Source: Caldilineaceae bacterium
GTDB taxonomy: Bacteria; Chloroflexota; Anaerolineae; Caldilineales; Caldilineaceae
Assembly: GCA_022824025.1 (NCBI GenBank)
Contig: JAJEBF010000045.1
Coordinates: forward strand, 62,001-126,000
Length of the DNA: 64,000 nt
Reading direction: 5' to 3'
Position 1 is the stretch's first letter. Every line of letters starts with the position of its first letter. Positions 1 to 64,000 of this stretch are shown here, one piece after another. A program made the translations under genes and the position numbers. The notes below the pieces were generated by a model. The model saw nothing but the letters and a program-made list of their open reading frames with translations. It made no database searches and was not told where the DNA came from.

Positions 1-2
1 CA

Positions 3-1037
3 TTGCTACGCGCCGATCGCCTCGCCGACTCAATGGGCCTCCAAAACCTGTTCCTCAAGGACGACGGCCGCAACCCCTCCGGCTCCTTCAAGGATCGGGC
101 CTCCGCCATCGCAATCGCCCGTGCCCGGGAGACCCATCGCGAAACTGTCGCAACCGCCAGCACCGGCAACGCCGCCGCCGCTCTCGCCGCCCTGGGCGCC
201 GCCGCCAGCCTCGCCACCGTTATCTTCGTGCCCCGCTCCGCGCCGCAAGCCAAAATCGCCCAACTCCTGGTCTACGGCAGCCGGGTCCTCGCCGTGGACG
301 GCAGCTACGACGATGCCTTCGACCTTTGCGTAAGCGCCTGCAAGGAATTCGGCTGGTACAATCGCAACACCGGCTACAATCCCTATATGACCGAAGGCAA
401 GAAGACCGTGAGTTTCGAGATTGCCGCCCAACTCGCCGAGTCATCAGGCTCTCCGTCGGGCCCCGATAGCAGCCGGTTCCCCCCTCCATTCCACGCCCCC
501 GACTCCGTCTTCGTCTCCGTCGGCGACGGCTCGATCATCGGCGGCGTCTACAAGGGCTTCTGGGAATTGCACACGCTCGGCTGGATCGAACGCGTGCCGC
601 GCATCTTCGGCGTCCAGTCCTCCGCCAGCGCAGCCATTCACAACGCCTGGCGCGACGGCCTCGAGATTCCGGAACCGGTCACCGCCTCGACCGCCGCCGA
701 CTCGATCAGCGTCAACGAACCCCGCGACGCCTCCAAAGCGCTCCGGGCCGTCCGGCAGAGCAGCGGCGCCTTCCTCCTCGTTGACGACGACGCCATCCTC
801 CAGGCCATCCTGCCCCTGGCCCGCCTTGGCGCCGTCTTCGCCGAACCCGCCGGCGCAACGGCCCTGGCCGGCCTACAGCTTGCAGCAAAACGTGACCTTT
901 TGGACCCGGGTGAAACAGTCGTCGTCATCAGCACTGGCAGCGGCCTGAAAGACGTTCCTGCAGCCATGCGCATCGCCGGTGAACCCACCATCATCCCCCC
1001 AACGCTGGACGCCGTGGCGAAAGGTCTTGGAATGTAG
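3..1037 (+). CDS. thrC: Threonine synthase, 5'-truncated by window edge
   Basis: PLP-dependent enzyme converting O-phospho-L-homoserine to L-threonine in the cytoplasm. The visible part opens with LRADRLADSMGLQNLFLKDD, which in the family follows a short N-terminal region and a G-N-T-P-L motif, so the true start lies before the window. The PLP lysine is in the SGSFKDRAS motif (visible residue 30). A glycine-rich phosphate loop (TGNAAAALAAL) and a C-terminal STGSGLKD segment are present. The frame runs open to TAG at 1035-1037 without interruption. The next gene on the same strand is another fold-type II PLP enzyme about 220 bp downstream. The assignment to threonine synthase rather than a generic tryptophan-synthase-beta relative rests on the DDGRNPSGSFKDRAS block. 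Confidence 0.9.
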   Translation: MLRADRLADSMGLQNLFLKDDGRNPSGSFKDRASAIAIARARETHRETVATASTGNAAAALAALGAAASLATVIFVPRSAPQAKIAQLLVYGSRVLAVDGSYDDAFDLCVSACKEFGWYNRNTGYNPYMTEGKKTVSFEIAAQLAESSGSPSGPDSSRFPPPFHAPDSVFVSVGDGSIIGGVYKGFWELHTLGWIERVPRIFGVQSSASAAIHNAWRDGLEIPEPVTASTAADSISVNEPRDASKALRAVRQSSGAFLLVDDDAILQAILPLARLGAVFAEPAGATALAGLQLAAKRDLLDPGETVVVISTGSGLKDVPAAMRIAGEPTIIPPTLDAVAKGLGM

Positions 1038-1256
1038 TCACAAAACGCAGAAAAGTGCTCGGCAATCCTCGCCGCCCACTGACCACCAACCACTGACCAC
1101 TGCATTTCGCCCCCACCTCCCCACTCCCCATTCTCCACCGTGACCCTGGCGCCACCTCGTTTCGTCCCAAAACTGTCCTTCTGTTACTATGGCAAGAGCG
1201 CGCCAACACACGAAAAAAATGAAAGCATACCGTACAGCCGCACGGGAGAATCCGCA

Positions 1257-2639
1257 GTGACCAGTCCAACCGTACAGGGCCCAACCTATGCCGAAATGCG
1301 CGATCCGACTCTGCTTCCGACCAGCATCCTCGACAGAGCCTCCGCAGCCCCGGCAGAGGATGAACTCGCACCCGTCAACCTGTTCAACATCAACTGGAAA
1401 AACACCGGCGCCGAAGTCGAACGCATCATCCTGCCCAAAGAGCTGACCGGCGTCCAGGCCAACATTATCGTTCTCAGCGGCCGCAACTTTCCCAGCGGCT
1501 CCATGAAGGTCGGTCCTGCCTACACAACCCTGGCCGAAGCCGAAGCTCTCGACGGTCTGCGTCCAGGCGACCGCAGCGTCATCGGCCCCAGCACCGGCAA
1601 CTTCGGCATCGGCGCCGCCTATGTCAGCGCCCTGAAAGGCTACCGGGCCATCGTCGTCATGCCCGACACCATGAGCCAGGAACGCTACGAACGCATCCGC
1701 AAATACGGCGGCGATCTCGACCTCACGCCCGGCACTGAATCCGACGTCATCCTCACCCTGGAACGAACGCATCACGAATATGTCAGCAGACCGGAGCGGT
1801 ACGTCGTCCTCGCCCAGTTCGAGCTGATGCCCAACTACCGCTTCCACCGCTTCGTCACCGGCGACGCCGTCGAAAAGGCCGCGACCGACGTGGGCAACGG
1901 CCAGGTTGCCGCCTTCGTCAGCGCCCCCGGCAGCGCCGGCACGCTCGCCGCCGGCGACCACATCAAATCACGCTTCGAAGACGCCCGCATCGTCGCCCTC
2001 GAACCCCGCCAGTGCTCGACGCTTTTTGACGGCGGGCAAGGCCAGCACCGCATTGAAGGCATCGGCGACAAAATGGTTACACTGATCCACAACGTCTACA
2101 ACACAGACCTGTTGATGCTGATCAACGACGAGGAAACCGTCCAGGGCATGGAAGTGGCCCAGAACGGGGGCAGCGTCCTGGTCGATCGCCTCGGCCTCGA
2201 TAGCCAGGCGGCCCAACTGCTTCAGGGCAAGTTCGGCCCCAGCTGCATTTGTAATATCATTGGCGCCATCAAGACAGCAAGATACCTGCAGCTGGGTCCC
2301 AACGACAATGTCGTGACCATCGCCACCGACAGTTATGATCGCTATCCTTCAGTCAGCGCCGATCTCCACCAGCGCCATGGCGGCCGCCCAGACGATGATA
2401 CACTCGAAAACTGGGCCAAGGCCGTCTTCCTTGGCGCGTCGCTCGGCGAAATAATCGACCTCAACCAACCCGGCCAACACGACCGTCTCCAGGAGATGAA
2501 ACGCGGCCTCTGGACCCGCTTCGGCTATACGGAGGAGATGATCGATAGCATGGCCAGCCAGAGCTACTGGGACGAAGAATACGCCAAAATCGAGGAAATC
2601 GATCCGGCCATCGCCGAGCTCCGCGGGCCCCTCGTCTAG
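1257..2639 (+). CDS. PLP-dependent cysteine synthase/threonine synthase-like enzyme
   Basis: Fold-type II PLP enzyme of about 460 aa. The PLP lysine sits in FPSGSMKVGPAY (about residue 84 from the chosen start), and a phosphate-binding loop reads GPSTGNFGIGAAY. Such proteins are usually annotated as pyridoxal-phosphate-dependent beta-family or cysteine-synthase-like enzymes; the substrate cannot be told from sequence alone. The frame is open from 1140, but I prefer the GTG at 1257 because it follows a GGGAGA ribosome-binding site, and the upstream 39 residues look non-conserved. It lies about 220 bp after thrC on the same strand, so a link to amino-acid biosynthesis is plausible but not shown. 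Confidence 0.82.
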   Translation: MTSPTVQGPTYAEMRDPTLLPTSILDRASAAPAEDELAPVNLFNINWKNTGAEVERIILPKELTGVQANIIVLSGRNFPSGSMKVGPAYTTLAEAEALDGLRPGDRSVIGPSTGNFGIGAAYVSALKGYRAIVVMPDTMSQERYERIRKYGGDLDLTPGTESDVILTLERTHHEYVSRPERYVVLAQFELMPNYRFHRFVTGDAVEKAATDVGNGQVAAFVSAPGSAGTLAAGDHIKSRFEDARIVALEPRQCSTLFDGGQGQHRIEGIGDKMVTLIHNVYNTDLLMLINDEETVQGMEVAQNGGSVLVDRLGLDSQAAQLLQGKFGPSCICNIIGAIKTARYLQLGPNDNVVTIATDSYDRYPSVSADLHQRHGGRPDDDTLENWAKAVFLGASLGEIIDLNQPGQHDRLQEMKRGLWTRFGYTEEMIDSMASQSYWDEEYAKIEEIDPAIAELRGPLV

Positions 2640-2940
2640 CCTGCATTCCACGCTATCCGGTCTGGCGCCCTTTTGTGAGAGTCACTGCTCCTGTGCACGG
2701 CCTCCTTCGCTGTGGCAACGCGCCCGCGATCTTGCTCCAACCCCCGTCACCCCATTGGGGGCCTCTTGTGCGTGGTCCCGCCCATGGTCTTCACTCAGCT
2801 CAATCCCCAAGGCCGACCATTCTGTTGACTCGTAGGCCCAGTACCCATCCGCAAATCAAAAAAGGTGCGCCCCAAAAGGCACACCCGACTCCCTATGAAT
2901 TGCCGCTAAGCCCAAGACTGACCTCAATGCGGGCCTTCGC
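2640..2940. other. Intergenic region between convergent genes
   Basis: About 300 bp between the convergent PLP enzyme and xseA. Apart from the terminator hairpin at 2858-2885 I see no credible gene; short open frames here have no recognisable composition or start signal. A small CCCC-ATT-GGGG hairpin near 2752-2763 has no T-run. Confidence 0.6.
2858..2885 (-). terminator. Rho-independent terminator of xseA
   Basis: On the minus strand an 8-bp stem (arms 2864-2871 and 2878-2885, one mismatch) with a short A/C loop is followed by six T residues (plus-strand A run 2858-2863). It lies 55 bp beyond the xseA stop codon. Read in the plus direction the hairpin has no T-run, so it mainly serves the minus-strand gene. 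Confidence 0.75.
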
Positions 2941-4254
2941 TCAGCCCCTGTCTCTTACAACCGGATACGCGCCCCCAGACGATCTCACCGTCAACCGCTC
3001 TCCCTCTTGCGCCTGCTCCGGCGCGCTCACGACCGCCCCATCACTCCGCTGCACAATGCTGTAGCCCCGCGCCAACACGCCGGCCGGATTGAGCCCTTCC
3101 AGCCGAGCATGGCAGGAAGTCAACTGCTCAGTCCTGCGGCGCAACCCGTTCGCCATGACCCGCCGCAGCCGCTCATCCGTCTCATCCAGCCGCTGCCGCG
3201 CCAGGTCAATCTGCCGCAGCGGAGCGCTCCTCACCAGCCGCCTTTGCATCTCCCGCCACTGCCTCCTCCGGTCCGCCACGGTCTCCTCTCCGCAGCGAAG
3301 CAGCCATGCCTGCATCTGTCTGAGATTTTCCGCCAGTTCCCGCCTGTCCGGCGTCGCCGCCACGGCCGCGGCTGTCGGCGTCGGAGCGCGCAGGTCCGCA
3401 ACGAAATCAGCGATCGTAAAGTCAGTCTCATGGCCGATCCCGGTCACGACTGGCCTCTCGCTGGCAGCGATCGCATAGGCAACCTGCTCGTCGTTAAAGG
3501 CCCACAGGTCCTCGATAGAGCCGCCTCCCCGTACCAGCAGGATCGTGTCAAGCTCGTTCCATCCCGCGCCAACACCTGCAGAGTTCGAATCGGGGAATCC
3601 ACTCCCGTTCCCGCCCGCAAGAAGGGGCAGATCCGCAGGCCCTGCATCGGCCGGCGCACCAGATCTGCCGCCGTCGACCCCAAATCCGTTGGCGGCCGCG
3701 AGCGCTTCAACAAGCTGCCCTGGCGCCTCCGCGCCCTGGACTTGCGTCGGGAACACTATCGCCTCCGCAAGGGGCCAGCGCTGGGCCAGCACACGCAGCA
3801 CATCCTGCAACGCCGCCGCGCCCAGGCTCGTAACGATGCCCAGCCGTCGCGGAGCAACCGTTATCGCCCGCTTGCGCTCCGCCTCGAACAGACCCTCCCC
3901 CGCCAGCTTCTCCTTCAGCGCCTCAAACTGCGCATACAACTGCCCCCGCCCCGCGGGCCGGATCTCGTCCGCATAGAACTGGTAGACACCCCTCTGCGGA
4001 TAGACGCCCACATAGCCGTGCGCCAGGATCTGGTCGCCTACACCCGGCAGCCAGGCATGCCTGAACGTATTCCCCCGCCACATCACGCCGGAAATCACCG
4101 CTCCGCTGTCCTTCATGCTGAAATAGACATGCCCGCTGGCAGCCTTATTCCAGCTGCTCACCTCTGCCAGCACCCAGACATCGCGCAGCAGGTCATCCTG
4201 GTCCAAAAGCGCCGATACGTGGGACGTAAGTTGAGAAATTGTGACTGGATTCAT
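2941..4254 (-). CDS. xseA: Exodeoxyribonuclease VII large subunit
   Basis: Large subunit of exonuclease VII, which degrades single-stranded DNA to acid-insoluble fragments in DNA repair. The protein of 437 aa has the N-terminal OB-fold (start TISQLTSHVSALLDQDD, then VWVLAEVSSW and GHVYFSMKDSGA) and the catalytic core with VTSLGAAALQDVLRVL, LVRGGGSIEDLWAFNDE and GIGHETDFTIADFVADLRAPTPTAAA, all characteristic of XseA. Between about residues 178 and 230 there is a Gly/Ala-rich stretch that looks like a lineage-specific insertion. The usual partner xseB (about 70-80 aa) is not seen downstream on this strand. It is divergent from the arsenic operon. Confidence 0.93.
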   Translation of the reverse strand: MNPVTISQLTSHVSALLDQDDLLRDVWVLAEVSSWNKAASGHVYFSMKDSGAVISGVMWRGNTFRHAWLPGVGDQILAHGYVGVYPQRGVYQFYADEIRPAGRGQLYAQFEALKEKLAGEGLFEAERKRAITVAPRRLGIVTSLGAAALQDVLRVLAQRWPLAEAIVFPTQVQGAEAPGQLVEALAAANGFGVDGGRSGAPADAGPADLPLLAGGNGSGFPDSNSAGVGAGWNELDTILLVRGGGSIEDLWAFNDEQVAYAIAASERPVVTGIGHETDFTIADFVADLRAPTPTAAAVAATPDRRELAENLRQMQAWLLRCGEETVADRRRQWREMQRRLVRSAPLRQIDLARQRLDETDERLRRVMANGLRRRTEQLTSCHARLEGLNPAGVLARGYSIVQRSDGAVVSAPEQAQEGERLTVRSSGGAYPVVRDRG

Positions 4255-4261
4255 AGTTCAA

Positions 4262-4267
4262 ATCTTA
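4262..4267 (-). promoter_or_regulatory. Possible leaderless promoter -10 box for xseA
   Basis: On the minus strand TAAGAT, preceded by TGA to make an extended -10 (TGATAAGAT), ends 7 nt before the xseA ATG. That spacing would place the transcription start at or next to the start codon. No convincing -35 box or ribosome-binding site is seen. This is an inference from spacing alone. Confidence 0.3.
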
Positions 4268-4443
4268 TCACACACATCTCCCATCGCCATCGCAGCCGCC
4301 AGCGCAAAGACTCTTCCCCCCTGCATAAACCTGTATCGCCGCCTCTCGTCGGAGCCCGTCCCGCCAACCAGTCCCTGAGTCAAGTCGCGCCCTCGCAGCC
4401 CAAGAATAACGCAGATCTGCGGAGCAAAACACGCCAATGTACT

Positions 4444-4463
4444 ATATTGACAAATCTCAATAT
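4444..4463. promoter_or_regulatory. Probable ArsR operator (perfect inverted repeat)
   Basis: ATATTGA-N6-TCAATAT is a perfect 7-bp inverted repeat with a 6-bp spacer. It lies about 105 bp upstream of the ArsR-family gene and overlaps the -35 element of the predicted promoter. ArsR/SmtB repressors bind imperfect palindromes of this size at the promoters of their own operons, so autorepression relieved by arsenite is the likely role. Confidence 0.65.
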
Positions 4464-4475
4464 AACAACGACAAT
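4447..4475 (+). promoter_or_regulatory. Sigma70-type promoter of the ars operon
   Basis: A consensus -35 TTGACA (4447-4452), a 17-bp spacer and a -10-like GACAAT (4470-4475, four of six consensus bases) lie upstream of arsR. The -35 box is inside the inverted repeat, so a bound repressor would block RNA polymerase. The predicted leader is about 85 nt. Confidence 0.6.
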
Positions 4476-4567
4476 GCCCATCAGTCGACATTTTGCCAAA
4501 CGTCTACCCAGCTTTTTGACCAGGCCAGGAACGCAGTCCACATTCAGTCCGGAAACACCAGAACCAG

Positions 4568-4990
4568 ATGACTACGACACCGGCAATAACCAGCGAACCA
4601 ATCGCCGTCGCAACCAAAGATCCTCACTCGAGGGAAGACTCGCGCCCTGACGTCACTGACCAACGGGGTGAAGACACAGTCGCAGCAGCATTCAAAGCCA
4701 TCGGCCATCCCGTGCGCCTGCGCATCTTGAGTCTGCTGGCCCGGGGCAAAGAACCCCTCTGCGTCTGTCACATCGAAGAACGTTTTACCCTTGCCCAACC
4801 CACCATCTCGCACCACCTCCGCGTGCTTCGCAAGGCAGGGCTCGTCAGCGCCAACCGCAAAGGCACTTGGGTCTACTATGCCCCCCGAGAACCGGGGATC
4901 GCACCCCTCCGGGCATTTCTTGAGCAACTTCAATCCGGCCCATCCCGCGCATTGCATGGAGTCCGACAGTCAACGTTTCTGACCAGGTAA
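4568..4990 (+). CDS. arsR: ArsR/SmtB-family metalloregulator
   Basis: Winged-helix repressor of 140 aa. After a 40-residue N-terminal extension, the core reads AFKAIGHPVRLRILSLLARGKEPLCVCHIEERF, TLAQPTISHHLRVLRKAGLV (recognition helix) and GTWVYYAPREPG (wing). The CVC pair at the start of helix alpha-3 is the classic As(III)/Sb(III) site of ArsR. It is the first gene of a three-gene operon with arsM and an MFS transporter, preceded by a promoter overlapped by an inverted repeat. Metal binding is expected to release the DNA. The ribosome-binding site is weak. An arsenic role is strongly supported by the ArsM neighbour. Confidence 0.88.
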   Translation: MTTTPAITSEPIAVATKDPHSREDSRPDVTDQRGEDTVAAAFKAIGHPVRLRILSLLARGKEPLCVCHIEERFTLAQPTISHHLRVLRKAGLVSANRKGTWVYYAPREPGIAPLRAFLEQLQSGPSRALHGVRQSTFLTR

Positions 4991-5105
4991 CCCCCCTGAC
5001 CATCCTTGCTTCCCACGCCCCTGGAACCGACCGGGGGCCCGGACCAAACCGATCAAGTCCACCAGAATTGCCGTTCCACCAGGAACTGCCATCCAATTAC
5101 AAAAT

Positions 5106-6023
5106 ATGAAAGAGAATTCGACTATGTCCGACCAACAGATCGTCCTGAGACCGACAGACTTGACCCAGACCGAAAGTTGCTGCGCCGGCAACGAAAGCGC
5201 ACAAACCGCTTCCCGCGACAATCCCGACGAAATACGCGCTGAAGTCCAGAGCCATTATGGCGCAGTGGCCGCATTGCAGTTAGCTGGTGATGCGCCGTCA
5301 AACTGCTGCGACAGCGACCTTTATGCCGGCGAAGACCTGAGCCAGCTGCCCGATGCAGCTTTAAACAGCAGCAGGGGCTGCGGCAACCCCCACGCCATCG
5401 CCTCGCTGCTACCTGGCGAAACCGTCCTCGATCTCGGCTCCGGGGGCGGACTGGATGTCCTTCTCGCGGCCCGTCAGGTCGGCCCCGGCGGCTACGTCTA
5501 CGGCGTTGACATGAACGACAGCATGCTCGAGCTGGCCCGCCGCAACGCCGCAAAGGCCGGCGCGGCCAACGTCGAATTCCGCAAGGGCGATCTCGAAGAC
5601 CTGCCCCTGCCCGATGGAACCGTCGACGTGATCATTTCCAACTGCGTCGTTAACCTGACGCCGGACAAGAGCAAGGCCCTGACTGAGGCATATCGCGTGC
5701 TGTCTCCCGGCGGCCGCCTGGCTATCTCAGACATCGTCGTCGACGGCGACCTCAGCGGCCTGCCCGTGAGCGAGGAACAGATTCGAGCCGGCCTGAGCTG
5801 GGCCGGTTGCATTGCCGGCGCGTTGACCATATCCGAACTCAATCGCCTTCTGCAGGAGGCCGGCTTCGAGGAGATTGAAGTCACCATCGAGCAAAGGTAT
5901 ACACCTGACGACTTCAACGGCGAGATTCCTACGACTCTGTCCGGTCTTCAGCCCGAGGTAGTCCAGGATCTGCTTCAGCGATTTACCAGCAGCGGCATTC
6001 AGGCGCGAAAACCGCGCGGGTGA
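5106..6023 (+). CDS. arsM: Arsenite S-adenosylmethyltransferase
   Basis: SAM-dependent methyltransferase of 305 aa that methylates As(III) to mono-, di- and trimethylarsenicals. The SAM site is VLDLGSGGGLDVLLA (about residues 107-121). Cysteines C180 (in SNCVVNL) and C235 (in WAGCIAGAL) correspond to the conserved arsenic-binding pair of ArsM. Further Cys pairs at 25-26 and 67-68 and C92 (GCGNP) lie N-terminally. ATG 5106 gives the longest product; ATG 5124 (MSDQQ) is an alternative, and neither has a strong ribosome-binding site. The stop codon overlaps the start of the following MFS gene by 4 nt, implying translational coupling. Confidence 0.92.
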   Translation: MKENSTMSDQQIVLRPTDLTQTESCCAGNESAQTASRDNPDEIRAEVQSHYGAVAALQLAGDAPSNCCDSDLYAGEDLSQLPDAALNSSRGCGNPHAIASLLPGETVLDLGSGGGLDVLLAARQVGPGGYVYGVDMNDSMLELARRNAAKAGAANVEFRKGDLEDLPLPDGTVDVIISNCVVNLTPDKSKALTEAYRVLSPGGRLAISDIVVDGDLSGLPVSEEQIRAGLSWAGCIAGALTISELNRLLQEAGFEEIEVTIEQRYTPDDFNGEIPTTLSGLQPEVVQDLLQRFTSSGIQARKPRG

Positions 6024-7273
6024 ACCGCTACTGGACAGTCTGGTCCGCGGCCCTTCTCTTCTTCGGCGCCTTCTACGCCCTCCTGGTTCCCATCCCCCTT
6101 TACCTGGAGGCGGAAGGCCTGCCCGACTGGCAAATCGGCCTCGTGTTGGGCGCTTTCGGCGTCGCATCTCTGATCGGGCGCCCGCTCGCAGGAGCCGCCA
6201 ATGACACACTGGGCAGCCGCCCGGTCATCCTGTTCGGCACGGTTTCGCTCTCAGCTGGCGCGCTTCTGATGAGCTTCGCCGCCAATCCGGCCCTGCTCTT
6301 CCTTCTGCGCATCCTCCAGGCCGCAGGCTACGTCACTTTTACCACATCAGCCACCGCGCTCGTCACCGAACTCGCGCCGGCGCAACGTCGCGGCGCCGCG
6401 CTGGCCCTCTTCGGCGCTGCCGCCAACGTCGCCATCACGCTGACACCCGCCGCTGTCAGCGCCGGCCTCGATCTTCTCACCCAGCAGTTCGGTTGCCCTT
6501 CCGCGCCCTGTCCTACATGGTGTACCGCCGCGCCTGACCCAACCGGTTCCGGTCCGGTCCTGTGCCCTCTCTGGGGCCGGGGAATCGGCCACAGCGCCTT
6601 CGTCCTCAGCGCCACCCTGTCCCTGCTGGCCGGCCTTCTCGTCTGGCGGGCAATTCCTCAGCCTTATCGCAGGCAAGCGGCGGCGTTCAGGGTGGCCCAC
6701 TTGTTCGAACTGCCCCCGGCCCTCCGCGGCCCCATGCTGACCTCGCTACTCTTTGGCGTCAGCTTCGGAGCACTCTTTGCCTTCCTTCCGCTCCTGACCG
6801 AGCGCCGCGACCTTGCCTCCGCAGGTCCCGCCTATGTCGCCTACGGAATCTCGATCATCGCGACACGCATCCTGACCGGACGGCTCCTGGACCGCCCCAA
6901 TCGCGGACGGGTCCTCCTTCCCGCTTTGCTCCTGAACGCCACCGGTCTCGCCGCCTTCGCCCTCTCTCCTGCCCTGCCCTTGATACTCGCCGGCGCCGTC
7001 CTCATGGGTATCGGTTCGGGTGTCTCCCATCCCGCACTCATCGCGATATGCGTAGACAGAATGCCTGACGCACGCCGCGGCCGCGCGGCGGCCGCGTTCT
7101 ACCTGGCCTTCGATCTCGGTATCGGGGTTGGGAGTTGGATTCTCGGCCTCGTATTGGGCCTGTTGGGGTTGACGGGGCTCTACCTGGTCGCCGCCTTCAT
7201 CAGCTTCGCCGGCGCCCTCACCGCCCCGCGCCTGACTGGAAACCGGCCCACACACTCGCAACCTGCCGCCTGA
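6020..7273 (+). CDS. Major facilitator superfamily transporter, probable arsenical efflux
   Basis: Integral membrane protein of 417 aa with about 12 hydrophobic segments. MFS features include the loop after helix 2 (SLIGRPLAGAANDTLGSRPV) and a repeat in the second half (TRILTGRLLDRPNRGRV). The GTG start at 6020 overlaps the arsM stop in GTGA. Because it is the third gene of an ArsR-controlled operon with arsM, export of arsenite or methylated arsenicals is the likely job; MFS arsenical exporters such as ArsK are known, but no residue here proves the substrate. A Cys-rich loop (CPSAPCPTWC) near residues 158-167 could bind a thiophilic substrate. It is convergent with the next gene; no terminator was seen in the 130-bp gap. 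Confidence 0.85.
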   Translation: MNRYWTVWSAALLFFGAFYALLVPIPLYLEAEGLPDWQIGLVLGAFGVASLIGRPLAGAANDTLGSRPVILFGTVSLSAGALLMSFAANPALLFLLRILQAAGYVTFTTSATALVTELAPAQRRGAALALFGAAANVAITLTPAAVSAGLDLLTQQFGCPSAPCPTWCTAAPDPTGSGPVLCPLWGRGIGHSAFVLSATLSLLAGLLVWRAIPQPYRRQAAAFRVAHLFELPPALRGPMLTSLLFGVSFGALFAFLPLLTERRDLASAGPAYVAYGISIIATRILTGRLLDRPNRGRVLLPALLLNATGLAAFALSPALPLILAGAVLMGIGSGVSHPALIAICVDRMPDARRGRAAAAFYLAFDLGIGVGSWILGLVLGLLGLTGLYLVAAFISFAGALTAPRLTGNRPTHSQPAA

Positions 7274-7403
7274 CCTGCTGTAACGCCATAGCTCGCCGCT
7301 GACAAGAACTACGGCAAAATTCGCTGGCAGTCTCTCTCTGGGTCAGACGAGTTCTTCGCCGCTGCAAACGGCCCCCCATTTGAACTGAAGAGCGCATTGC
7401 CCT

Positions 7404-8132
7404 TCACCCTGCCGTCGTCGCCTGTAACACCAGGACTTCCGGTTCCTTAGGCAAACCGGCTTTCGTCAACTCGACCACCGGCTCAGCGGCCCAGCGGACG
7501 CGTTCAGCCGGGTACCGCTGCGTGAACGCCCGCACGTCGGCCATTGCAGGAAACCTGCAGCCCGGCAGCTCATAGTGCATCGGAACTGTCACAGCCGGCC
7601 TCAGTTCATCCAACGCACTTTGCAGATCATCAAGTTCGATAGTAGGCGGCCCGCCCGTTGGCACGATCGCGACATCCACCGCTCCCATTCGGTCCAGCTG
7701 CCACGCCTCCAGCCGGTTGCCAACATCGCCGAAATGAACGATTCGCAGCCCCTCAACTTCAAACGTGTACATCGCGTTGTCGCGCGGCTGCAGCTTCACC
7801 CGCATCGACTCCATCGCCGGAATCGCCGTGAACCGGATGCCCGCTCGCGTGGCCGCCGAGTTCCCGCCGCCTCCCGGCGCGGCCCCGTCTTCGCCGGACC
7901 GGCCCTCACCCCCGAAACTCAATATGCGTGTAGCCGTTACGACCTCCGGCTCCCCCGGAATCATCGCCGCATTGGCATGCGCCGAGTCGTCGTCCGAGCT
8001 GCGCACCACGATGTCGGCCGTCTCCGTAACGGCCCTGAATCCGGACTTTTCCGGCGTATACGGGTCAGTAATGATGGAGATCCCGTCTCCCTCAATCCGC
8101 AGACAGGCATGGGCATACCACTTCAGTCTCAT
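7404..8132 (-). CDS. Metallo-beta-lactamase-fold protein (UlaG-like), metal motif altered
   Basis: Protein of 242 aa with the layout of small UlaG-like MBL-fold hydrolases: N-terminal WYAHACLRIEGDG, DPYTPEKSGF, then MYTFEVEGLRIVHFGDVG and VPMHYELPGCRFP. The expected HxHxDH zinc motif after strand 3 is replaced by SSDDDSAH (residues 45-52), while the later HFGD and MHYE histidines remain. It may be a subfamily with a different metal site, or a non-catalytic member. A Gly-rich low-complexity stretch (GGEGRSGEDGAAPGGGG) sits mid-protein. The next gene downstream in the transcript direction is the convergent MFS gene, and upstream is a zinc alcohol dehydrogenase 35 bp away. The substrate is unknown. 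Confidence 0.75.
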   Translation of the reverse strand: MRLKWYAHACLRIEGDGISIITDPYTPEKSGFRAVTETADIVVRSSDDDSAHANAAMIPGEPEVVTATRILSFGGEGRSGEDGAAPGGGGNSAATRAGIRFTAIPAMESMRVKLQPRDNAMYTFEVEGLRIVHFGDVGNRLEAWQLDRMGAVDVAIVPTGGPPTIELDDLQSALDELRPAVTVPMHYELPGCRFPAMADVRAFTQRYPAERVRWAAEPVVELTKAGLPKEPEVLVLQATTAG

Positions 8133-8167
8133 TTAGGTCCCTTTTGCTCGTTTCTTTGCGCCCAAAC

Positions 8168-9205
8168 TCACTCTGGAAACAAAAGTATCGACTTTGTTCC
8201 CTCACCAGCCTGTACCCGCCGCACCGCTTCCAGAATGTCATCCAACCCGCACCGCATCGAAATCACCGCGCCTATCTTCTCGGCGTGTTCCTCCACAAAA
8301 TCAAACGCTCGGTGAAACTGCCTCACCGAAGACGCAAACGTCCCCGTCAGCACAATCTCCCCGTAATGGAGCCAGCGGGGATCGACCGTCATCGTCTCTC
8401 CGCGCGGCGTGCCGCCAAACACGTTGAATATGCCGCCGTTGCGTACGAGAGGCAGATAGCTCTCGATCACCCTCGGAATGCCTACAGCCGCGATGACCAC
8501 GTCTGCCCCTACGCCGGTCAGCTCCCGCACCACATCCAAGGCGTCTTCCTTCTCAGGGTTGATCACCCGCCTTGCCCCAAGGCTCTGCGCCTTGGCCAGC
8601 CTTTCGCTGTTTACGTCGACGCAAACGACCTCGGCGCCCAGCGCCGTCGACACGATTGTATGCAACAGACCCAACGGGCCCGCCCCAACCACCACGACAG
8701 AGTCACCCGCAGTCGTCTTGCACTGGTCCGCCGCCGCAATGCAACAGGAGGTCGGCTCAACCATCGCCGCCAGGTCAAAAGGCATGTCACCAATGTCAAT
8801 CACGCCGCCCAGCCGCACCACCTCCGCCGGTATCCGCACATATTCCGCAAATCCGCCGTCATCGCCGTGCCCCAAGCCATGTTCATGCAAACACAGACTG
8901 TTTCGACCTTGGCGGCAGAACATGCACGATCCGCAGGCGGCGATGGGATAGACCGTAACCCGCTGGCCGAAATGCAGTCCTGCCGCCGCAGTCCCGGGGC
9001 CCAATTCGACGATCGTGCCCGCAACCTCATGCCCCAGAATCGCCGGCAGTTCAGCCGGTGTTCCGGTCCCGCCAAGGATCTTGACGTCCGTCGCGCAGAT
9101 CCCGGACGCCCTCACTTTGACCACGACCTCACCGGCGCCGGCACGCGGCTTCGGCACTTCGGCTATGCAAATCTCATTCTGCTCGTAGACCAATGCCGCC
9201 TTCAT
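8168..9205 (-). CDS. Zinc-dependent medium-chain alcohol dehydrogenase
   Basis: MDR-family dehydrogenase of 345 aa, probably acting on a polyol or secondary alcohol with NAD(P). Catalytic zinc ligands C37 (GICATD), H59 and E60 (GHEVAG) are present. The structural zinc lobe has C91, C94, C97 and C105 (CGSCMFCRQGRNSLC). The Rossmann motif is VVVVGAGPLGLLHTI. Overall it resembles sorbitol/threonine dehydrogenase-type enzymes, but the substrate is not decidable. Its 5' end overlaps the CcmI-like gene by 32 bp; the canonical N-terminus MKAALVYEQNE supports this start. Confidence 0.9.
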   Translation of the reverse strand: MKAALVYEQNEICIAEVPKPRAGAGEVVVKVRASGICATDVKILGGTGTPAELPAILGHEVAGTIVELGPGTAAAGLHFGQRVTVYPIAACGSCMFCRQGRNSLCLHEHGLGHGDDGGFAEYVRIPAEVVRLGGVIDIGDMPFDLAAMVEPTSCCIAAADQCKTTAGDSVVVVGAGPLGLLHTIVSTALGAEVVCVDVNSERLAKAQSLGARRVINPEKEDALDVVRELTGVGADVVIAAVGIPRVIESYLPLVRNGGIFNVFGGTPRGETMTVDPRWLHYGEIVLTGTFASSVRQFHRAFDFVEEHAEKIGAVISMRCGLDDILEAVRRVQAGEGTKSILLFPE

Positions 9206-9575
9206 CTGCGCCCGCTTCCTCTACCCGTCTTCGTCCGGAAATCTCCACTTCCAGCGCTTCGTCCAGCTGACCGGTCGCTATATTTATTCCTTCGCCACTT
9301 CCGTAATAAGCCTCAATATGCTCGATCAGCCTCATCGCCCGGCTCCTCAGTATCCCGTTGAAGCGCTCAAAGTCACCGTCTTCAATCTTGCCGACTCGAT
9401 GATCGAACTCCAACTCCCTGATCGCTTCGAGGGCTACCTCTTTGCGCGTGAGCAGATCCGCCAGATCCTCCCTTTCATGCGAAACCGCAAAAGGAGTCCG
9501 CCGAAACAGCGGCCAGACAACATACCCCACCGCCGCGACACCGACCAGGCCGGTCAGAATGAACGTTATCCACAT
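9174..9575 (-). CDS. CcmI-like cytochrome c biogenesis membrane protein
   Basis: Small protein of 133 aa with one N-terminal membrane helix (residues about 3-22, ending VVWPLFRR) and a cytoplasmic helical domain, DLLTRKEVALEAIRELEFDH followed by RVGKIEDGDFERF. This layout matches the N-terminal part of CcmI-type proteins and short homologues often found beside CcmF. It is 58 bp downstream of ccmF on the same strand, which supports a role in haem attachment to c-type cytochromes. No TPR region is present. The identification is moderate because the protein is short. Confidence 0.6.
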   Translation of the reverse strand: MWITFILTGLVGVAAVGYVVWPLFRRTPFAVSHEREDLADLLTRKEVALEAIRELEFDHRVGKIEDGDFERFNGILRSRAMRLIEHIEAYYGSGEGINIATGQLDEALEVEISGRRRVEEAGADEGGIGLRAE

Positions 9576-9633
9576 TTTTCGATACGGGGATTTCCCGCGG
9601 AAATATGGGTTTGGCGCCGCCAGCCGCTCCGCA

Positions 9634-11724
9634 TCACGCCGCCGCCTGTCCCGCCCTTGCGCCTTCGGGGAACGCCGAAGCCGCTTCTCGGCCAGCGCGC
9701 GCCGGTCGGGGATGGGGCCACACGCTTACTACCGTGCCCAACACCACCAACAGCCCTCCCACCCACATCCACATCGTTAAAGGGTTCACGTAAACGGTAA
9801 ACGTTGCGCTGCGGCCGTCTCCCTCCCATCCATTGAGGATCACATAAACATCCTCAGCCGGCGTCATCCGCAGCCCAACTTCACTTGTGGGTTGGTCCGG
9901 CGTCTTGTCATAAATGTTGCGGCGGGGGGCTATCTGTCCCAGAAACCGCCCAGACGCCGTATCCGACACCGACAGATTCGCCCTCACTTCGGTATGATTG
10001 CTCCTCTGCTCCGAACCGAGCCCTGTGTACGTAAGTGTGTAACCCGATAGCTCGACCGATTGCCCGGCGGACAAGGTTACGTGCGTCGTTGACTGATAGA
10101 ATTCATTGCCAATAATGGCAACCCCAATCAGCACGATTCCGAAGTGAATGACGTAGCCGCCATACCTGCGTCCGTTGCGGCGCATCACTCCCCACAACGC
10201 CGCCGCCGCCGTTTCCCCCCTGCTCCGCATCCGGGCAATCGTGCCCCGCGCAAACTCCTGCACAATCGTCGCCGCCACAAATATACAGACACTGAATCCC
10301 ACGACAGGAAACACGTTTCGGCTTGTGATGAGCAGGAAGGGAACCGAAGCCAGCGCAACGGCAACGGGCCAGGTGAACTGGCGCCGCAAGGCCTTCGCCC
10401 CGGTCCGCCGCCACCCCAACAGCGGCCCAACGCCCATCAGAACGAATAACAGAAGGAATAAGGGCCCCGCCACCCGGTTGAACCACGGCGCCGCCACGGA
10501 AATCCGCTCCCCTGTCAGGATTTCGCTGAACATCGGATAAAACGTTCCCCACAACACCACAAAGGCGATGCCCGCAAACAACCAGTTGTTGGCCAGGAAG
10601 GCCCCCTCCCGGCTGGAAATCGAGTCAATCTCATTCTCGCCCTGCAAATAGGGCATCCGCTGGTAGAGAAGCAGCAGGAAGCCAATCGTTGTCACAGCAA
10701 GGAAGACGAGAAAGTACGGGCCCACCGGGCTCTGCGCAAAACTGTGAACACTGCTCAGAATGCCGCTTCGCGTCGTAAACGTGCCCAGAATGACCAGCGT
10801 GAAGGTCAACCAGATCAACGTAACGTTCCAGACCTTCAGAATGCCTCGCTGCTCCTGAATTATGACGCTGTGCAGGAAAGCTGTGGCGGTCAGCCACGGC
10901 AGAAAGCTGGCATTTTCCACGGGGTCCCAGGCCCAGTAGCCCCCCCATCCCAACTCCATGTACGCCCACTGGCTGCCCATGATGATGCCCGCCGAAAGAA
11001 ACATCCACGGGATCAACGTCCACCGGCGCACAGTCCGCACCCACCGCCGGTCCAGCCGTTTGCTCATCAGCGCCGCAACCGCGAAGGCAAACGGTACGCT
11101 CAAACCAACCCAGCCAAGGTAAAGCATGACCGGGTGTATGACCATCCAATAGTTCTGTAGCAGTGGGTTCAGGCCCCGGCCGTCGCTCGGCACAACGCCG
11201 ATCTGTTCAAATGGGTTGGCGCTGAAAACCAGCAAGACGAGAAAGAACAGCAGCGTTGCCAGCAGGGTCCCGTTGACATACGGCATCAGCGTACGCTGGC
11301 TATCTCGAAACGTTAGCGCCGCAGCCGTGCTGAAGAGGCCAAGCAATAGGGTCCAGAATAGGAGGCTGCCCGCCTGTCCGCCCCAGATCGCGGCAAATTT
11401 GTAGAATGCCGGCAGACTTCGTTCGGAGCTGTTCCAGATATAGCTGATCTGAAACTGATCGGTCAGGAGCCCATACCACAATATAACCGCCGCAATGCCC
11501 ACCAGAACACTGACAGCGTAGATTGAGTGGAAACTGCTCTCCGTTAACCGGTGACTCAACGACGCAGTCAACGGACCTCCTGAAGGCCCTCCCTTTCTTG
11601 AAACGGTCGCAGCCGTCGCGGTCCCTCTGGTTTCCAGCATTCCTCCCCAATACCCGGCCGCCATACCGAAGGCGCACACCGCGAGCGCCAGCACCAGCGT
11701 CAAGTATCCGAAATCAAAAATCAT
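9634..11724 (-). CDS. ccmF: Cytochrome c-type biogenesis protein CcmF (haem lyase)
   Basis: Polytopic membrane protein of 696 aa that joins haem to apocytochrome c on the outer face of the membrane. The tryptophan-rich WWD domain is clear ([20 protein letters not shown]), with the upstream [16 protein letters not shown] segment and conserved external histidines (for example in [13 protein letters not shown] and TAFLHS). A C-terminal periplasmic domain with beta-type sequence ([18 protein letters not shown]) follows. The start [14 protein letters not shown] begins directly in helix 1. No ccmA-E or ccmG/H is nearby apart from the CcmI-like gene. copA lies 143 bp upstream on the same strand, so haem and copper supply to respiratory enzymes may be linked. 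Confidence 0.92.
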
Positions 11725-11867
11725 CTACCACCAGCTTTTCCCCCGTCATGCATCATCCCTGGCTTAGATTCCCTGTTTTTGTCTGTGAAGCAGTTTCACC
11801 CGGCCAAATCAAACAGTGAAAGCGAACCCATGAGCCAGCAGCGCGTCCACACGCAATGGAAGGCCCG

Positions 11868-14477
11868 CTAAGCCTTGTCGTGGCGCAGTCGCAGCGCGTT
11901 GATGACCACACTGACGCTCGAAAGCGCCATCGCAGCCGCAGCAAGGATCGGGTGAAGCTGCTGCAGAAACGCCGGCGCCCACCAGAATGGAGCCAATACG
12001 CCCGCCGCGATTGGAATTAACGCGACATTGTAACCGAATGCCCAACTCAGATTCTGCCGTATATTGCGCATCGTCGCCTGTGACAACGCGATCGCCTGCG
12101 GAACACTGCGCAGGTCGCCCCGAATCAGCGTAACGTCGGCCGCCTCCATCGCCACGTCCGTGCCTGCCCCGATGGCAATGCCCACATCGGCCTGGGCGAG
12201 CGCCGGCGCGTCATTGATCCCATCGCCCAGCATCGCCACCCGGAACCCTTCTGCCTGCAACGCCTTTACCTGCTCAACCTTCTGGCCTGGCAGCAGCTCC
12301 GCAATCACCCGATTAATGCCAACCTCTCTCGCGATCGCATCAGCGGTCGCCTGATTGTCTCCCGTCAGCATCGCCACGGTCAGCCCCATCCTTCTCAGCG
12401 TGGCCACTGCTTCGCTCGAACCTTCCTTAACCGTGTCGGCCACCGCAATCAGGCCGGCCGCCTCTCCGTCGATTGCGATCCACATCGTTGACTTTGCCTC
12501 TGCCTGAAGCTCATCGTAGCGCGACGCAAGCCCGTTCAGGTCGACCTTCTCCTGCTCCATCATCCGTAGATTGCCGAGCAGAATGCGTCTATCGTCAACC
12601 CGTGCCGCGATCCCATGACCCGCCACAGCCTCAAAATCGCTCGGCTCTGCCAGATCCAATCCGCTCGCCTGGGCTGCCCTTACAATCGCCTCGCCAAAAG
12701 GATGTTCCGACCCCCTTTCAGCCGACGCCGCCAGCCGCAGCAGTTCTGTTCCTTCTGCCGAATTCGCCGGCCCCATCGGCCCGCTTCCGTTTCCCGCGAC
12801 GCGCACACTCTCGCTTACCACCAGGTCGGTAACAACCGGCTCTCCCTGCGTGATCGTTCCCGTCTTGTCCAACAACACCGCGGTCAGCTTCTGCGTCTGC
12901 TCCAGGGCAACACTGTTCTTGAAAAGTATGCCCATCCCCGCGCCTTTGCCAATGCCCACCATGATCGAAGTAGGGGTCGCCAGGCCCATCGCGCAAGGGC
13001 AGGCAATCACCAGCACCGCGACCAATCGCAGGAGAGCAGGCACAAATCCCGCCCCCGCCAACATCCACACCGCAAATGTCACACAGGCCAATCCCACGAC
13101 CGCCGGCACAAAGTAAGCCGCCACCTGATCAACGACCCGCTGGATGGGCGCCTTGCTGCCCTGCGCCTCCTCGACCAGCCTGATGATCTGTGCCAGCGCA
13201 GTCTCCCGGCCCACCTTGGTTGCCTCAACGCCGATCAAGCCCTGCTTGTTCAAAGTCGCGCCGAAAACTTCACTGCCCACCGCCTTCCCCACCGGCATGC
13301 TTTCGCCTGTAAACATGCTCTCGTCAACGCTGGTCCCGCCAGACATCACGATTCCGTCCACCGGTATCTTCTCGCCCGGCCGCACAATCATCATGTCTCC
13401 GACAACGACCTCCTCCACCGGGATATCCAGTTCCTCACCCGCACGCACGACCCGGGCCGTTCTGCTCTGCAGCCCCATCAGCTCCCGGATCGCCGCGCTT
13501 GTCCGGCCCTTGGCCCTGGCCTCGAGCAACTTACCCAAAACGATCAATGTGATGATAACCGCGGATGTTTCGAAATAGACGTGCCCGCCCAGCGAATCGC
13601 TGCCAAATGACAATGCGCCCAGAACCGCCAGGCTGAAAACATACGCAACCGATGTTCCCATCGCCACCAGAACATCCATATTCGCGCTGCGGTTGCGCAG
13701 GCTCTTGAATGCGCCGACATAGTAGTCCCAGCCGACGTAAAACTGTACCGGCGTTGCAAGCGCGAGGAGCAGCCAGTTCACCCAGCCGCTGTGCGCCCAT
13801 GAGCCGAGAAGCCCGAAGTCTCTCCCCATGCTGACAATCAGCAAGGGCACTGAGAACGCAAGTCCCACTGAAAGTCGCACGACCTGGTGGCGAATCGCAG
13901 CTGCGCGCGCCGCGGCCTCCGCGTCCTCGATCTCCTCTTCCTTTTCTTCCACAAGCGGGGCCTCGACCTCGCGAACGGCCCCGTTCGCGGCCGACGACAG
14001 GACCGCGTCGACGATTGGCGGCGCGTTTGGCTCGGGCGACGCCACCGCAAGGGTGTCGTAACCCGCCCTTCGGATCGCGGCGACAATAGGGGAGCGCGCG
14101 CCTAATCCGCTGATATACTCCACATGCGCCTGCTCTCCGGCGAAGTTTACATTGGCGTAGACCACCCCGTCAACTTCCTTGATTGCCTTTTCCACCGCAT
14201 TGACACATGCAGTGCACGACATGCCCAATACCGGCAGTGACAGCGTGAGAGTCGGAATCTTATAGCCGGCGCGCAGGACCAGCTGGCGCACCTCAACCAG
14301 CGCCTCGTTAGCATCCCCATTCGTCGCATCTACCGTCAGTGTAAGACGCTCGGTCGCAAAATTGACCGCAGCCTCCTTCACCGCTTCGGCCTGGCTGCTG
14401 CTGGCCTCCACCGATGCCGCGCAACCTTGACAGGTCATGCCAATCACCGGAACTGTCAGCTGTCTGGTCTCGTTCAT
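11868..14477 (-). CDS. copA: Copper-translocating P1B-type ATPase
   Basis: Cu(I)-exporting ATPase of 869 aa. Two N-terminal heavy-metal-associated domains carry CxxC at residues 16-19 (GMTCQGC) and 88-91 (GMSCTAC). The membrane metal site is C493-P494-C495 ([12 protein letters not shown]). The phosphorylated aspartate is D537 in DKTGTIT, with the TGE motif ([14 protein letters not shown]) before it and [18 protein letters not shown] after. The acidic linker between HMA2 and the membrane domain ([19 protein letters not shown]) is unusually charged. Expression is probably controlled at the inverted repeat 29-49 bp upstream. The ribosome-binding site is weak. Confidence 0.95.
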
Positions 14478-14502
14478 TTTGGGAACCCAGTCCTTGTCCT
14501 AC

Positions 14503-14531
14503 CCTATAGACCGATTTTGGGTCTATCGCAA
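14503..14531 (-). promoter_or_regulatory. copA promoter with overlapping inverted repeat
   Basis: On the minus strand a -35-like TTGCGA (14526-14531) and a -10-like TATAGG (14503-14508) are 17 bp apart. A perfect 7-bp inverted repeat, ATAGACC-N7-GGTCTAT (14506-14526), fills the spacer and touches both boxes. The start codon is about 25 nt from the -10. A copper-responsive repressor or MerR-type activator could bind here; no regulator gene is adjacent. Confidence 0.5.
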
Positions 14532-14977
14532 GCGGTTCAAGTCGGCAAACCTTGCCTTGCCCCCTGAATTTCCCATACAGTATCACATTGGGACCGGTCG
14601 CGAAAAATCGCTTCAAGTTGGCGAAGTTTTCTTGTCACCCGGCCTGCAACGTCTATCCAGTTGTCCTCACGTCAACCATCCTCCACCAGCCAGATCCCTT
14701 GTCCCTCCTTCACCAGTCACCAGGCACCGCCCTGCTTCTGCGCCACCCACTGTGGCTCTCCATGGCTTTCCATGGCCCTCCCTGTCCCTCCGTGGATCAC
14801 GCGCCGTTCGCACTTCGCTGTTCGCCTTCCGCCCATGCTCACCATCGACACATACGGCTTTCCCTACCGCCGCTGCTTGAGGTTGCTGGATGCAACAGGC
14901 CGCAGAACCCATCGCGCCCCCCAAAGGCAGTTTGAACTCCCCTCCCGATTTGGACTGCCCGCCCGGATTTTCCTTCC

Positions 14978-15006
14978 TTGAACGATGTCGCGGTCTATGC
15001 TAAATT
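14978..15006 (+). promoter_or_regulatory. Candidate promoter of the DMFase-like gene
   Basis: TTGAAC (14978-14983), a 17-bp spacer, TG at 14998-14999 and TAAATT (15001-15006) form an extended -10 promoter. The leader would be about 165 nt before the ATG at 15178. Confidence 0.4.
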
Positions 15007-15177
15007 GCCCCCACGGCCACAGTCAGGCCGGCCGGTTCGCGCAATGCTTCTGCAACCCCCTGCTCCCCGAATCCTGGCGCCGGAAGCAGTTCCGCATTCG
15101 TGCATCTTTCGAGCATGCCCGGGTACCGCCGCATTCACAGGTCGAGGCGCTCGTAGACGCTGCACTGAGAGGCGCAC

Positions 15178-17442
15178 ATGTCATCCGAGTTGATAGGCTA
15201 CACAGATAGACTGAGCGTCGCGCCGGGAGAAAAGATTCGTTTCATGGTCAGTACGGATCTGCCGGCCTACAGTTCAACCTTGGTTCGCTTAATCCATGGG
15301 GACGAAAGCCCATCGGGACCCGGCTTCAAGGAAGAAAGGGTGGAGTCCGCCTTCGACGGCGCCAAGCCTGGCCGAAAACAGTTTGCCCGCGCCGGCTCCT
15401 TTGTCCTTGTCCCAGACAAGCCCCCGCTCCGCCAACTTACCAGTTTCACCGTCCAGGCCTGGATCTTCCCCACGACGCCCCTGCTGGAAGAAGCGCAGGG
15501 CCTGCTGAGCAAATGGTCCGATCAAAAGGGCGGCTTCTGCCTCGCAGTCGGATCCGACGGGGCCTTGGAGCTATGGCTGGGCAATGCCGCCGAGAACCGT
15601 CGATTCAGTACCAACTCGCCGATGCGGGCCCGCGAATGGTACTTTGTCGCTGCCTCGTTTGACATTCAGACCGGGCGCATGTGTCTGGTTCAGGAGTCCT
15701 CCGCCAACTGGCCTTCCGATTCTTCGTCCATCGCCGTTGACAGCCTGTGCCAGACTCCACCAACCTGCGACAACGACCAGCCCCTTCTCCTGGCCGCGAC
15801 CGGACTACAGACGTCCCCCTCCTCCACCAACGCGGCCAGAGGACTCTTCAATGGCAAGATCGATAGCCCGAGCCTCTTCAGCCGAGCGCTGGAAAGGCCC
15901 GAAATCGACCAGCTGAGACAGGACATTCCGCCCGCCGATGTGGCCGGCGACGACTTGGTCGCCGCCTGGGACTTCTCTTTGAATCCCTCCTCGTCAATGG
16001 TGGCCGACACAGGTAAACACCGCCTGCACGGCAAGGCTGTCAACATGCCCGCGCGCGCGGCAACCGGACGCAATTGGAACACACAGGAGACCGACCACAA
16101 GCAGGCCCCCACCCAGTACGGCGCTATCCACTTTCACCAGGACGACCTCGAAAACGCCGGATGGCAACCGGACTTCGATCTGACCGTCCCTGCAGGCCAG
16201 CGTAGCGGCATCTACGCCGCACGCCTGCAGGGCGAAGGCCGGACAGACCATATCCCCTTCATCATTCGACCGGCTCAAGGATCCGCCCAGGGCCCAATTC
16301 TCTTCCTCGTGCCCACCTTTACCTACCTTGCCTATGCCAACGACCGCATGGACGCGGCCCACGCCCTCTTCGCTGACATCCCCAACAGCGAATCCCGCTT
16401 GCACCCTCTCGATCACTACCTTGCCGAGCATCCTGAATTCGCGATGTCTCTCTACGACTCCCACTCCGACGGGTTCGGCTGTTGCTACACTTCAAGCCTG
16501 CGCCCTCTCGTCAACATGCGTCCCAACTACCGCCATATCTTGACAGACAGCCCGCGCAATTTGGGCGCCGACCTCTACTTGGTTGACTGGCTCGAACAGC
16601 AAGACTTCGCCTACGACATCGCCGCCGACGAAAACCTCCACCACGAAGGCGCCAGCCTCCTTGCCAACTACAGAGTCCTGGTCACTGGCACGCACCCCGA
16701 ATACTGGACCGCCGAGATGTTGGACGCGCTGGAACAGTTCCTTGCCCAGGGCGGTCGCCTCGCATACCTGGGCGGAAATGGTTTCTACTGGGTGACCAGC
16801 GTCGATCCCGACCGACCCCACGTCATCGAAGTTCGCCGCGGCATGGGCGGGACGCGCGCCTGGAACTCCGCCCCCGGAGAGTGTCACCACAGCACGACCG
16901 GTGAGCTCGGCGGTCTGTGGCGCCACCGAGGCCGTCCACCCAACAGACTCACCGGCATCGGCTTCACCGCCCAGGGCTGGGGAGATCCCGCGCCCGGTTA
17001 CACGCGCAAGCCCGGCAGCTATGACCCGAGGGCCGCCTTCATCTTCGAAGGAATCTCGGAACGCGAGACCATCGGCGACTTCGGCTTAATCTTCGATGGC
17101 GCCGCCGGAGACGAACTCGACCGCATCGACTTCAGCCAGGGCACACCCCACCACACGCTCCTCTTGGCCTCCTCAAGCGGGCACGGCCCGTCAATCAATC
17201 CGGTCATCGAAGACTTCCTTCAGATTGACAACAGGCTGCTCTCCAAAGACCCGTCCAAGGTCCGTGCCGACATGGTCTACTTCGAGACGCCAAACAACGG
17301 CGCCGTCTTTTCGGTGGGCTCGATCTGCTGGTGCGCCAGCCTGTCTCACAACAATTACGACAATAACGTGTCCCGCATCACCCACAATGTCCTGACCGCC
17401 TTCGCCTCGTCCCCGCAGCTTCCCCCAGCGCACAGATCCTGA
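15178..17442 (+). CDS. N,N-dimethylformamidase large-subunit-like amidohydrolase
   Basis: Protein of 754 aa, close to the roughly 760 aa of characterised DMFase large subunits, which hydrolyse small N-substituted amides with a mononuclear iron held by two Tyr and one Glu. An N-terminal concanavalin/LamG-like domain (about residues 80-260, with FTVQAWIFPTTPLLEEAQ and REWYFVAASFD) is followed by the catalytic domain. Y386 (LAYAND), Y426 (SLYDSHSDG) and E508 (GTHPEYWT) fit the iron site: the Y386-to-E508 distance of 122 equals that between Y399 and E521, the positions I recall for the Paracoccus enzyme. No gene for the roughly 130-aa small subunit is adjacent. The start is supported by a GAGAGG ribosome-binding site. 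The true substrate may be another amide. Confidence 0.82.
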   Translation: MSSELIGYTDRLSVAPGEKIRFMVSTDLPAYSSTLVRLIHGDESPSGPGFKEERVESAFDGAKPGRKQFARAGSFVLVPDKPPLRQLTSFTVQAWIFPTTPLLEEAQGLLSKWSDQKGGFCLAVGSDGALELWLGNAAENRRFSTNSPMRAREWYFVAASFDIQTGRMCLVQESSANWPSDSSSIAVDSLCQTPPTCDNDQPLLLAATGLQTSPSSTNAARGLFNGKIDSPSLFSRALERPEIDQLRQDIPPADVAGDDLVAAWDFSLNPSSSMVADTGKHRLHGKAVNMPARAATGRNWNTQETDHKQAPTQYGAIHFHQDDLENAGWQPDFDLTVPAGQRSGIYAARLQGEGRTDHIPFIIRPAQGSAQGPILFLVPTFTYLAYANDRMDAAHALFADIPNSESRLHPLDHYLAEHPEFAMSLYDSHSDGFGCCYTSSLRPLVNMRPNYRHILTDSPRNLGADLYLVDWLEQQDFAYDIAADENLHHEGASLLANYRVLVTGTHPEYWTAEMLDALEQFLAQGGRLAYLGGNGFYWVTSVDPDRPHVIEVRRGMGGTRAWNSAPGECHHSTTGELGGLWRHRGRPPNRLTGIGFTAQGWGDPAPGYTRKPGSYDPRAAFIFEGISERETIGDFGLIFDGAAGDELDRIDFSQGTPHHTLLLASSSGHGPSINPVIEDFLQIDNRLLSKDPSKVRADMVYFETPNNGAVFSVGSICWCASLSHNNYDNNVSRITHNVLTAFASSPQLPPAHRS

Positions 17443-17871
17443 CCATTCAGACTGTCTCCTCACCCCCCTGGAGGCCGTAGAAGCTCAGCCCTCTGAAGTT
17501 AACTAAATCCTTCCCAGTTCCCCGATCCAGTCCGTAGGCGTAAGCCGGACTGGTGGCGACCTGACCAATGGCCTGCCCATTTGGCCGTGTTTGCCGCCCC
17601 GGATCCACCGTAGTAAAATGCCGCCCAGAATCTCCGCCACCCCTGTTCGCAAACGAAACGCGTGAAGGGCCAGGAAAGGTGAGTCTCTTTTTGATCGAAG
17701 TATTGAAAAGACCTGTGCGTGCCGCTGACTGCCTGCCGGCCCCGAGTACTGTCAGCTCCCCGTGTCCGTCATCGCATTCGGCGAGATTGCTTCTCACGTC
17801 AATGCGACGGACTTTTCAACCATAGCCACCCAATCCACGCGGCGGATAACCGAAACAAGGAGAATCTTTCA
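17443..17871. other. 430-bp intergenic region
   Basis: Lies between the DMFase-like gene and the first PhyH gene, both on the plus strand. Open frames extend from here into the PhyH gene, but the strong AAGGAGAA ribosome-binding site just before 17872 argues that they are not translated. No clear terminator or promoter is visible. Confidence 0.5.
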
Positions 17872-18669
17872 ATGCAATCAGCCGAAACTTCACGAGGCCA
17901 AAACGGCTACAAGGCCTTGACCCAAGCCCAGGTCGCCCGTTTCTGGGAAGACGGCTTCCTGGTCGTCGGAAAGGTGCTCGACGACGACCTGATCGAGGCG
18001 ATGCGCGCCGAGTACGACGCGGAATTCTCTCCGGCCCGCCGCGCGGAACAGCCCATCCGAAACCTGGCAGTCTTCGAAGACGATCACGACCATGGCGAGG
18101 ACGACCAGCAAGAGATGCTTCAGTTCATGCAGATCGCCGAGCACAACCTGCACTTCAACAGACTCACCTACCACAGCGGCATCCTCGACATAATCGAAGA
18201 CCTGATCGGCCCCAACATCCAGCTGTTCCATGACCAGGCCCTGTACAAACCTCCGCGCCACGGCGGCCCCATCTTCTGGCACCAGGACAATGCATACTGG
18301 AGATGCCTGCCAGCAAACCTGGTCAGCTGCTGGCTCACCCTCGACGACGTCGACCTGCGCAACGGCGCCATGCAGTTCATCCCAGGCTCACATCTGCGCC
18401 CAATGCTCCACGACCAAGCCCAGGGCAGCGATGTCCTTCTTGACATGGGCAAAGCGGTCGACGACAGCCAGGCGGTGGTCGGCGACCTGCCAGCAGGCGG
18501 AATTACCCTGCATCACTGTCAGACTCTGCACCGCACCGCGCCCAACACCACCGACCGCCAGCGTCGCGCGCTCGCAATCCACTTCATGACGCCCGGCACC
18601 AAGTCGGCCCGCACAGGGGAGACGATCCCGGTGAACTTCAGCCATCCCATGCTCCGCATGCGCGTCTGA
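17872..18669 (+). CDS. Phytanoyl-CoA dioxygenase (PhyH) family oxygenase 1
   Basis: Fe(II)/2-oxoglutarate-dependent oxygenase fold of 265 aa. The iron triad is H137-x-D139 (FWHQDNAYW) and H220 (TLHRTAPN). A 2-oxoglutarate-binding Arg probably lies in DRQRRALAIHF just after. AMQFIPGSHLRP is the typical PhyH strand-turn. ATG 17872 is chosen over the upstream open frame because of the AAGGAGAA ribosome-binding site. It lies between the DMFase-like gene and a PfkB kinase, so it may hydroxylate an N-alkyl or alkyl substrate of that route. The family is broad and the substrate is not identifiable. Confidence 0.88.
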   Translation: MQSAETSRGQNGYKALTQAQVARFWEDGFLVVGKVLDDDLIEAMRAEYDAEFSPARRAEQPIRNLAVFEDDHDHGEDDQQEMLQFMQIAEHNLHFNRLTYHSGILDIIEDLIGPNIQLFHDQALYKPPRHGGPIFWHQDNAYWRCLPANLVSCWLTLDDVDLRNGAMQFIPGSHLRPMLHDQAQGSDVLLDMGKAVDDSQAVVGDLPAGGITLHHCQTLHRTAPNTTDRQRRALAIHFMTPGTKSARTGETIPVNFSHPMLRMRV

Positions 18670-18771
18670 ATGCAACTGTCCTGGTGAGAGACCTCATTCC
18701 GACTGACAGACATCACAGAATCGGCAGTCATCTGAGATGAAACTGAAACGCCGCCGCGAGATTCGTTTGAC

Positions 18772-19830
18772 GTGAGCCCTGCCAACCGTTTCCTTGCCGT
18801 CGGCAACTGCACACTCGACGACGTCGTTACCCCCGATGGCCAAATCTCGCCGCGGCAGCTGGGCGGCAATGCCGTCTACGCTGCCGCCGGAATGCGTCTT
18901 TGGAACGTTGATGTCAGCCTCGTCAGTGTGGTCGGCGCAGACTATCCCGCCGTCTGGCTGGAGCAGTTGGCCGACGCCGGCATCGACATCTCCACCGTCG
19001 CCCGCATCGAAGAACCCCATCTCCTCCGCGCGCGATCCTTTTATTTCCCCGACGGCAGTCGCACCGATCGCCTCGAGGAGGCCCAAGCGCTCCTTCCCGC
19101 CAACGCCGGCGAAACGCTCGATCTCGAAAGCGAGTACGCCGACACCGGCAGCCCCCTTCATCGCCGCATCTGGCCCTCCTTCTGTCCCGACCTTTCCCAG
19201 TGGGCCCATCATCTGGACGCCGCAGCGTACGCCCATATCGCTCCAGGGCCGCTTCCATGCAATCGCGCGAACGCTGCCTTCCTTAAGCGGCGCCGCCGCG
19301 GCCAGATCGAAATTACATTCGACTGGCCCTGGTGGGACTGGGACAGAGAGGCGCATGCCGACGTCGACCTTCTCCGCAACATTGACTATCTGCTCCCCAG
19401 CATCGAGGAACTGACGGTTCACGCCGACGCCGCGGCGGGCGCAAAGACCGTAACGGGTAGCTCCAACGGGCACGCCTTCAACATTGCCCGCCAGCTACTC
19501 GCGAAAGGGCCGAAAGGAGTCGGCGTAAAGATGGGCGCGCGGGGAATGCGCCTTCTCCTACAGAACCAGGAACACTGGACAGACATCCCTACCTACCCCA
19601 CCACAGCCGTCGACCCCACAGGAGCCGGCGACGCCTTTTGCGGCGGCTTCCTCGTCGGCCTCGCCCACACCGGCGACCCCGTCGACGCCGCACTGTACGG
19701 CGCCGTCTCGGCCTCCTTCATTATCGAAGATTTCGGCGTTCTTCATTCCCTTCGAATCGACGCCCGTCAGCCCCATTCCCGGTTGCGCCGTCTCCAAGAG
19801 CTCCTCGCCCAACATAATCAGGCAGGTTGA
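18772..19830 (+). CDS. PfkB-family carbohydrate/nucleoside kinase
   Basis: Ribokinase-fold sugar kinase of 352 aa. The second PfkB signature VDPTGAGDAFCGGFLVGL is intact, with catalytic base D287; the N-terminal part has the di-glycine turn LGGNAVYAAAGM that binds the sugar. A stretch around residues 95-140 (ARSFYFPDGSRTDRLEEAQA) is longer than in ribokinase. The start is GTG at 18772 with only a weak ribosome-binding site. Genes before and after are a PhyH oxygenase and an ABC binding protein on the same strand. The substrate could be a sugar, nucleoside or aminoimidazole riboside; I cannot decide. Confidence 0.85.
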   Translation: MSPANRFLAVGNCTLDDVVTPDGQISPRQLGGNAVYAAAGMRLWNVDVSLVSVVGADYPAVWLEQLADAGIDISTVARIEEPHLLRARSFYFPDGSRTDRLEEAQALLPANAGETLDLESEYADTGSPLHRRIWPSFCPDLSQWAHHLDAAAYAHIAPGPLPCNRANAAFLKRRRRGQIEITFDWPWWDWDREAHADVDLLRNIDYLLPSIEELTVHADAAAGAKTVTGSSNGHAFNIARQLLAKGPKGVGVKMGARGMRLLLQNQEHWTDIPTYPTTAVDPTGAGDAFCGGFLVGLAHTGDPVDAALYGAVSASFIIEDFGVLHSLRIDARQPHSRLRRLQELLAQHNQAG

Positions 19831-19855
19831 CATTAAAATATGATTTTGTTAGATT
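19827..19855 (+). promoter_or_regulatory. Promoter of the first peptide-type ABC operon
   Basis: A consensus -35 TTGACA (19827-19832, overlapping the PfkB stop), 17-bp spacer, and extended -10 TGT-TAGATT (-10 hexamer 19850-19855). It is the best match to a sigma70 promoter in this region and lies 115 nt before the binding-protein ATG. Confidence 0.6.
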
Positions 19856-19970
19856 TGGGCGGATTCCCCCGGCAGTCCTGCACTTCCGCCAATCTCATCC
19901 CGTGCCCCCCTGGGCATCGACTTTCATCCTGCTCGTAGTTGAAAGAAACCATTTAATTGGGGAGACCAAC

Positions 19971-21614
19971 ATGAAATCAACGCATCGTGTGACGAGACAT
20001 TTGCTGATTCTGGTTCTCTTGAGTTCGCTCCTGGTTGCCTGTGTCGCCGCTCCGGTGACGCCCGACGAATCCGCAACCACCTCTGAATCGATGGAGAGCG
20101 AAGGTCCAAAGATGGGCGGTGTCGTGACCGGGTTCGTCTCCTCCGATCCGCAGAACTTCGATCCGGCCGCCATCGCCGGTTGGGATCAAGGGGTCATCGC
20201 TCCCAATCTGCTTGAAGGCCTCTTCCGTCTTTCCCCCGACGGCCGCGAAATCGAACCGGCCATCGCCGAGAGCTTTGACGTTTCCGAGGACGGAAAGACC
20301 TGGACCTTCAATCTGCGTTCAGGAGCGAAATTCCACAACGGGCGTGAAATCACCGCGGATGACTTCAAGTATAGCTTCGAACGCGTGCTGAATCCGGAAA
20401 CCAGGAGCCCCAAGGCCTGGATGCTTTCGATCGTGGTTGGCGCAGAGGACTTCCAGGACGGCGCAGCCGACGAGGTCTCCGGCATTCGCGTCGTGGACGC
20501 CCAAACACTGGAGATTGAGCTGGCCGAACCTCTGGCGCCATTCAAGTCCATGCTCGCCAGCATCAATTTGGCAGTCGTACCACAGGAGGAAGTTGAAAAG
20601 TGGGGCGAAGACTTTGGCCAGAACGTCGTCTCAGCCGGGCCATTCTCATTGGGCGAGTGGAATCTCAACCAGGACGTAACGCTCAACGCCTTCGAAGAGT
20701 ACTGGAACGGGAGACCTTATCTGGATGCCGTGACCTTCCGCTTCATCGGCGATGAAAACACGCGTATCGTCGAACTGGATGCCGGGCGATTGGATATGGC
20801 CTGGGTCCCTCCGGCCCACTGGGAAAGATTCAGCACTGACCCGGTCTACAAAGAGAAACTTGGCTGGGCCGAGACCTTCCACACCGATTTCATCGCCGTA
20901 AACCTCGAAAGTGAGCCTTTCGGCGCCAATCCCAAATTGCGCCAGGCCGTTCGCTACGCGCTCGACCTGGATGCCGTGATCGCCAGCTTGCAGGGCCGCG
21001 CCACAGTTGCCCAGGGAATCCTCCCCCCCGGCCTGCTTGGCTTCGATGAAAACGCCATGCTCAACTATCCCGTCAATCTTGAGTCTGCCAAGGCGCTGAT
21101 GGCCGAGGCCGGCTACGCCGACGGCCTTCCCGGAACGTTCGATGTCATTCTCCCGCCGTGGGGCAACCTGATCAAGCTCCTTGAAATCTATCAAGCGAAC
21201 CTGAAGGAGATCGGCATCAATATTGAGATCAGGCCGACCGAGTTCGGGCCCTATATGGAAGCGCTTGAAACAGGCAACTACGACCTGGCCTGGATGTACC
21301 GGGTAACAGACTATGCCGACCCGGATGGCTTCTACTTCCCGCTCATGCACTCCGATAACCTCGGCGCGGGCGGCAACTATGCACGCTATGCCAACGCCGA
21401 TGTGGACGCTAACATCGCTACAGCCCGCGCCACCATTGACGATGCGGAACGAGCCCGCCTATACCAGGCCGTGGACGCTCAGTTCGCCGAGGACCTCCCA
21501 TACATTCCCTTGACGCACAACATCTACGTCGACGTATCCCGGCCCCGCGTCCAGAACTATGTCCCGTCTCCGATGGACACGCACATGTTCCACAGAGTGT
21601 GGGTGGAAGAGTAG
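19971..21614 (+). CDS. ABC transporter solute-binding lipoprotein (family 5, peptide/nickel type)
   Basis: Extracytoplasmic binding protein of 547 aa for oligopeptides or related solutes. It has a signal peptide with lipobox LLVAC (Cys24), a Ser/Thr/Glu-rich linker and the SBP family 5 signature (GAKFHNGREITADDFKYSFERVL). The frame is open from 19827, but ATG 19971 follows TTGGGGAGA and gives a proper lipoprotein signal. Downstream on the same strand are a PhyH oxygenase and two permease genes, so this is the binding component of a DppABC-like system. No ATPase gene is present in this operon. Confidence 0.93.
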   Translation: MKSTHRVTRHLLILVLLSSLLVACVAAPVTPDESATTSESMESEGPKMGGVVTGFVSSDPQNFDPAAIAGWDQGVIAPNLLEGLFRLSPDGREIEPAIAESFDVSEDGKTWTFNLRSGAKFHNGREITADDFKYSFERVLNPETRSPKAWMLSIVVGAEDFQDGAADEVSGIRVVDAQTLEIELAEPLAPFKSMLASINLAVVPQEEVEKWGEDFGQNVVSAGPFSLGEWNLNQDVTLNAFEEYWNGRPYLDAVTFRFIGDENTRIVELDAGRLDMAWVPPAHWERFSTDPVYKEKLGWAETFHTDFIAVNLESEPFGANPKLRQAVRYALDLDAVIASLQGRATVAQGILPPGLLGFDENAMLNYPVNLESAKALMAEAGYADGLPGTFDVILPPWGNLIKLLEIYQANLKEIGINIEIRPTEFGPYMEALETGNYDLAWMYRVTDYADPDGFYFPLMHSDNLGAGGNYARYANADVDANIATARATIDDAERARLYQAVDAQFAEDLPYIPLTHNIYVDVSRPRVQNYVPSPMDTHMFHRVWVEE

Positions 21615-21673
21615 GAATCGGCGCGGGCCTTGGTGGACAGTATGGATCAGGAGTTCTGAAACAGACAGACTGT

Positions 21674-21711
21674 GCGCCGCACGCGCTGCCTTCCCCGAAC
21701 GCGTGCGGCGC
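21674..21711 (+). promoter_or_regulatory. Intercistronic hairpin after binding-protein gene
   Basis: Perfect 12-bp stem (arms 21674-21685 and 21700-21711, GCGCCGCACGCG and its complement) with a 14-nt loop and no T-run. It lies 59 bp after the binding-protein stop and before the PhyH ribosome-binding site. A role in protecting the upstream mRNA from 3' exonucleases is likely; similar hairpins follow two other binding-protein genes in this window. Confidence 0.65.
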
Positions 21712-21733
21712 GCCCCGCCGCTTGGAGGACCAC

Positions 21734-22861
21734 ATGACGGTGAATGAAAGAACGGCCGACAGTTACTTCAGCGCCGGCAAAGAACTGGCATACACCTTGG
21801 GCAACCGCGGCCCGATTCGCTTCAATGAAGATGGATCTCTCGACCAGGAAATCGTTGACGCCTACTGGCGCTGCGGATTCTATGTCCTGGAGGGCGTCTT
21901 GAGCCCGGCTGAGCTCCACGACCTCCAGGATGACATGGAACACGCCTTGGAACGGGCGCCCTTCACCAAGGACGCAACCGTTGACGCCCGGGGCCGACCT
22001 GCCCTTGGCATTGACCTGGAACGCCCAACGTTTCGCTTTGCAAAACCACTAAGCGACCCCTATGGCGGCACCGACTTGGCCAGCGGCCGCCATCCTGCCA
22101 AGATGAGCGAACCGGCGCCGCCGGACGGCGCACCGGAATTCGTCATTTCCAGTATCGGCAGTCCCCTCCAGATCATGGACGCCTGCCTCCGCCTCTATGG
22201 TCATCCTCAACTGCTTGCAATCGCCGAAACGATTAACGGGCCCGACTTCACCCCCTTTACCGAATCGGTCATCGTCAAACCGGCCGGCCTCGGTCCCTCT
22301 GTCGCGTGGCATCACGACGGAACGACCCACTGGGACAGTCCCGACCTCGACGAAGGAACCCACGGTTTCAATTTCATGGCGCAGCTTTATGGCAGCACTG
22401 CCGAGAACGGTGTCTGGGTCCTGCCCGGCTCCCACAAACTGGGCAAACTGGACATCAAAAAGATGGTTGACGAGAACGGCTCGGACCGGTTGCCCGGTGC
22501 CGTGCCCATGATCTGCGAGCCAGGCGACGTTGTGATGTCCAATCGACAGGCCCTCCACGCCTCCTTTGCCAATACCTCACCTGACAGAAGAATCACCATC
22601 AACTTCGGATTCCACCGCCGTCGGTCCGTCCTGAATGCCAGGACCGTCCACGCAGGGCAGGAAACCGTCTACGATGCCGGCCGCATCCGTGAACGCTCTC
22701 GCGTCATCGCGCTTGCGATCGACGCACGCCAACAGCGCTTCCCTCACGAACCGCGCTACGTCTACCATCCTCTCGCCGGCGATGAAGACGCCAACCGCTG
22801 GACAGAGCAGACCCGCGCCGCCATTCTCAGGAACTACAATCTCAAAGATCTTGCGATCTGA
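21734..22861 (+). CDS. Phytanoyl-CoA dioxygenase (PhyH) family oxygenase 2
   Basis: Non-haem iron oxygenase of 375 aa, longer than the other three PhyH proteins in the window. Iron ligands are H193-x-D195 (VAWHHDGTTHWD) and H275 (QALHASFANTS), with GVWVLPGSHKLGK between them and a likely 2-oxoglutarate Arg in DRRITINFGFHRR. ATG 21734 follows a strong TTGGAGGACC ribosome-binding site. It is inserted between the binding-protein and permease genes of the ABC operon, so its substrate is probably the imported compound or a product of it. Confidence 0.88.
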   Translation: MTVNERTADSYFSAGKELAYTLGNRGPIRFNEDGSLDQEIVDAYWRCGFYVLEGVLSPAELHDLQDDMEHALERAPFTKDATVDARGRPALGIDLERPTFRFAKPLSDPYGGTDLASGRHPAKMSEPAPPDGAPEFVISSIGSPLQIMDACLRLYGHPQLLAIAETINGPDFTPFTESVIVKPAGLGPSVAWHHDGTTHWDSPDLDEGTHGFNFMAQLYGSTAENGVWVLPGSHKLGKLDIKKMVDENGSDRLPGAVPMICEPGDVVMSNRQALHASFANTSPDRRITINFGFHRRRSVLNARTVHAGQETVYDAGRIRERSRVIALAIDARQQRFPHEPRYVYHPLAGDEDANRWTEQTRAAILRNYNLKDLAI

Positions 22862-22965
22862 GGTAGCCTCAGTCGCTTCAGCCGCACTCTTGCACACCAC
22901 AATCCGCCCAGTCAGTTCCGCTGGCATGAGTGTCCATTCCCTGATGGGGCTGGCGCCGTCCTGAC

Positions 22966-23892
22966 ATGCTCGGCTACTCTGTCCGCCGCCTGATTCAGAT
23001 CGTCCCCATTCTCATAGGGCTGGTAACCGTTCTCTTCGCATTGCTCAACATCCTTCCCGGTGATCCCGCCCGCATGATGGCGGGTCCCTTCGCCGATCCC
23101 GACGTGGTCAAGACGATTCGCGAGGAGATGGGCTTCAACCGTCCCCTGTGGGTTCAGTATCTCGATAATCTCGGTAACCTGGCGCGCGGTGAGTTCGGCC
23201 GCTCCTATCAGTCCCGTCGCCCCATTTTGCGGGACCTCATTGAGGTCTTCCCAAAAACCATACAGCTGGCCGTCGCCGCCGAAGTCGCCAGCGCCCTGAT
23301 CGGAATCTGGTTGGGCGTCATCGCAGCCGCCCGCCGCAACGGTTGGGCCGACCGGTTGATCATGATGATCGCGGCCCTCAATCTCTCCTTTCCCCTGTTC
23401 TGGCTTGCTTTGATGCTACAAATCGCGTTTGCCGTTTTTCTTCGGCTTCTCCCGCCGTCAGGTTATGGCATCGGCTTCGATCGCTTCATAATTCTGCCCG
23501 CATTCACATTGGCCTTGCCTTCGCTGGGGCTCCTCGCAAGGATCACCCGCGCCGCGCTCCTGGAGGTCATGGCAGAGGACTACATACGCACCGCCCGCGC
23601 CAAAGGCCTTCGCAACGCGCTTGTGATGCGCCGGCACATGCTCCCCAACGCGCTCATCCCCATCGTATCCACGATCGGAACCGACTTCGTGCGTCTTCTC
23701 GGCGGAATCCCGATCATAGAGGTCATCTTCGCCTGGCCCGGCATCGGAAAATACGCCTATGATGCTCTTGTCTTTCGCGATCTCCCCGCCCTACAGGCTT
23801 CGGTAGTCGTTTTGGCTGTATCCGTATCCCTCGTCAACTTGGCCGTGGATCTCCTGTATGCGTACATCAATCCGCGAATTCGCTACGTCTGA
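22966..23892 (+). CDS. ABC transporter permease, DppB/OppB type
   Basis: Membrane permease of 308 aa with about six helices. The N-terminus MLGYSVRRLIQIVPILIGLV and the PGDPAR motif are typical of the B-type subunit. The EAA loop that contacts the ATPase is EDYIRTARAKGLRNALVMRR followed by LPNALIPI. It overlaps the next permease gene by 35 bp. It forms the channel with that protein and receives solute from the binding protein encoded at 19971. Confidence 0.93.
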   Translation: MLGYSVRRLIQIVPILIGLVTVLFALLNILPGDPARMMAGPFADPDVVKTIREEMGFNRPLWVQYLDNLGNLARGEFGRSYQSRRPILRDLIEVFPKTIQLAVAAEVASALIGIWLGVIAAARRNGWADRLIMMIAALNLSFPLFWLALMLQIAFAVFLRLLPPSGYGIGFDRFIILPAFTLALPSLGLLARITRAALLEVMAEDYIRTARAKGLRNALVMRRHMLPNALIPIVSTIGTDFVRLLGGIPIIEVIFAWPGIGKYAYDALVFRDLPALQASVVVLAVSVSLVNLAVDLLYAYINPRIRYV

Positions 23893-24760
23893 CTGGCGCC
23901 GCTTTCGACGGTCTCGCCTGGCTGTGGTCGGCGTCGGCGTCATTCTTCTCTTTGCCTTGCTTGCAGCCTTTGCCCCCTACATCGTCACCGACCCAACCCA
24001 GATCGAGATGCGCCGCGAACAGGACGGCCAGACGCTTAGGCCTCCCTTCCCGCCCAACCGGCTCAATCTTTTTGGCACCGATCAACTGGGACGGGACATC
24101 TTCGCACGGGTCGTCTACGGGCTGCGCACCTCTCTCATCGTCGGCATCCTGGTGCGCGGCATCTCAATGGTTGCCGGCGTCCTCCTTGGCCTCATCTCAG
24201 GCTTCTTCCCCCGTTTCGTCGACGACCTGATCATGCGCATTACCGACATCATGCTCGCCTTTCCCGTTATTCTGCTGGCAATGACTGTTACCGCTGTCCT
24301 TGGGCCGGGCCTGGTCACCGTTTGCGTGGCACTGGCGCTTGTAGCCTGGCCCGACGTGGCCCGGCTGGTCAGAGGCCAGGCCATGTCGATCAAAGGCCAG
24401 ACCTATGTGGAAGCGGCGCGGTGCGTCGGCGCCGGCAGCTGGCGCATCCTGCTCCGTCACGTTTTGCCCAATTGCATGGGGCCGATCATCGTCGCCTTCT
24501 CCATGGGAATTCCGGGCGCAATCATGTATGAGGCCGGCCTCAGCTTTTTCGGCTTCGGCATTCAGCCGCCTACGCCCAGTCTGGGCTCAATCATCAGCGA
24601 CGGGCGCGGCTACATCACGGTCGCGCCTTGGTACCCCGGCTTTCCCGGTCTCGTTCTGACCATTCTCGTCCTGAGTGTCAATCTGGTCGGAGACGGACTG
24701 ATCGACGTCATGAACCCGCGCGCGGCCTCGGGGTTGCAAAACAGCCGGTCTGCGACCTGA
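23858..24760 (+). CDS. ABC transporter permease, DppC/OppC type
   Basis: Membrane permease of 300 aa. The N-terminal SDWRRFRRSRLAVVGVGVIL and the periplasmic segment with NLFGTDQLGRDIFARVVYG are diagnostic of C-type subunits. The EAA loop is KGQTYVEAARCVGAGSWRIL with LRHVLPN. It overlaps the upstream permease by 35 bp. No DppD/DppF ATPase genes follow; the next gene is a metabolic enzyme, so ATPases must come from elsewhere, perhaps the complete operon at 28.9-35.4 kb. Confidence 0.93.
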   Translation: MRTSIREFATSDWRRFRRSRLAVVGVGVILLFALLAAFAPYIVTDPTQIEMRREQDGQTLRPPFPPNRLNLFGTDQLGRDIFARVVYGLRTSLIVGILVRGISMVAGVLLGLISGFFPRFVDDLIMRITDIMLAFPVILLAMTVTAVLGPGLVTVCVALALVAWPDVARLVRGQAMSIKGQTYVEAARCVGAGSWRILLRHVLPNCMGPIIVAFSMGIPGAIMYEAGLSFFGFGIQPPTPSLGSIISDGRGYITVAPWYPGFPGLVLTILVLSVNLVGDGLIDVMNPRAASGLQNSRSAT

Positions 24761-24874
24761 TTTGGTTGCGCGCGCGCGCGTCTGCTAAACTCAAGCTCGC
24801 GTTTCCGCCGCCGCGGCGGTAGATCGCCAGGCCGAGCGCCCCCCCAATGCCGAACGCCGACAGGAGATTCTCCG

Positions 24875-26050
24875 ATGGAATCTGACAGTCCGTTTGTCAA
24901 AGTTCGCAAAGTCGAAGCCTCCTACAATCCCGTGCAGGACGAGGATCTTGACCAGTTCGGTGAAGAGCTATCCGAACTCACTATCGTTGACGTTGACGTC
25001 CATGTCGACGATACGCTCATGTTCATGCTCGACTACATGGAGGGCCATTTCCGCAAACGGCTGGAAACCGTGCTCCAGGCTGACTTCAAGGGAGAGCCGG
25101 GCAACTCGCTTCGCAATATGATTGCCCACATCGCCTGGCTCGGCTCGTCGTATGACAAGCCGCCGCGCGCCAAACTGGCCACCAAAGAGGACCTGCTGGT
25201 CCGAATGCAAAAGGGTATCATCGACTACAGCATTCTGTTCCCCAGCGAACTGCTTCCCATCGGCTACCTACCGGAAAAGGATTGGGCCGCCGCGCTGGCC
25301 AAGGCCTACAACCAGTACATGGTGGACGCCTATCAGGACACCAAGGGCGTCAAAATCGCTATTGTCGTTGCCCCGCAGCACCCCGTTTCCGCTGCCGAAG
25401 AAATCGACCGTCACGCCAGTCATCCTGATGTTGTTAGCGTCTGCCTTCCCGACGTCGGCGTCAATCCGCCCATAGGCGATGAGAAGTACGAGCCAATTTA
25501 TGCCGCGGCCGCCAGGCACAATCTCCCCATCAGCTTCCATGGCATCGAGGCGCTAATCCATGACAACTATCCGCTGCGGGTTGCCCACTTCCATACCCTC
25601 ATGCAGGTCAACAGCATGGGCTTTCCCTTCACGTCAATGCTGCAAATCATGTCTGTCGTATGCGCCGGCATCCCTGTCCGCTTTCCCAACCTGAAGTTCG
25701 CGGTGCTTGAGGCCGGGCTTACGTGGATGCCCTTCATTATGTACCGGCTTGACGCCGCTTATCTCCGCTATCGTACTGAACTGCCCGCGCTCGAAAAGAA
25801 GCCCAGCGATTACATCCGCGACTGGTACATCGGCACACACGAGCTCGAGGCCCTTCCTCGACGCGGCGACCTGGTAAAGCTAATCGAGCTTTACCAGGGA
25901 CATGACACGACCATGTGGGCCTCCGACTGGCCCCACCTTGAACGCGACCTCATCGCAGGATTCATGCGTTACGAAATGGACGAATCGCTGCGCCGAAAAA
26001 TCCTCGGCGAAAACGCGCTTGAATTCTTTGGGCTTACGCCGCCCGAATGA
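24875..26050 (+). CDS. Amidohydrolase-2 family (ACMSD-like) metal hydrolase
   Basis: TIM-barrel metal hydrolase of 391 aa, family that includes ACMSD-type decarboxylases and hydrolases. Visible landmarks are the N-terminal IVDVDVHVDD (Asp-x-His in place of the usual HxH), ISFHGIEALIHDNYP (metal His), FAVLEAGLTWMPF and MWASDWPHLE (metal Asp). The start has a strong AGGAG ribosome-binding site. It overlaps the Rieske gene by 4 nt (ATGA), so the two are translationally coupled. Such amidohydrolase/Rieske pairs suggest turnover of an aromatic or heterocyclic acid, but the reaction is not established. Confidence 0.85.
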   Translation: MESDSPFVKVRKVEASYNPVQDEDLDQFGEELSELTIVDVDVHVDDTLMFMLDYMEGHFRKRLETVLQADFKGEPGNSLRNMIAHIAWLGSSYDKPPRAKLATKEDLLVRMQKGIIDYSILFPSELLPIGYLPEKDWAAALAKAYNQYMVDAYQDTKGVKIAIVVAPQHPVSAAEEIDRHASHPDVVSVCLPDVGVNPPIGDEKYEPIYAAAARHNLPISFHGIEALIHDNYPLRVAHFHTLMQVNSMGFPFTSMLQIMSVVCAGIPVRFPNLKFAVLEAGLTWMPFIMYRLDAAYLRYRTELPALEKKPSDYIRDWYIGTHELEALPRRGDLVKLIELYQGHDTTMWASDWPHLERDLIAGFMRYEMDESLRRKILGENALEFFGLTPPE

Positions 26051-26439
26051 AGCAGAAAATGCAACCCGACCCCAAGTCAGGTTCGAAACGCAAAGTGCCC
26101 ATCATGCCCGCGGTCGACTTTCCACACGGCGCCCGCGTAGAGGTGCAAGTCGGGCGCGTGCACATCGCCGTCTTCAATATCGAAGGCGAATACTATGCCC
26201 TCTATGGCCGTTGTCCCCACCAGTCCGCGCCGCTGAGCCGCGGCCGCCTGCAGGGAACCGTAATTTGCAACGAAGAAACCTGCTGGGAAACCAAATGGGG
26301 CCACGACGGCGAGGTGTTGGTCTGCCCTGGCCACGGAATGGAATACCATGTTCGCAGCGGAAAGGCCTTTGGCTACGACCTCAAATTGCGCACATACGAG
26401 GTCGTCGTTGAGGAAGGGCAAGTGATGCTGGTTTTGTAG
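26047..26439 (+). CDS. Rieske [2Fe-2S] ferredoxin-like protein
   Basis: Small Rieske protein of 130 aa. Cluster ligands are C56-x-H58 (GRCPHQSAPL) and C93-x-x-H96 (VCPGHGMEY). The spacing between the pairs is about twice the usual because of an inserted segment (NEETCWETKWGHDGEVL) that adds Cys74 and Cys79 nearby; I recall similar long-spaced Rieske proteins beside amidohydrolases. It has no catalytic oxygenase domain, so it is an electron carrier or a redox subunit for the coupled amidohydrolase. The ATG overlaps the amidohydrolase stop. Confidence 0.88.
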   Translation: MKQKMQPDPKSGSKRKVPIMPAVDFPHGARVEVQVGRVHIAVFNIEGEYYALYGRCPHQSAPLSRGRLQGTVICNEETCWETKWGHDGEVLVCPGHGMEYHVRSGKAFGYDLKLRTYEVVVEEGQVMLVL

Positions 26440-26510
26440 AGGAAAGAACTGCCGGCGCCCGCTGTCTGAAGGCGCCCCGCCAACCGCGCAACTCCCAACT
26501 TGAGGCCAAT

Positions 26511-27755
26511 ATGACCAAAGCAAGAACCACAACGCGCCCAGTCCGACAGGCGGAATTCGGCGAACCAATTCCCGTTACAATCGATGACATGCTGAACGAA
26601 ATCAGCAACCAGGGCCCTGCCATCCCCGCGGTGATCGATTCGGTCCAACCCCAGCTCGAAGCGCTGGACCCCTCTCTTTTTGCCAGCGCGTCGCACATCT
26701 ACCTGACCGGCTGCGGCGACTCCTACTTCGCCGGTCTCGCTGCCCGCTACAGCTTTGCGCGCCATGCCGGCGTCCCGACCGAACCGCTCGAAGCCCTTGA
26801 GTTCGGACGCTATGCCGCCGAATTCGTCCCGCCCGGCTCCCTGGTCTTTGCAATCTCAAACTCCGGAAAAGCCACGCGCTCTGTCGAAGCGCTGGTAAAC
26901 GCCCGCCTGGCCGGCGCACACGCGGTCGCAATCACCGGCAACCCGGATGGGTGGTTGGCCCAGGAAGCCGACACAATCCTTAATCAAAGTGTCCAAATTT
27001 CGGGAGAGATGATCGGAATGCCCAGCAACCTGGCCGCGGAAGAGGATGCCGAGAAACCCCGCCGCGGATCATTCGGGCTGGTCAATTACCTGGCCAGTCT
27101 GACGACGCTCTATCTGATCGCTATCCAGACCGGAGTCGTGCGGGGCCGCCTCTCAGAGCGGCAGGCCGGCGCCTTGAGGGCCGAGCTGCGTTCCACGTCC
27201 GAACTCATCACCGAAACCGTTCGGATCTGTACACCGCCCGCCCAAGCCTACGCCGAGCAGGTCAAGGAGATCGAATCGTACACGATTCTGGGTTCCGGCC
27301 CCAGTCTTGCCACCAGCCTTTTCTACGCGGCCAAAACCTATGAACTGCCGCGAGTTTACGGCGTCGCGCAGGAATTGGAGGAATGGGCGCATGAGCAGTT
27401 CTTCCTCACAGGTCCGGGTACACAGGTCCTCTTCATCGCCCCCAGTGGCCGGTCCGTCAGCCGGGTCCGGGAATTGCTTCACACGGCCCAGACCATGGGC
27501 GCCCGCTGTGTCGTTATCACCGACAGCGGCAACCCGGAGCTGGCCAAGGCTGCAGATGTAACCCTTCCAGTCGCCGGCGCCGTGTCCGAGTCGCTTTCCC
27601 CGCTCGTCTACTGCGTTCCCGGTCAGCTCTTCGCCACCTACCTGGCGAAGGCCCGCGGGCGTCTGGCCTTCGAATTCGACTCGCCCCTGCAGTATGAAAT
27701 GAACATGCGCACGATTCAGGAAAGTCAGTTGTTGGAGGTTCACCCGGGGCCGTGA
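26511..27755 (+). CDS. Double SIS-domain sugar isomerase-like protein
   Basis: Protein of 414 aa with two SIS domains, related to the isomerase half of glucosamine-6-phosphate synthase and to AgaS/FrlB-type deglycases. The first domain has YLTGCGDSYFAGLAARYSFA and VFAISNSGKATRSVEAL; the second has YTILGSGPSLATSLFYAAKT and LFIAPSGRSVSRVREL. No glutaminase domain is present. It follows the Rieske gene by 71 bp on the same strand and ends before a bidirectional terminator. It probably handles a phosphorylated (amino)sugar or a sugar-amine adduct. Confidence 0.85.
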   Translation: MTKARTTTRPVRQAEFGEPIPVTIDDMLNEISNQGPAIPAVIDSVQPQLEALDPSLFASASHIYLTGCGDSYFAGLAARYSFARHAGVPTEPLEALEFGRYAAEFVPPGSLVFAISNSGKATRSVEALVNARLAGAHAVAITGNPDGWLAQEADTILNQSVQISGEMIGMPSNLAAEEDAEKPRRGSFGLVNYLASLTTLYLIAIQTGVVRGRLSERQAGALRAELRSTSELITETVRICTPPAQAYAEQVKEIESYTILGSGPSLATSLFYAAKTYELPRVYGVAQELEEWAHEQFFLTGPGTQVLFIAPSGRSVSRVRELLHTAQTMGARCVVITDSGNPELAKAADVTLPVAGAVSESLSPLVYCVPGQLFATYLAKARGRLAFEFDSPLQYEMNMRTIQESQLLEVHPGP

Positions 27756-27910
27756 GGAAACCGGACGGATTAGACTCGGTGAGAAACTGTTATTCGCCCT
27801 TCCTTGCCTCCCTGTCCGGATCGGACAAAGTCGAAGCGACCGAATTTTCCGCCGTCCTTCTCCTGCCACCCGTGACAGCCGCCAGAAAGTCATCTCCGAT
27901 TGCTCGCATG

Positions 27911-27942
27911 AAACAGCCCGCCCGGTCCGAGGCGGGCTGTTT
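27911..27942. terminator. Bidirectional hairpin terminator between convergent operons
   Basis: Perfect 12-bp stem AAACAGCCCGCC / GGCGGGCTGTTT (27911-27922, 27931-27942) with an 8-nt loop. Each strand ends in TTT after a GC-rich stem. It lies between the convergent SIS gene (stop 27755) and PhyH 3 (stop 28031), so it can end both transcripts, though the T-runs are short. Confidence 0.7.
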
Positions 27943-28030
27943 GGCGCGTAGCCATGAAGCCACAATACCTATTCAATTAGTGAATGGAATTCGCGTGAAG
28001 TGAAAATTGATGGAGCCGGTTCGGCCGCCG

Positions 28031-28906
28031 CTATTCGCCCACCACTTCCACCGGCTCCTTCTCTACGGGAGTGAGTTCGTACTGCTGCCAGTGGTACTGA
28101 AACGCAGTCGACTTCCAACCCTCGTAGACCTCCTCCCAGGTGAGCCGCCCCTGATGTGGCGTCAGGACCTTGTCCATCACCGGATCAGAAGCCCTCTGAT
28201 AGCGGTAGTCCACCGAGAGCCGAATCCGATTTCCGGACAAATTGGGCAGTCCCTGGTGCACTGTATGGCTGTGAAAGAAGAGAATATCTCCTGATTCGAA
28301 CGGGCTCGAGACCCACTCGCCCCCGATCTTATCGAAATGCGCCCGCAGTCCCCCCGCGCCGAGCGAACGTGAAACAGGCAGGATCCCGTACTTGTGGGAC
28401 CCCGGCAGCACGCTCAACCCGCCCATCCTGTGCGGACAGTCGCCCAACGGCAGCCACGCCGTCCATACGTCCGGCGTCCCCTGGATGTGCACGAAATCCT
28501 GATGCGCCGGCGTCGTCTGTTCCAGGTTCGTCGGAAAGATGAACCTCGCAATGTTGCTCGGTTGCAGCAGGACGTCGTCTCCCAGCAGATGCCCGACGAC
28601 GCGCAGTATCGCCGCATCATGGGCAAGGGTGTGGAAGGATTCGAGCCTCTGGACTTTGTCATAGACCGGCGAAAATTCAGGCTCACCCGAAACGTGCGGA
28701 GGATGGCTCGTTAAAGCCTCCAGCGGGTCCGTGCCGGCATCGATCCATCCCACGTCCTGCAAGACACCGGCGATGTCCTGCCTGGCCTCCAGGACTGCGC
28801 CCTTGTCCACAAAGTCCCGGATAAACAGATATCCGTCCCGTGCCGCACGCCGCCGCAAACCCTCCTCATCGTTCTTGATATCGGTCGAATCGACAAATGG
28901 CTTCAT
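28031..28906 (-). CDS. Phytanoyl-CoA dioxygenase (PhyH) family oxygenase 3
   Basis: Non-haem iron, probably 2-oxoglutarate-dependent oxygenase of 291 aa. Iron ligands are H135-x-D137 (TPAHQDFVHI) and H217 (HTVHQGLPN); GGLSVLPGSHKYG lies between them and NRIRLSVDYRYQ gives the likely 2-oxoglutarate Arg. It is the last gene of the five-gene Opp/Dpp-type operon on this strand, 74 bp after the C-type permease. That position suggests it oxidises the imported solute. Confidence 0.88.
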   Translation of the reverse strand: MKPFVDSTDIKNDEEGLRRRAARDGYLFIRDFVDKGAVLEARQDIAGVLQDVGWIDAGTDPLEALTSHPPHVSGEPEFSPVYDKVQRLESFHTLAHDAAILRVVGHLLGDDVLLQPSNIARFIFPTNLEQTTPAHQDFVHIQGTPDVWTAWLPLGDCPHRMGGLSVLPGSHKYGILPVSRSLGAGGLRAHFDKIGGEWVSSPFESGDILFFHSHTVHQGLPNLSGNRIRLSVDYRYQRASDPVMDKVLTPHQGRLTWEEVYEGWKSTAFQYHWQQYELTPVEKEPVEVVGE

Positions 28907-28980
28907 TTGTCACCTCTCCTCCTGGTCTCGAAAAAGGGGTTGACAAGCTCCTGAGAAAAGTGGGGGAGGGCGCAAGAGTC

Positions 28981-30132
28981 CTACACGTGGGTATAGGGGT
29001 CCGAGGCGTCGCGCAGCCCATCGCCCACAAAGTTGAATGCCAGAATGCTGACCACCACAAACAGGGTCGGAAGCAGTAACCAGGGCGACAGCGCGAGTAC
29101 TCGAATCGCCTGCGCGTCCTTAAGCAGAACCCCCCAGCTGATCGCCGGCGCCTGCAAGCCCAGGCCAATAAAGCTGAGCGCCGTCTCGCCCAATATCATC
29201 TGCGGAATCGCCAGCGTAAGGCGGGCGATGATGTAACTCAGGAATGACGGAAGCAGATAGCGAAATATGATGCGCAGATTCCCGGCGCCGTCAAGCTCCG
29301 CCGCCCCCACAAAGTCTTCCTCCCGCAACGCAAAAAAGCGCCCGCGCACCACACGCGCGATACTGGTCCAGCCAACCGTGGATAGGATAATCACAATCGC
29401 GAAGTAGGTCCGCACCACCGGCCAGTCGGAGGGCAGCGCAATGCTCAGCGCCATCCACAGAGGCAGCGTCGGCAGTGCCCGCAGTGACTCGATCACGCGC
29501 TGGATGACCATGTCCACAGTGCCCCCGAGATAGCCCGAAAGCCCGCCAAACAGGATGCCGAGGAAAAAACTCATCGCCACGCCCACCAGCCCAATGGTCA
29601 GCGAGATGCGCGCGCCAAAAACAATCCGCGTAAACAGGTCCCGCCCAACTGTATCCTGGCCCAGCAAAGAGAGCCTTGCCTCCGGGTCCTGCAGGCCAAA
29701 CAAGTGAATATCACTCTCAAAGAGACCCCAGAGCTTGTACTCGTCGCCGCGCACGAACAGCCCAAGCGGCTGCATCACAGTCTCGTCTTCCACGAAAATC
29801 GCTGCATAGGTGACGCTGTCAAGAGTCTTATCAAAAGGATGGACAAAAGGCCGCAGATGGAAGCGGCCTTCAGGATCGATAAAGCGAATCTTGTGTGGAG
29901 GCGCCAGCGTCAGATCTTCCCGAAAGATGTACGGGTCGTACGGCGCCACGAACTCTGCGAAAATCGCCACAAAGTAAAAGATGCACAGCACTCCCAGCGA
30001 AACCACCGCCAGCTTGTGCTGCAAAAAGCGCCAGCGAATGAGTTGCCACTGTGAGGCGACAAGAACTCGTTGATCCCCTTGCTCCTCCGCGGCTGCTGTC
30101 TCCAACCGCGCCGCTGTCTCGGCTTCCGTCAT
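28981..30132 (-). CDS. ABC transporter permease, OppC type
   Basis: Membrane permease of 383 aa, longer than usual because of an extracytoplasmic insertion between the first two helices (about residues 60-140, DPEGRFHLRPFVHPFDKTLD), as seen in OppC-like proteins of glycopeptide or microcin-type systems. SLLGQDTVGRDLFTRIVFGA and the EAA loop (REEDFVGAAELDGAGNLRII) are typical. The start at 30132 is chosen because its ATG overlaps the ATPase stop in ATGA; an open frame continues upstream but inside the ATPase gene. The preceding ABC genes are coupled in the same way. Confidence 0.92.
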   Translation of the reverse strand: MTEAETAARLETAAAEEQGDQRVLVASQWQLIRWRFLQHKLAVVSLGVLCIFYFVAIFAEFVAPYDPYIFREDLTLAPPHKIRFIDPEGRFHLRPFVHPFDKTLDSVTYAAIFVEDETVMQPLGLFVRGDEYKLWGLFESDIHLFGLQDPEARLSLLGQDTVGRDLFTRIVFGARISLTIGLVGVAMSFFLGILFGGLSGYLGGTVDMVIQRVIESLRALPTLPLWMALSIALPSDWPVVRTYFAIVIILSTVGWTSIARVVRGRFFALREEDFVGAAELDGAGNLRIIFRYLLPSFLSYIIARLTLAIPQMILGETALSFIGLGLQAPAISWGVLLKDAQAIRVLALSPWLLLPTLFVVVSILAFNFVGDGLRDASDPYTHV

Positions 30133-31217
30133 GCCTGTTCTATCTCCACTTCCTCTGCTCCGCCTGAAATCCCTGCCAGGTCGAGTTCGCTGGCGAAATG
30201 GCACGCCGCGCGGTGCGATTGCCCTTCCTCGCCGCCAACCTCCACCAGTTCCGGGATCTCCCGCCGGCATCGGTCCTCCGCATAGCGGCAACGCGGGTGA
30301 AACGCGCAGCCAGGCGGCAGGTTTCCGGGATCGGCTACTTCGCCCGTAAGCACAATCCGCGCCCGGTTTTTGGTATCCGGATCAGGATTGGGCGCGGCTG
30401 AAATCAGCGCCTCTGTATAGGGGTGCCGGGGATTCGTGTACAGCTCTTCAGTTTCCCCGATCTCTACGATCTTGCCCGCGTACATCACGGCTACGCGGTC
30501 CGCTTCGTACTTTACGACCGCCAGATTATGCGCCACAAAGAGATAGGTCAGCCCAAGCTGGTTCTGCAGTTCCTTTAACAGATTCAAAATCTGCGCCTGC
30601 ACCGATACATCCAGCGCTGACACCGCTTCGTCGGCAATGACGACCTTCGGCGAGAGAGAAAGAGCACGGGCAATCGCGATCCGCTGGCGCTGCCCGCCGC
30701 TGAAAGCATGCGGATACCGGTTCATCGTCGACGGATCGAGCCGCACCAGTCGCAGCAGCTCCGCCACCCTATCCCGCAAGGCCTCCTGGCTTCCTGCCAT
30801 CTTGTGAATGATTAGGGGCTCGCCGATGATCTGCAGCAACGTCATGCGCGGGTTGAGAGAGGAGTATGGGTCCTGGTAAATCATGCGGATGTTGCGGCGC
30901 GCCTGTTTGAGCTGTGCCTTTTCCATCTGCGTAAGATCCATCGGTGTCGCGTCGCCGAGGCGAAACAGGACGTGACCGGCAGTCGGCCGCTGCGCCTGGA
31001 TGATGCAGTGGCTGGTCGTCGTCTTCCCGCATCCACTCTCCCCGACCAGGGCCAGAGTCTCGCCCTCGTTCAGATCAAAGTTTACATCGTCAACCGCTTT
31101 CACCACGCCCACCTGGCGCCGCAAAAAACCGGTCTCGATCGGAAAATACTTCACAAGATTGCGAACCGAGATGATCGCCCTGTCTTCCATCTGCCCAACG
31201 CCGCCTGCCACCGTCAT
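30129..31217 (-). CDS. ABC transporter ATPase, OppF/DppF type
   Basis: Cytoplasmic ATPase of 362 aa. Walker A is GESGCGKTT, the signature is FSGGQRQRIAIARAL, Walker B is VVIADEAVSALD, and the C-terminal oligopeptide/dipeptide extension has GCAFHPRCRYAEDRC with conserved Cys, which in DppD/F relatives binds an Fe-S cluster. The start at 31217 follows GGGAGGAG and overlaps the upstream ATPase stop by 4 nt; an in-frame ATG at 31250 is inside the upstream gene. It energises the operon transporter and may also serve the ATPase-less permeases at 22966-24760. Confidence 0.94.
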   Translation of the reverse strand: MTVAGGVGQMEDRAIISVRNLVKYFPIETGFLRRQVGVVKAVDDVNFDLNEGETLALVGESGCGKTTTSHCIIQAQRPTAGHVLFRLGDATPMDLTQMEKAQLKQARRNIRMIYQDPYSSLNPRMTLLQIIGEPLIIHKMAGSQEALRDRVAELLRLVRLDPSTMNRYPHAFSGGQRQRIAIARALSLSPKVVIADEAVSALDVSVQAQILNLLKELQNQLGLTYLFVAHNLAVVKYEADRVAVMYAGKIVEIGETEELYTNPRHPYTEALISAAPNPDPDTKNRARIVLTGEVADPGNLPPGCAFHPRCRYAEDRCRREIPELVEVGGEEGQSHRAACHFASELDLAGISGGAEEVEIEQA

Positions 31218-32275
31218 TCGAGCTCCTCCCTGCCGCCGTACAGATAGCAACTCACCTCATGGCCTGGCCGGACTGCAGTCAACGGCGGGTCGCGTTTCTC
31301 GCATACGCCCGCGATATATTCCGGGCAACGTGTATGAAACTTGCACCCTGTCGGCATCGCGTACGGGTTGGGTACAACCCCTTCGATCGGCTCGATCTCC
31401 ACCCGTCCCGGTTCCATTTTGGGAATCGACGCCAGCAGACCCCGAGTGTAAGGATGCTGCGGCCGGTGAAACACGTCCTCAACCGTTCCGTGCTCGACCT
31501 CCTTGCCCAGGTACATGATCATCACACGGTCCGTCAATTCAGCGATCACGCCCAAATCGTGCGTAATCATGATGATCGCCATGCCCAGGTCCGCCTGAAT
31601 GTCCCGCAGCAATTCAAGCATCTGGGCCTGGATCGTCACGTCAACCGCGGTCGTCGGCTCATCCGCAATCAGGAGCTTTGGCCGGCACGAAAGCGATAGC
31701 GCCACCATCGCCCTCTGCCTCATCCCGCCGCTCAGATTGAACGTGTACTCCTCAATGTTGCGCGCCGGATTTGGCATGCCGACCCGACGTAACATCTCGA
31801 CAGCCTGTTCGCGCGCCTCCTCCTTGCTCACATCCTGGTGAATTCGAATCGTCTCGATGATCTGGTCGCCGATCGTGTGCACGGGGCTGAAAGAGGTCAT
31901 CGGCTCCTGAAAGATCATTGCAATCTCTTTGCCCCGAATGTCCCGAAGAACACGGCCATCAGCCTCTTCAGTCGCCAGATCAACCGTCCGGTCACCGTTG
32001 TTGAAAAGAATCTCCCCGCCCACGATCTTGCCGTTCCTGGGCAGAATGCGCAGGATCGACTGGCTGGTTACGCTCTTGCCGCACCCGCTTTCCCCCGCGA
32101 TGCCAAGAATTTCCCCCGGCTTGATGTCGAAGCTCACGCCGTCGACAGCCTTGACAACGCCTTCGCGCGAAAAGAAGTGAGTCTGTAAATTACGTACGGA
32201 AAGGAGTGAGTCGACCCCGGCGTTCCTGCCCGGAACGCTCGTTGCTTCCCTTTCGCCTGCCTGCTGCGCAGTCAT
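31214..32275 (-). CDS. ABC transporter ATPase, OppD/DppD type
   Basis: Cytoplasmic ATPase of 353 aa, first of the two nucleotide-binding subunits. Walker A is GESGCGKSVTSQSIL, the signature is LSGGMRQRAMVALSL, Walker B is LLIADEPTTAVD, and the C-terminal GCKFHTRCPEYIAGVC carries the Cys-rich motif of this subfamily. The start ATG overlaps the stop of the upstream permease by 4 nt (ATGA), the same junction used three times in this operon. Confidence 0.94.
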   Translation of the reverse strand: MTAQQAGEREATSVPGRNAGVDSLLSVRNLQTHFFSREGVVKAVDGVSFDIKPGEILGIAGESGCGKSVTSQSILRILPRNGKIVGGEILFNNGDRTVDLATEEADGRVLRDIRGKEIAMIFQEPMTSFSPVHTIGDQIIETIRIHQDVSKEEAREQAVEMLRRVGMPNPARNIEEYTFNLSGGMRQRAMVALSLSCRPKLLIADEPTTAVDVTIQAQMLELLRDIQADLGMAIIMITHDLGVIAELTDRVMIMYLGKEVEHGTVEDVFHRPQHPYTRGLLASIPKMEPGRVEIEPIEGVVPNPYAMPTGCKFHTRCPEYIAGVCEKRDPPLTAVRPGHEVSCYLYGGREELE

Positions 32276-33258
32276 ACTGCCCCCCGGATGCGCGGGTCGA
32301 CGATCGCCAGCAAAATATCCGACAGAAGCGTGCCCACCAGAGTCAATATACCCAGGATCATGATGATACTCGTCGCCAGGAACATGTCCTGCTGCAAGAG
32401 CGAATCCAGCAGCACCGGCGCAATCGTCGGCAGGCCCAACACAAGCGAAACCAGGACCTCTCCCTCCACCAGGACAGGCAACAGCCAGCCAACCGTGCTG
32501 ATCACCGGGTTGATCGCAATGCGCAGAGGATACTTGTAGAGCAGCTTCGTCGGCTTCACGCCGCGCGCACGAGCCACCGTTACGTACTGCTTGGGCAGCT
32601 CATCCAGCAGATTGGCGCGCATCGTTCGAATCAACTCAGCCGTGCCCGCTGTGCCCACGATCAGGGCCGGAAGCCAAATGTGGCTGAGCAGGTCCAGAAA
32701 CTTCGCCAGTCCAAACGGGGCATTCTGCATCTCGGGCGAATACAACCCGATCGAGACGGTGCCCGTCCACGAAAACAGCAACCACAGTCCCACAAGCGCC
32801 AGCAGAAAATTCGGCGTGGCCACGCCCAGAAAGCCGATCACGGTAAAGGTATAGTCGGCCAGCGAATACTGTTTCGTGGCCGACAGGATGCCGATCGGAA
32901 TGCCGATCACAAAGACAAGAATCAGCGAGAGGAGCGAAATGGTGAAGCTGGAAGGCAGCCGCTGCGCGATGATATCCACGACCGGTTCCCGGTATATCAT
33001 CGAATAGCCAAGGTCGCCCTCCACAAAGTTGCTGACCCATCTCCAATACTGCACGTATACCGGTTCGCCCAGTCCGTAGCGGGCCCGCAGGGAGTCGATC
33101 AATTCCGGTTCAATAATATCTCCCTGCGCCTCCAACCCCGCGATGTAGGAACTGACAAAATCACCGGGCGGCGCCTGAATGATGATAAATCCTATCACAC
33201 TGATCAATATCGTCACGGGAATCATGACGATCACTCGTCGCAAAATATAGATGAGCAT
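32272..33258 (-). CDS. ABC transporter permease, OppB type
   Basis: Membrane permease of 328 aa. The N-terminus MLIYILRRVIVMIPVTILIS and APPGDF motif identify the B-type subunit; the EAA loop is KQYVTVARARGVKPTKLLYK. It has an internal segment LIDSLRARYGLGEPVYVQYWRWVSNF common to these permeases. A perfect hairpin (33275-33302) separates it from the binding-protein gene upstream. Confidence 0.93.
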   Translation of the reverse strand: MLIYILRRVIVMIPVTILISVIGFIIIQAPPGDFVSSYIAGLEAQGDIIEPELIDSLRARYGLGEPVYVQYWRWVSNFVEGDLGYSMIYREPVVDIIAQRLPSSFTISLLSLILVFVIGIPIGILSATKQYSLADYTFTVIGFLGVATPNFLLALVGLWLLFSWTGTVSIGLYSPEMQNAPFGLAKFLDLLSHIWLPALIVGTAGTAELIRTMRANLLDELPKQYVTVARARGVKPTKLLYKYPLRIAINPVISTVGWLLPVLVEGEVLVSLVLGLPTIAPVLLDSLLQQDMFLATSIIMILGILTLVGTLLSDILLAIVDPRIRGAV

Positions 33259-33274
33259 CGATCGCTTCTCAGTT

Positions 33275-33302
33275 GTGGGAGGCCGCTGACGCGGCCTCCC
33301 AC
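33275..33302 (-). promoter_or_regulatory. Intercistronic hairpin after binding-protein gene
   Basis: Perfect 12-bp stem GTGGGAGGCCGC / GCGGCCTCCCAC with a 4-nt loop (TGAC on the plus strand), 26 bp after the binding-protein stop codon and 16 bp before the permease start. No T-run follows, so it is more likely an mRNA-stabilising or partially attenuating element than a full terminator. Confidence 0.7.
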
Positions 33303-33328
33303 TTGCTTACATATCGGTCAATCGGCCC

Positions 33329-35389
33329 TTACTCCGCCCGGTAGGCCCAGGTTTCAGGAGCGGCGTAGTACCACTCCGGCGCCACCGGATTCGGAATATT
33401 GTACATGCGGTCTGAGAAGACCGCGTACCAGACCGCCTCCAGGTCTCCCGGCTGCTTGATCGAGCCGATCACCCACAGGTTGTCCTGGTGAATCTTGTAC
33501 ATCTCAGACTCAAGTTCGAATCGCTTCTGCGCATCCGGCTCGGCGATGAACTCTTCAAAGATCTCGTAGAGCCGCTTGACGTCGTCCGGAGGTTCCTCTC
33601 CCTGTTCGCCGCCGGACATGACATACTGGGCCCACGGTGGGTTGATCAGCCAGCTGTTGCTGATCGGCATCGGCTCGCCCCGCATGGCGCCAATGATGGG
33701 CGCCTGTCCGGCCCAGTTGACTGGCCGCACCTGGAGCTCATAGTCACCGGCCAGACGCCGTTCCGTGTGCAGCTGACCATCCAGCGGAACAATCGTCGTC
33801 TTCAGGCCTACGTCTTCCCAGCCCTGCGCAATCAGCTCGGCGATGGGAACCTGCTGCACCCAGCCGGTGTGTACCTGCGCCGACAGCTCGAACGGCCGTC
33901 CGTCCGGCAGAAGCCGCTGAGACTGGTCGTCATTCCACGTCAGGCCCAGGCCGTCCAGAATCTCATTCGCCCGGTCCGGGTCATGTTCAGTATGCAGCTT
34001 GAAACCAGGGTCCGCGCCGTTATAGACCGATGCGTCCGGCGGGGCAACCTGCGATGGCTTGTACAGCCCGTTAAACACAACCTCGTTTATCCGGTCTCGG
34101 TCATATCCGATCGACAAGGCAACGCGGAAATCCTTGTTGCGGAACAGCTCCCTCAGCACATCGTCCTCGATCGACATGTTGAAGGTGACCACACCTAACA
34201 CATCCGACCAACCGAACTGGGGCAGTACCCGATAGCCCCCGCTCTCTTCATTCTGCTTAAGGACGGGATAGTTGGTCAAGTAGCCCAACGTGTATGGATT
34301 CATGTAGTCGTTCTGGCCCGCAATGACGTCCAGCAGAATCGCCTCCCGATCACCCAGGTTCGGCCGCGCAATGCGGTCAACGTAGGGCAGCTGGTTGCCG
34401 GCGGTGTCGATCTTCCAGTAGTAGGGGTTTCTCTCAAGTTCCTGCACAGGAACGCTGGCCCCCCGCGTGACGGCCTTCCACGCGAAGATCGTCGGCGCGT
34501 CCGGGTTGCCGTACCAGTCATGCTCCGCCTCAAACAGCTCTACCCAGTTCGAGAAGCCTCTCTCATCCGCAAGCGCATCCACTGCGGCGGGATCGGTGTA
34601 ATCAGGATGGAACTGCGCCAGGTAGTGCGCAGGCGCATAGGGCATCGGCCGCCATCGGTTCAACCGCTCCAGCAGGACTCCATACGGCGCCTTGAACTCC
34701 ATGATGATCGTGTTCTCGTCAATCTTCGAAACCGTCCCCATCTCCCCGCCAACTTTCATGTTGTTGACGCCAGTGGGGTTCAACTCCGTGTTCGACGCAA
34801 TCGCCTCGTACCAGAAGACAAAGTCGTCAGCGCCAAACGGGTGACCGTCAGACCACTTGATTCCTGGCCGGATGGTGAACGTGGTTGAAAGGCCGTCCGC
34901 GCTCGTCTCGGCGTTCATGAACACGTTGGGAAGAACGCCCTGCATATTCGAACCATACACGTGCGGGAACTCACGCAGCAGATCTTCCAGGAAGTCGAAG
35001 TTACCTTCATGGACGTTCCGCATCGTGCCGCCGTACTCGCCGATCTGGTCCGCCGGCTGCATTACCAGCGGCTCATCCGGAAGCCTCTCTTCAACCGGCG
35101 GCAATGTGCCGTCGGCCACCGCGGCGTCCAAGATCGGAGATTGCTGGAACGTCGTGATCTCGTTCCCCGTCGCCGCTTCGTAGTCGGCGATCGTGTTATA
35201 TTGCACGACCTGACCGGTAAATTCGCCCATCATGCCTTCATCTGCCATGGCATCATCTTCGGATGCAGCCTCTTCTTCCATGGCCGGTTCTTCCGCCATT
35301 TCAGCCTCTTGCGGTTGGGCGCCGCCACAGCCCGCCAGCACGAGACCAAGAACGATCAGAAGACTTGCAAACAGCCTGAATCGCTTCAT
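33329..35389 (-). CDS. ABC transporter solute-binding lipoprotein (family 5)
   Basis: Extracytoplasmic binding protein of 686 aa, at the long end for the peptide/nickel family. A signal peptide with lipobox VLAGC (Cys21) is followed by an acidic, Glu/Met-rich linker (residues about 28-60) and the SBP family 5 core (IKWSDGHPFGADDFVFWYEA). Start 35389 is chosen because AAGGAGGGAAGG precedes it. As first gene of an operon with B, D, F and C components it defines a complete oligopeptide-type importer. A predicted promoter lies about 140 bp upstream. Confidence 0.93.
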   Translation of the reverse strand: MKRFRLFASLLIVLGLVLAGCGGAQPQEAEMAEEPAMEEEAASEDDAMADEGMMGEFTGQVVQYNTIADYEAATGNEITTFQQSPILDAAVADGTLPPVEERLPDEPLVMQPADQIGEYGGTMRNVHEGNFDFLEDLLREFPHVYGSNMQGVLPNVFMNAETSADGLSTTFTIRPGIKWSDGHPFGADDFVFWYEAIASNTELNPTGVNNMKVGGEMGTVSKIDENTIIMEFKAPYGVLLERLNRWRPMPYAPAHYLAQFHPDYTDPAAVDALADERGFSNWVELFEAEHDWYGNPDAPTIFAWKAVTRGASVPVQELERNPYYWKIDTAGNQLPYVDRIARPNLGDREAILLDVIAGQNDYMNPYTLGYLTNYPVLKQNEESGGYRVLPQFGWSDVLGVVTFNMSIEDDVLRELFRNKDFRVALSIGYDRDRINEVVFNGLYKPSQVAPPDASVYNGADPGFKLHTEHDPDRANEILDGLGLTWNDDQSQRLLPDGRPFELSAQVHTGWVQQVPIAELIAQGWEDVGLKTTIVPLDGQLHTERRLAGDYELQVRPVNWAGQAPIIGAMRGEPMPISNSWLINPPWAQYVMSGGEQGEEPPDDVKRLYEIFEEFIAEPDAQKRFELESEMYKIHQDNLWVIGSIKQPGDLEAVWYAVFSDRMYNIPNPVAPEWYYAAPETWAYRAE

Positions 35390-35833
35390 CGACCTTCCCT
35401 CCTTGAATGTGGAAAAAACTGTTGGGACGAGGTAGCGGCACGTGGTCGGGAACAGGTCTCTCACAGCCGACTACCATAACCGTGGGCATTGGCCTGCCTG
35501 AAAAAGCATCCCATTCAGGCGGGGCGGGGGTATTCTGCTTCAAAGAGGCCAATATTGTCAATCCGCGAAAACACCTCCCCCTGAGCCTCCCCAGCCGCCG
35601 TCCAAGCCTGGAATCGCTCTGCTCCTCTACCCACAGTCGCCCTTTCCACCTCGGCCTCGCGCCGGTTTGGCAGAACGCGACCGTCCGCTTCACTCCTTGC
35701 CCTGAAGCTGCAGGCCACAGAAGATTCCTCTCGACTCACCATGTTTTCCAGAGGGCATGCCGCAACCGCGCAGAATTCTGTGCATCCGCCAGAATACACC
35801 GCCGCAAAAACGCTTGATTGAATGTGGGGCTAG
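35390..35833. other. 440-bp region between binding-protein gene and tRNA-Leu
   Basis: Contains the candidate minus-strand promoter at 35532-35561. No gene is recognised; small open frames on both strands lack start signals. No tRNA terminator is evident. Confidence 0.5.
35532..35561 (-). promoter_or_regulatory. Candidate promoter of the Opp-type operon
   Basis: On the minus strand a consensus TTGACA (35556-35561), an 18-bp spacer and CAGAAT (35532-35537, four of six -10 bases). The leader to the binding-protein ATG would be about 135 nt. Confidence 0.45.
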
Positions 35834-35916
<83 letters not shown>

Positions 35917-36025
35917 GGCAGCCAATTGTAGAAAATCCCTACCGACGTGTCAATTCGGCGGCTCCCTGTGGCCAGACCAGACAAGTGGCCCAGCGGCCTC
36001 TACATTCGCCTTCAAGCCCCTGTAG

Positions 36026-36046
36026 GGGCGCTCCTTGTGAGCGCCC
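36026..36046. repeat. Small interspersed palindrome, copy 1
   Basis: Perfect 8-bp inverted repeat GGGCGCTC-CTTGT-GAGCGCCC between the tRNA gene and mltG. It shares the right-hand half (CTTGTG then GCGCCC, same orientation) with a palindrome at 60284-60305. It is REP-like and without a T-run, so probably not a terminator. Confidence 0.5.
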
Positions 36047-36140
36047 ACCCCATCGCACAGCCGTATTCCCCCCCGCGGCGCACCCCCGCCCCTCCGCCGC
36101 AAACTGCCCACGGGGCAACGGCAGCTCAATCCATACCCAC

Positions 36141-37355
36141 TCACCGGCCCAGATACCTGCGCACGTTCTCCAGATGCTCGGCATAGGTCTCCGCGAATAC
36201 ATGGCCCCCGCTGCCATCGCCAGCCGCCACGTAGTAGTAGTAACCGTGACGTTCCGGATACAGCACCGCCCGGAATGAGTCCTCGCCCGGGCTGGCAATC
36301 GGGCCCGGCGGCAGGCCAGCATGCATATACGTGTTGTAAGGGCTGTGAACGCCCTGATACTCCTCCAGAAAGACAGGTGTTTTCCACCACTGACCGCTCG
36401 CCGGCTGATAGCCCATCGCATACTGCACTGTCGCGTCAATCTCCAGCCGCATGTTTTCCGCCAGCCGGTTGAACAAAACACCTGCAATGACAGGTCGGTC
36501 CTCAGCCGCCACCGCCTCTCTCTCCACGACGCTTGCCATGATCAGCGCCTTATACAGATCCGGTGGATTCGCCCCCGCGGCCTCCGCCTGCAGATGCATC
36601 GCCGCGATCCGGTCGGCAAACGCATCCAGCTGGCGCGCGATCAGCTGATCCGCGGACGGCGCCGCCAGCGGCAGCTGGTATGTCGCCGGAAAGAGAAAAC
36701 CCTCCAGCGTCGCCCCGTCAGGACGCGAAGCAAGAAACGGCCAGCGAGCATCTGCTTCTACGCAACATGCCTCCGCATCTCCCTGTTGCGCACCTGTCCC
36801 GTCCGACAGTTCCGCAATCAACGCGCCATCATCGGTTAGCTCCGCGATGCGACGGTACGCCGCTCCTGATACGACCCCCTCCGACTCCAGTGCGTCAGCC
36901 ACCTGCTCCAGGCGCCAACCCTCCCGTATCGTGATCTGCACGCCGGGAGCCTGTTCGCTCAGCAGCGCCTCCGCGATCTCCACCGGCGTCATGTTCGCCC
37001 GCAGCAGGAACGACCCCGCCTTCAACTCCTGTGCCCGTCCTATCGACCGCACATATGCCTCAAACAGCTCCGGGTCAAGGATCAGACCCGCCGCCGCAAG
37101 GTTCTCAGAAATGGCCCGCGCTGGCGTACCAACGCCAATCTCAAATGAAATGGCCCTGTCGTCATCGGACGCCGCAACATAAAGAGCCGGCCGGTTCTCA
37201 TCCAGATGATCGTAAAGCATCTCCTCCCGCGTACAGCCAGCCAGCGCAAGTATGGAAACCGCGATCAGCCAACCATGTATTACTCCTGTCGCCTTCCCGT
37301 TTCCAGACCGCCCTTCCCCCAAATCCACCAGCCGACCACCCGATCTCCTCATCAT
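36141..37355 (-). CDS. mltG: Endolytic murein transglycosylase MltG (YceG-like)
   Basis: Cell-wall enzyme of 404 aa that cleaves nascent peptidoglycan strands and sets their length. After a membrane segment (about residues 27-41) come a LysM-like subdomain (FEIGVGTPARAISENLAAAG) and the YceG catalytic domain with MASVVEREAVAAEDRPVIAG (catalytic Glu in VVERE), MRLEIDATVQYAMGY and SPYNTYMHAGLPPGPIASPG. The membrane segment ends in LAGC (Cys41), a plausible lipobox, whereas the well-studied homologue has a plain transmembrane anchor. A Cys-rich insertion (DAEACCVEADARW) around residues 188-200 is unusual. Confidence 0.93.
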   Translation of the reverse strand: MMRRSGGRLVDLGEGRSGNGKATGVIHGWLIAVSILALAGCTREEMLYDHLDENRPALYVAASDDDRAISFEIGVGTPARAISENLAAAGLILDPELFEAYVRSIGRAQELKAGSFLLRANMTPVEIAEALLSEQAPGVQITIREGWRLEQVADALESEGVVSGAAYRRIAELTDDGALIAELSDGTGAQQGDAEACCVEADARWPFLASRPDGATLEGFLFPATYQLPLAAPSADQLIARQLDAFADRIAAMHLQAEAAGANPPDLYKALIMASVVEREAVAAEDRPVIAGVLFNRLAENMRLEIDATVQYAMGYQPASGQWWKTPVFLEEYQGVHSPYNTYMHAGLPPGPIASPGEDSFRAVLYPERHGYYYYVAAGDGSGGHVFAETYAEHLENVRRYLGR

Positions 37356-37621
37356 TCTCCCCTCTCGACTCCCTCACTGGATAAACGCGCCTGAAAACCA
37401 GTATATCACGCCTCATCTCCCCTCGACCGGACTCCCCCCGCGCAACCGCACAGCAAGTACCCGTACAGTTCACGGCGGAACGCTGCCCCTGATTGGCAGC
37501 CAGTTGCCGTCACTGTGCCTACACCGTCTTTACCTCTTCTCTCTACAATTCCGCCCCGCGGGCGCCGCCATCCTGCCCGCCCATTCGATGTTCGACAAGT
37601 TCGCGCCGCGCAAAGACAGTC

Positions 37622-37630
37622 TGCTATAAT
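37622..37630 (+). promoter_or_regulatory. Extended -10 promoter of rmd
   Basis: TGC-TATAAT is a perfect extended -10 element 26 bp before the GTG start of the epimerase gene. No good -35 box is at the expected distance, which fits extended -10 promoters. Confidence 0.55.
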
Positions 37631-37655
37631 TGCGCTTTCAGGAAAGGACAATCTT

Positions 37656-38651
37656 GTGCGCGTTCTAATTACCGGAATCTCCGGCTTTGTCGGCGCCACG
37701 CTCGCCAGCTATTTTCTCAGCGAATTGAAGGGGCAGCAGCTGGAGATTCACGGGACCATCCATCGGGCGGACCAGCGCATCCACCATATGCGGGAACAGT
37801 TGCGCCTGCACAAAGGAGACCTCCGCAATCCGGCCTGGGTTGATCGTGTGGTCGAGCTCGTTCGGCCCAGCCTCGTCTTTCACTTAGCCGCCTGGAGTGA
37901 CGTGCGCGCCAGCTGGGACCAGCCCTGGGCCGCGTACGAACTGAACATCAGCTGTCAACTGAACCTGCTAGAAGCCTTGCGGCGTCACTCGCCTGAAGCC
38001 AAAGTACTCGCCGTCGCCTCTTCAGAAGTCTACGGCCTTATTGACCCGACCGACATCCCAATTGACGAGCAAACACCTCTTCGCCCAAACTCCCCATACG
38101 GCATCAGCAAAGTTGCCCAGGACCTGATGGCGCAACAGTACTGGTTCAATTTCGGCCTGCACACCGTCCGCGTCCGCAGCTTCAATCACATCGGGCCCGG
38201 ACAGTCTGAGAGCTTCGTTGCCAGCGCCTTTGCACGGCAGATCGCCGAAATTGAGCACGGGCTGCAGGAACCTGTACTTAAGGTCGGAAACCTGGAGGCT
38301 GAACGCGACTACACTGACGTGCGGGACATGGTCCGCGCCTACTGGCTTGCCCTCCAGTGCGGCGAGCCCGGCGACCTGTTCAATGTCGGCAGCGGAACAT
38401 CCTTTCCCGTCCATCATCTGCTCGACATTCTGCTCAATCTGAGTGCATCGGACATAATTGTGGAACAGGATCCGGAGCGGCTCCGTCCAAGCGAAGTCCC
38501 GCGAATCGTCTGTAATCCGCAGCTGTTTGCCAGGAGGACCGGCTGGGCGCCCAGAATCTCTCCTCGCCAGAGTCTCACAGATGTCCTTCAGTTTTGGCGA
38601 GGCAAGACGAGCACTGAAAGCGAGAGAGGGACGAAGGCTTCGCCGCCGTAG
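37656..38651 (+). CDS. rmd: GDP-6-deoxy-D-mannose reductase-like SDR
   Basis: Extended short-chain dehydrogenase of 331 aa. NAD(P)-binding ITGISGFVGATLASYFL is at the N-terminus; the catalytic YxxxK is SPYGISKVAQD (preceded by VASSEVYG). With Gmd encoded 131 bp downstream, the likely reaction is reduction of GDP-4-keto-6-deoxy-D-mannose to GDP-D-rhamnose for surface polysaccharide. GTG 37656 follows GGAAAGGA; the upstream open frame lacks a start signal. A related 4-epimerase activity cannot be excluded by sequence. Confidence 0.8.
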   Translation: MRVLITGISGFVGATLASYFLSELKGQQLEIHGTIHRADQRIHHMREQLRLHKGDLRNPAWVDRVVELVRPSLVFHLAAWSDVRASWDQPWAAYELNISCQLNLLEALRRHSPEAKVLAVASSEVYGLIDPTDIPIDEQTPLRPNSPYGISKVAQDLMAQQYWFNFGLHTVRVRSFNHIGPGQSESFVASAFARQIAEIEHGLQEPVLKVGNLEAERDYTDVRDMVRAYWLALQCGEPGDLFNVGSGTSFPVHHLLDILLNLSASDIIVEQDPERLRPSEVPRIVCNPQLFARRTGWAPRISPRQSLTDVLQFWRGKTSTESERGTKASPP

Positions 38652-38782
38652 AGACGGTCGAGTCCCACTCCGGCCGTCTGATCGCCAGATGCCTTCCTGC
38701 CAGGCATAACCTTGGGCCATGAAATCCAGCCCGCCGCATATCAAACAAGAGGCGGACAAATCCGCCGCAGGAGCCAGAATAA

Positions 38783-39799
38783 ATGCCCACAGCACTGATC
38801 ACCGGGGTAACAGGACAAGACGGCAGCTACCTGGCCGAACTGCTCCTGAAGCAAGGCTATCGGGTCATCGGAATGGTGCGCCGCACGAGCACAATTAACT
38901 TCGATCGCATCAGGCATATTCAGGACAGGATCGAAATCGCCCAGGGCGACCTCCTCGATCAAATGAGCCTGATCAGCATTCTTCAGGAGTATCGCCCCCA
39001 GGAAGTCTACAACCTGGCTGCCCAGAGCTTTGTCCCGACCAGCTTCTCACAGCCCGTCCTTACCGGCGAATTTACCGCCTTGGGCGTCACGCGCCTGTTG
39101 GACGCCATACGCATCGTCGACCCTTCCATCCGTTTCTATCAAGCCAGCAGCAGCGAAATGTTTGGCAAAGTTCGCGAAGTCCCCCAGACCGAACGTACGC
39201 CGTTCTACCCGCGCAGCCCCTATGGCGTCGCCAAAGTATATGGTCATTGGATTACCGTCAACTACCGCGAGAGTTACGACATCTATGCCTGTTCAGGCAT
39301 CCTCTTCAACCACGAAAGCCCCCGCCGCGGCCTTGAATTCGTAACCCACAAAATCACCAACGAAGTCGCCAAGATCAAGCTTGGCCTGAGCAATGAGTTG
39401 CGACTTGGCAATCTCGACTCCCGCCGTGATTGGGGCTTCGCGCCCGACTATGTGCGTGCCATGTGGCTCATGCTTCAGCAGGATAGTGCTGATGACTTTG
39501 TTATTGCCACAGGCGAAACCCACAGTGTACGCGAGTTTCTCGAAGAGTCCTTCAGCCATGTCGACCTCGACTGGCGAGAATTCGTCGTCCAGGATGACAG
39601 CTTCTATCGCCCTGCCGAGGTGGATCTACTCGTAGGCGATGCAACCAAAGCGGGCAAAGATCTCGGCTGGGAACCGACCGTCTCTTTCGGAGATCTGGCA
39701 CGCCTGATGGTCGATGCCGATCTGGCGTATTGGAGGCGTCAGTCCGAAGGCGACGCCGCAGCTTCCCCTGCTTCACCTTCAGACAGGAAGATGCCGTAG
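38783..39799 (+). CDS. gmd: GDP-mannose 4,6-dehydratase
   Basis: Converts GDP-D-mannose to GDP-4-keto-6-deoxy-D-mannose. The 338-aa protein has [17 protein letters not shown] at the N-terminus, [13 protein letters not shown], the catalytic SSSEMFGKV and [12 protein letters not shown] (YxxxK), and [17 protein letters not shown], all hallmarks of Gmd. AGGAG precedes the ATG. It is paired with the rmd-like gene, which supports GDP-D-rhamnose (or another GDP-6-deoxyhexose) as product. Confidence 0.93.
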
Positions 39800-39851
39800 A
39801 ACCTGTGACCGGCTCAGTTGCCCCGCTATTCGCGGTCAAACGAAGCAATTC

Positions 39852-39880
39852 TTGACATTTTCTCGCCAGATAGGGAAAAT
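39852..39880 (+). promoter_or_regulatory. Candidate promoter of the DUF4062/TIR-like gene
   Basis: Consensus -35 TTGACA (39852-39857), 17-bp spacer, GAAAAT (39875-39880, four of six -10 bases), 82 bp before the ATG at 39962. Confidence 0.4.
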
Positions 39881-39961
39881 AGCGGAATTGTTGGCATTGT
39901 TATCCGCAGTTCGCAGCGCCCACAAACTTCCAGTCCTTCGTTACCTTTCACTTGGCCCACT

Positions 39962-40570
39962 ATGGCAGAGAAACTTCGAATCTTCGTCAGCGCAACCAAA
40001 GACCTCGAGCAGGAAAGGGCGCTTGTCGGCCGACTGCTGGCCGAGCTGCCTGTACAGGTGGGAGCCGAGATAAGACGCACGCCCGCCGACGGTGTCGACT
40101 ACGATACCCTGTTTGAGCTGATCAGCAACGTTGACAGAATCTACTTCCTCCTCGGCAGGGACATCACCGCCCCGTTCGGGGCCGAATGGCAGCTCGCAAT
40201 CCGCCTCGAACGGACAATCGTTCCATTCAAGTTGCTCGGAATGCGCACGCAGGCCGGACGCGAGTTTCTTCGCATCGCCCATGCCCCCTGGAAATCTTTC
40301 CACGACAGCCGGCAGCTGGGCCAACAGATTGGCCTGGACCTCATCGACACCCTGCTCCATCCAGAAAACCGCTACGGCTTGCAGCTGACAGAGGTGGAAA
40401 GGCTGCAACAGTCCCGCCAGAAACTTCGACGCGGCCTCGAACGCCTGGCCTCTGCCCCGCAGTTGGACGAAAGCGGCGTCGGTGTCCCAGGCGGCGCCGA
40501 AGGAGGCGGCATAATTATCGATCCGGCCGAGGCGCAAACTCTGATCGCTGACGAACTTGACGAGCGCTGA
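39962..40570 (+). CDS. Small protein with TIR/DUF4062-like N-terminal domain
   Basis: Protein of 202 aa. The start MAEKLRIFVSATKDLEQERA, then DRIYFLLGRDITAPFGAEW, resembles the Rossmann-like DUF4062/TIR-type domain that begins many STAND or NTPase sensor proteins (strand, F-V-S-x-T, D-L-x-x-E-R). Here it stands alone: no ATPase or repeat domain follows, only a helical tail (about residues 125-160) and a Gly-rich C-terminus. It has its own candidate promoter and is flanked by gmd and a Nudix hydrolase. Catalytic NADase residues cannot be assigned. The family call is a resemblance, not proof. Confidence 0.55.
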   Translation: MAEKLRIFVSATKDLEQERALVGRLLAELPVQVGAEIRRTPADGVDYDTLFELISNVDRIYFLLGRDITAPFGAEWQLAIRLERTIVPFKLLGMRTQAGREFLRIAHAPWKSFHDSRQLGQQIGLDLIDTLLHPENRYGLQLTEVERLQQSRQKLRRGLERLASAPQLDESGVGVPGGAEGGGIIIDPAEAQTLIADELDER

Positions 40571-40665
40571 TAAGGCCGCATTCAGTCAAATCCTCTTCCC
40601 AGTATTGTCCACTCGCAGATCACACTTGTCGGGATCCTCTCCTCTTCCAGTCCTTTGGCCCAGTG

Positions 40666-41259
40666 ATGCCTTCACAGACTCCAGCCGTTGACCAGATAGA
40701 CCGAACCGAAGTTCAAACCTTGTCAGAAAAATACGGCCAGCCAATTTGCCGCCGTTACAACATCGAAATCGACCCGTACTTGAGCGCCTACAGGGGCCGC
40801 AAGGATCAGCTATGGCGCGGCGAGGTCGTCTTTGCCATCCGCCAGATGAACGGCGAAATCCTCCTTCATACAAAACACCGCTACGAAAGGCCTATCTTTC
40901 GCCTGCCCTCAGGCCGCATCGAACAGGGCGAATCGGTCGAAGCCGCGCTCTTACGCGAAATCGCCGAGGAAACTGGCCAGGCGGTCAGAGTGAAACGGTT
41001 CCTGGGTGTTTTGGACTGCCACTTTGTCTATGAGGACTCAGTCGTACCCTTTGTCAGTTATATCTTCTACGTAGAAAGCATGACGCCGGAACTCTGCCCG
41101 ACTGATACAGAGGAAGTCGCCGGATTTAAGACCGTACACGCCCGAAATTTGGACGCCGTGGCCCAATCCCTTCGCAATCTCCGCGAAAAACGCCGCTGCT
41201 GGGGCTACTGGCGCTCCTTGGCCCACGACCTCGTCTACAGCTCTCTGAATGGGCCCTGA
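40666..41259 (+). CDS. Nudix hydrolase
   Basis: Pyrophosphohydrolase of 197 aa. The Nudix box is complete: G83 RIEQG E89 ... REIAEETG (R97, E98, E101, E102, G104), preceded by FRLPSG. A long N-terminal region (residues 1-50) is outside the core fold. GTG 40663 directly before ATG 40666 is an alternative start; no strong ribosome-binding site is present. Substrate could be a nucleotide sugar, dinucleotide or oxidised nucleotide. It precedes pheT on the same strand. Confidence 0.9.
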   Translation: MPSQTPAVDQIDRTEVQTLSEKYGQPICRRYNIEIDPYLSAYRGRKDQLWRGEVVFAIRQMNGEILLHTKHRYERPIFRLPSGRIEQGESVEAALLREIAEETGQAVRVKRFLGVLDCHFVYEDSVVPFVSYIFYVESMTPELCPTDTEEVAGFKTVHARNLDAVAQSLRNLREKRRCWGYWRSLAHDLVYSSLNGP

Positions 41260-41294
41260 TATACACCCAGAATCTGCCCCCTGGTCCGGTCTTG

Positions 41295-41303
41295 TGCTAG
41301 AAT
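41295..41303 (+). promoter_or_regulatory. Extended -10 promoter of pheT
   Basis: TGC-TAGAAT, an extended -10 element 73 bp upstream of the pheT ATG, without a clear -35 box. No T-box or leader-peptide attenuator was recognised in the roughly 65-nt leader. Confidence 0.45.
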
Positions 41304-41375
41304 CAACCGCGGGCCAGATTTCATCAGAGGCTTCCTTCTTAAACCGGCAGTCGACGCACCAGTTGAGAATTAAAC

Positions 41376-44081
41376 ATGCTTGTTCCCATCTCTTGGCTTC
41401 GTGAATACGTGGATATCGCCCTGCCTACAGCAAAACTGGCGGAGCGCCTCACGCTCGCCGGTCTGGAAGAAGCCAGCCTCATCAATACCGGCGACGCTTG
41501 GGAGGAAGACAAGATTGTCGTTGGCCAGGTGGCGGCAGTTCTTCCACACCCCGATGCTGATCGGCTTGTTCTGGTTGATGTCGTCCACGAGACGCAGCAA
41601 GAGTCGTTCCCCCAGCGAGTCGTTACGGGGGCGCCGAATCTCTTCCAGTTCAAGGGCCAGTCACTCGCTGCCGGCGATCTTCCTACCCTCAAAGTCGCTT
41701 TCGCCCGTGAAGGCGCCCTGCTGATAGACGCCTATAGCGACCAGAGGCCCCGCCCGCGCAGAAGACTAAAAAAGGCGAAGATCCGCGGCGTCGAATCTCG
41801 CGGAATGGTCTGCTCCGAACTGGAATTGGGCCTCAGCGAGGAGCACGAAGGAATCCTCCTGCTGGACGAAGACGCGCCTGTTGCGCAGTCTCTCAGCCAG
41901 TATCTCGGCGAGGAAATCCTCGAAATCGACCTGACGCCGGACATGGCGCGCTGCCTGTCAATGTGGGGCATCGCCCGCGAGGTCCATGCCCTGACCGGCG
42001 GCGCCATCCATCTGCCGGAATCTGTTGACTCCTCTTCCGGCGGAGATCAAGCCGCCGATTTCGTCACCGCCCGCATCGACGACCCCGGTCTCTGCCATCG
42101 CTTTACCGGGACCGTCATCCGCAATATCACGGTAGAATCCTCGCCCAAATGGTTGCAGGACCGCCTGACCGCCGCCGGTATGCGCCCGATCAACAACATC
42201 GTTGACATCACCAACTACGTCATGCTCGAAACCGGCCAGCCCCTGCACGCTTTCGACTACGACCTGCTCCTCGAAAGAGCCGACCGCATCGGAGACTCGA
42301 AACCTGGGATCATCGTACGTACCGCCTTGGCAGGGGAAACGCTCCAGACTCTCGACGGCCAGGAACGAAAACTGGATCCCTCGATGCTGGTCATCGCCGA
42401 CAAGGCAGGCCCCATCGCCATCGCCGGCGTTATGGGCGGCGCCGAGACCGAGGTGCACCAGGACTCTCGCAACATACTCCTCGAATCGGCCACCTTTGAC
42501 GGCATCAACAACCGTCGCACTGCCCAATCTTTGCGCTTGCACAGCGAGGCCAGCCACCGCTTCACCCGCGGCGTCCCTGCCACCCTGAACGACGTGGCTG
42601 CCCGCCGCGCCGCAGACCTGATGCGCCAGTGCGCCGGCGGCCGAACCGTTCCCGGCATCGTTGATACCTACCCCGTCCCGCAGCTCGACGTCACTGTCTA
42701 CACCTCATGCAGCGACGTCAAACGACTCCTGGGCATGGATCTGTCTCTGGCGGAAATCGGCGACGCCCTAAGGAGACTGGAGTTCGGCGTACAGGAGTTG
42801 GCCGACCTCCCGTCCGCCTCACCCCAGCAGGCAAGTCTTGGTCTGGCGCGAGCGGAAGGTGAACCCGTCATCGCCGCCACCGTTCCCTGGCACCGGCTCG
42901 ACGTATCCTATCCCGCCGACCTGACCGAGGAAGTGGCGCGCGTGGTCGGCTACGATCAGATTTCTGAAACGCTGCTCGACACTGTCCTGCCGCCGCAACG
43001 CCGCAATGCGCTGCTCGAAACCGAAGAGAACATTCGCGATATTCTCGTAGGATGCGGGCTCCTGGATACAGTCAATCACACCCTCACAACGCCCGAAAAC
43101 CATCGCAAGTTGCGAGCTCGAGTCAACCGAAGTTCCGCCACCGCACTACCCGAAAACGAGAGCGAGGATAAAGCGACCGACAGCTTCGTCGCCCTGACCA
43201 ACCCCCTCTCCCCGGAGCGCCGCGTACTGCGCCGCAACCTGATTGTGAGCGCGCTTGAAAACCTGGCATTCAATGCGCGCTATGCCGACAGCCTGGCCGT
43301 ATTTGAAATCGGCCGCGCCTACAGGCCCCGCTCGACGCCAGCCGGGCCCGCGAACGGCAATGGACAGGATGCTCTCCTTCCCGACGAGGAACGAAAGCTC
43401 TGCATCGCACTGAGAGGTCCCCGCAGTCAGAGCCGCGCCAACCACTCGCCCGGTGAATCCCTCGCTGATACGGACCTGTTCGACTTCTTCGACCTGAAAG
43501 GTGTAATCGAAACGCTCTTGGAAAGATTAGGATTCGCCCCGAACAGCTATCTGTTCAGCGCGCACCCGGAGAGCGGCGCCGGTGATGACGCAAGCGATGC
43601 CAGTTTCGGACCTCGCTGCGCTCTCGTTTCGCTGCAAGACGAGCATTGGGGAATCGTCGGCGAGCTGCATCCGCAGGTGCGAAACGCCTTTGGCCTGGGC
43701 AACGCTCGCGTTGTTCTTGCGGAGCTCAACATCGCGCCGCTCGTGCGCCCGAGTTGGCGAATCTCTCCGATGGCGCCCATCAGCGTCTACCCGCCCGTCG
43801 TCGAGGATCTGGCCTTTGTTGTCAGCGAGGAAGTATCGCAACGCCGCCTGCGCGATGCAATCCTGGCGGGCGGCGGCAGCGGCCAGGCTTCTCTGCTATC
43901 GTCTGTCGAGCTGTTCGACATCTACCGCGGCGAGTCTTTGCCTGTCGGCTACAAGTCTCTTGCCTACCGCGTCACGTATCAAAGCCAGGACCACAGTCTG
44001 AAGGATAAGGAGGTTAACCGTCTGCGTCAGCGGATCATTCGAACGGTCGAAAGGACTACGGGAGGCAAACTGCGCTCTTGA
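41376..44081 (+). CDS. pheT: Phenylalanine--tRNA ligase beta subunit
   Basis: Beta subunit of the alpha2-beta2 synthetase, 901 aa, about 100 aa longer than usual. Domains in order: N-terminal tRNA-binding OB-fold ([20 protein letters not shown]), B3/B4 editing domain ([28 protein letters not shown]), B5 domain ([20 protein letters not shown]), core ([10 protein letters not shown]) and C-terminal anticodon-binding FDX-ACB domain ([20 protein letters not shown]). The extra length comes from several linkers, for example around residues 580-600 and 640-660. pheS is not adjacent, unlike the common pheST order. Confidence 0.95.
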
Positions 44082-44200
44082 GGGTCGTCGCAGAATCGAG
44101 GTAGGGCCAGAGGACGTGGTCTGTTTATCTGTCTTTTCGCCGCCATTCTCCTGGCGCCGGCCGCCATGGCCCGGTGCTGTCGCATCCACGCTACAGCGCT

Positions 44201-45160
44201 TTAGCGCGCCACATATCTGGGTCCGGCCTGAAACTCAACCGGCTTTTCTCTGCGAATGCGATAGATGTCAAGGTCACCCGCCACCTCAACCTCAGGGAAA
44301 ACGGCCCGGGCCTCTTCCAGAATCTCCCTGGCATGATACCGGCGGCTGACATGGTGCAGAACGAGATGCTTTACGCCCGCCTTCATCGCCAACCGGGCCG
44401 CAGCCTGGGCCGTGATGTGCCCATGGCGTTTCGCCAGATCCCGCTCTCTCTCCAAATACGTCGCCTCGATGGCCAGCAGGTCCGCCCCGGCAACAATCTT
44501 GTGCAAGGGACCGGTCCGACTTACGTCGCCGACAAAGCAGAGCTTCGCCCCCTTCTGCGGCTCTCCCAGCACCTCCTCAGGCTGAACCGTGCGCCCATCC
44601 GCCAGGACAACCGGCCGGCCTGCAACCAGTTCCCTTCGCTCTGGCCCGGCAGGAATGCCCAGCTTTTCGGCCTTCGCATTGTCAAACGGCGACCGTTCCT
44701 CCTCCTCGAACGTGAAACCAAAACAGCCGGGGCCTCGGTGCGGCGCCGAAAACGCAGTCAGCGTGAACCCCTTTCCCTGAAAAAGCTCGCCTGCCTCAAT
44801 GCCATTCAGACACACGCCAGCCTGCGGGACCCTCCCAACGCCAAACACGACCTCCATCAGGCGGTGGACGCGTTCAAGCGCCGGGCCGCCGCCATAGATG
44901 TCCAGCCTCTCCAGAGACTCCCAGTGTCCAAGCGTGCTCGCAAGGCCGCCAAGTCCGAGGATGTGGTCCAGATGCCCATGCGTCAGCAGAATCTTGTCCA
45001 ACCGCCGAAATCCAAGGCCGCTGCGCAGTATCTGCCGCTGCGTGCCCTCGCCGCAATCAATCAGGAATCGGTGCTCCTGTACCATGACCAGGGCGGCGGA
45101 GAGACCCCGATGCACCGATGGCGCCGACGCGGAAGTGCCAAGAAATACCAACTCAAACAA
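44201..45160 (-). CDS. rnz: Ribonuclease Z
   Basis: tRNA 3'-processing endonuclease of the beta-CASP-free MBL family, 319 aa. The zinc motif is intact: [13 protein letters not shown] (H61, H63, D65, H66), with the N-terminal [13 protein letters not shown] loop and [14 protein letters not shown], and [10 protein letters not shown] near the C-terminus. The start codon is TTG at 45160. It matters here because the tRNA-Leu in this window lacks an encoded CCA, which RNase Z followed by CCA addition would supply. Confidence 0.93.
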
Positions 45161-45224
45161 TGTTAACGCTCACTCAGAACTCAGTTATGGATCAAAACAG
45201 AAAAAAGTCGATCTTCAATAGGAT

Positions 45225-45734
45225 TTACCCTGCGTCTCGGTCGCCGATGGCCTGCAAAGTGAATCTGTGCCTGTCGCACTCGTATATCCCCCAGCTCGGC
45301 GCGCCGAAACGACCCATCACCTCGCCAGGATTGACCAACAGGCAGTTCCCGATTCGCTCCTCGTGCTCCTGGTGGTCATGACCATAGCAGACAAGGTCAA
45401 AGGCGCCGCTCTCCGCGATGCGCCTGGCTGGCTCCGGATAGTGAATCAAGGCGATCTGACTGCCGCCAATTGACAACTCTGCATAGGGGCCGTGCAATGT
45501 CACGTGGGGATAGCCGCCCGCGACCTGCTGAAGCAGCCGCCAATCACCGTCATTATTGCCCTCCACGATGTGAATCGGCCCGCCAAATGCCAGGGCCATT
45601 TGCGTGAGGACAAACGGCGCGACAAGATCGCCACAGTGCAACATGCACTCGCAGCCGGCTACTCTCACGTCAGTTAATGCCTTTTCCAAATTCCAGATAT
45701 TGTCGTGGCTGTCTGACAGGATAGCAATCTTCAT
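45225..45734 (-). CDS. YfcE-type metallophosphoesterase
   Basis: Calcineurin-like phosphodiesterase of 169 aa. Metal motifs are complete: SDSHDN (D-x-H), HCGDLVAPF (GD), VEGNNDGDW (GNxD), IHYPEP, and YGHDHQEHEE (GHxH). ATG 45734 follows GGGAGAAT and gives the canonical MKIAILSDSHDN; the frame continues upstream without signal. It is a general phosphodiesterase; the substrate is not known. Confidence 0.9.
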   Translation of the reverse strand: MKIAILSDSHDNIWNLEKALTDVRVAGCECMLHCGDLVAPFVLTQMALAFGGPIHIVEGNNDGDWRLLQQVAGGYPHVTLHGPYAELSIGGSQIALIHYPEPARRIAESGAFDLVCYGHDHQEHEERIGNCLLVNPGEVMGRFGAPSWGIYECDRHRFTLQAIGDRDAG

Positions 45735-46311
45735 CGAAATTCTCCCTGTTGGAGACCCAATCCGTCCGCATTGACGCAACCCCTGTAGTATATCCGACCC
45801 TGGCCATTTGCATCTAATCCGGCAGATTCACGCGAGTTCACCCAATTCGACATGCTAACCAACGGCCGTATATCTCGCCGCCTCTTGGCCACCAGACCCA
45901 TTTGGTCATTGCATATACCCACCAATATGAACACCGTCGGCGACAGAATGACCTTGTGATATAATTCCAGAATCAAAACTTCCTGGAAAGTGCAACAATC
46001 CACTTTGGAGAATTCTACGTGCTGCCCGGTATAAGTCGATACATGCCCTCGCAGATGGCCCCATCGATTCGAGAGTGAAATCGCTGACGCCGCGTCCCCA
46101 GCCGCTCTCTGCATCCTGCGGCCAACAGTGGACAGCCTGATCATTATCTGGCCCTGATTCGCCCCTATGCCCCAGCCAGAATGAAAGGACGGCCCCACCC
46201 ACTTCACCATGGCCATTCGTATGGCGCCAAGGCAACAGTTGTCCCTCGCGAGTCTTCTACATCCAGGCCGCCCGGGTTTACAGCCCAATTGTTCCTCTTC
46301 GAGAAAACCCA
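45735..46311. other. 580-bp divergent intergenic region
   Basis: Lies between the divergent phosphoesterase and LysM-lipoprotein genes. An extended -10 (TGA-TATAAT, 45957-45965) on the plus strand is a weak promoter candidate but would give a leader of about 340 nt. A 193-codon open frame on the minus strand has no family resemblance and an odd Cys/Arg-rich composition, so I do not call it. Confidence 0.45.
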
Positions 46312-47340
46312 ATGTGCAAGAAAATTCGCTGCAAACACAAGTTCAACGCAAAAATAACCTTCCTCGCCGCCTGTATCCTGTCTGCGGTGGTCCTCCTGAC
46401 AGGGTGCGGCCAGGTCGTTTCATTCGTCCCGACGACGACGCCCTCCCCCGGGCCGACCGCTACCTTCTCGCCTCCCGCCGGCCCTACCCCGATCCCCACC
46501 GTGACACCTGCCCCCTTCACCCCGCCTCCAACGCCGACCCAGACAATAACCCCGACTCCTGTGGTCTATCGCGTCGTTCCCGGCGACAACCTGGAGCGGA
46601 TTGCAGCGCAATTCGGCGTTTCCGTTGCCGCTTTACAGGACGAAAACAACATCCTCGACCCCCGTACGATCCAGCCCGGTCAGGAGCTCCGGATCCCGTC
46701 AACCGAGTCTGCAATCGGCGCCGAACGCATTACTGTGCCAACACCCACACCTGCTTCGTTCAACCACCAGAGCATCCACTTCAGCTTCACGCCCCTGGGC
46801 GGCCTTTGGGTCCTTGGCGAAGTCCACAATACCAGCCCGTACACGCTCGAAAAAGTGCGTGTCGGAGTCAGGCTCCTGGACGAACATGAGGGCACATTGG
46901 CTGAAGAAGAGGGTTCAGTTCTCCTGAACCTTGTCAACCCAGGAGGTGTCGCCCCCTTTGCCATTCTCTTTGAAATGGCGCCCAAGGACTTCGCCAGTTA
47001 CCTGATCTATCCAGTTAGCGGCGTGCCGGCCTATGAGGGAGGATACTACATGGATCTGACAGTGGAAGATCTGGCATTTGAGGGCGAACTCTACTCTGCC
47101 TACCACGTGAGCGGATCTGTGCGCAACGTCGGCTCACAGGAGGCCGTCGAAGTCCAGATTGTTTTGACGGCTTACGATCCCCTTGACCGCGTTATCGCTG
47201 CCCGCACCCTTGAGGCCGACCACAACGTGATCAGCGCGCAAGGTGAAACGACCTTCCAGGCTCTTCTCGTCCCCCTTGGGGGGCCCATCGAGCGAATCCA
47301 TGCCGCCGCACAGGGCAGAAGACACCAGTCCGGGAACTAG
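46312..47340 (+). CDS. LysM-domain lipoprotein
   Basis: Secreted, peptidoglycan-associated lipoprotein of 342 aa. The signal peptide ends with lipobox LLTGC (Cys32). A Pro/Thr-rich linker (residues 40-83) leads to one LysM domain (86-130, YRVVPGDNLERIAAQFGVSV). The C-terminal half has a repeated beta-sandwich pattern (LWVLGEVHNTSPYTLEKVRV and YHVSGSVRNVGSQEAVEVQI), resembling FxLYD-type domains. It is likely an envelope scaffold. Its stop codon abuts the stop of the convergent aldehyde dehydrogenase gene with no intergenic bases. Confidence 0.82.
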   Translation: MCKKIRCKHKFNAKITFLAACILSAVVLLTGCGQVVSFVPTTTPSPGPTATFSPPAGPTPIPTVTPAPFTPPPTPTQTITPTPVVYRVVPGDNLERIAAQFGVSVAALQDENNILDPRTIQPGQELRIPSTESAIGAERITVPTPTPASFNHQSIHFSFTPLGGLWVLGEVHNTSPYTLEKVRVGVRLLDEHEGTLAEEEGSVLLNLVNPGGVAPFAILFEMAPKDFASYLIYPVSGVPAYEGGYYMDLTVEDLAFEGELYSAYHVSGSVRNVGSQEAVEVQIVLTAYDPLDRVIAARTLEADHNVISAQGETTFQALLVPLGGPIERIHAAAQGRRHQSGN

Positions 47341-48918
47341 CTAACTGCCCCTTTCCTGATCCACGTCAAACGTTAGACCCTGGGAAAGCGGAAGGTCCTG
47401 CCCGTAGTTAATCGTGACCGTCTGCCGCCGCGCGTATGCCTTCCAGGCGTCAGAACCGCTCTCCCGACCGCCCCCTGTCTCTTTTTCCCCGCCGAACGCC
47501 CCGCCAATCTCCGCGCCGGCCGTGCCCGTGTTGACATTGGCCAGCCCGCAGTCACTGCCGACAACGCTCAGGAAGGCCTCAACCTCGCGCAGATTGTTGC
47601 TGAAGATAGCCGACGAAAGGCCCTGGGGCACTCGGTTATGGATGGCAAATGCCTCGTCCAGATTCCGATACCCCACAACATATAAGATCGGGGCGAACGT
47701 CTCCTCGCAAATGACCCGCGAATCGGCCGGCATCCCTGACAGCAAAGTTGGCTGAACGTAATGCCCTCCTTCCAGCCCATCCAAAGTCAGCACGGCGTTC
47801 CCCGCCAGGACGCGCGCGCCTTCGCCAATCGCCCTGTCGACCGCCGAACGGTACGATTCAACCGCGTCCCGCCGGATCAACGGCCCCACCAACACGCCGG
47901 GGGCCAACGGGTCGCCAACCCTTACCTCCTTGTAGACGTCGACCAAACGCGGTAGAAAACTGTCAAACAGGCTCTCGTGCAGGATCAGCCGCCTTGTGGT
48001 CGTACACCGCTGGCCGGCTGTCGCCAGCGCGCCGAATGCAACGCCTTTCAGCGCAATGTCCGGGTCGGCATCCGGCGTTACGATGGCGGCATTGTTTCCG
48101 CCCAGTTCCAAAACCGTGCGTCCAAGTCGCGCGGCCGCCTTGGCAGCCACCTCTCTCCCTGTCCGCACTGACCCTGTAAACGACAGCAGCGGCAGCCGCG
48201 AATCCTCGCTCATTCTCTGGCCGATTTCCCCTGCTCCGTCCACGGCCAGAAAGAAAAGGGGCGGCAGTCCCTCCTCGTCGAGAACCTCATTGACAATGTT
48301 GGTCGTCGCGATCGCGGTCAGCGCCGCATCCGGGGACGGCTTCCACACCACGACATTGCCGATCACCGCGGCAATCAGGGCGTTCCAGGACCAGGGGGCA
48401 CAGGGAAAGTTGAAAGCCGTGATCACGCCCACGACACCAAGCGGGTGCCACTGTTCATACAGCCTGTGATCCGGGCTCTCACTCGCCATCGTGCTGCCGT
48501 AGAGCTGCCGCGATAGGCCAACCGCAAAGTCGCCAATGTCGATCATCTCCTGGACTTCGCCTTTGCCCTCGATCGGCGTCTTCCCTACCTCAAGCGATAT
48601 CAGGAGGCCCAGGCTGTCCAAATACGCCCGCAGACGGTCCCCTATGGCGCGAATGACCTCGCCGCGCTTCGGCGCCGGGACCATTGACCACTCCTCAAAG
48701 GCCGACCAGGCCCGCTCCATCAGGCGATCGTAGTCTTCTGCATTGCCGACTGCGACATCCGCCAGCCATTCTCCGTTTATCGGAGAGTAGGCGGAAATGT
48801 GACGGCGCCCTTCGCCTGCCAGCCACTGCCCGTCATAAAGGCCCGAAAGCTGCCGGTACAGGCCCAGCTCGCCAAAAACCCGTTCCTTGACTGAATTGAA
48901 ATCGGATCCGCTGCCCAT
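47341..48918 (-). CDS. ALDH7-type aldehyde dehydrogenase
   Basis: NAD-dependent aldehyde dehydrogenase of 525 aa. The catalytic nucleophile is C305 (TAGQRCTTTRR) and the general base Glu is in VLELGGNN. AEIGGAFGGEKETGGGRESG near the C-terminus is the signature of the ALDH7 (antiquitin, alpha-aminoadipic semialdehyde dehydrogenase) branch, which points to lysine or other semialdehyde catabolism. It is the last gene of the minus-strand catabolic run, 25 bp after the PhyH 4 gene. Confidence 0.92.
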   Translation of the reverse strand: MGSGSDFNSVKERVFGELGLYRQLSGLYDGQWLAGEGRRHISAYSPINGEWLADVAVGNAEDYDRLMERAWSAFEEWSMVPAPKRGEVIRAIGDRLRAYLDSLGLLISLEVGKTPIEGKGEVQEMIDIGDFAVGLSRQLYGSTMASESPDHRLYEQWHPLGVVGVITAFNFPCAPWSWNALIAAVIGNVVVWKPSPDAALTAIATTNIVNEVLDEEGLPPLFFLAVDGAGEIGQRMSEDSRLPLLSFTGSVRTGREVAAKAAARLGRTVLELGGNNAAIVTPDADPDIALKGVAFGALATAGQRCTTTRRLILHESLFDSFLPRLVDVYKEVRVGDPLAPGVLVGPLIRRDAVESYRSAVDRAIGEGARVLAGNAVLTLDGLEGGHYVQPTLLSGMPADSRVICEETFAPILYVVGYRNLDEAFAIHNRVPQGLSSAIFSNNLREVEAFLSVVGSDCGLANVNTGTAGAEIGGAFGGEKETGGGRESGSDAWKAYARRQTVTINYGQDLPLSQGLTFDVDQERGS

Positions 48919-48943
48919 TTCCTGTTACCGTCTCCTCGTTTGT

Positions 48944-49882
48944 TCAGAGGTGAACCGGAATGTCTTCGCCGCTTTCAGCCAGGCCTTCGGCCCACGCTCG
49001 CAACGGGACATCCTCATCATTCTTCGTCAGCCAGTACTGTGACGACGGATGAATCGCCGAGTTTTCTCCCAAGGGGTCGCCCCCGCTGGCAAGCGCCCCG
49101 AGCAACTGCTTGCGAATCGGCGTACTGCGGTCCACCAACGTCTGATCCTGCGTGACATAGTCCGTCGGCCGCAGCCAGCGGTAATGATAGCCGATATGCA
49201 TGATCTTGCGCGTCTTGTTGGACAGATTCGGGCCGACACAGTGCCACACCGCCGTCCGCCACAGCACAGCCGCGCCGGGTTTCAGCCTCAGCTCCAGAGC
49301 TTCTTCAGGATCTACCTGCCGCCCCATATCACGGAGCTCCTGCGGCGAGCGAAGATGGCTACCCGGCACCATCCACAGATTGCCGCTTTGCGGTTCGCTC
49401 AGGTCCGACAGCACGTAGAACACCTTGATCTCCATGAAAGGCAGCCTGCCGTCGAGTGAAGGCGCCATGAAAAGGGAACTGCTCGCCAGATCGGGATGCC
49501 AGGACAGATTGCGGTAGCCCACATCCTGGTCCGCGCCGTCCCCCACACCAAGGTGGCCCGGTTGCAGTCCCTCCGGATAGGGCGGTCGGTAGTCCAGATG
49601 CGTTGTGCGAATCTGAATGTTCCAACCAATCGCGTCCACCACCAGCGGCAGCATTCGCGGATGATCGATCAGATCGAGAAAGGCATCATGGTGTGAGAGC
49701 GCATTGCGAACCGCAAAAGGGTCGTCCGGCCCCAATCCCTCCACCCGGCGGACCTTTTCCGCCACTTCGTCCACCGCTGCCAGCAGCCTTTTCAACTCAC
49801 CCTTGGTCAGAAAATCCTCAAGAATGACAAAGCCTTTTTCGTCGAAGTCCTCTCGTTGTTGTTGCGTCATCCTGCTCGACAT
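48944..49882 (-). CDS. Phytanoyl-CoA dioxygenase (PhyH) family oxygenase 4
   Basis: Non-haem iron oxygenase of 312 aa. Iron ligands H129-x-D131 (LSWHPDLAS) and H214 (AVWHCVGPN) are present; GNLWMVPGSHLRSP lies between them and NKTRKIMHIGYHYRW probably supplies the 2-oxoglutarate Arg. It follows the Gfo/Idh/MocA gene by 16 bp and precedes the ALDH7 gene, so oxygenase, sugar-type dehydrogenase and aldehyde dehydrogenase appear co-transcribed. Confidence 0.88.
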   Translation of the reverse strand: MSSRMTQQQREDFDEKGFVILEDFLTKGELKRLLAAVDEVAEKVRRVEGLGPDDPFAVRNALSHHDAFLDLIDHPRMLPLVVDAIGWNIQIRTTHLDYRPPYPEGLQPGHLGVGDGADQDVGYRNLSWHPDLASSSLFMAPSLDGRLPFMEIKVFYVLSDLSEPQSGNLWMVPGSHLRSPQELRDMGRQVDPEEALELRLKPGAAVLWRTAVWHCVGPNLSNKTRKIMHIGYHYRWLRPTDYVTQDQTLVDRSTPIRKQLLGALASGGDPLGENSAIHPSSQYWLTKNDEDVPLRAWAEGLAESGEDIPVHL

Positions 49883-49898
49883 CAGATCCCTCCCATCT

Positions 49899-51206
49899 CT
49901 AGCCGTCGACCTCGCCCTGAATCAAGCCCCAGTGCGCGTCGATTGGGTCCTGATACGCCGAACGCGTCCCGTTGAGCACGTCATCAACAGGGACCGATTC
50001 GCCGGTCAATGCCGATTCGTAAATCGCGTCGCCAAGCGCCAGCGAGCGCATCCCCTCCCAGCCGTCAATCTCCGGCGCGGGCCTGTTGCCGCGCAGGATT
50101 TCAATAAACTCCCAAATCTCTATCGAGAAACCGTCTGTCGCGCCGCCGGGGTAGAGATGCTCCTCCTCTTCCTCCGACAGCGTTGCCCGGTGCATCGCCT
50201 CCAATTCCTGCAACGAATGTACGGTTCCGTCATGGCGCGTCAGGCGGGCCGTCTCTCTCTGCGCCGGCGTCCGTTGAAACAGATGAAAGATAGAAAAGGG
50301 CGCCCCGGTCGTATCCCGCAATGACCCGTCACTGCCATAAAACGTTACGTCAAACGCCTCTTCCCCCGGCGCCGCCATGCTCCACGCCCAACTGCCTGCG
50401 ACACCGCTCTTGAACGAAAAGTTGACGAACACCGTGTCTTCGGGCGCCTCACCAAATGGCAGCGGACTTCCCGTCTTCACGGAACGCAGCACAGCATGAA
50501 CACTCTCGACCTCGCCAAAAAAGTAGCGCATCGAATCACAGTAATGAAACCCGCTGTCCAAAACCGGGCCGCCGCCGGACATCAGTTTGTCCCGGCGCCA
50601 GCGCCTGTGCGCAGGCATCGCTTCGCCTGTGCTACTGTCCGGCTGAACTGACAGCTGGGCCGGATTCGGCTGCCGACCGCTCACTTCAGTCGGGCCGGAA
50701 AGTAACGACGCGCTGCGAAACTGATGAAAGAAACTTTGCGGCCGCCCAAACAGTCCGGATTCATCGAACACCCACTTCGCCGTTCTCTGACCCGGCTGCC
50801 TGCGATGCGGGGCCGCCGTCGAAAGTACCCGGCCCGTCCTCTCTGCCGTCTCAATCATCTTCCGGCAGGCCTTGATCGTGATGCCTAACGGCTTTTCGCA
50901 CAAGACGTCCAGCCCGGCCTCCATACAGTCCACCGCGATGCCGTGATGCAATCCGTGCGGCAGGCACAAGTCGGCAGCGTCTACCTGCGCCTCGGCCAGC
51001 AGCTCCTCATGCGTGCCATACACCGCCGGCCTTTCTCCCAGAAGCTCCTCGAGCATATCCGCACGCGCCAGTGCCGCATCCCTATCTGCGTCGCACACTG
51101 CCGGAACAACGAAATCCCCCCTGCCGCGTTCCAAGAGGTCCTTCATCGCCAGCACATGGCGCCGCGAAATCCTGCCGCATCCGATCAGTGCCAATCGTAC
51201 GGCCAT
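49899..51206 (-). CDS. Gfo/Idh/MocA-family oxidoreductase
   Basis: NAD(P)-dependent sugar or inositol dehydrogenase-type protein of 435 aa. The Rossmann motif is LALIGCGRISRRHVLAM, and the family's EKP catalytic motif is DVLCEKPLGITIKACRK. A longer middle region carries GGGPVLDSGFHYCDSMRYFF (G-x-x-x-D-x-x-x-H). It is downstream of the carbohydrate ABC genes, so oxidation of the imported sugar or cyclitol is likely. Confidence 0.9.
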   Translation of the reverse strand: MAVRLALIGCGRISRRHVLAMKDLLERGRGDFVVPAVCDADRDAALARADMLEELLGERPAVYGTHEELLAEAQVDAADLCLPHGLHHGIAVDCMEAGLDVLCEKPLGITIKACRKMIETAERTGRVLSTAAPHRRQPGQRTAKWVFDESGLFGRPQSFFHQFRSASLLSGPTEVSGRQPNPAQLSVQPDSSTGEAMPAHRRWRRDKLMSGGGPVLDSGFHYCDSMRYFFGEVESVHAVLRSVKTGSPLPFGEAPEDTVFVNFSFKSGVAGSWAWSMAAPGEEAFDVTFYGSDGSLRDTTGAPFSIFHLFQRTPAQRETARLTRHDGTVHSLQELEAMHRATLSEEEEEHLYPGGATDGFSIEIWEFIEILRGNRPAPEIDGWEGMRSLALGDAIYESALTGESVPVDDVLNGTRSAYQDPIDAHWGLIQGEVDG

Positions 51207-51351
51207 CGTAAATTCCTTGTACCTGTGGGGTTCCCCGCAGAGGGGCCAATTGAAAAGAGGGGATCATCGCCAGAAAAGGGCGGCTGCCGCCGTCACACTG
51301 CGCCGAACTTCCGGGGGCGGCGCCTGGCGCCAAACGCTCGTAGACCCTGAT

Positions 51352-52248
51352 TTAACCCTTAATTCCGGTCAGTGCAATACCCTGCACAAACGTCTTCTGC
51401 AGAAAGAAGAAGAGCAAAATGATGGGAAGGGTGATCATCACTGAGGCGGCCATCAGCAAGCCCCACTCCGCGCCGTATTGGGATTGATACTCGTAAATCC
51501 CCAGCGACAAGGTGTACAGCTCCTGATCACTCAGATAGATCAGGGGGCCGATATAGTCGCGCCAGCGCGCGATGAACTCAAAGATGGCAACCGTTGCCAG
51601 GGCCGGTTTGGAAAGCGGCAGTAGAACCGAATAGTAGATCTTGAGCTCACTCGCGCCGTCAATTCGGGCCGCCTCCGACAACTCCATCGGAATGGTCATG
51701 AAGAACTGCCGCAAAAGAAAGATATACAGCGCGCCGCCAAACCAGTGCGGAACAATCAGAGGCAACCAGCTGTTCACCCAGCCAAAATTCTTGAACACAA
51801 TGAACAGCGGAATCATCGTGACCTGAAAGGGCAGCATCAGTGTTGCCAGCGTAAGAATGAAGAGAATGTTCCGGCCCGGCCAGGGAATGCGCGCGAGGCT
51901 GTACGCGACCAGAGACGAGGAGATGAGCACTCCCACAGTTGCCAGAACAGCGATCGAAAGCGTATTCCTCATGTAAAGGAAGAACGTGATGTAGGTAACC
52001 GCATCAGGGAAATTCGACCACTGCAACGGGCTTGGGATCAGAACCGGAGGGTAGGAGTAAAACTGGACATCCGGCTTTAGAGATGTCGACAACATCCACA
52101 AAAATGGAAGGAGAAAAACGAAAGCGGCCGGTATCAAGCCGGCATGGATGAGGGTGCTGCGGACCATGCCCTTGACGCGCTTTATCAGGAGGCGCCTGGA
52201 CTGGTCATCTGCTAGCGTTGGGGGAAGTTGACTACTCTCTACCGCCAT
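51352..52248 (-). CDS. Carbohydrate ABC permease, MalG/UgpE type (system 1)
   Basis: Membrane permease of 298 aa with six predicted helices. The EAA loop is PMELSEAARIDGASELKIYY with LPLSKPALATVAIF; the C-terminus ends in FFLQKTFVQGIALTGIKG, typical of MalG-type proteins. ATG 52248 is chosen over 52269 because GGGAGGTGAGG lies at the right distance and it starts 1 bp after the upstream permease stop. Confidence 0.93.
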   Translation of the reverse strand: MAVESSQLPPTLADDQSRRLLIKRVKGMVRSTLIHAGLIPAAFVFLLPFLWMLSTSLKPDVQFYSYPPVLIPSPLQWSNFPDAVTYITFFLYMRNTLSIAVLATVGVLISSSLVAYSLARIPWPGRNILFILTLATLMLPFQVTMIPLFIVFKNFGWVNSWLPLIVPHWFGGALYIFLLRQFFMTIPMELSEAARIDGASELKIYYSVLLPLSKPALATVAIFEFIARWRDYIGPLIYLSDQELYTLSLGIYEYQSQYGAEWGLLMAASVMITLPIILLFFFLQKTFVQGIALTGIKG

Positions 52249-52249
52249 G

Positions 52250-53185
52250 TTATTCCTCACCTCCCGCATAGAAGACCCACAAACGCGCCGAACGCCAGAT
52301 CAGCAGGGTGACGACCAGCGTAAAGACGAACAATAACCAGGCCATCGCCGAAGCATAGCCCATCACCAGGTAATGGAAGGCGTTCTTATAGAGATAAATC
52401 GAGTAAAAAAGCGTTGAGTTGGCCGGAAAGCCTGTGCCCCCCGTCATAATGTACGGGATGGCGAAAAAGTTAAGCGCCCCGATCACAGAGGTGACCAGAT
52501 GAAAGAAGATCACAGGCGTCAATATCGGCACCGTAACGTTGCGGAACTTGGAGAGGAAGTTGGCCCCGTCGACGTCCGCGGCGTCATACAGATCCTGGGG
52601 CACGTCCTGCAGTCCCGCCAGATACAAGATAATCTGCTGGCCGATGATCCAAAGGGCCAGCAAGACTAACGTCGGGCGGGCCCACTCAGCGCACGTGAGC
52701 CAGCAAGGGCCCCGCATCCCAAAAGCCCGAAAAGGCGCCGCGATCAGCCCGCTGTGCGGTGTAAAGATAAACAACCATACCAGCGCCAGCGCCACCTCAG
52801 GAACAAGCGTGGGCAAAAAATAGATCGTGCGATAGACAACCTGGGCCCTTATCTTTGCGTTCAGCATCAAAGCCAGGCCAAATGCAAATATAATCGCCAG
52901 GGGAATCGAAACGACAGCAAAGTACACCGTGTTGTAGACGGCGTCCAGAAACTCGCTGTCATTCGTAAACAGTTCGACGTAATTCGAAATCCCGGTCCAC
53001 TGCGGATTTCTGACGCCGTTGTACTTTGTAAAACTATAGTACGCCGAAGCCAGCGTCGGGTATATCCAGAACGCCAGCAAACCCACGATCCATGGCGACG
53101 CAAACAACAGCCCGTTGATCGTGTGCCGCGTGCCCTGCGAAAGGCGGCGGCGGGACAAATTTTCCGTAGTAAGGGCAGTTGCCAT
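52250..53185 (-). CDS. Carbohydrate ABC permease, MalF/UgpA type (system 1)
   Basis: Membrane permease of 311 aa. The N-terminal GLLFASPWIVGLLAFWIYPT and the EAA loop (QDLYDAADVDGANFLSKFRN followed by VTVPILTPVIFF) identify the MalF-type subunit. It pairs with the MalG-type protein encoded downstream. A perfect hairpin separates it from the binding-protein gene. No ATPase is encoded nearby; a shared MsmK/UgpC-type ATPase elsewhere is usual for such systems. Confidence 0.93.
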   Translation of the reverse strand: MATALTTENLSRRRLSQGTRHTINGLLFASPWIVGLLAFWIYPTLASAYYSFTKYNGVRNPQWTGISNYVELFTNDSEFLDAVYNTVYFAVVSIPLAIIFAFGLALMLNAKIRAQVVYRTIYFLPTLVPEVALALVWLFIFTPHSGLIAAPFRAFGMRGPCWLTCAEWARPTLVLLALWIIGQQIILYLAGLQDVPQDLYDAADVDGANFLSKFRNVTVPILTPVIFFHLVTSVIGALNFFAIPYIMTGGTGFPANSTLFYSIYLYKNAFHYLVMGYASAMAWLLFVFTLVVTLLIWRSARLWVFYAGGEE

Positions 53186-53237
53186 TGGAATTTCTCAGTT
53201 ACGGCGCTGAATCGATAACGCTCACAGGATAGAAGTG

Positions 53238-53264
53238 GGGTAGCGGCTCAATCAGCCGCTACCC
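53238..53264 (-). promoter_or_regulatory. Intercistronic hairpin after binding-protein gene
   Basis: Perfect 11-bp stem GGGTAGCGGCT / AGCCGCTACCC with a 5-nt loop, 65 bp after the binding-protein stop and 53 bp before the permease start. It has no T-run. Position and strength match the hairpins at 21674 and 33275. Confidence 0.7.
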
Positions 53265-53329
53265 TCGCCCTACCTTTTACTCTTTTACAGATGTCAGCCT
53301 TTGAAGGGCAGCATTCAGCGGCTCTACCC

Positions 53330-54700
53330 TTAGCTGAAGAAGCCGATCTCTTCCAGCCCGGCGTTGATCTCCTCGTCAATGTCCATCAACGCCTGCTCCG
53401 GCGTCTTCAGGCCATGGGGAATCTCATCGCGGAAGGCCTTGACCTGCAGGTCCCACAACTTGGAGCCCAACGGAATCGGCGGGCGGGCATGGGAGACTGG
53501 CAGCAGGTCCATGAAGACCGCGTGCAACGGATCTTCGGAGAAGAAGGGATCCTCGGCAGCGGTCTTGATCGTCGGAATGTGGAACGTGTCCTTGTTGTAC
53601 TTGAGCTGACCTTCCGGCCCGCACAAGTAGAAACAGGCGTCAAACGCAGCTTCGACATCGTCGTAGCCGAACGGAACCGCCCAGCTCCAGCCGCCTGCCC
53701 AGCTCGCGTGCGGCGCGGGGCCGTCCGGGCCTGGCATCGGCACGACACCGTAGTTCGTGTCCGGCTTGTAGCGATGGTGCTGTGCAACCTTCCAGTTGCC
53801 GCTGCATGTCATCGCGCTCTGGCCGGTCCAGAAGTAGTCGTTCTCGCCGCGGCAGTTGCCGCCCGCGCAAGCGGCCAGCATGGCGTCAATGTCCTCGACA
53901 CCAATCTCATCGACAAATGCCTTGACAAACTGCATCGCTTCGATGTTCTGCGGATGAGCAAAGGTGATCCGCCGCTCGTCGTCCTGGAACGAGCCGCCGA
54001 ACCCAAAGCCCCACGTATACAGCCAGGCCTGGTCGTAAATCGGGTTGAAACCGTACCGCGTGATCGCGCCCGTATCGTCCCGAACTGTCAGCGCCTCGGT
54101 GGCAGCCATCAATTCTTCCACAGTCGTGGGCGGCGACTCGGGATCGACGCCGGCCTCTGCCATGATGTCCTTGTTGTACCAGAGGGCGCGCGTGTCGGTG
54201 TCAAACGAGAGCGCATAGATGCCGCCCTTGTAGACCGTCTCGTCCCACGCAAAGTCGAAATACAGGTCCTTGGTCACACCCGCCGCCTCGGCGTGGTCGG
54301 TGATGTCTGTGAAGAAACCTTCGTGCGCAAACTGCGGGACTGTGAACCGGTCCGCATAGTGCAGCGCCGGAGGCGTGCCGCCGGCAACGGCGGTAAGAAG
54401 CTTCTCGTCTGCCTGGCTGCCCTGTGTCTGGGCAATGTAGACAAACTCGACCTCTACGCCCATCGTATTCTGCTCGTTGTAAATGTCGATAATTTCCTTA
54501 ATCGACTCCTGCGCCAGATCCGTCATACGCGACCAGGCTTCAAGCTTCTTCGTCTCCATCATGGCGCCGCCATCACCGCCGCTATCGGCTGCAGGGGCAG
54601 CCGGCGCGGGGCAAGCTGCCAGCAGGGCCGCGCTTGTTGCCAAGCCCGATACCTGCAGGAAGCGGCGACGCGACAGCATCTTCTGGTTCTGCTTGTCCAT
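53330..54700 (-). CDS. Sugar ABC solute-binding lipoprotein, Tat-exported (system 1)
   Basis: Family 1 sugar-binding protein of 456 aa. It has a twin-arginine signal (SRRRFLQVSG, residues 10-19) ending in lipobox LLAAC (Cys30), so it is exported folded and lipid-anchored. The mature part shows typical SBP-1 segments (AVAGGTPPALHYADRF, ALWYNKDIMAEAGVDPESPP, TGQSAMTCSGNW). ATG 54700 follows GGAGGAATG. Cys-rich patches (AACAGGNCRG, DACFYLCGPEG) may form disulfides. It works with the permeases at 52250 and 51352. Confidence 0.93.
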   Translation of the reverse strand: MDKQNQKMLSRRRFLQVSGLATSAALLAACPAPAAPAADSGGDGGAMMETKKLEAWSRMTDLAQESIKEIIDIYNEQNTMGVEVEFVYIAQTQGSQADEKLLTAVAGGTPPALHYADRFTVPQFAHEGFFTDITDHAEAAGVTKDLYFDFAWDETVYKGGIYALSFDTDTRALWYNKDIMAEAGVDPESPPTTVEELMAATEALTVRDDTGAITRYGFNPIYDQAWLYTWGFGFGGSFQDDERRITFAHPQNIEAMQFVKAFVDEIGVEDIDAMLAACAGGNCRGENDYFWTGQSAMTCSGNWKVAQHHRYKPDTNYGVVPMPGPDGPAPHASWAGGWSWAVPFGYDDVEAAFDACFYLCGPEGQLKYNKDTFHIPTIKTAAEDPFFSEDPLHAVFMDLLPVSHARPPIPLGSKLWDLQVKAFRDEIPHGLKTPEQALMDIDEEINAGLEEIGFFS

Positions 54701-55070
54701 TCTGTCATTCCTCCATGTAAAAGGATGTTGAAAGGGTATAGTCATGGTCAAGACGAAATAAGGGTCATGCCCCTAAGTCGCCAACCATTAAACGCATACT
54801 TTGGATCGTGGCATCAGTACGAATGCATCGTCGTTCCACCCGCTCACTGCCCAAAAAACTGCTCAACACAGGACAGCCGAAGAAATGACGAAACTGATCA
54901 ATCGCTGAAACCGGTTATTGCGCAGCGGGGGGCCTTGCGCAGGCGTCAGCATAATACCCCTGATCCCCGTCAAGTCCAAATATCGCAATGCGCGCGCCCG
55001 CGCCCCTGCCCAAAGACATCGCAAAGAACGATGCCAGCAGATGTTCAGATCCCTTTGGAAATGCATCCTC
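54701..55070. other. 370-bp intergenic region upstream of sugar ABC system 1
   Basis: Lies between the sulfatase-like gene and the binding-protein gene, both minus strand. A -10-like TATTAT (plus 54951-54956) with a poor -35 (TTTGGA, 18-bp spacer) is the best promoter candidate for the ABC genes. No gene or strong terminator is seen. Confidence 0.35.
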
Positions 55071-56462
55071 TTACCTTTGCCACACCTCCATCGCAGCCTG
55101 CGGAGCATCCATCCTGCGAAGCGTATCCAGAAACGCAACATGAAGGTCGTCCGCTATGTCACTTTGGTCCCCAATGAGGTTTGTCTTGGCCTGCGGATCC
55201 TTCTCAAGGTCGAACAGCTGCCTGCCTCCATAGGATCCGACAGGAGCGTAAGCCCAGCGCTCAGTATACAACATCGGTGTTACCCTGTTCGGAGGCAGCG
55301 CTCCTTGCTCCAACCGTGTATAGGTCGCTGACACGACGCACTCGTGCAACGGAGCCTCGCTTTCCCCCCGAAGGTGCGCCGCAAAGGAACGCCCATGCAT
55401 CGGCTCCGGCGATGCTGCGTCTACCCCCGCCAGTTCAAGTAGCGTCGGCGTAATGTCCGCCGGACGCAAGAGCGTATCCACGCTGCGGCCCCCTTCCAAC
55501 CCCGGCGCCGCCACCAAACAAGGTATGTGGACGATCTCGGGGTATAGGGGCCAGAATCGATCGTCAAACTTGCTGATATTCGACTTTCCCGTGCGATTGT
55601 GCTCGCCCAGCGCCATCCCGTGGTCCGACATGAATACGACAACTGAATTGCGCCACAGGTCAAGGTCGTCAATCTTGGTCAGTATCCGCCCCACCCAGCG
55701 GTCCACCAGCTCCGCCTCAGCGCAGTAGTGAGCGCGCAGATTGCGCAACTCTTCCTCAGTATAATCGCTGGCCTTGCCATAGTTGGGGTGCAGCATCGGG
55801 GGCCCATCATAGTCAGGATCGTAGCGTCGCACCATGTACTCCGGCGGATCCCACGGCTCGTGCGGATCAAAGAAATCCACCCACAGGAAGAACGGGCTGT
55901 GCTGGCTGTTCTCCTCCAGCCACTCCACCGCCAGCTCAGCCGTTCGCGGCGGGAATCGATCGATTTCACGGTACCAGCGCCGGTTTATCCATGAATGAAG
56001 ATCAATCAGATTATGCCCCTGAAAATGATTGCCCATGTTGCGCGTCTTGTCGTCGGCCATCACCTCTTCGATCGGGTAATTCATGCCCAGAAAGTAGGTA
56101 TTCCCCTCCTGACCGGGCAAAGTGTGCGCGCCGCTGAAGCCCTCAAAGAAGGCCGCCCGTACCAGGTGCGGGCAGTCGCCCAGAAGCTGGCTGACGTAGC
56201 CCGCCTCACCCAAAATCTCCGGCAGATGATTCCGGCTGCTCAAGCGGCGGTCCTGCCACGGATACCACGGCCAACCCACCCGCCCCGTCGTGAAATCTGT
56301 CCGGTGCGGTATCGTTGGAAAGCTGCCTGTATATAACCGAGACAGGCTCACACAACGCTTCGAAAAGCGGTCCAGGTGCGGAGTCCGCACCGGCATCGCC
56401 GCCGCGCGGTCAAACAGGTTGTCGTAGCGGAACGTGTCCGAAATGATTACGATTATGTTCAT
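55071..56462 (-). CDS. Sulfatase-fold hydrolase with Thr at the nucleophile position
   Basis: Alkaline-phosphatase-superfamily hydrolase of 463 aa. Metal sites are suggested by D9 (IIVIISDTFRYDNL) and VVFMSDHGMALGEH. The sulfatase signature C/S-x-P-x-R is represented by T50-I-P-H-R54 followed by TDFTTG, so the usual formylglycine-forming Cys/Ser is Thr. Thr is the nucleophile in phosphodiesterase branches of this superfamily, so a phosphate ester or diester may be the real substrate. ATG 56462 gives the canonical start; the longer open frame runs into the next gene. It is 25 bp after the deacetylase 1 stop and probably co-transcribed. Confidence 0.83.
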   Translation of the reverse strand: MNIIVIISDTFRYDNLFDRAAAMPVRTPHLDRFSKRCVSLSRLYTGSFPTIPHRTDFTTGRVGWPWYPWQDRRLSSRNHLPEILGEAGYVSQLLGDCPHLVRAAFFEGFSGAHTLPGQEGNTYFLGMNYPIEEVMADDKTRNMGNHFQGHNLIDLHSWINRRWYREIDRFPPRTAELAVEWLEENSQHSPFFLWVDFFDPHEPWDPPEYMVRRYDPDYDGPPMLHPNYGKASDYTEEELRNLRAHYCAEAELVDRWVGRILTKIDDLDLWRNSVVVFMSDHGMALGEHNRTGKSNISKFDDRFWPLYPEIVHIPCLVAAPGLEGGRSVDTLLRPADITPTLLELAGVDAASPEPMHGRSFAAHLRGESEAPLHECVVSATYTRLEQGALPPNRVTPMLYTERWAYAPVGSYGGRQLFDLEKDPQAKTNLIGDQSDIADDLHVAFLDTLRRMDAPQAAMEVWQR

Positions 56463-56487
56463 CTGTGTCTTCCCTGAGTCCCCTGCG

Positions 56488-57384
56488 CTAAACCTCCAGA
56501 ATGTCCGGGCCATCCACCGTGGCCGCCTTAGCCAGCGCGCCCGATTCCGCCAGCTCGCCCATCGTCGCGAACGAGGCCCCCGGTTTCCGCCCGACATGCT
56601 CTGAAACCGCGTCGATCATCCTGAAAGTGTGCTCATAGTCGTCCGCGATTCCGTGCGTATGCATCAGCATGATGACTACCGGGCTGTGTTCGCCGATGCG
56701 GTCCAGGTCCTGCCGGGCCAGTTCGACAAAGTCATCGCTGCGTTCACCGGAGCCCCGCCACGTGTATTCGTTGAGGATCGGCGCCTCCACAATGTCCTCA
56801 TACCATCGAAACGGCTGATAGGGAATGTTGTCGACCCACTTCTGTGACAAATCACCCCCGTTGTGCGGCAAATGTCCGTAGCCGCTGCCGCTGATATACA
56901 TGCAAGTATGATAGCCGATCCCTACCTCTCTCAGGGCACCAAACATCGCCTTGGAGATGGCCCCGCAAGGAGCCCTGAAAACCGTCGGCTCAACCCCCAG
57001 GTCCATGGCGAATATCTCCATCCCCTCCTCGATTCGGGCGCGCAGATTGTCTACAGTATAACGCGGCAACAACTCCTCGCGCCGGTCGTCAAAGCTGGTT
57101 TGCAAAGAAGGCAGTATGGAGACTGCCGGCCAGGCCGGCGGCCCAAATTCGTAACAGTCAGCATGGGTCAGACCGTGCAGTTGGAGGTCGTGCCCAGCGT
57201 CGCGCGCCGCGATCAGCGCCTCTTTCCACTCCGACGTCATCGCCTTTCCCCCGGCCTTGGGCACGGTAAACCACGTCGAACCCAACCCCCGCGAGCTGAA
57301 GAACGCCGTCGCCCTCCTCAAGGACTCCACCATCGCGCTGCCGCCCGACCCTGCGTCGTCAATGCTCCAGCAGTATACCGTCAT
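56488..57384 (-). CDS. Polysaccharide deacetylase (NodB-fold) paralog 1
   Basis: NodB-homology protein of 298 aa, likely removing acyl groups from a sugar or amide. Motif 1 is S-I-D9-D10-A-G (catalytic base and metal Asp), motif 2 is H70-G-L-T-H74 (both metal His), motif 3 is FRAPCGA and the late His motif is MLMHTHGIADD. ATG 57384 follows GGAGGGAAAAG. It is in tandem with paralog 2 (same length, high similarity) and next to the sulfatase-like gene. All canonical metal ligands are present, so this copy should be active. Confidence 0.85.
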   Translation of the reverse strand: MTVYCWSIDDAGSGGSAMVESLRRATAFFSSRGLGSTWFTVPKAGGKAMTSEWKEALIAARDAGHDLQLHGLTHADCYEFGPPAWPAVSILPSLQTSFDDRREELLPRYTVDNLRARIEEGMEIFAMDLGVEPTVFRAPCGAISKAMFGALREVGIGYHTCMYISGSGYGHLPHNGGDLSQKWVDNIPYQPFRWYEDIVEAPILNEYTWRGSGERSDDFVELARQDLDRIGEHSPVVIMLMHTHGIADDYEHTFRMIDAVSEHVGRKPGASFATMGELAESGALAKAATVDGPDILEV

Positions 57385-57511
57385 CTCTTTTCCCTCCACC
57401 CCCATGTGATCCAGCTGACCGAAATTGACTCTTCCTTGCAAGACCCTTCACAAGTGCCGCGGGGAATAAGTCGGCGCAATGTTCCTTCTCCGCTCCGCTG
57501 CCAGACTGCCG

Positions 57512-58408
57512 TTAAACCGCAAGAATGTCAGGCCCACTTACCGTGGCTGCCTCCGCCAGCGCGCCAGAAGCCGCCAGCTCCCCCAATGTCGCAAAACGCG
57601 CGCCCGGCTTGCGGCCCACATGCTCCGCAACGGCGTCGATCATCCTGAACGTGTGTTCGTAATCGTCAGCGTTCCCGTGCGTGTGCATGGCCAAGACAAC
57701 AACCGGGCTGTCCTCGCTGACGCGGTCCAGGTCCTGACGGGCCAACTCGACAATCTCGTCGCCGCGTTGCCCGGCTCCGTGCCACGTATACTCATTCAGA
57801 ATCGGAACCTCGACAACGTCCGCATACCAGCGAAACGGTCGGCGAAGGATATTGCCTTCCCACCCCCGCGCAATCTCCGCCCCTTCTTCCAGGAAATGGG
57901 CGTATCCGCTTGCGCTGATGAACGTTCCAGAGTGGTAGCCGAAGCCGGCCTCTCGCATCGCCCCAAACATCGGCTTGGAGATTGCGCCGCACGGCGCCCG
58001 GAAAACTGCTGGCTCCACCCCGTGATCCTGCGCGAAAATCTCCCTGCCCTCCTCAAGCCGCAGACGCAGTTTCTCAACCGTATAACGCTGCATCAACTCC
58101 TCGCTGCGTTCGTCGAACTCCGCCTGGAGCGTGGGCAGCAGGGCCGTCGCCGGCCAGGCTGGCGGCCCAAACTCATAGCAGTCGGAATGTGTCAGGCCCA
58201 GCATCTGCAGATCGTGGCCCGCCCCCAGCGCCGCATTCAGCGCCTCTTTCCATTCAGCCGTCATCGCCTCGCCCCACGGCTTGGGAACGGCATACACAGT
58301 CGAACGCAGGCCCCGTGCCCCGAAGTATTCTGTTGTCCTCCTCAGAGACGCCACCAATACGCTGTCGCCCCAGCCGGCGTCCTCTATCGTCCACACGAAT
58401 GCCGTCAA
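57512..58408 (-). CDS. Polysaccharide deacetylase (NodB-fold) paralog 2, altered active site
   Basis: Same length (298 aa) and architecture as paralog 1, with long identical stretches (CYEFGPPAWPA, FRAPCGAISK, LARQDLDR, DDYEHTFRMIDAV). Two key positions differ: the first Asp of motif 1 is Glu (I-E9-D10) and the first metal His is Leu (L70-G-L-T-H74). The later His motif (AMHTHGNADD) is kept. This suggests altered or lost deacetylase activity, or a partner role to paralog 1. The region just upstream contains the remnant of an ABC permease 3' end. Confidence 0.83.
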   Translation of the reverse strand: MTAFVWTIEDAGWGDSVLVASLRRTTEYFGARGLRSTVYAVPKPWGEAMTAEWKEALNAALGAGHDLQMLGLTHSDCYEFGPPAWPATALLPTLQAEFDERSEELMQRYTVEKLRLRLEEGREIFAQDHGVEPAVFRAPCGAISKPMFGAMREAGFGYHSGTFISASGYAHFLEEGAEIARGWEGNILRRPFRWYADVVEVPILNEYTWHGAGQRGDEIVELARQDLDRVSEDSPVVVLAMHTHGNADDYEHTFRMIDAVAEHVGRKPGARFATLGELAASGALAEAATVSGPDILAV

Positions 58409-58448
58409 AGTTATTCTCCCCGCAGGCGCCGTCTGGTCAAGTAACAGG

Positions 58449-58528
58449 TAGGGCGACCACTCCTGTTCAAATGGTTAACCCTTCACCGCCCCAACCGTCA
58501 GACCTTCCAGAAAATACCTCTGCAGGAA
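58449..58528. repeat. 80-bp direct repeat, copy A (58449-58528 with 60543-60622)
   Basis: Gapless alignment with 60543-60622: 71 of 80 bases match, and the 53-bp core (58476-58528 with 60570-60622) is identical. The core is the 3' end of a MalG-type permease gene. The first 8 bases (TAGGGCGA) also match, and the 19 bases between match at only 10. The copies are in the same orientation and bound about 2.0 kb. Confidence 0.85.
58475..58528 (-). pseudogene. Remnant of MalG-type ABC permease (C-terminal 17 codons)
   Basis: On the minus strand it encodes FLQRYFLEGLTVGAVKG and a TAA stop, identical in DNA to the end of the intact permease gene at 60569-61429 (which stops with TAG). Upstream of the Phe codon the reading no longer resembles a permease. 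So either a second permease gene was lost here, or a segment was inserted at the permease end and duplicated it. Confidence 0.75.
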
Positions 58529-59111
58529 TAAGGATCCTGTTAAGCATCCCCTTTTGCCGCATCGGTATGGGGCGAGAAAAACTGTGTCTACATCCTCATT
58601 CGTCGCCCTACCCTCCTTGCTCCTTAGCGGTCAACCCCAAGCGGCTGCCCATGTGCGGGGCATCGGCCCCGCAACCGCCCCGGAAACTATGCCCGCCCAC
58701 AGGCGCGCCGAACTCCCCACATGAAAATCTGCCTCTACTACAGATGTGCTTTGACTGACACAGACAGCTCTAAACGCTGGCGCCCGTTTGAATCCACAGC
58801 TTACAGAACCCGCTTAAAAGTACTTCTCACCACTGACCATCGCGAATTCTACCCGCTGACAAATGGACCTCGTCGCCCTCAGTCTGAACAGCGACTCCCT
58901 GGGGCAAAGCGCCACCGGTCCGCAAACGGCTGCGCACCTGCGCACATTGAACGCGGTGCGCCTCTGTCTTCTCCGCGCCTTGCCGCATCCCGCCGCAGGC
59001 AGGAATAAGCTTAAATTGGCCCCATATTTCAACTCAAGGTCCGAATCGTCCCACAAGCGTTACGGCTTTGCTGACCGCCCTCCCCAAACGTCAACGGCGC
59101 CATTCTTGGCG
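58529..59111. other. 580-bp gene-free part of the islet
   Basis: Between the permease remnant and the first unrecognised gene of the islet. Open frames exist but none has a start signal or recognisable product. No insertion-sequence ends, integrase or tRNA fragment seen. Confidence 0.45.
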
Positions 59112-59576
59112 CTACTGGACTGTTCTCACGGGACTGCTTTCGGGGACAACAAGCGGCAACAGAGGCGCCTGATTACCGTCCTGCATACTCTGGATCTCCT
59201 CGGCCAGCTCGACAAAGCTGTCATAGCTACCGAAACGATACGTTGTTGGTTCGTTCTCAGAGATCAGGTTCCACTCGTTTCTTCCGATCCCCGTTCGATA
59301 GGTTACAGGGCCAGTCGCCGACACCACTTCCACGATTCCCAGTCTGATAAAGTCGAAGACCAATTCAGCGACAAGCTCAGGAGTAATGCTCTTGCCATGG
59401 TAGTCGCCCAACCTCTCTGCGATCTGAATGTGCGTTGCCCGAAATTCCCTACCGCCGCACGCGTCTGCCATTTCTGCCATTGACGTAAGCGGCATCTGAT
59501 AATGCGTGTACATCAAATCGATCAAACCGCTGCCTTTTAGCTCCTTGGACACACTCTTGATACTGTGTTTAGCCAT
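59112..59576 (-). CDS. Unrecognised protein A of the islet (154 aa)
   Basis: I do not recognise a family. A strong ribosome-binding site (GAGGAGAAGAGG) precedes the ATG. The protein is soluble, with helical segments (SITPELVAELVFDFIRLGIV) followed by a strand-rich part (EVVSATGPVTYRTG), a pattern compatible with a winged-helix-like domain, though this is weak. An acidic region (SYDSFVELAEEIQSMQDG) is near the C-terminus. It lies 21 bp after protein B on the same strand, so they form an operon. Base composition is visibly less GC-rich than the neighbours. Confidence 0.65.
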   Translation of the reverse strand: MAKHSIKSVSKELKGSGLIDLMYTHYQMPLTSMAEMADACGGREFRATHIQIAERLGDYHGKSITPELVAELVFDFIRLGIVEVVSATGPVTYRTGIGRNEWNLISENEPTTYRFGSYDSFVELAEEIQSMQDGNQAPLLPLVVPESSPVRTVQ

Positions 59577-59597
59577 CCTCTTCTCCTCACGGCCATG

Positions 59598-60047
59598 TTA
59601 CGCCTGTTGACTTCTTGCCGGACTGCTTCGGTACTCCAAGACCAGCGCATAGACCGAGAATCTCAGAATGACACTGAACCAGTTCCATGTCAGTTCGACT
59701 ATCTGCTCACGCTCCGCATCGGGAATTGAATCTATATCAAGAATCTGACGGAATCTCCGTTCTGTATGCTCAAAACTGTCAATGAACCCTTCCAGAATGG
59801 CAAAAGCATCCACTCGGAATACTCGACTCTTCGCCAAGAACCCATCGACGGACATCCATAGCTCATCACATCCCCTATGCCAGCGCCTGAATGGTTGCGA
59901 GCCTTCGTCAAAGTGCCGGGATGCCTCGTCTTTCAGAAGTTCGATCGCTGCGGTTGCATTATCAATCTGTTCTTCCGCGGTTGAAAATCTGAGTTGCTTA
60001 AAAAGAGAAAAACTGGATGCATCTAGGCTATCTTCATGGCTGGGCAA
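59598..60047 (-). CDS. Unrecognised protein B of the islet (149 aa)
   Basis: No family recognised. The start is TTG at 60047, preceded by a GAGG ribosome-binding site; no ATG is in frame near it. The protein is largely helical and acidic (AEEQIDNATAAIELLKDEAS, GFIDSFEHTERRFRQILDID), with Trp residues in a WHRGCDELWMSVDGF block and a hydrophobic helix WNWFSVILRFSVYALVL near the C-terminus that might insert in a membrane. It is the first gene of the two-gene islet operon. Composition is less GC-rich than the flanking transporter genes, suggesting horizontal origin. Confidence 0.6.
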   Translation of the reverse strand: MPSHEDSLDASSFSLFKQLRFSTAEEQIDNATAAIELLKDEASRHFDEGSQPFRRWHRGCDELWMSVDGFLAKSRVFRVDAFAILEGFIDSFEHTERRFRQILDIDSIPDAEREQIVELTWNWFSVILRFSVYALVLEYRSSPARSQQA

Positions 60048-60568
60048 TTTTATGACCTCTGCGGGATGCTTGTCGAGCCCCTATCCACCCCGTGAAGCAG
60101 TCTGGTTACGGGGTAGTTTAGAGAAGCGGGCTGCAGGACTCATCAGGAACCGCCAGTGTCAGCCTCAAACTAGCTGCTGTTTTGCCACGCCCCGCTATCG
60201 TTGTCTCGCGGCAATCACGCACCCCTGCCACTCCCTCGTATGTTCGCCTCGCTCACTTTGCGTCCCCTCCTTCCCACTTTGGTGGCGCCCCCCCTTGTGG
60301 GCGCCCCTCCCCACCGAAACGCTCTGCTAATGAGAGATGCCAGCAAGTCACTCGCACACCCTCCACTCCTCCCTCTGCGCTCAAGGCGGCACCTCACCCC
60401 CGACCCATAACTCTACAGTTCCCCTCGCCGCGCTCCCACATATCAAGGTCCATCCTTTCTCAGAACGTCACACGCCTATAGCTGAAATTCAGACTCGACA
60501 CTAAATGCAAGAACTCTTGGTCTCCGACTGAATTCACATTGATAGGGCGAGCATTCTGGTTCACGCTC
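60048..60568. other. 520-bp gene-free part of the islet
   Basis: Between protein B and the intact permease. It contains the second interspersed palindrome (60284-60305) and otherwise C-rich, low-complexity sequence. No gene is supported. The stretch nearest the permease (60543-60568) belongs to the direct repeat. Confidence 0.45.
60284..60305. repeat. Small interspersed palindrome, copy 2
   Basis: GGCGCCC-N8-GGGCGCC, a perfect 7-bp inverted repeat. Its right half, CTTGTGGGCGCCC, matches copy 1 at 36033-36046 (CTTGTGAGCGCCC) in 12 of 13 bases and the same orientation. Confidence 0.5.
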
Positions 60569-60622
60569 CTAACCCTTCACCGCCCCAACCGTCAGACCTT
60601 CCAGAAAATACCTCTGCAGGAA
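60543..60622. repeat. 80-bp direct repeat, copy B (60543-60622 with 58449-58528)
   Basis: Copy that belongs to the intact MalG-type permease: it covers 26 bp beyond the gene, the stop codon and its last 17 codons. Bases 60570-60622 are identical to 58476-58528. Confidence 0.85.
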
Positions 60623-61429
60623 AAGGAAAACGATCAACAAGGGAACCACACTCAAAAATGCGGCTGCGGACGTAATCCCGTAGTTGACCTGGAACTCGCT
60701 GCGCAGAAGCGCCAGTCCCAGGGGAAGCGTGTAGAGATCCTTGTCGTTAAGCACCACAAGGGGCCAGACCAGGTTGTTCCATTGCGAGGTAAAGACCACG
60801 ATCGACAATGTCGCCAGGGCCGGCGCCGACAGCGGCAGAATGATCCGCCAGAAAACGCCAAAGTCGGTGCAACCGTCGATGCGGGCGGCGTGCTCAAGCT
60901 CCTCAGGAATCGTCTGCATGAACTGCCGCAACAGGAAGACGCCCAGCACGTTCGCCAGTGCCGGAATGATGAGCCCGCCGTAGGAATTCAGAAGACCCAA
61001 CCAATTGGTGATGAGAAACGCAGGGATCAGCAGAAGGGCGCCAGGAATCATGATCGTGGCCAGCATCAGTCCAAACAGGACGTCCCGACCCCAGAACTCC
61101 TTCTTGGCAAAGGCGTAAGCCGCCAGCGCATCAATGAGCACCGTTCCGACTGTAACCAGAACCGCGACCAGAATCGTGTTGAAGAACCACAGGCTGAAAG
61201 GCAACTCATTCAGTATGTATGTGTAATTGTCCCAAACCAGCTGCTCCGGGATGATCTGAGGTGGGATCGATATGAGCGTGTAGGTCTCTTTGAAAGAGGA
61301 GGAGAAGATGTAGAGGTAGGGGCCCAACATGATAATGACCAGCATCGCCAGGAGAACATACACGACGACTGCCTGGGGCAGCAGACGCAGCCTCCTTCGC
61401 CAATCTCTCCTGAGGTCAATTTGGGTCAT
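60569..61429 (-). CDS. Carbohydrate ABC permease, MalG/UgpE type (system 2)
   Basis: Membrane permease of 286 aa. The EAA loop is PEELEHAARIDGCTDFGVFW with LPLSAPALATLSIV, and the C-terminus is FLQRYFLEGLTVGAVKG. It is intact, but its last 17 codons are duplicated 2.1 kb downstream beyond the islet. It pairs with the MalF-type gene 54 bp upstream. The start MTQIDLRRDWRRRLRLL has no alternative nearby. Confidence 0.93.
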   Translation of the reverse strand: MTQIDLRRDWRRRLRLLPQAVVVYVLLAMLVIIMLGPYLYIFSSSFKETYTLISIPPQIIPEQLVWDNYTYILNELPFSLWFFNTILVAVLVTVGTVLIDALAAYAFAKKEFWGRDVLFGLMLATIMIPGALLLIPAFLITNWLGLLNSYGGLIIPALANVLGVFLLRQFMQTIPEELEHAARIDGCTDFGVFWRIILPLSAPALATLSIVVFTSQWNNLVWPLVVLNDKDLYTLPLGLALLRSEFQVNYGITSAAAFLSVVPLLIVFLFLQRYFLEGLTVGAVKG

Positions 61430-61483
61430 TGAAACTATCCTTCACTGTTACGCTTCCCTGATTCCCGATTCCCGGCTGTGAGA

Positions 61484-62410
61484 TCATCGTTCACCCAGTA
61501 CCTTCATCTGCACATATGAGATCGGCATGATGATGAGCAGCAGCACCACCCCCATCGCCGCAGCCATGCCTACCTGCCCGTAGCGAAACGCATGGTTGTA
61601 GATGTACCACACGATCGTCGCCGTCGCGTGAACTGGACCGCCGTTCGTTAGCACAAACACGGTGTCAAACAGCTGGAACGCCCATATCGTACCCATCACC
61701 ACTGAGAACAGGATTACCGGCCGCATCAGAGGAATGGTCACGCGCGTCGCCACTTGCCAGGCATTGGCGCCATCGATCCGGGCCGCCTCGTGCAGCTCTT
61801 CCGGAACACCCAACATTGCCGCCAAAAAGAGGATGATGTGAAAGCCTATCCCCCTCCACCACTCCACAAGCAGAATCCCGTAGAGCGCCCACTCAGGATC
61901 GGACAGCCAGTAGATCTCCGGCACGCCCACCAGACCAAGTAGATAGGTCAATACGCCATATCGAGGCGCCAGAATGTAACTCCAGATCTGAGCCGTGGCC
62001 GCAGCCGAAGCCAGCAGGGGGAAGAAAACAACCGCACGATAGAAGTCCTTGAACCGGACCAGTTTGTTCCCGATCAGAAAGGCCAGCGCCAGCGCGGTTA
62101 CCACCGCGATTGGCACCACCGATACCGTATACTGAAGCGAGTTCAGAAACACCTTGAGCGTTATGGCGTCGGTCGTGAGGCTCACGTAGTTCTGAACCCC
62201 AACGAATGGCTTGACCTGGTCGACTAAGTCTCCCCGCAACAGGGAAAGCCAGAGAGCCCAGAAAAAGGGACCAATGTTGAACAGGGCAAATAGAACCATG
62301 AAAGGCAGGATAAAGGCATACGCGTTCAGGTTGCGCCGCACGGCGGCGCGTCCCCAAAAGGGCCCCCCTCGCTCTCGTGTCGTCTGTAAGGCTTCTGAGC
62401 TCGTAGTCAT
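61484..62410 (-). CDS. Carbohydrate ABC permease, MalF/UgpA type (system 2)
   Basis: Membrane permease of 308 aa. The first helix (AYAFILPFMVLFALFNIGPF), the EAA loop (PEELHEAARIDGANAWQVAT then VTIPLMRPVILF) and TNGGPVHATATIVWYIYNHA are typical of the MalF type. ATG 62410 is preferred over 62512 because the upstream 34 residues look non-conserved and GGGAAC precedes it, but the ribosome-binding site is only fair. The gap to the binding-protein stop holds only a weak hairpin, unlike the other three binding-protein genes. Confidence 0.9.
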   Translation of the reverse strand: MTTSSEALQTTRERGGPFWGRAAVRRNLNAYAFILPFMVLFALFNIGPFFWALWLSLLRGDLVDQVKPFVGVQNYVSLTTDAITLKVFLNSLQYTVSVVPIAVVTALALAFLIGNKLVRFKDFYRAVVFFPLLASAAATAQIWSYILAPRYGVLTYLLGLVGVPEIYWLSDPEWALYGILLVEWWRGIGFHIILFLAAMLGVPEELHEAARIDGANAWQVATRVTIPLMRPVILFSVVMGTIWAFQLFDTVFVLTNGGPVHATATIVWYIYNHAFRYGQVGMAAAMGVVLLLIIMPISYVQMKVLGER

Positions 62411-62516
62411 CTCGATACCGTTCCCTGGCCAAGCGATTCGGGCCGTGAAAGGAGGAATGTTCCAGGTACGGGCGACCGGGCCATAAGAGCGCGGCCGCCC
62501 GCACTCGCTCAATCGT

Positions 62517-63857
62517 CTATGCCCCTTCTTCCTCCCTCAGCATATCGTTGACCTGTTCCACCATATCCTCAACCGCCTCTTCAACCGTGCGCTGTCCAAG
62601 AACGAACGACTCGATTGACGTGCCTTCGATATCCCAGAACTTGAAGATCCAGCCGCGGTACGGCCAGAAGAATGTGTATTCAAGTGTCGTCTGGGCCACA
62701 GTCAAAACTTCGTCGTCAGGATAGAAGTTCACGTGCGGCGACACGCTCATGAACCCCAGGCACCCGATCCAGGATGTCAGCAGATCTGGCGAAACAAGCG
62801 TCTCGACCACCGTCCATGATTCGTCAGGATAGGCCGTATTCGCCGCGATCGCCAGCATGCCAACACCGCCGTAGCAGGCGCGCCCGCGTGCTCCCTCCGC
62901 GGGGCCCGTGGCCATGCGCGCCGCGCCCAGTCGGAAGTCAGGCTTCTCGCTGCGCACCGAATTGGCGAAGGTATTCTGGGCCGTGATTATCCCCACCTTG
63001 TTGTCGCGGAAATAACCGCCGACACCCGGCTCCTGCCCCGAAATCGCGCCCGGCATCGCCACTTCATGGTCGTGGAATAGCGAATTGAAGAAGTGCCAGC
63101 CTTCGTACGCCTCCTCGGAATTGACGATGCACTCGGTCAGGTCGTCGTTGAACCAGTGCCCGCCAAACCGCCGCGGCCACTGTCCGTTTTCGTGCCACCC
63201 TTTCGGATGTGTGGCAAAACCGTAGACATCTTCATCCAGAGCCGTGATATCCTGCGCGATGCTCACAAAATCATCAACTGTTTCCGGCGGCGTATCCGGG
63301 TCGTGCCCCGCCTGTTCGAACAGGTCCTTGTTCCAGAACAGGTTTGAACCGCCGATAATCCACGGAAGCGAGTAGGTCGTCCCATCGTACGTGCCCGGCC
63401 CCCACGCTCGTTCGTAGAAAAAGCTGCGCTCGAACCCACTGGATGCGATCATTTCATCCAGCGGCATGATATGGCCCGCATTCACAAAGCGCGGGAACGA
63501 CTCCGTCTGGTAGCTCACGTCAGGCCCTTGATCCGCGGCAAACGCGGCCGTGAACTTCTCGTTGTACTGGCCCCAGGGAACCTCGCTGAAATCAACGCTG
63601 ATCTCAGGGTGCATCTCCTCAAGCACGTCTAGGGTCGGCTGGGCGCATAGTTTTGTTTCGTCACCTGCCGCCTTGTGCGGCCCTTTCCACATCGTCAACG
63701 TAACGACCTCCATCGCCGGCGCATCGCCTCCCTCGCCCGTCGCGCCGGGAACGGCCGGCGCGCACGCCGCCATGCCCGCCCCCAGCGTGGCCGCTCCAGC
63801 CACTGTCGCTGTTCGAACCAGAAAACTGCGTCTGGACAACCTGGTACCGGTAGCCAT
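62517..63857 (-). CDS. Sugar ABC solute-binding lipoprotein, Tat-exported (system 2)
   Basis: Family 1 sugar-binding protein of 446 aa. Twin-arginine signal SRRSFLVRTA (residues 8-17) with lipobox GMAAC (Cys32). The mature part shows AAFAADQGPDVSYQTESF, NLFWNKDLFEQAGHDPDTPP and DNKVGIITAQNTF. Aromatic-rich segments (GWHENGQWPRRFGGHWF) could line the sugar site. It is first of the genes of system 2; a regulator or ATPase is not seen before the window edge. Confidence 0.93.
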   Translation of the reverse strand: MATGTRLSRRSFLVRTATVAGAATLGAGMAACAPAVPGATGEGGDAPAMEVVTLTMWKGPHKAAGDETKLCAQPTLDVLEEMHPEISVDFSEVPWGQYNEKFTAAFAADQGPDVSYQTESFPRFVNAGHIMPLDEMIASSGFERSFFYERAWGPGTYDGTTYSLPWIIGGSNLFWNKDLFEQAGHDPDTPPETVDDFVSIAQDITALDEDVYGFATHPKGWHENGQWPRRFGGHWFNDDLTECIVNSEEAYEGWHFFNSLFHDHEVAMPGAISGQEPGVGGYFRDNKVGIITAQNTFANSVRSEKPDFRLGAARMATGPAEGARGRACYGGVGMLAIAANTAYPDESWTVVETLVSPDLLTSWIGCLGFMSVSPHVNFYPDDEVLTVAQTTLEYTFFWPYRGWIFKFWDIEGTSIESFVLGQRTVEEAVEDMVEQVNDMLREEEGA

Positions 63858-63958
63858 GGTATCTCCTCCTTGGCTTCTGTGTGGGCAGCGCTGGCGCGCC
63901 GCCTCTTCCGATCTAACGTTGCAACGTGAAAAAACCTGGTTGGCAATACAAATGCAGA

Positions 63959-64000
63959 CTAACCGAGCTCTTCCAGTACCTTATTCAACCCTTCGACCGT
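63959..64000 (-). CDS. 3' end of a minus-strand gene running past the window
   Basis: The minus strand encodes TVEGLNKVLEELG and a TAG stop at 63959-63961. The helical, acidic C-terminus and the position 101 bp before the system 2 binding-protein start suggest the end of a real gene, but 13 codons are too few to name it. Confidence 0.4.
   Translation of the reverse strand, partial: TVEGLNKVLEELG

Follow-up and report, generated by a model that had tools for sequence, protein, structure and literature searches.

Within a 64-kb stretch of DNA from an uncultivated member of the Caldilineaceae (hereafter the window, 64,000 nucleotides), the 3' end of a gene for a MalG-type ABC permease occurs twice, in the same orientation and about 2 kb apart. 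Does this arrangement record an insertion at a gene end that was restored in the process, or a second permease gene that was lost by recombination and left its end behind? A preliminary description of the sequence had offered both models, and here we weigh them against related genomes and against several further routes by which such an islet might form.

The repeat and the DNA between its copies

The direct repeat pairs positions 58449-58528 with 60543-60622 at 88% identity over 80 bp, and BLAST extends it to 86 bp (left copy, 58449-58534; right copy, 60543-60627, as delimited by direct-repeat comparison and empty-site alignments). Its exact core (58476-58528 and 60570-60622, 53 of 53 bases, same strand) is the sole exact direct repeat of at least 24 bp within 8 kb in the window, and the chance expectation for exact pairs of this length is ~1e-22. 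Encoded in the core are the permease's 17 C-terminal residues, followed by the TA of the stop codon, whose final base is not shared (TAA in the left copy, TAG in the right). Both the 53-bp identity and the similarity beyond it to 80 bp had been described earlier and hold, as do the 17 shared residues, but the core does not include a full stop codon as had been supposed. From the stop codon the repeat continues for 27 bp into non-coding DNA. As previously noted, an intact gene is attached to the right copy alone: this is the target permease (60569-61429, minus strand, 286 aa, PF00528), while the left core, also minus strand, is a displaced permease end followed by the 27 bp downstream, with no gene attached. 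We looked in the repeat for a symmetric or inverted core of the kind a recombinase would bind and found none that was significant, shuffled sequences matching the best candidate 69% of the time. The left flank is occupied by a polysaccharide-deacetylase-like gene (deacetylase 2, 57512-58408, minus strand), the second of a tandem pair (56488-58408) with 72% DNA identity over 300 bp.

Between deacetylase 2 and the permease lies an insert of ~2.1 kb, in which only two genes, A and B, are recognised. Each is a gene of its own on the minus strand, A (149 aa, 59598-60047) lying directly upstream of B (154 aa, 59112-59576) and being preceded by a promoter-like site at 60076-60047 (minus strand) that is a consensus match only. 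The earlier account of about 1 kb of gene-free sequence and two unrecognised, less GC-rich genes proved accurate: stretches of ~0.58 kb and 0.5 kb are without recognisable genes, and G+C is 0.49-0.54 around the islet genes versus 0.58-0.63 to the left and mostly 0.53-0.62 to the right. The left non-coding part (58529-58997) contains open frames without a Pfam match and a copy of a dispersed repeat family, L (58864-58996); the right one (60097-60542) holds a copy of a second family, R (~60097-60365). Both families are dispersed intergenic chromosomal repeats present in these genomes, family R having at least 11 matches in the genome under study (G000), 18 in G009 and 25 in G008. No structured RNA was found in the islet by Rfam up to E 1.

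No integrase was found in the islet with Pfam, NCBIfam, PADLOC or PHROGs or on checking the open frames, in agreement with the preliminary description, and none of five open frames in the non-coding parts has a Pfam match that would mark an integrase remnant. Genes for recombination or transfer are likewise absent. Elsewhere in G000, PF00589 matches only two tyrosine recombinases (on contigs C58 and C28), both Xer-like by eye, and no serine recombinase was found in G000 or G009. A DDE transposon was considered and rejected, because the duplication is ~80 bp instead of short and the islet ends carry no terminal inverted repeats; a search of 57000-64000 returned one inverted pair, far away. A phage or plasmid origin was also rejected: gene A is absent from phage and plasmid records, gene B is absent from plasmid records, and A, B and the repeat core are all missing from the viral contigs searched. 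Nor was a related integrative and conjugative or mobilizable element (ICE or IME) found in 17 genomes of the genus or in those viral contigs.

Filled and empty sites in the genus

The comparison that decides between the two initial models is with close relatives at the same locus. One genome of the same genus at ~92% identity (G009) carries the same islet with both repeats, so that the duplicated permease end accompanies the islet there as well. We rejected an assembly artefact because these two metagenome-assembled genomes (MAGs) agree in structure. Five others (G008, G001, G014, G005 and G006) have a single copy of the repeat, with the permease joined directly to deacetylase 2, which is the empty site that an insertion predicts. 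G008 is 92-93% identical on the permease side, and the remaining four belong to a more distant group at ~78%; among them, G005 is empty at this locus although it has the A-B module elsewhere in its genome. The five empty single-copy sites polarise the event and indicate that the islet was inserted.

The idea that a second permease formerly stood here and was lost by recombination draws on the deacetylases, which are tandem paralogues (72% over 300 bp), so that duplication has occurred at the locus. However, all five empty-site relatives, including the ~78% group, have one permease and no second transporter, and the repeat does not end with the coding sequence but takes in 27 bp of non-coding DNA beyond it. 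We regard this loss as barely credible; the deletion model is unsupported by any relative examined, and the insertion model is the one that the comparison bears out.

A second islet in G000 is of the same build. In a scan for similar repeat-bounded inserts over stretches totalling ~0.79 Mb of this genome, we found one at tRNA-His (C57:187330-190090, that is, L125:330-3090), bounded by a repeat of ~101-107 bp, 47 bp of it exact. Its insert of ~2.5 kb has a Ser/Thr kinase gene and ends in an insertion sequence (IS) fragment truncated exactly at the repeat, and G008 has an empty single-copy site there with a continuous flank. Each of the two islets found in the ~0.79 Mb adjoins the 3' end of a gene that remains intact, and the shared build supports a general process. 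At the same tRNA-His in G009 (contig C31, L147:6020-8501), the downstream DNA is unlike that of G000 and G008 and includes an ORF of 446 aa; the tRNA gene is possibly an insertion hotspot.

Exchange across the locus and the two-gene cargo

The islet is not uniform in age. The block at 58993-60112, which contains A and B and has dispersed repeats at both bounds, differs by ~0.5% between G000 and G009 when 59255-59319 is left out, compared with ~10% in the islet to its left and ~10% or more to its right. Synonymous divergence is 0.01 for gene A (G000-G009) versus 0.19 for the permease (G000-G008). Near identity of the A-B block amid an islet diverged by ~10% indicates a recent exchange of the pair within an islet that is itself older. 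The stretch left out lies within B and holds 16 of the block's 21 differences between the two genomes, which suggests replacement from a different allele.

The flanks, too, are a mosaic of exchanged segments. On the deacetylase 2 side G000 and G009 pair clearly (25 informative sites versus 4 and 3). On the permease side this pairing is absent and G000, G009 and G008 are about equidistant (92-93%; 17, 26 and 31 informative sites), and over 60500-61700 G008 is nearest to G000. In G000 the non-coding part (27 bases) of the right repeat is closest to G008, from which it differs at 2 positions, versus 10 for the left copy, as expected if this tract came from an empty-site donor. The left 53-bp core shows 1 difference between G000 and G009 where ~5 are expected (P ~0.03). 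Near constancy of a displaced end on which no selection is expected would be explained by gene conversion from the coding copy, and we take this as modest evidence that conversion maintains the left core.

As an addition to the insertion, we considered whether the ancestor shared by G000, G009 and G008 already carried the islet, which recombination between the repeats later removed precisely from G008. The near equidistance of the three genomes on the permease side (17, 26 and 31 sites) would fit such a loss, but beside deacetylase 2 the G000-G009 pairing is clear (25 sites versus 4 and 3), and the outgroup is empty as well; we think it unlikely.

Neither A nor B matches a family in Pfam, NCBIfam or PADLOC, and their PHROGs matches are weak and to groups of unknown function. 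Their dN/dS of ~0.20 each relative to the G005 homologues indicates that both are under purifying selection. AlphaFold predicts a five-helix bundle for A (pLDDT 77), for which a PDB structure search gave no match with E < 0.001, and a winged-helix-like fold for B (pLDDT 69), for which the structure search returned weak winged-helix matches only. Homologues are confined to this genus among 298 sampled genomes of the class, and the nearest named loci carrying gene A are all from Caldilineaceae MAGs. The pair is followed by an AAA_21 ATPase gene in G005, G010 has a fragment of B within a region of HEPN, DUF4276, AAA and DUF499 genes, and in G007 gene A is flanked by transposase-like genes. These contexts fit accessory cargo, and A-B may serve in defence or addiction, B perhaps being the partner that binds DNA. 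G000 also has a distant relative of B on contig C43 (L027:1153-1854; 32% over ~77 residues), downstream of which a short ORF resembles a HigB-type toxin by eye.

How the islet may have arisen

Duplication of a gene's terminal sequence without damage to the gene, as in the ~80 bp repeated here, is the classic outcome of integration at 3' ends, and site-specific integration at the permease end is plausible. In elements mobilised by tyrosine recombinases the repeat contains the gene 3' end and the gene stays intact (PMC5704250), and integrase-less derivatives of 1.2-13 kb, known as CIMEs, have been reported at the 3' ends of genes (PMC7563491). Our best reading, to which we give about an even chance, is an integrase-less, CIME-like remnant of such an insertion. 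About 2.1 kb entered at the permease 3' end, either in the lineage shared by G000 and G009 or in just one of the two and was then passed to the other. This insertion duplicated ~80 bp of the target, so that the permease end stayed intact and a second copy came to lie beside deacetylase 2. The most likely route would be integration of a circular element with the permease-end sequence as its attachment site, catalysed by a recombinase since lost; both the circular intermediate and the lost enzyme are what we infer. What remains would be two attachment-like repeats around the A-B cargo and eroded non-coding DNA.

The islet shares with CIMEs (PMC5704250, PMC7563491) a small cargo without recombination or transfer genes, an intact gene 3' end, and flanking direct repeats of attL/attR type, present as one copy in empty sites. 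It departs from them in the length of the repeat (80-86 bp versus the usual 8-60 bp) and in that no related ICE or IME and no recombinase was found. With integrative elements at the 3' ends of tRNA and protein genes (PMC5704250) it shares the regenerated target end, the displaced copy on the far side and the single-copy empty site; unlike them, it has neither an integrase of its own, the mark of a tyrosine-recombinase element, nor an identifiable recombination core. Insertions with long genic direct repeats in Arabidopsis (PMC2869330) similarly place passenger genes between direct repeats homologous to the target, but the present case is bacterial, lies at a gene 3' end and has no donor site that we could find.

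The missing integrase candidate and symmetric core would equally suit a process free of recombinases, in which a break at the permease end, staggered or doubly nicked, was repaired; filling-in of both strands would have produced the 80-bp duplication, and a fragment from elsewhere in the chromosome, made up of A and B and the dispersed repeats beside them, would have been captured between the copies. Dispersed intergenic repeats of the same genomes lie in the non-coding parts of the insert on both sides of A-B, and the IS truncated exactly at the repeat in the tRNA-His islet fits arbitrary filler DNA. Against this, both cases in ~0.79 Mb of G000 lie at intact gene 3' ends, which random breaks do not favour, although selection could likewise retain harmless insertions only and two cases are few. 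We consider break repair somewhat unlikely but the most serious competitor. Alternatively, a circle already bearing the 80-bp end of the permease gene might have integrated by a homologous single crossover; recombination between the direct repeats at this locus in another strain could, for instance, have released such a circle. The patchwork of exchanged segments at the locus is in line with this, and in Arabidopsis a circle mechanism driven by homology, with genic repeats on the flanks, has been put forward (PMC2869330). However, this route accounts for spread from strain to strain and presupposes some prior event that joined the islet to a permease end, of which no further copy was found in the genus; we judge it distinctly unlikely. 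Very doubtful, in our estimate, is the broader proposal that Caldilineaceae gain small arbitrary segments at gene 3' ends with target duplications of 80-105 bp and no element-encoded recombinase, both islets being products of that process.

Overall, this is a small islet of largely familiar type. The insertion is cleanly polarised by filled and empty sites within one genus, and G000 has another islet built in the same way; together they permit a test of the ways in which small gene cassettes reach the chromosomes of uncultured Chloroflexota. The locus also points to the lineage-restricted A-B pair, on which selection acts and which continues to be exchanged.
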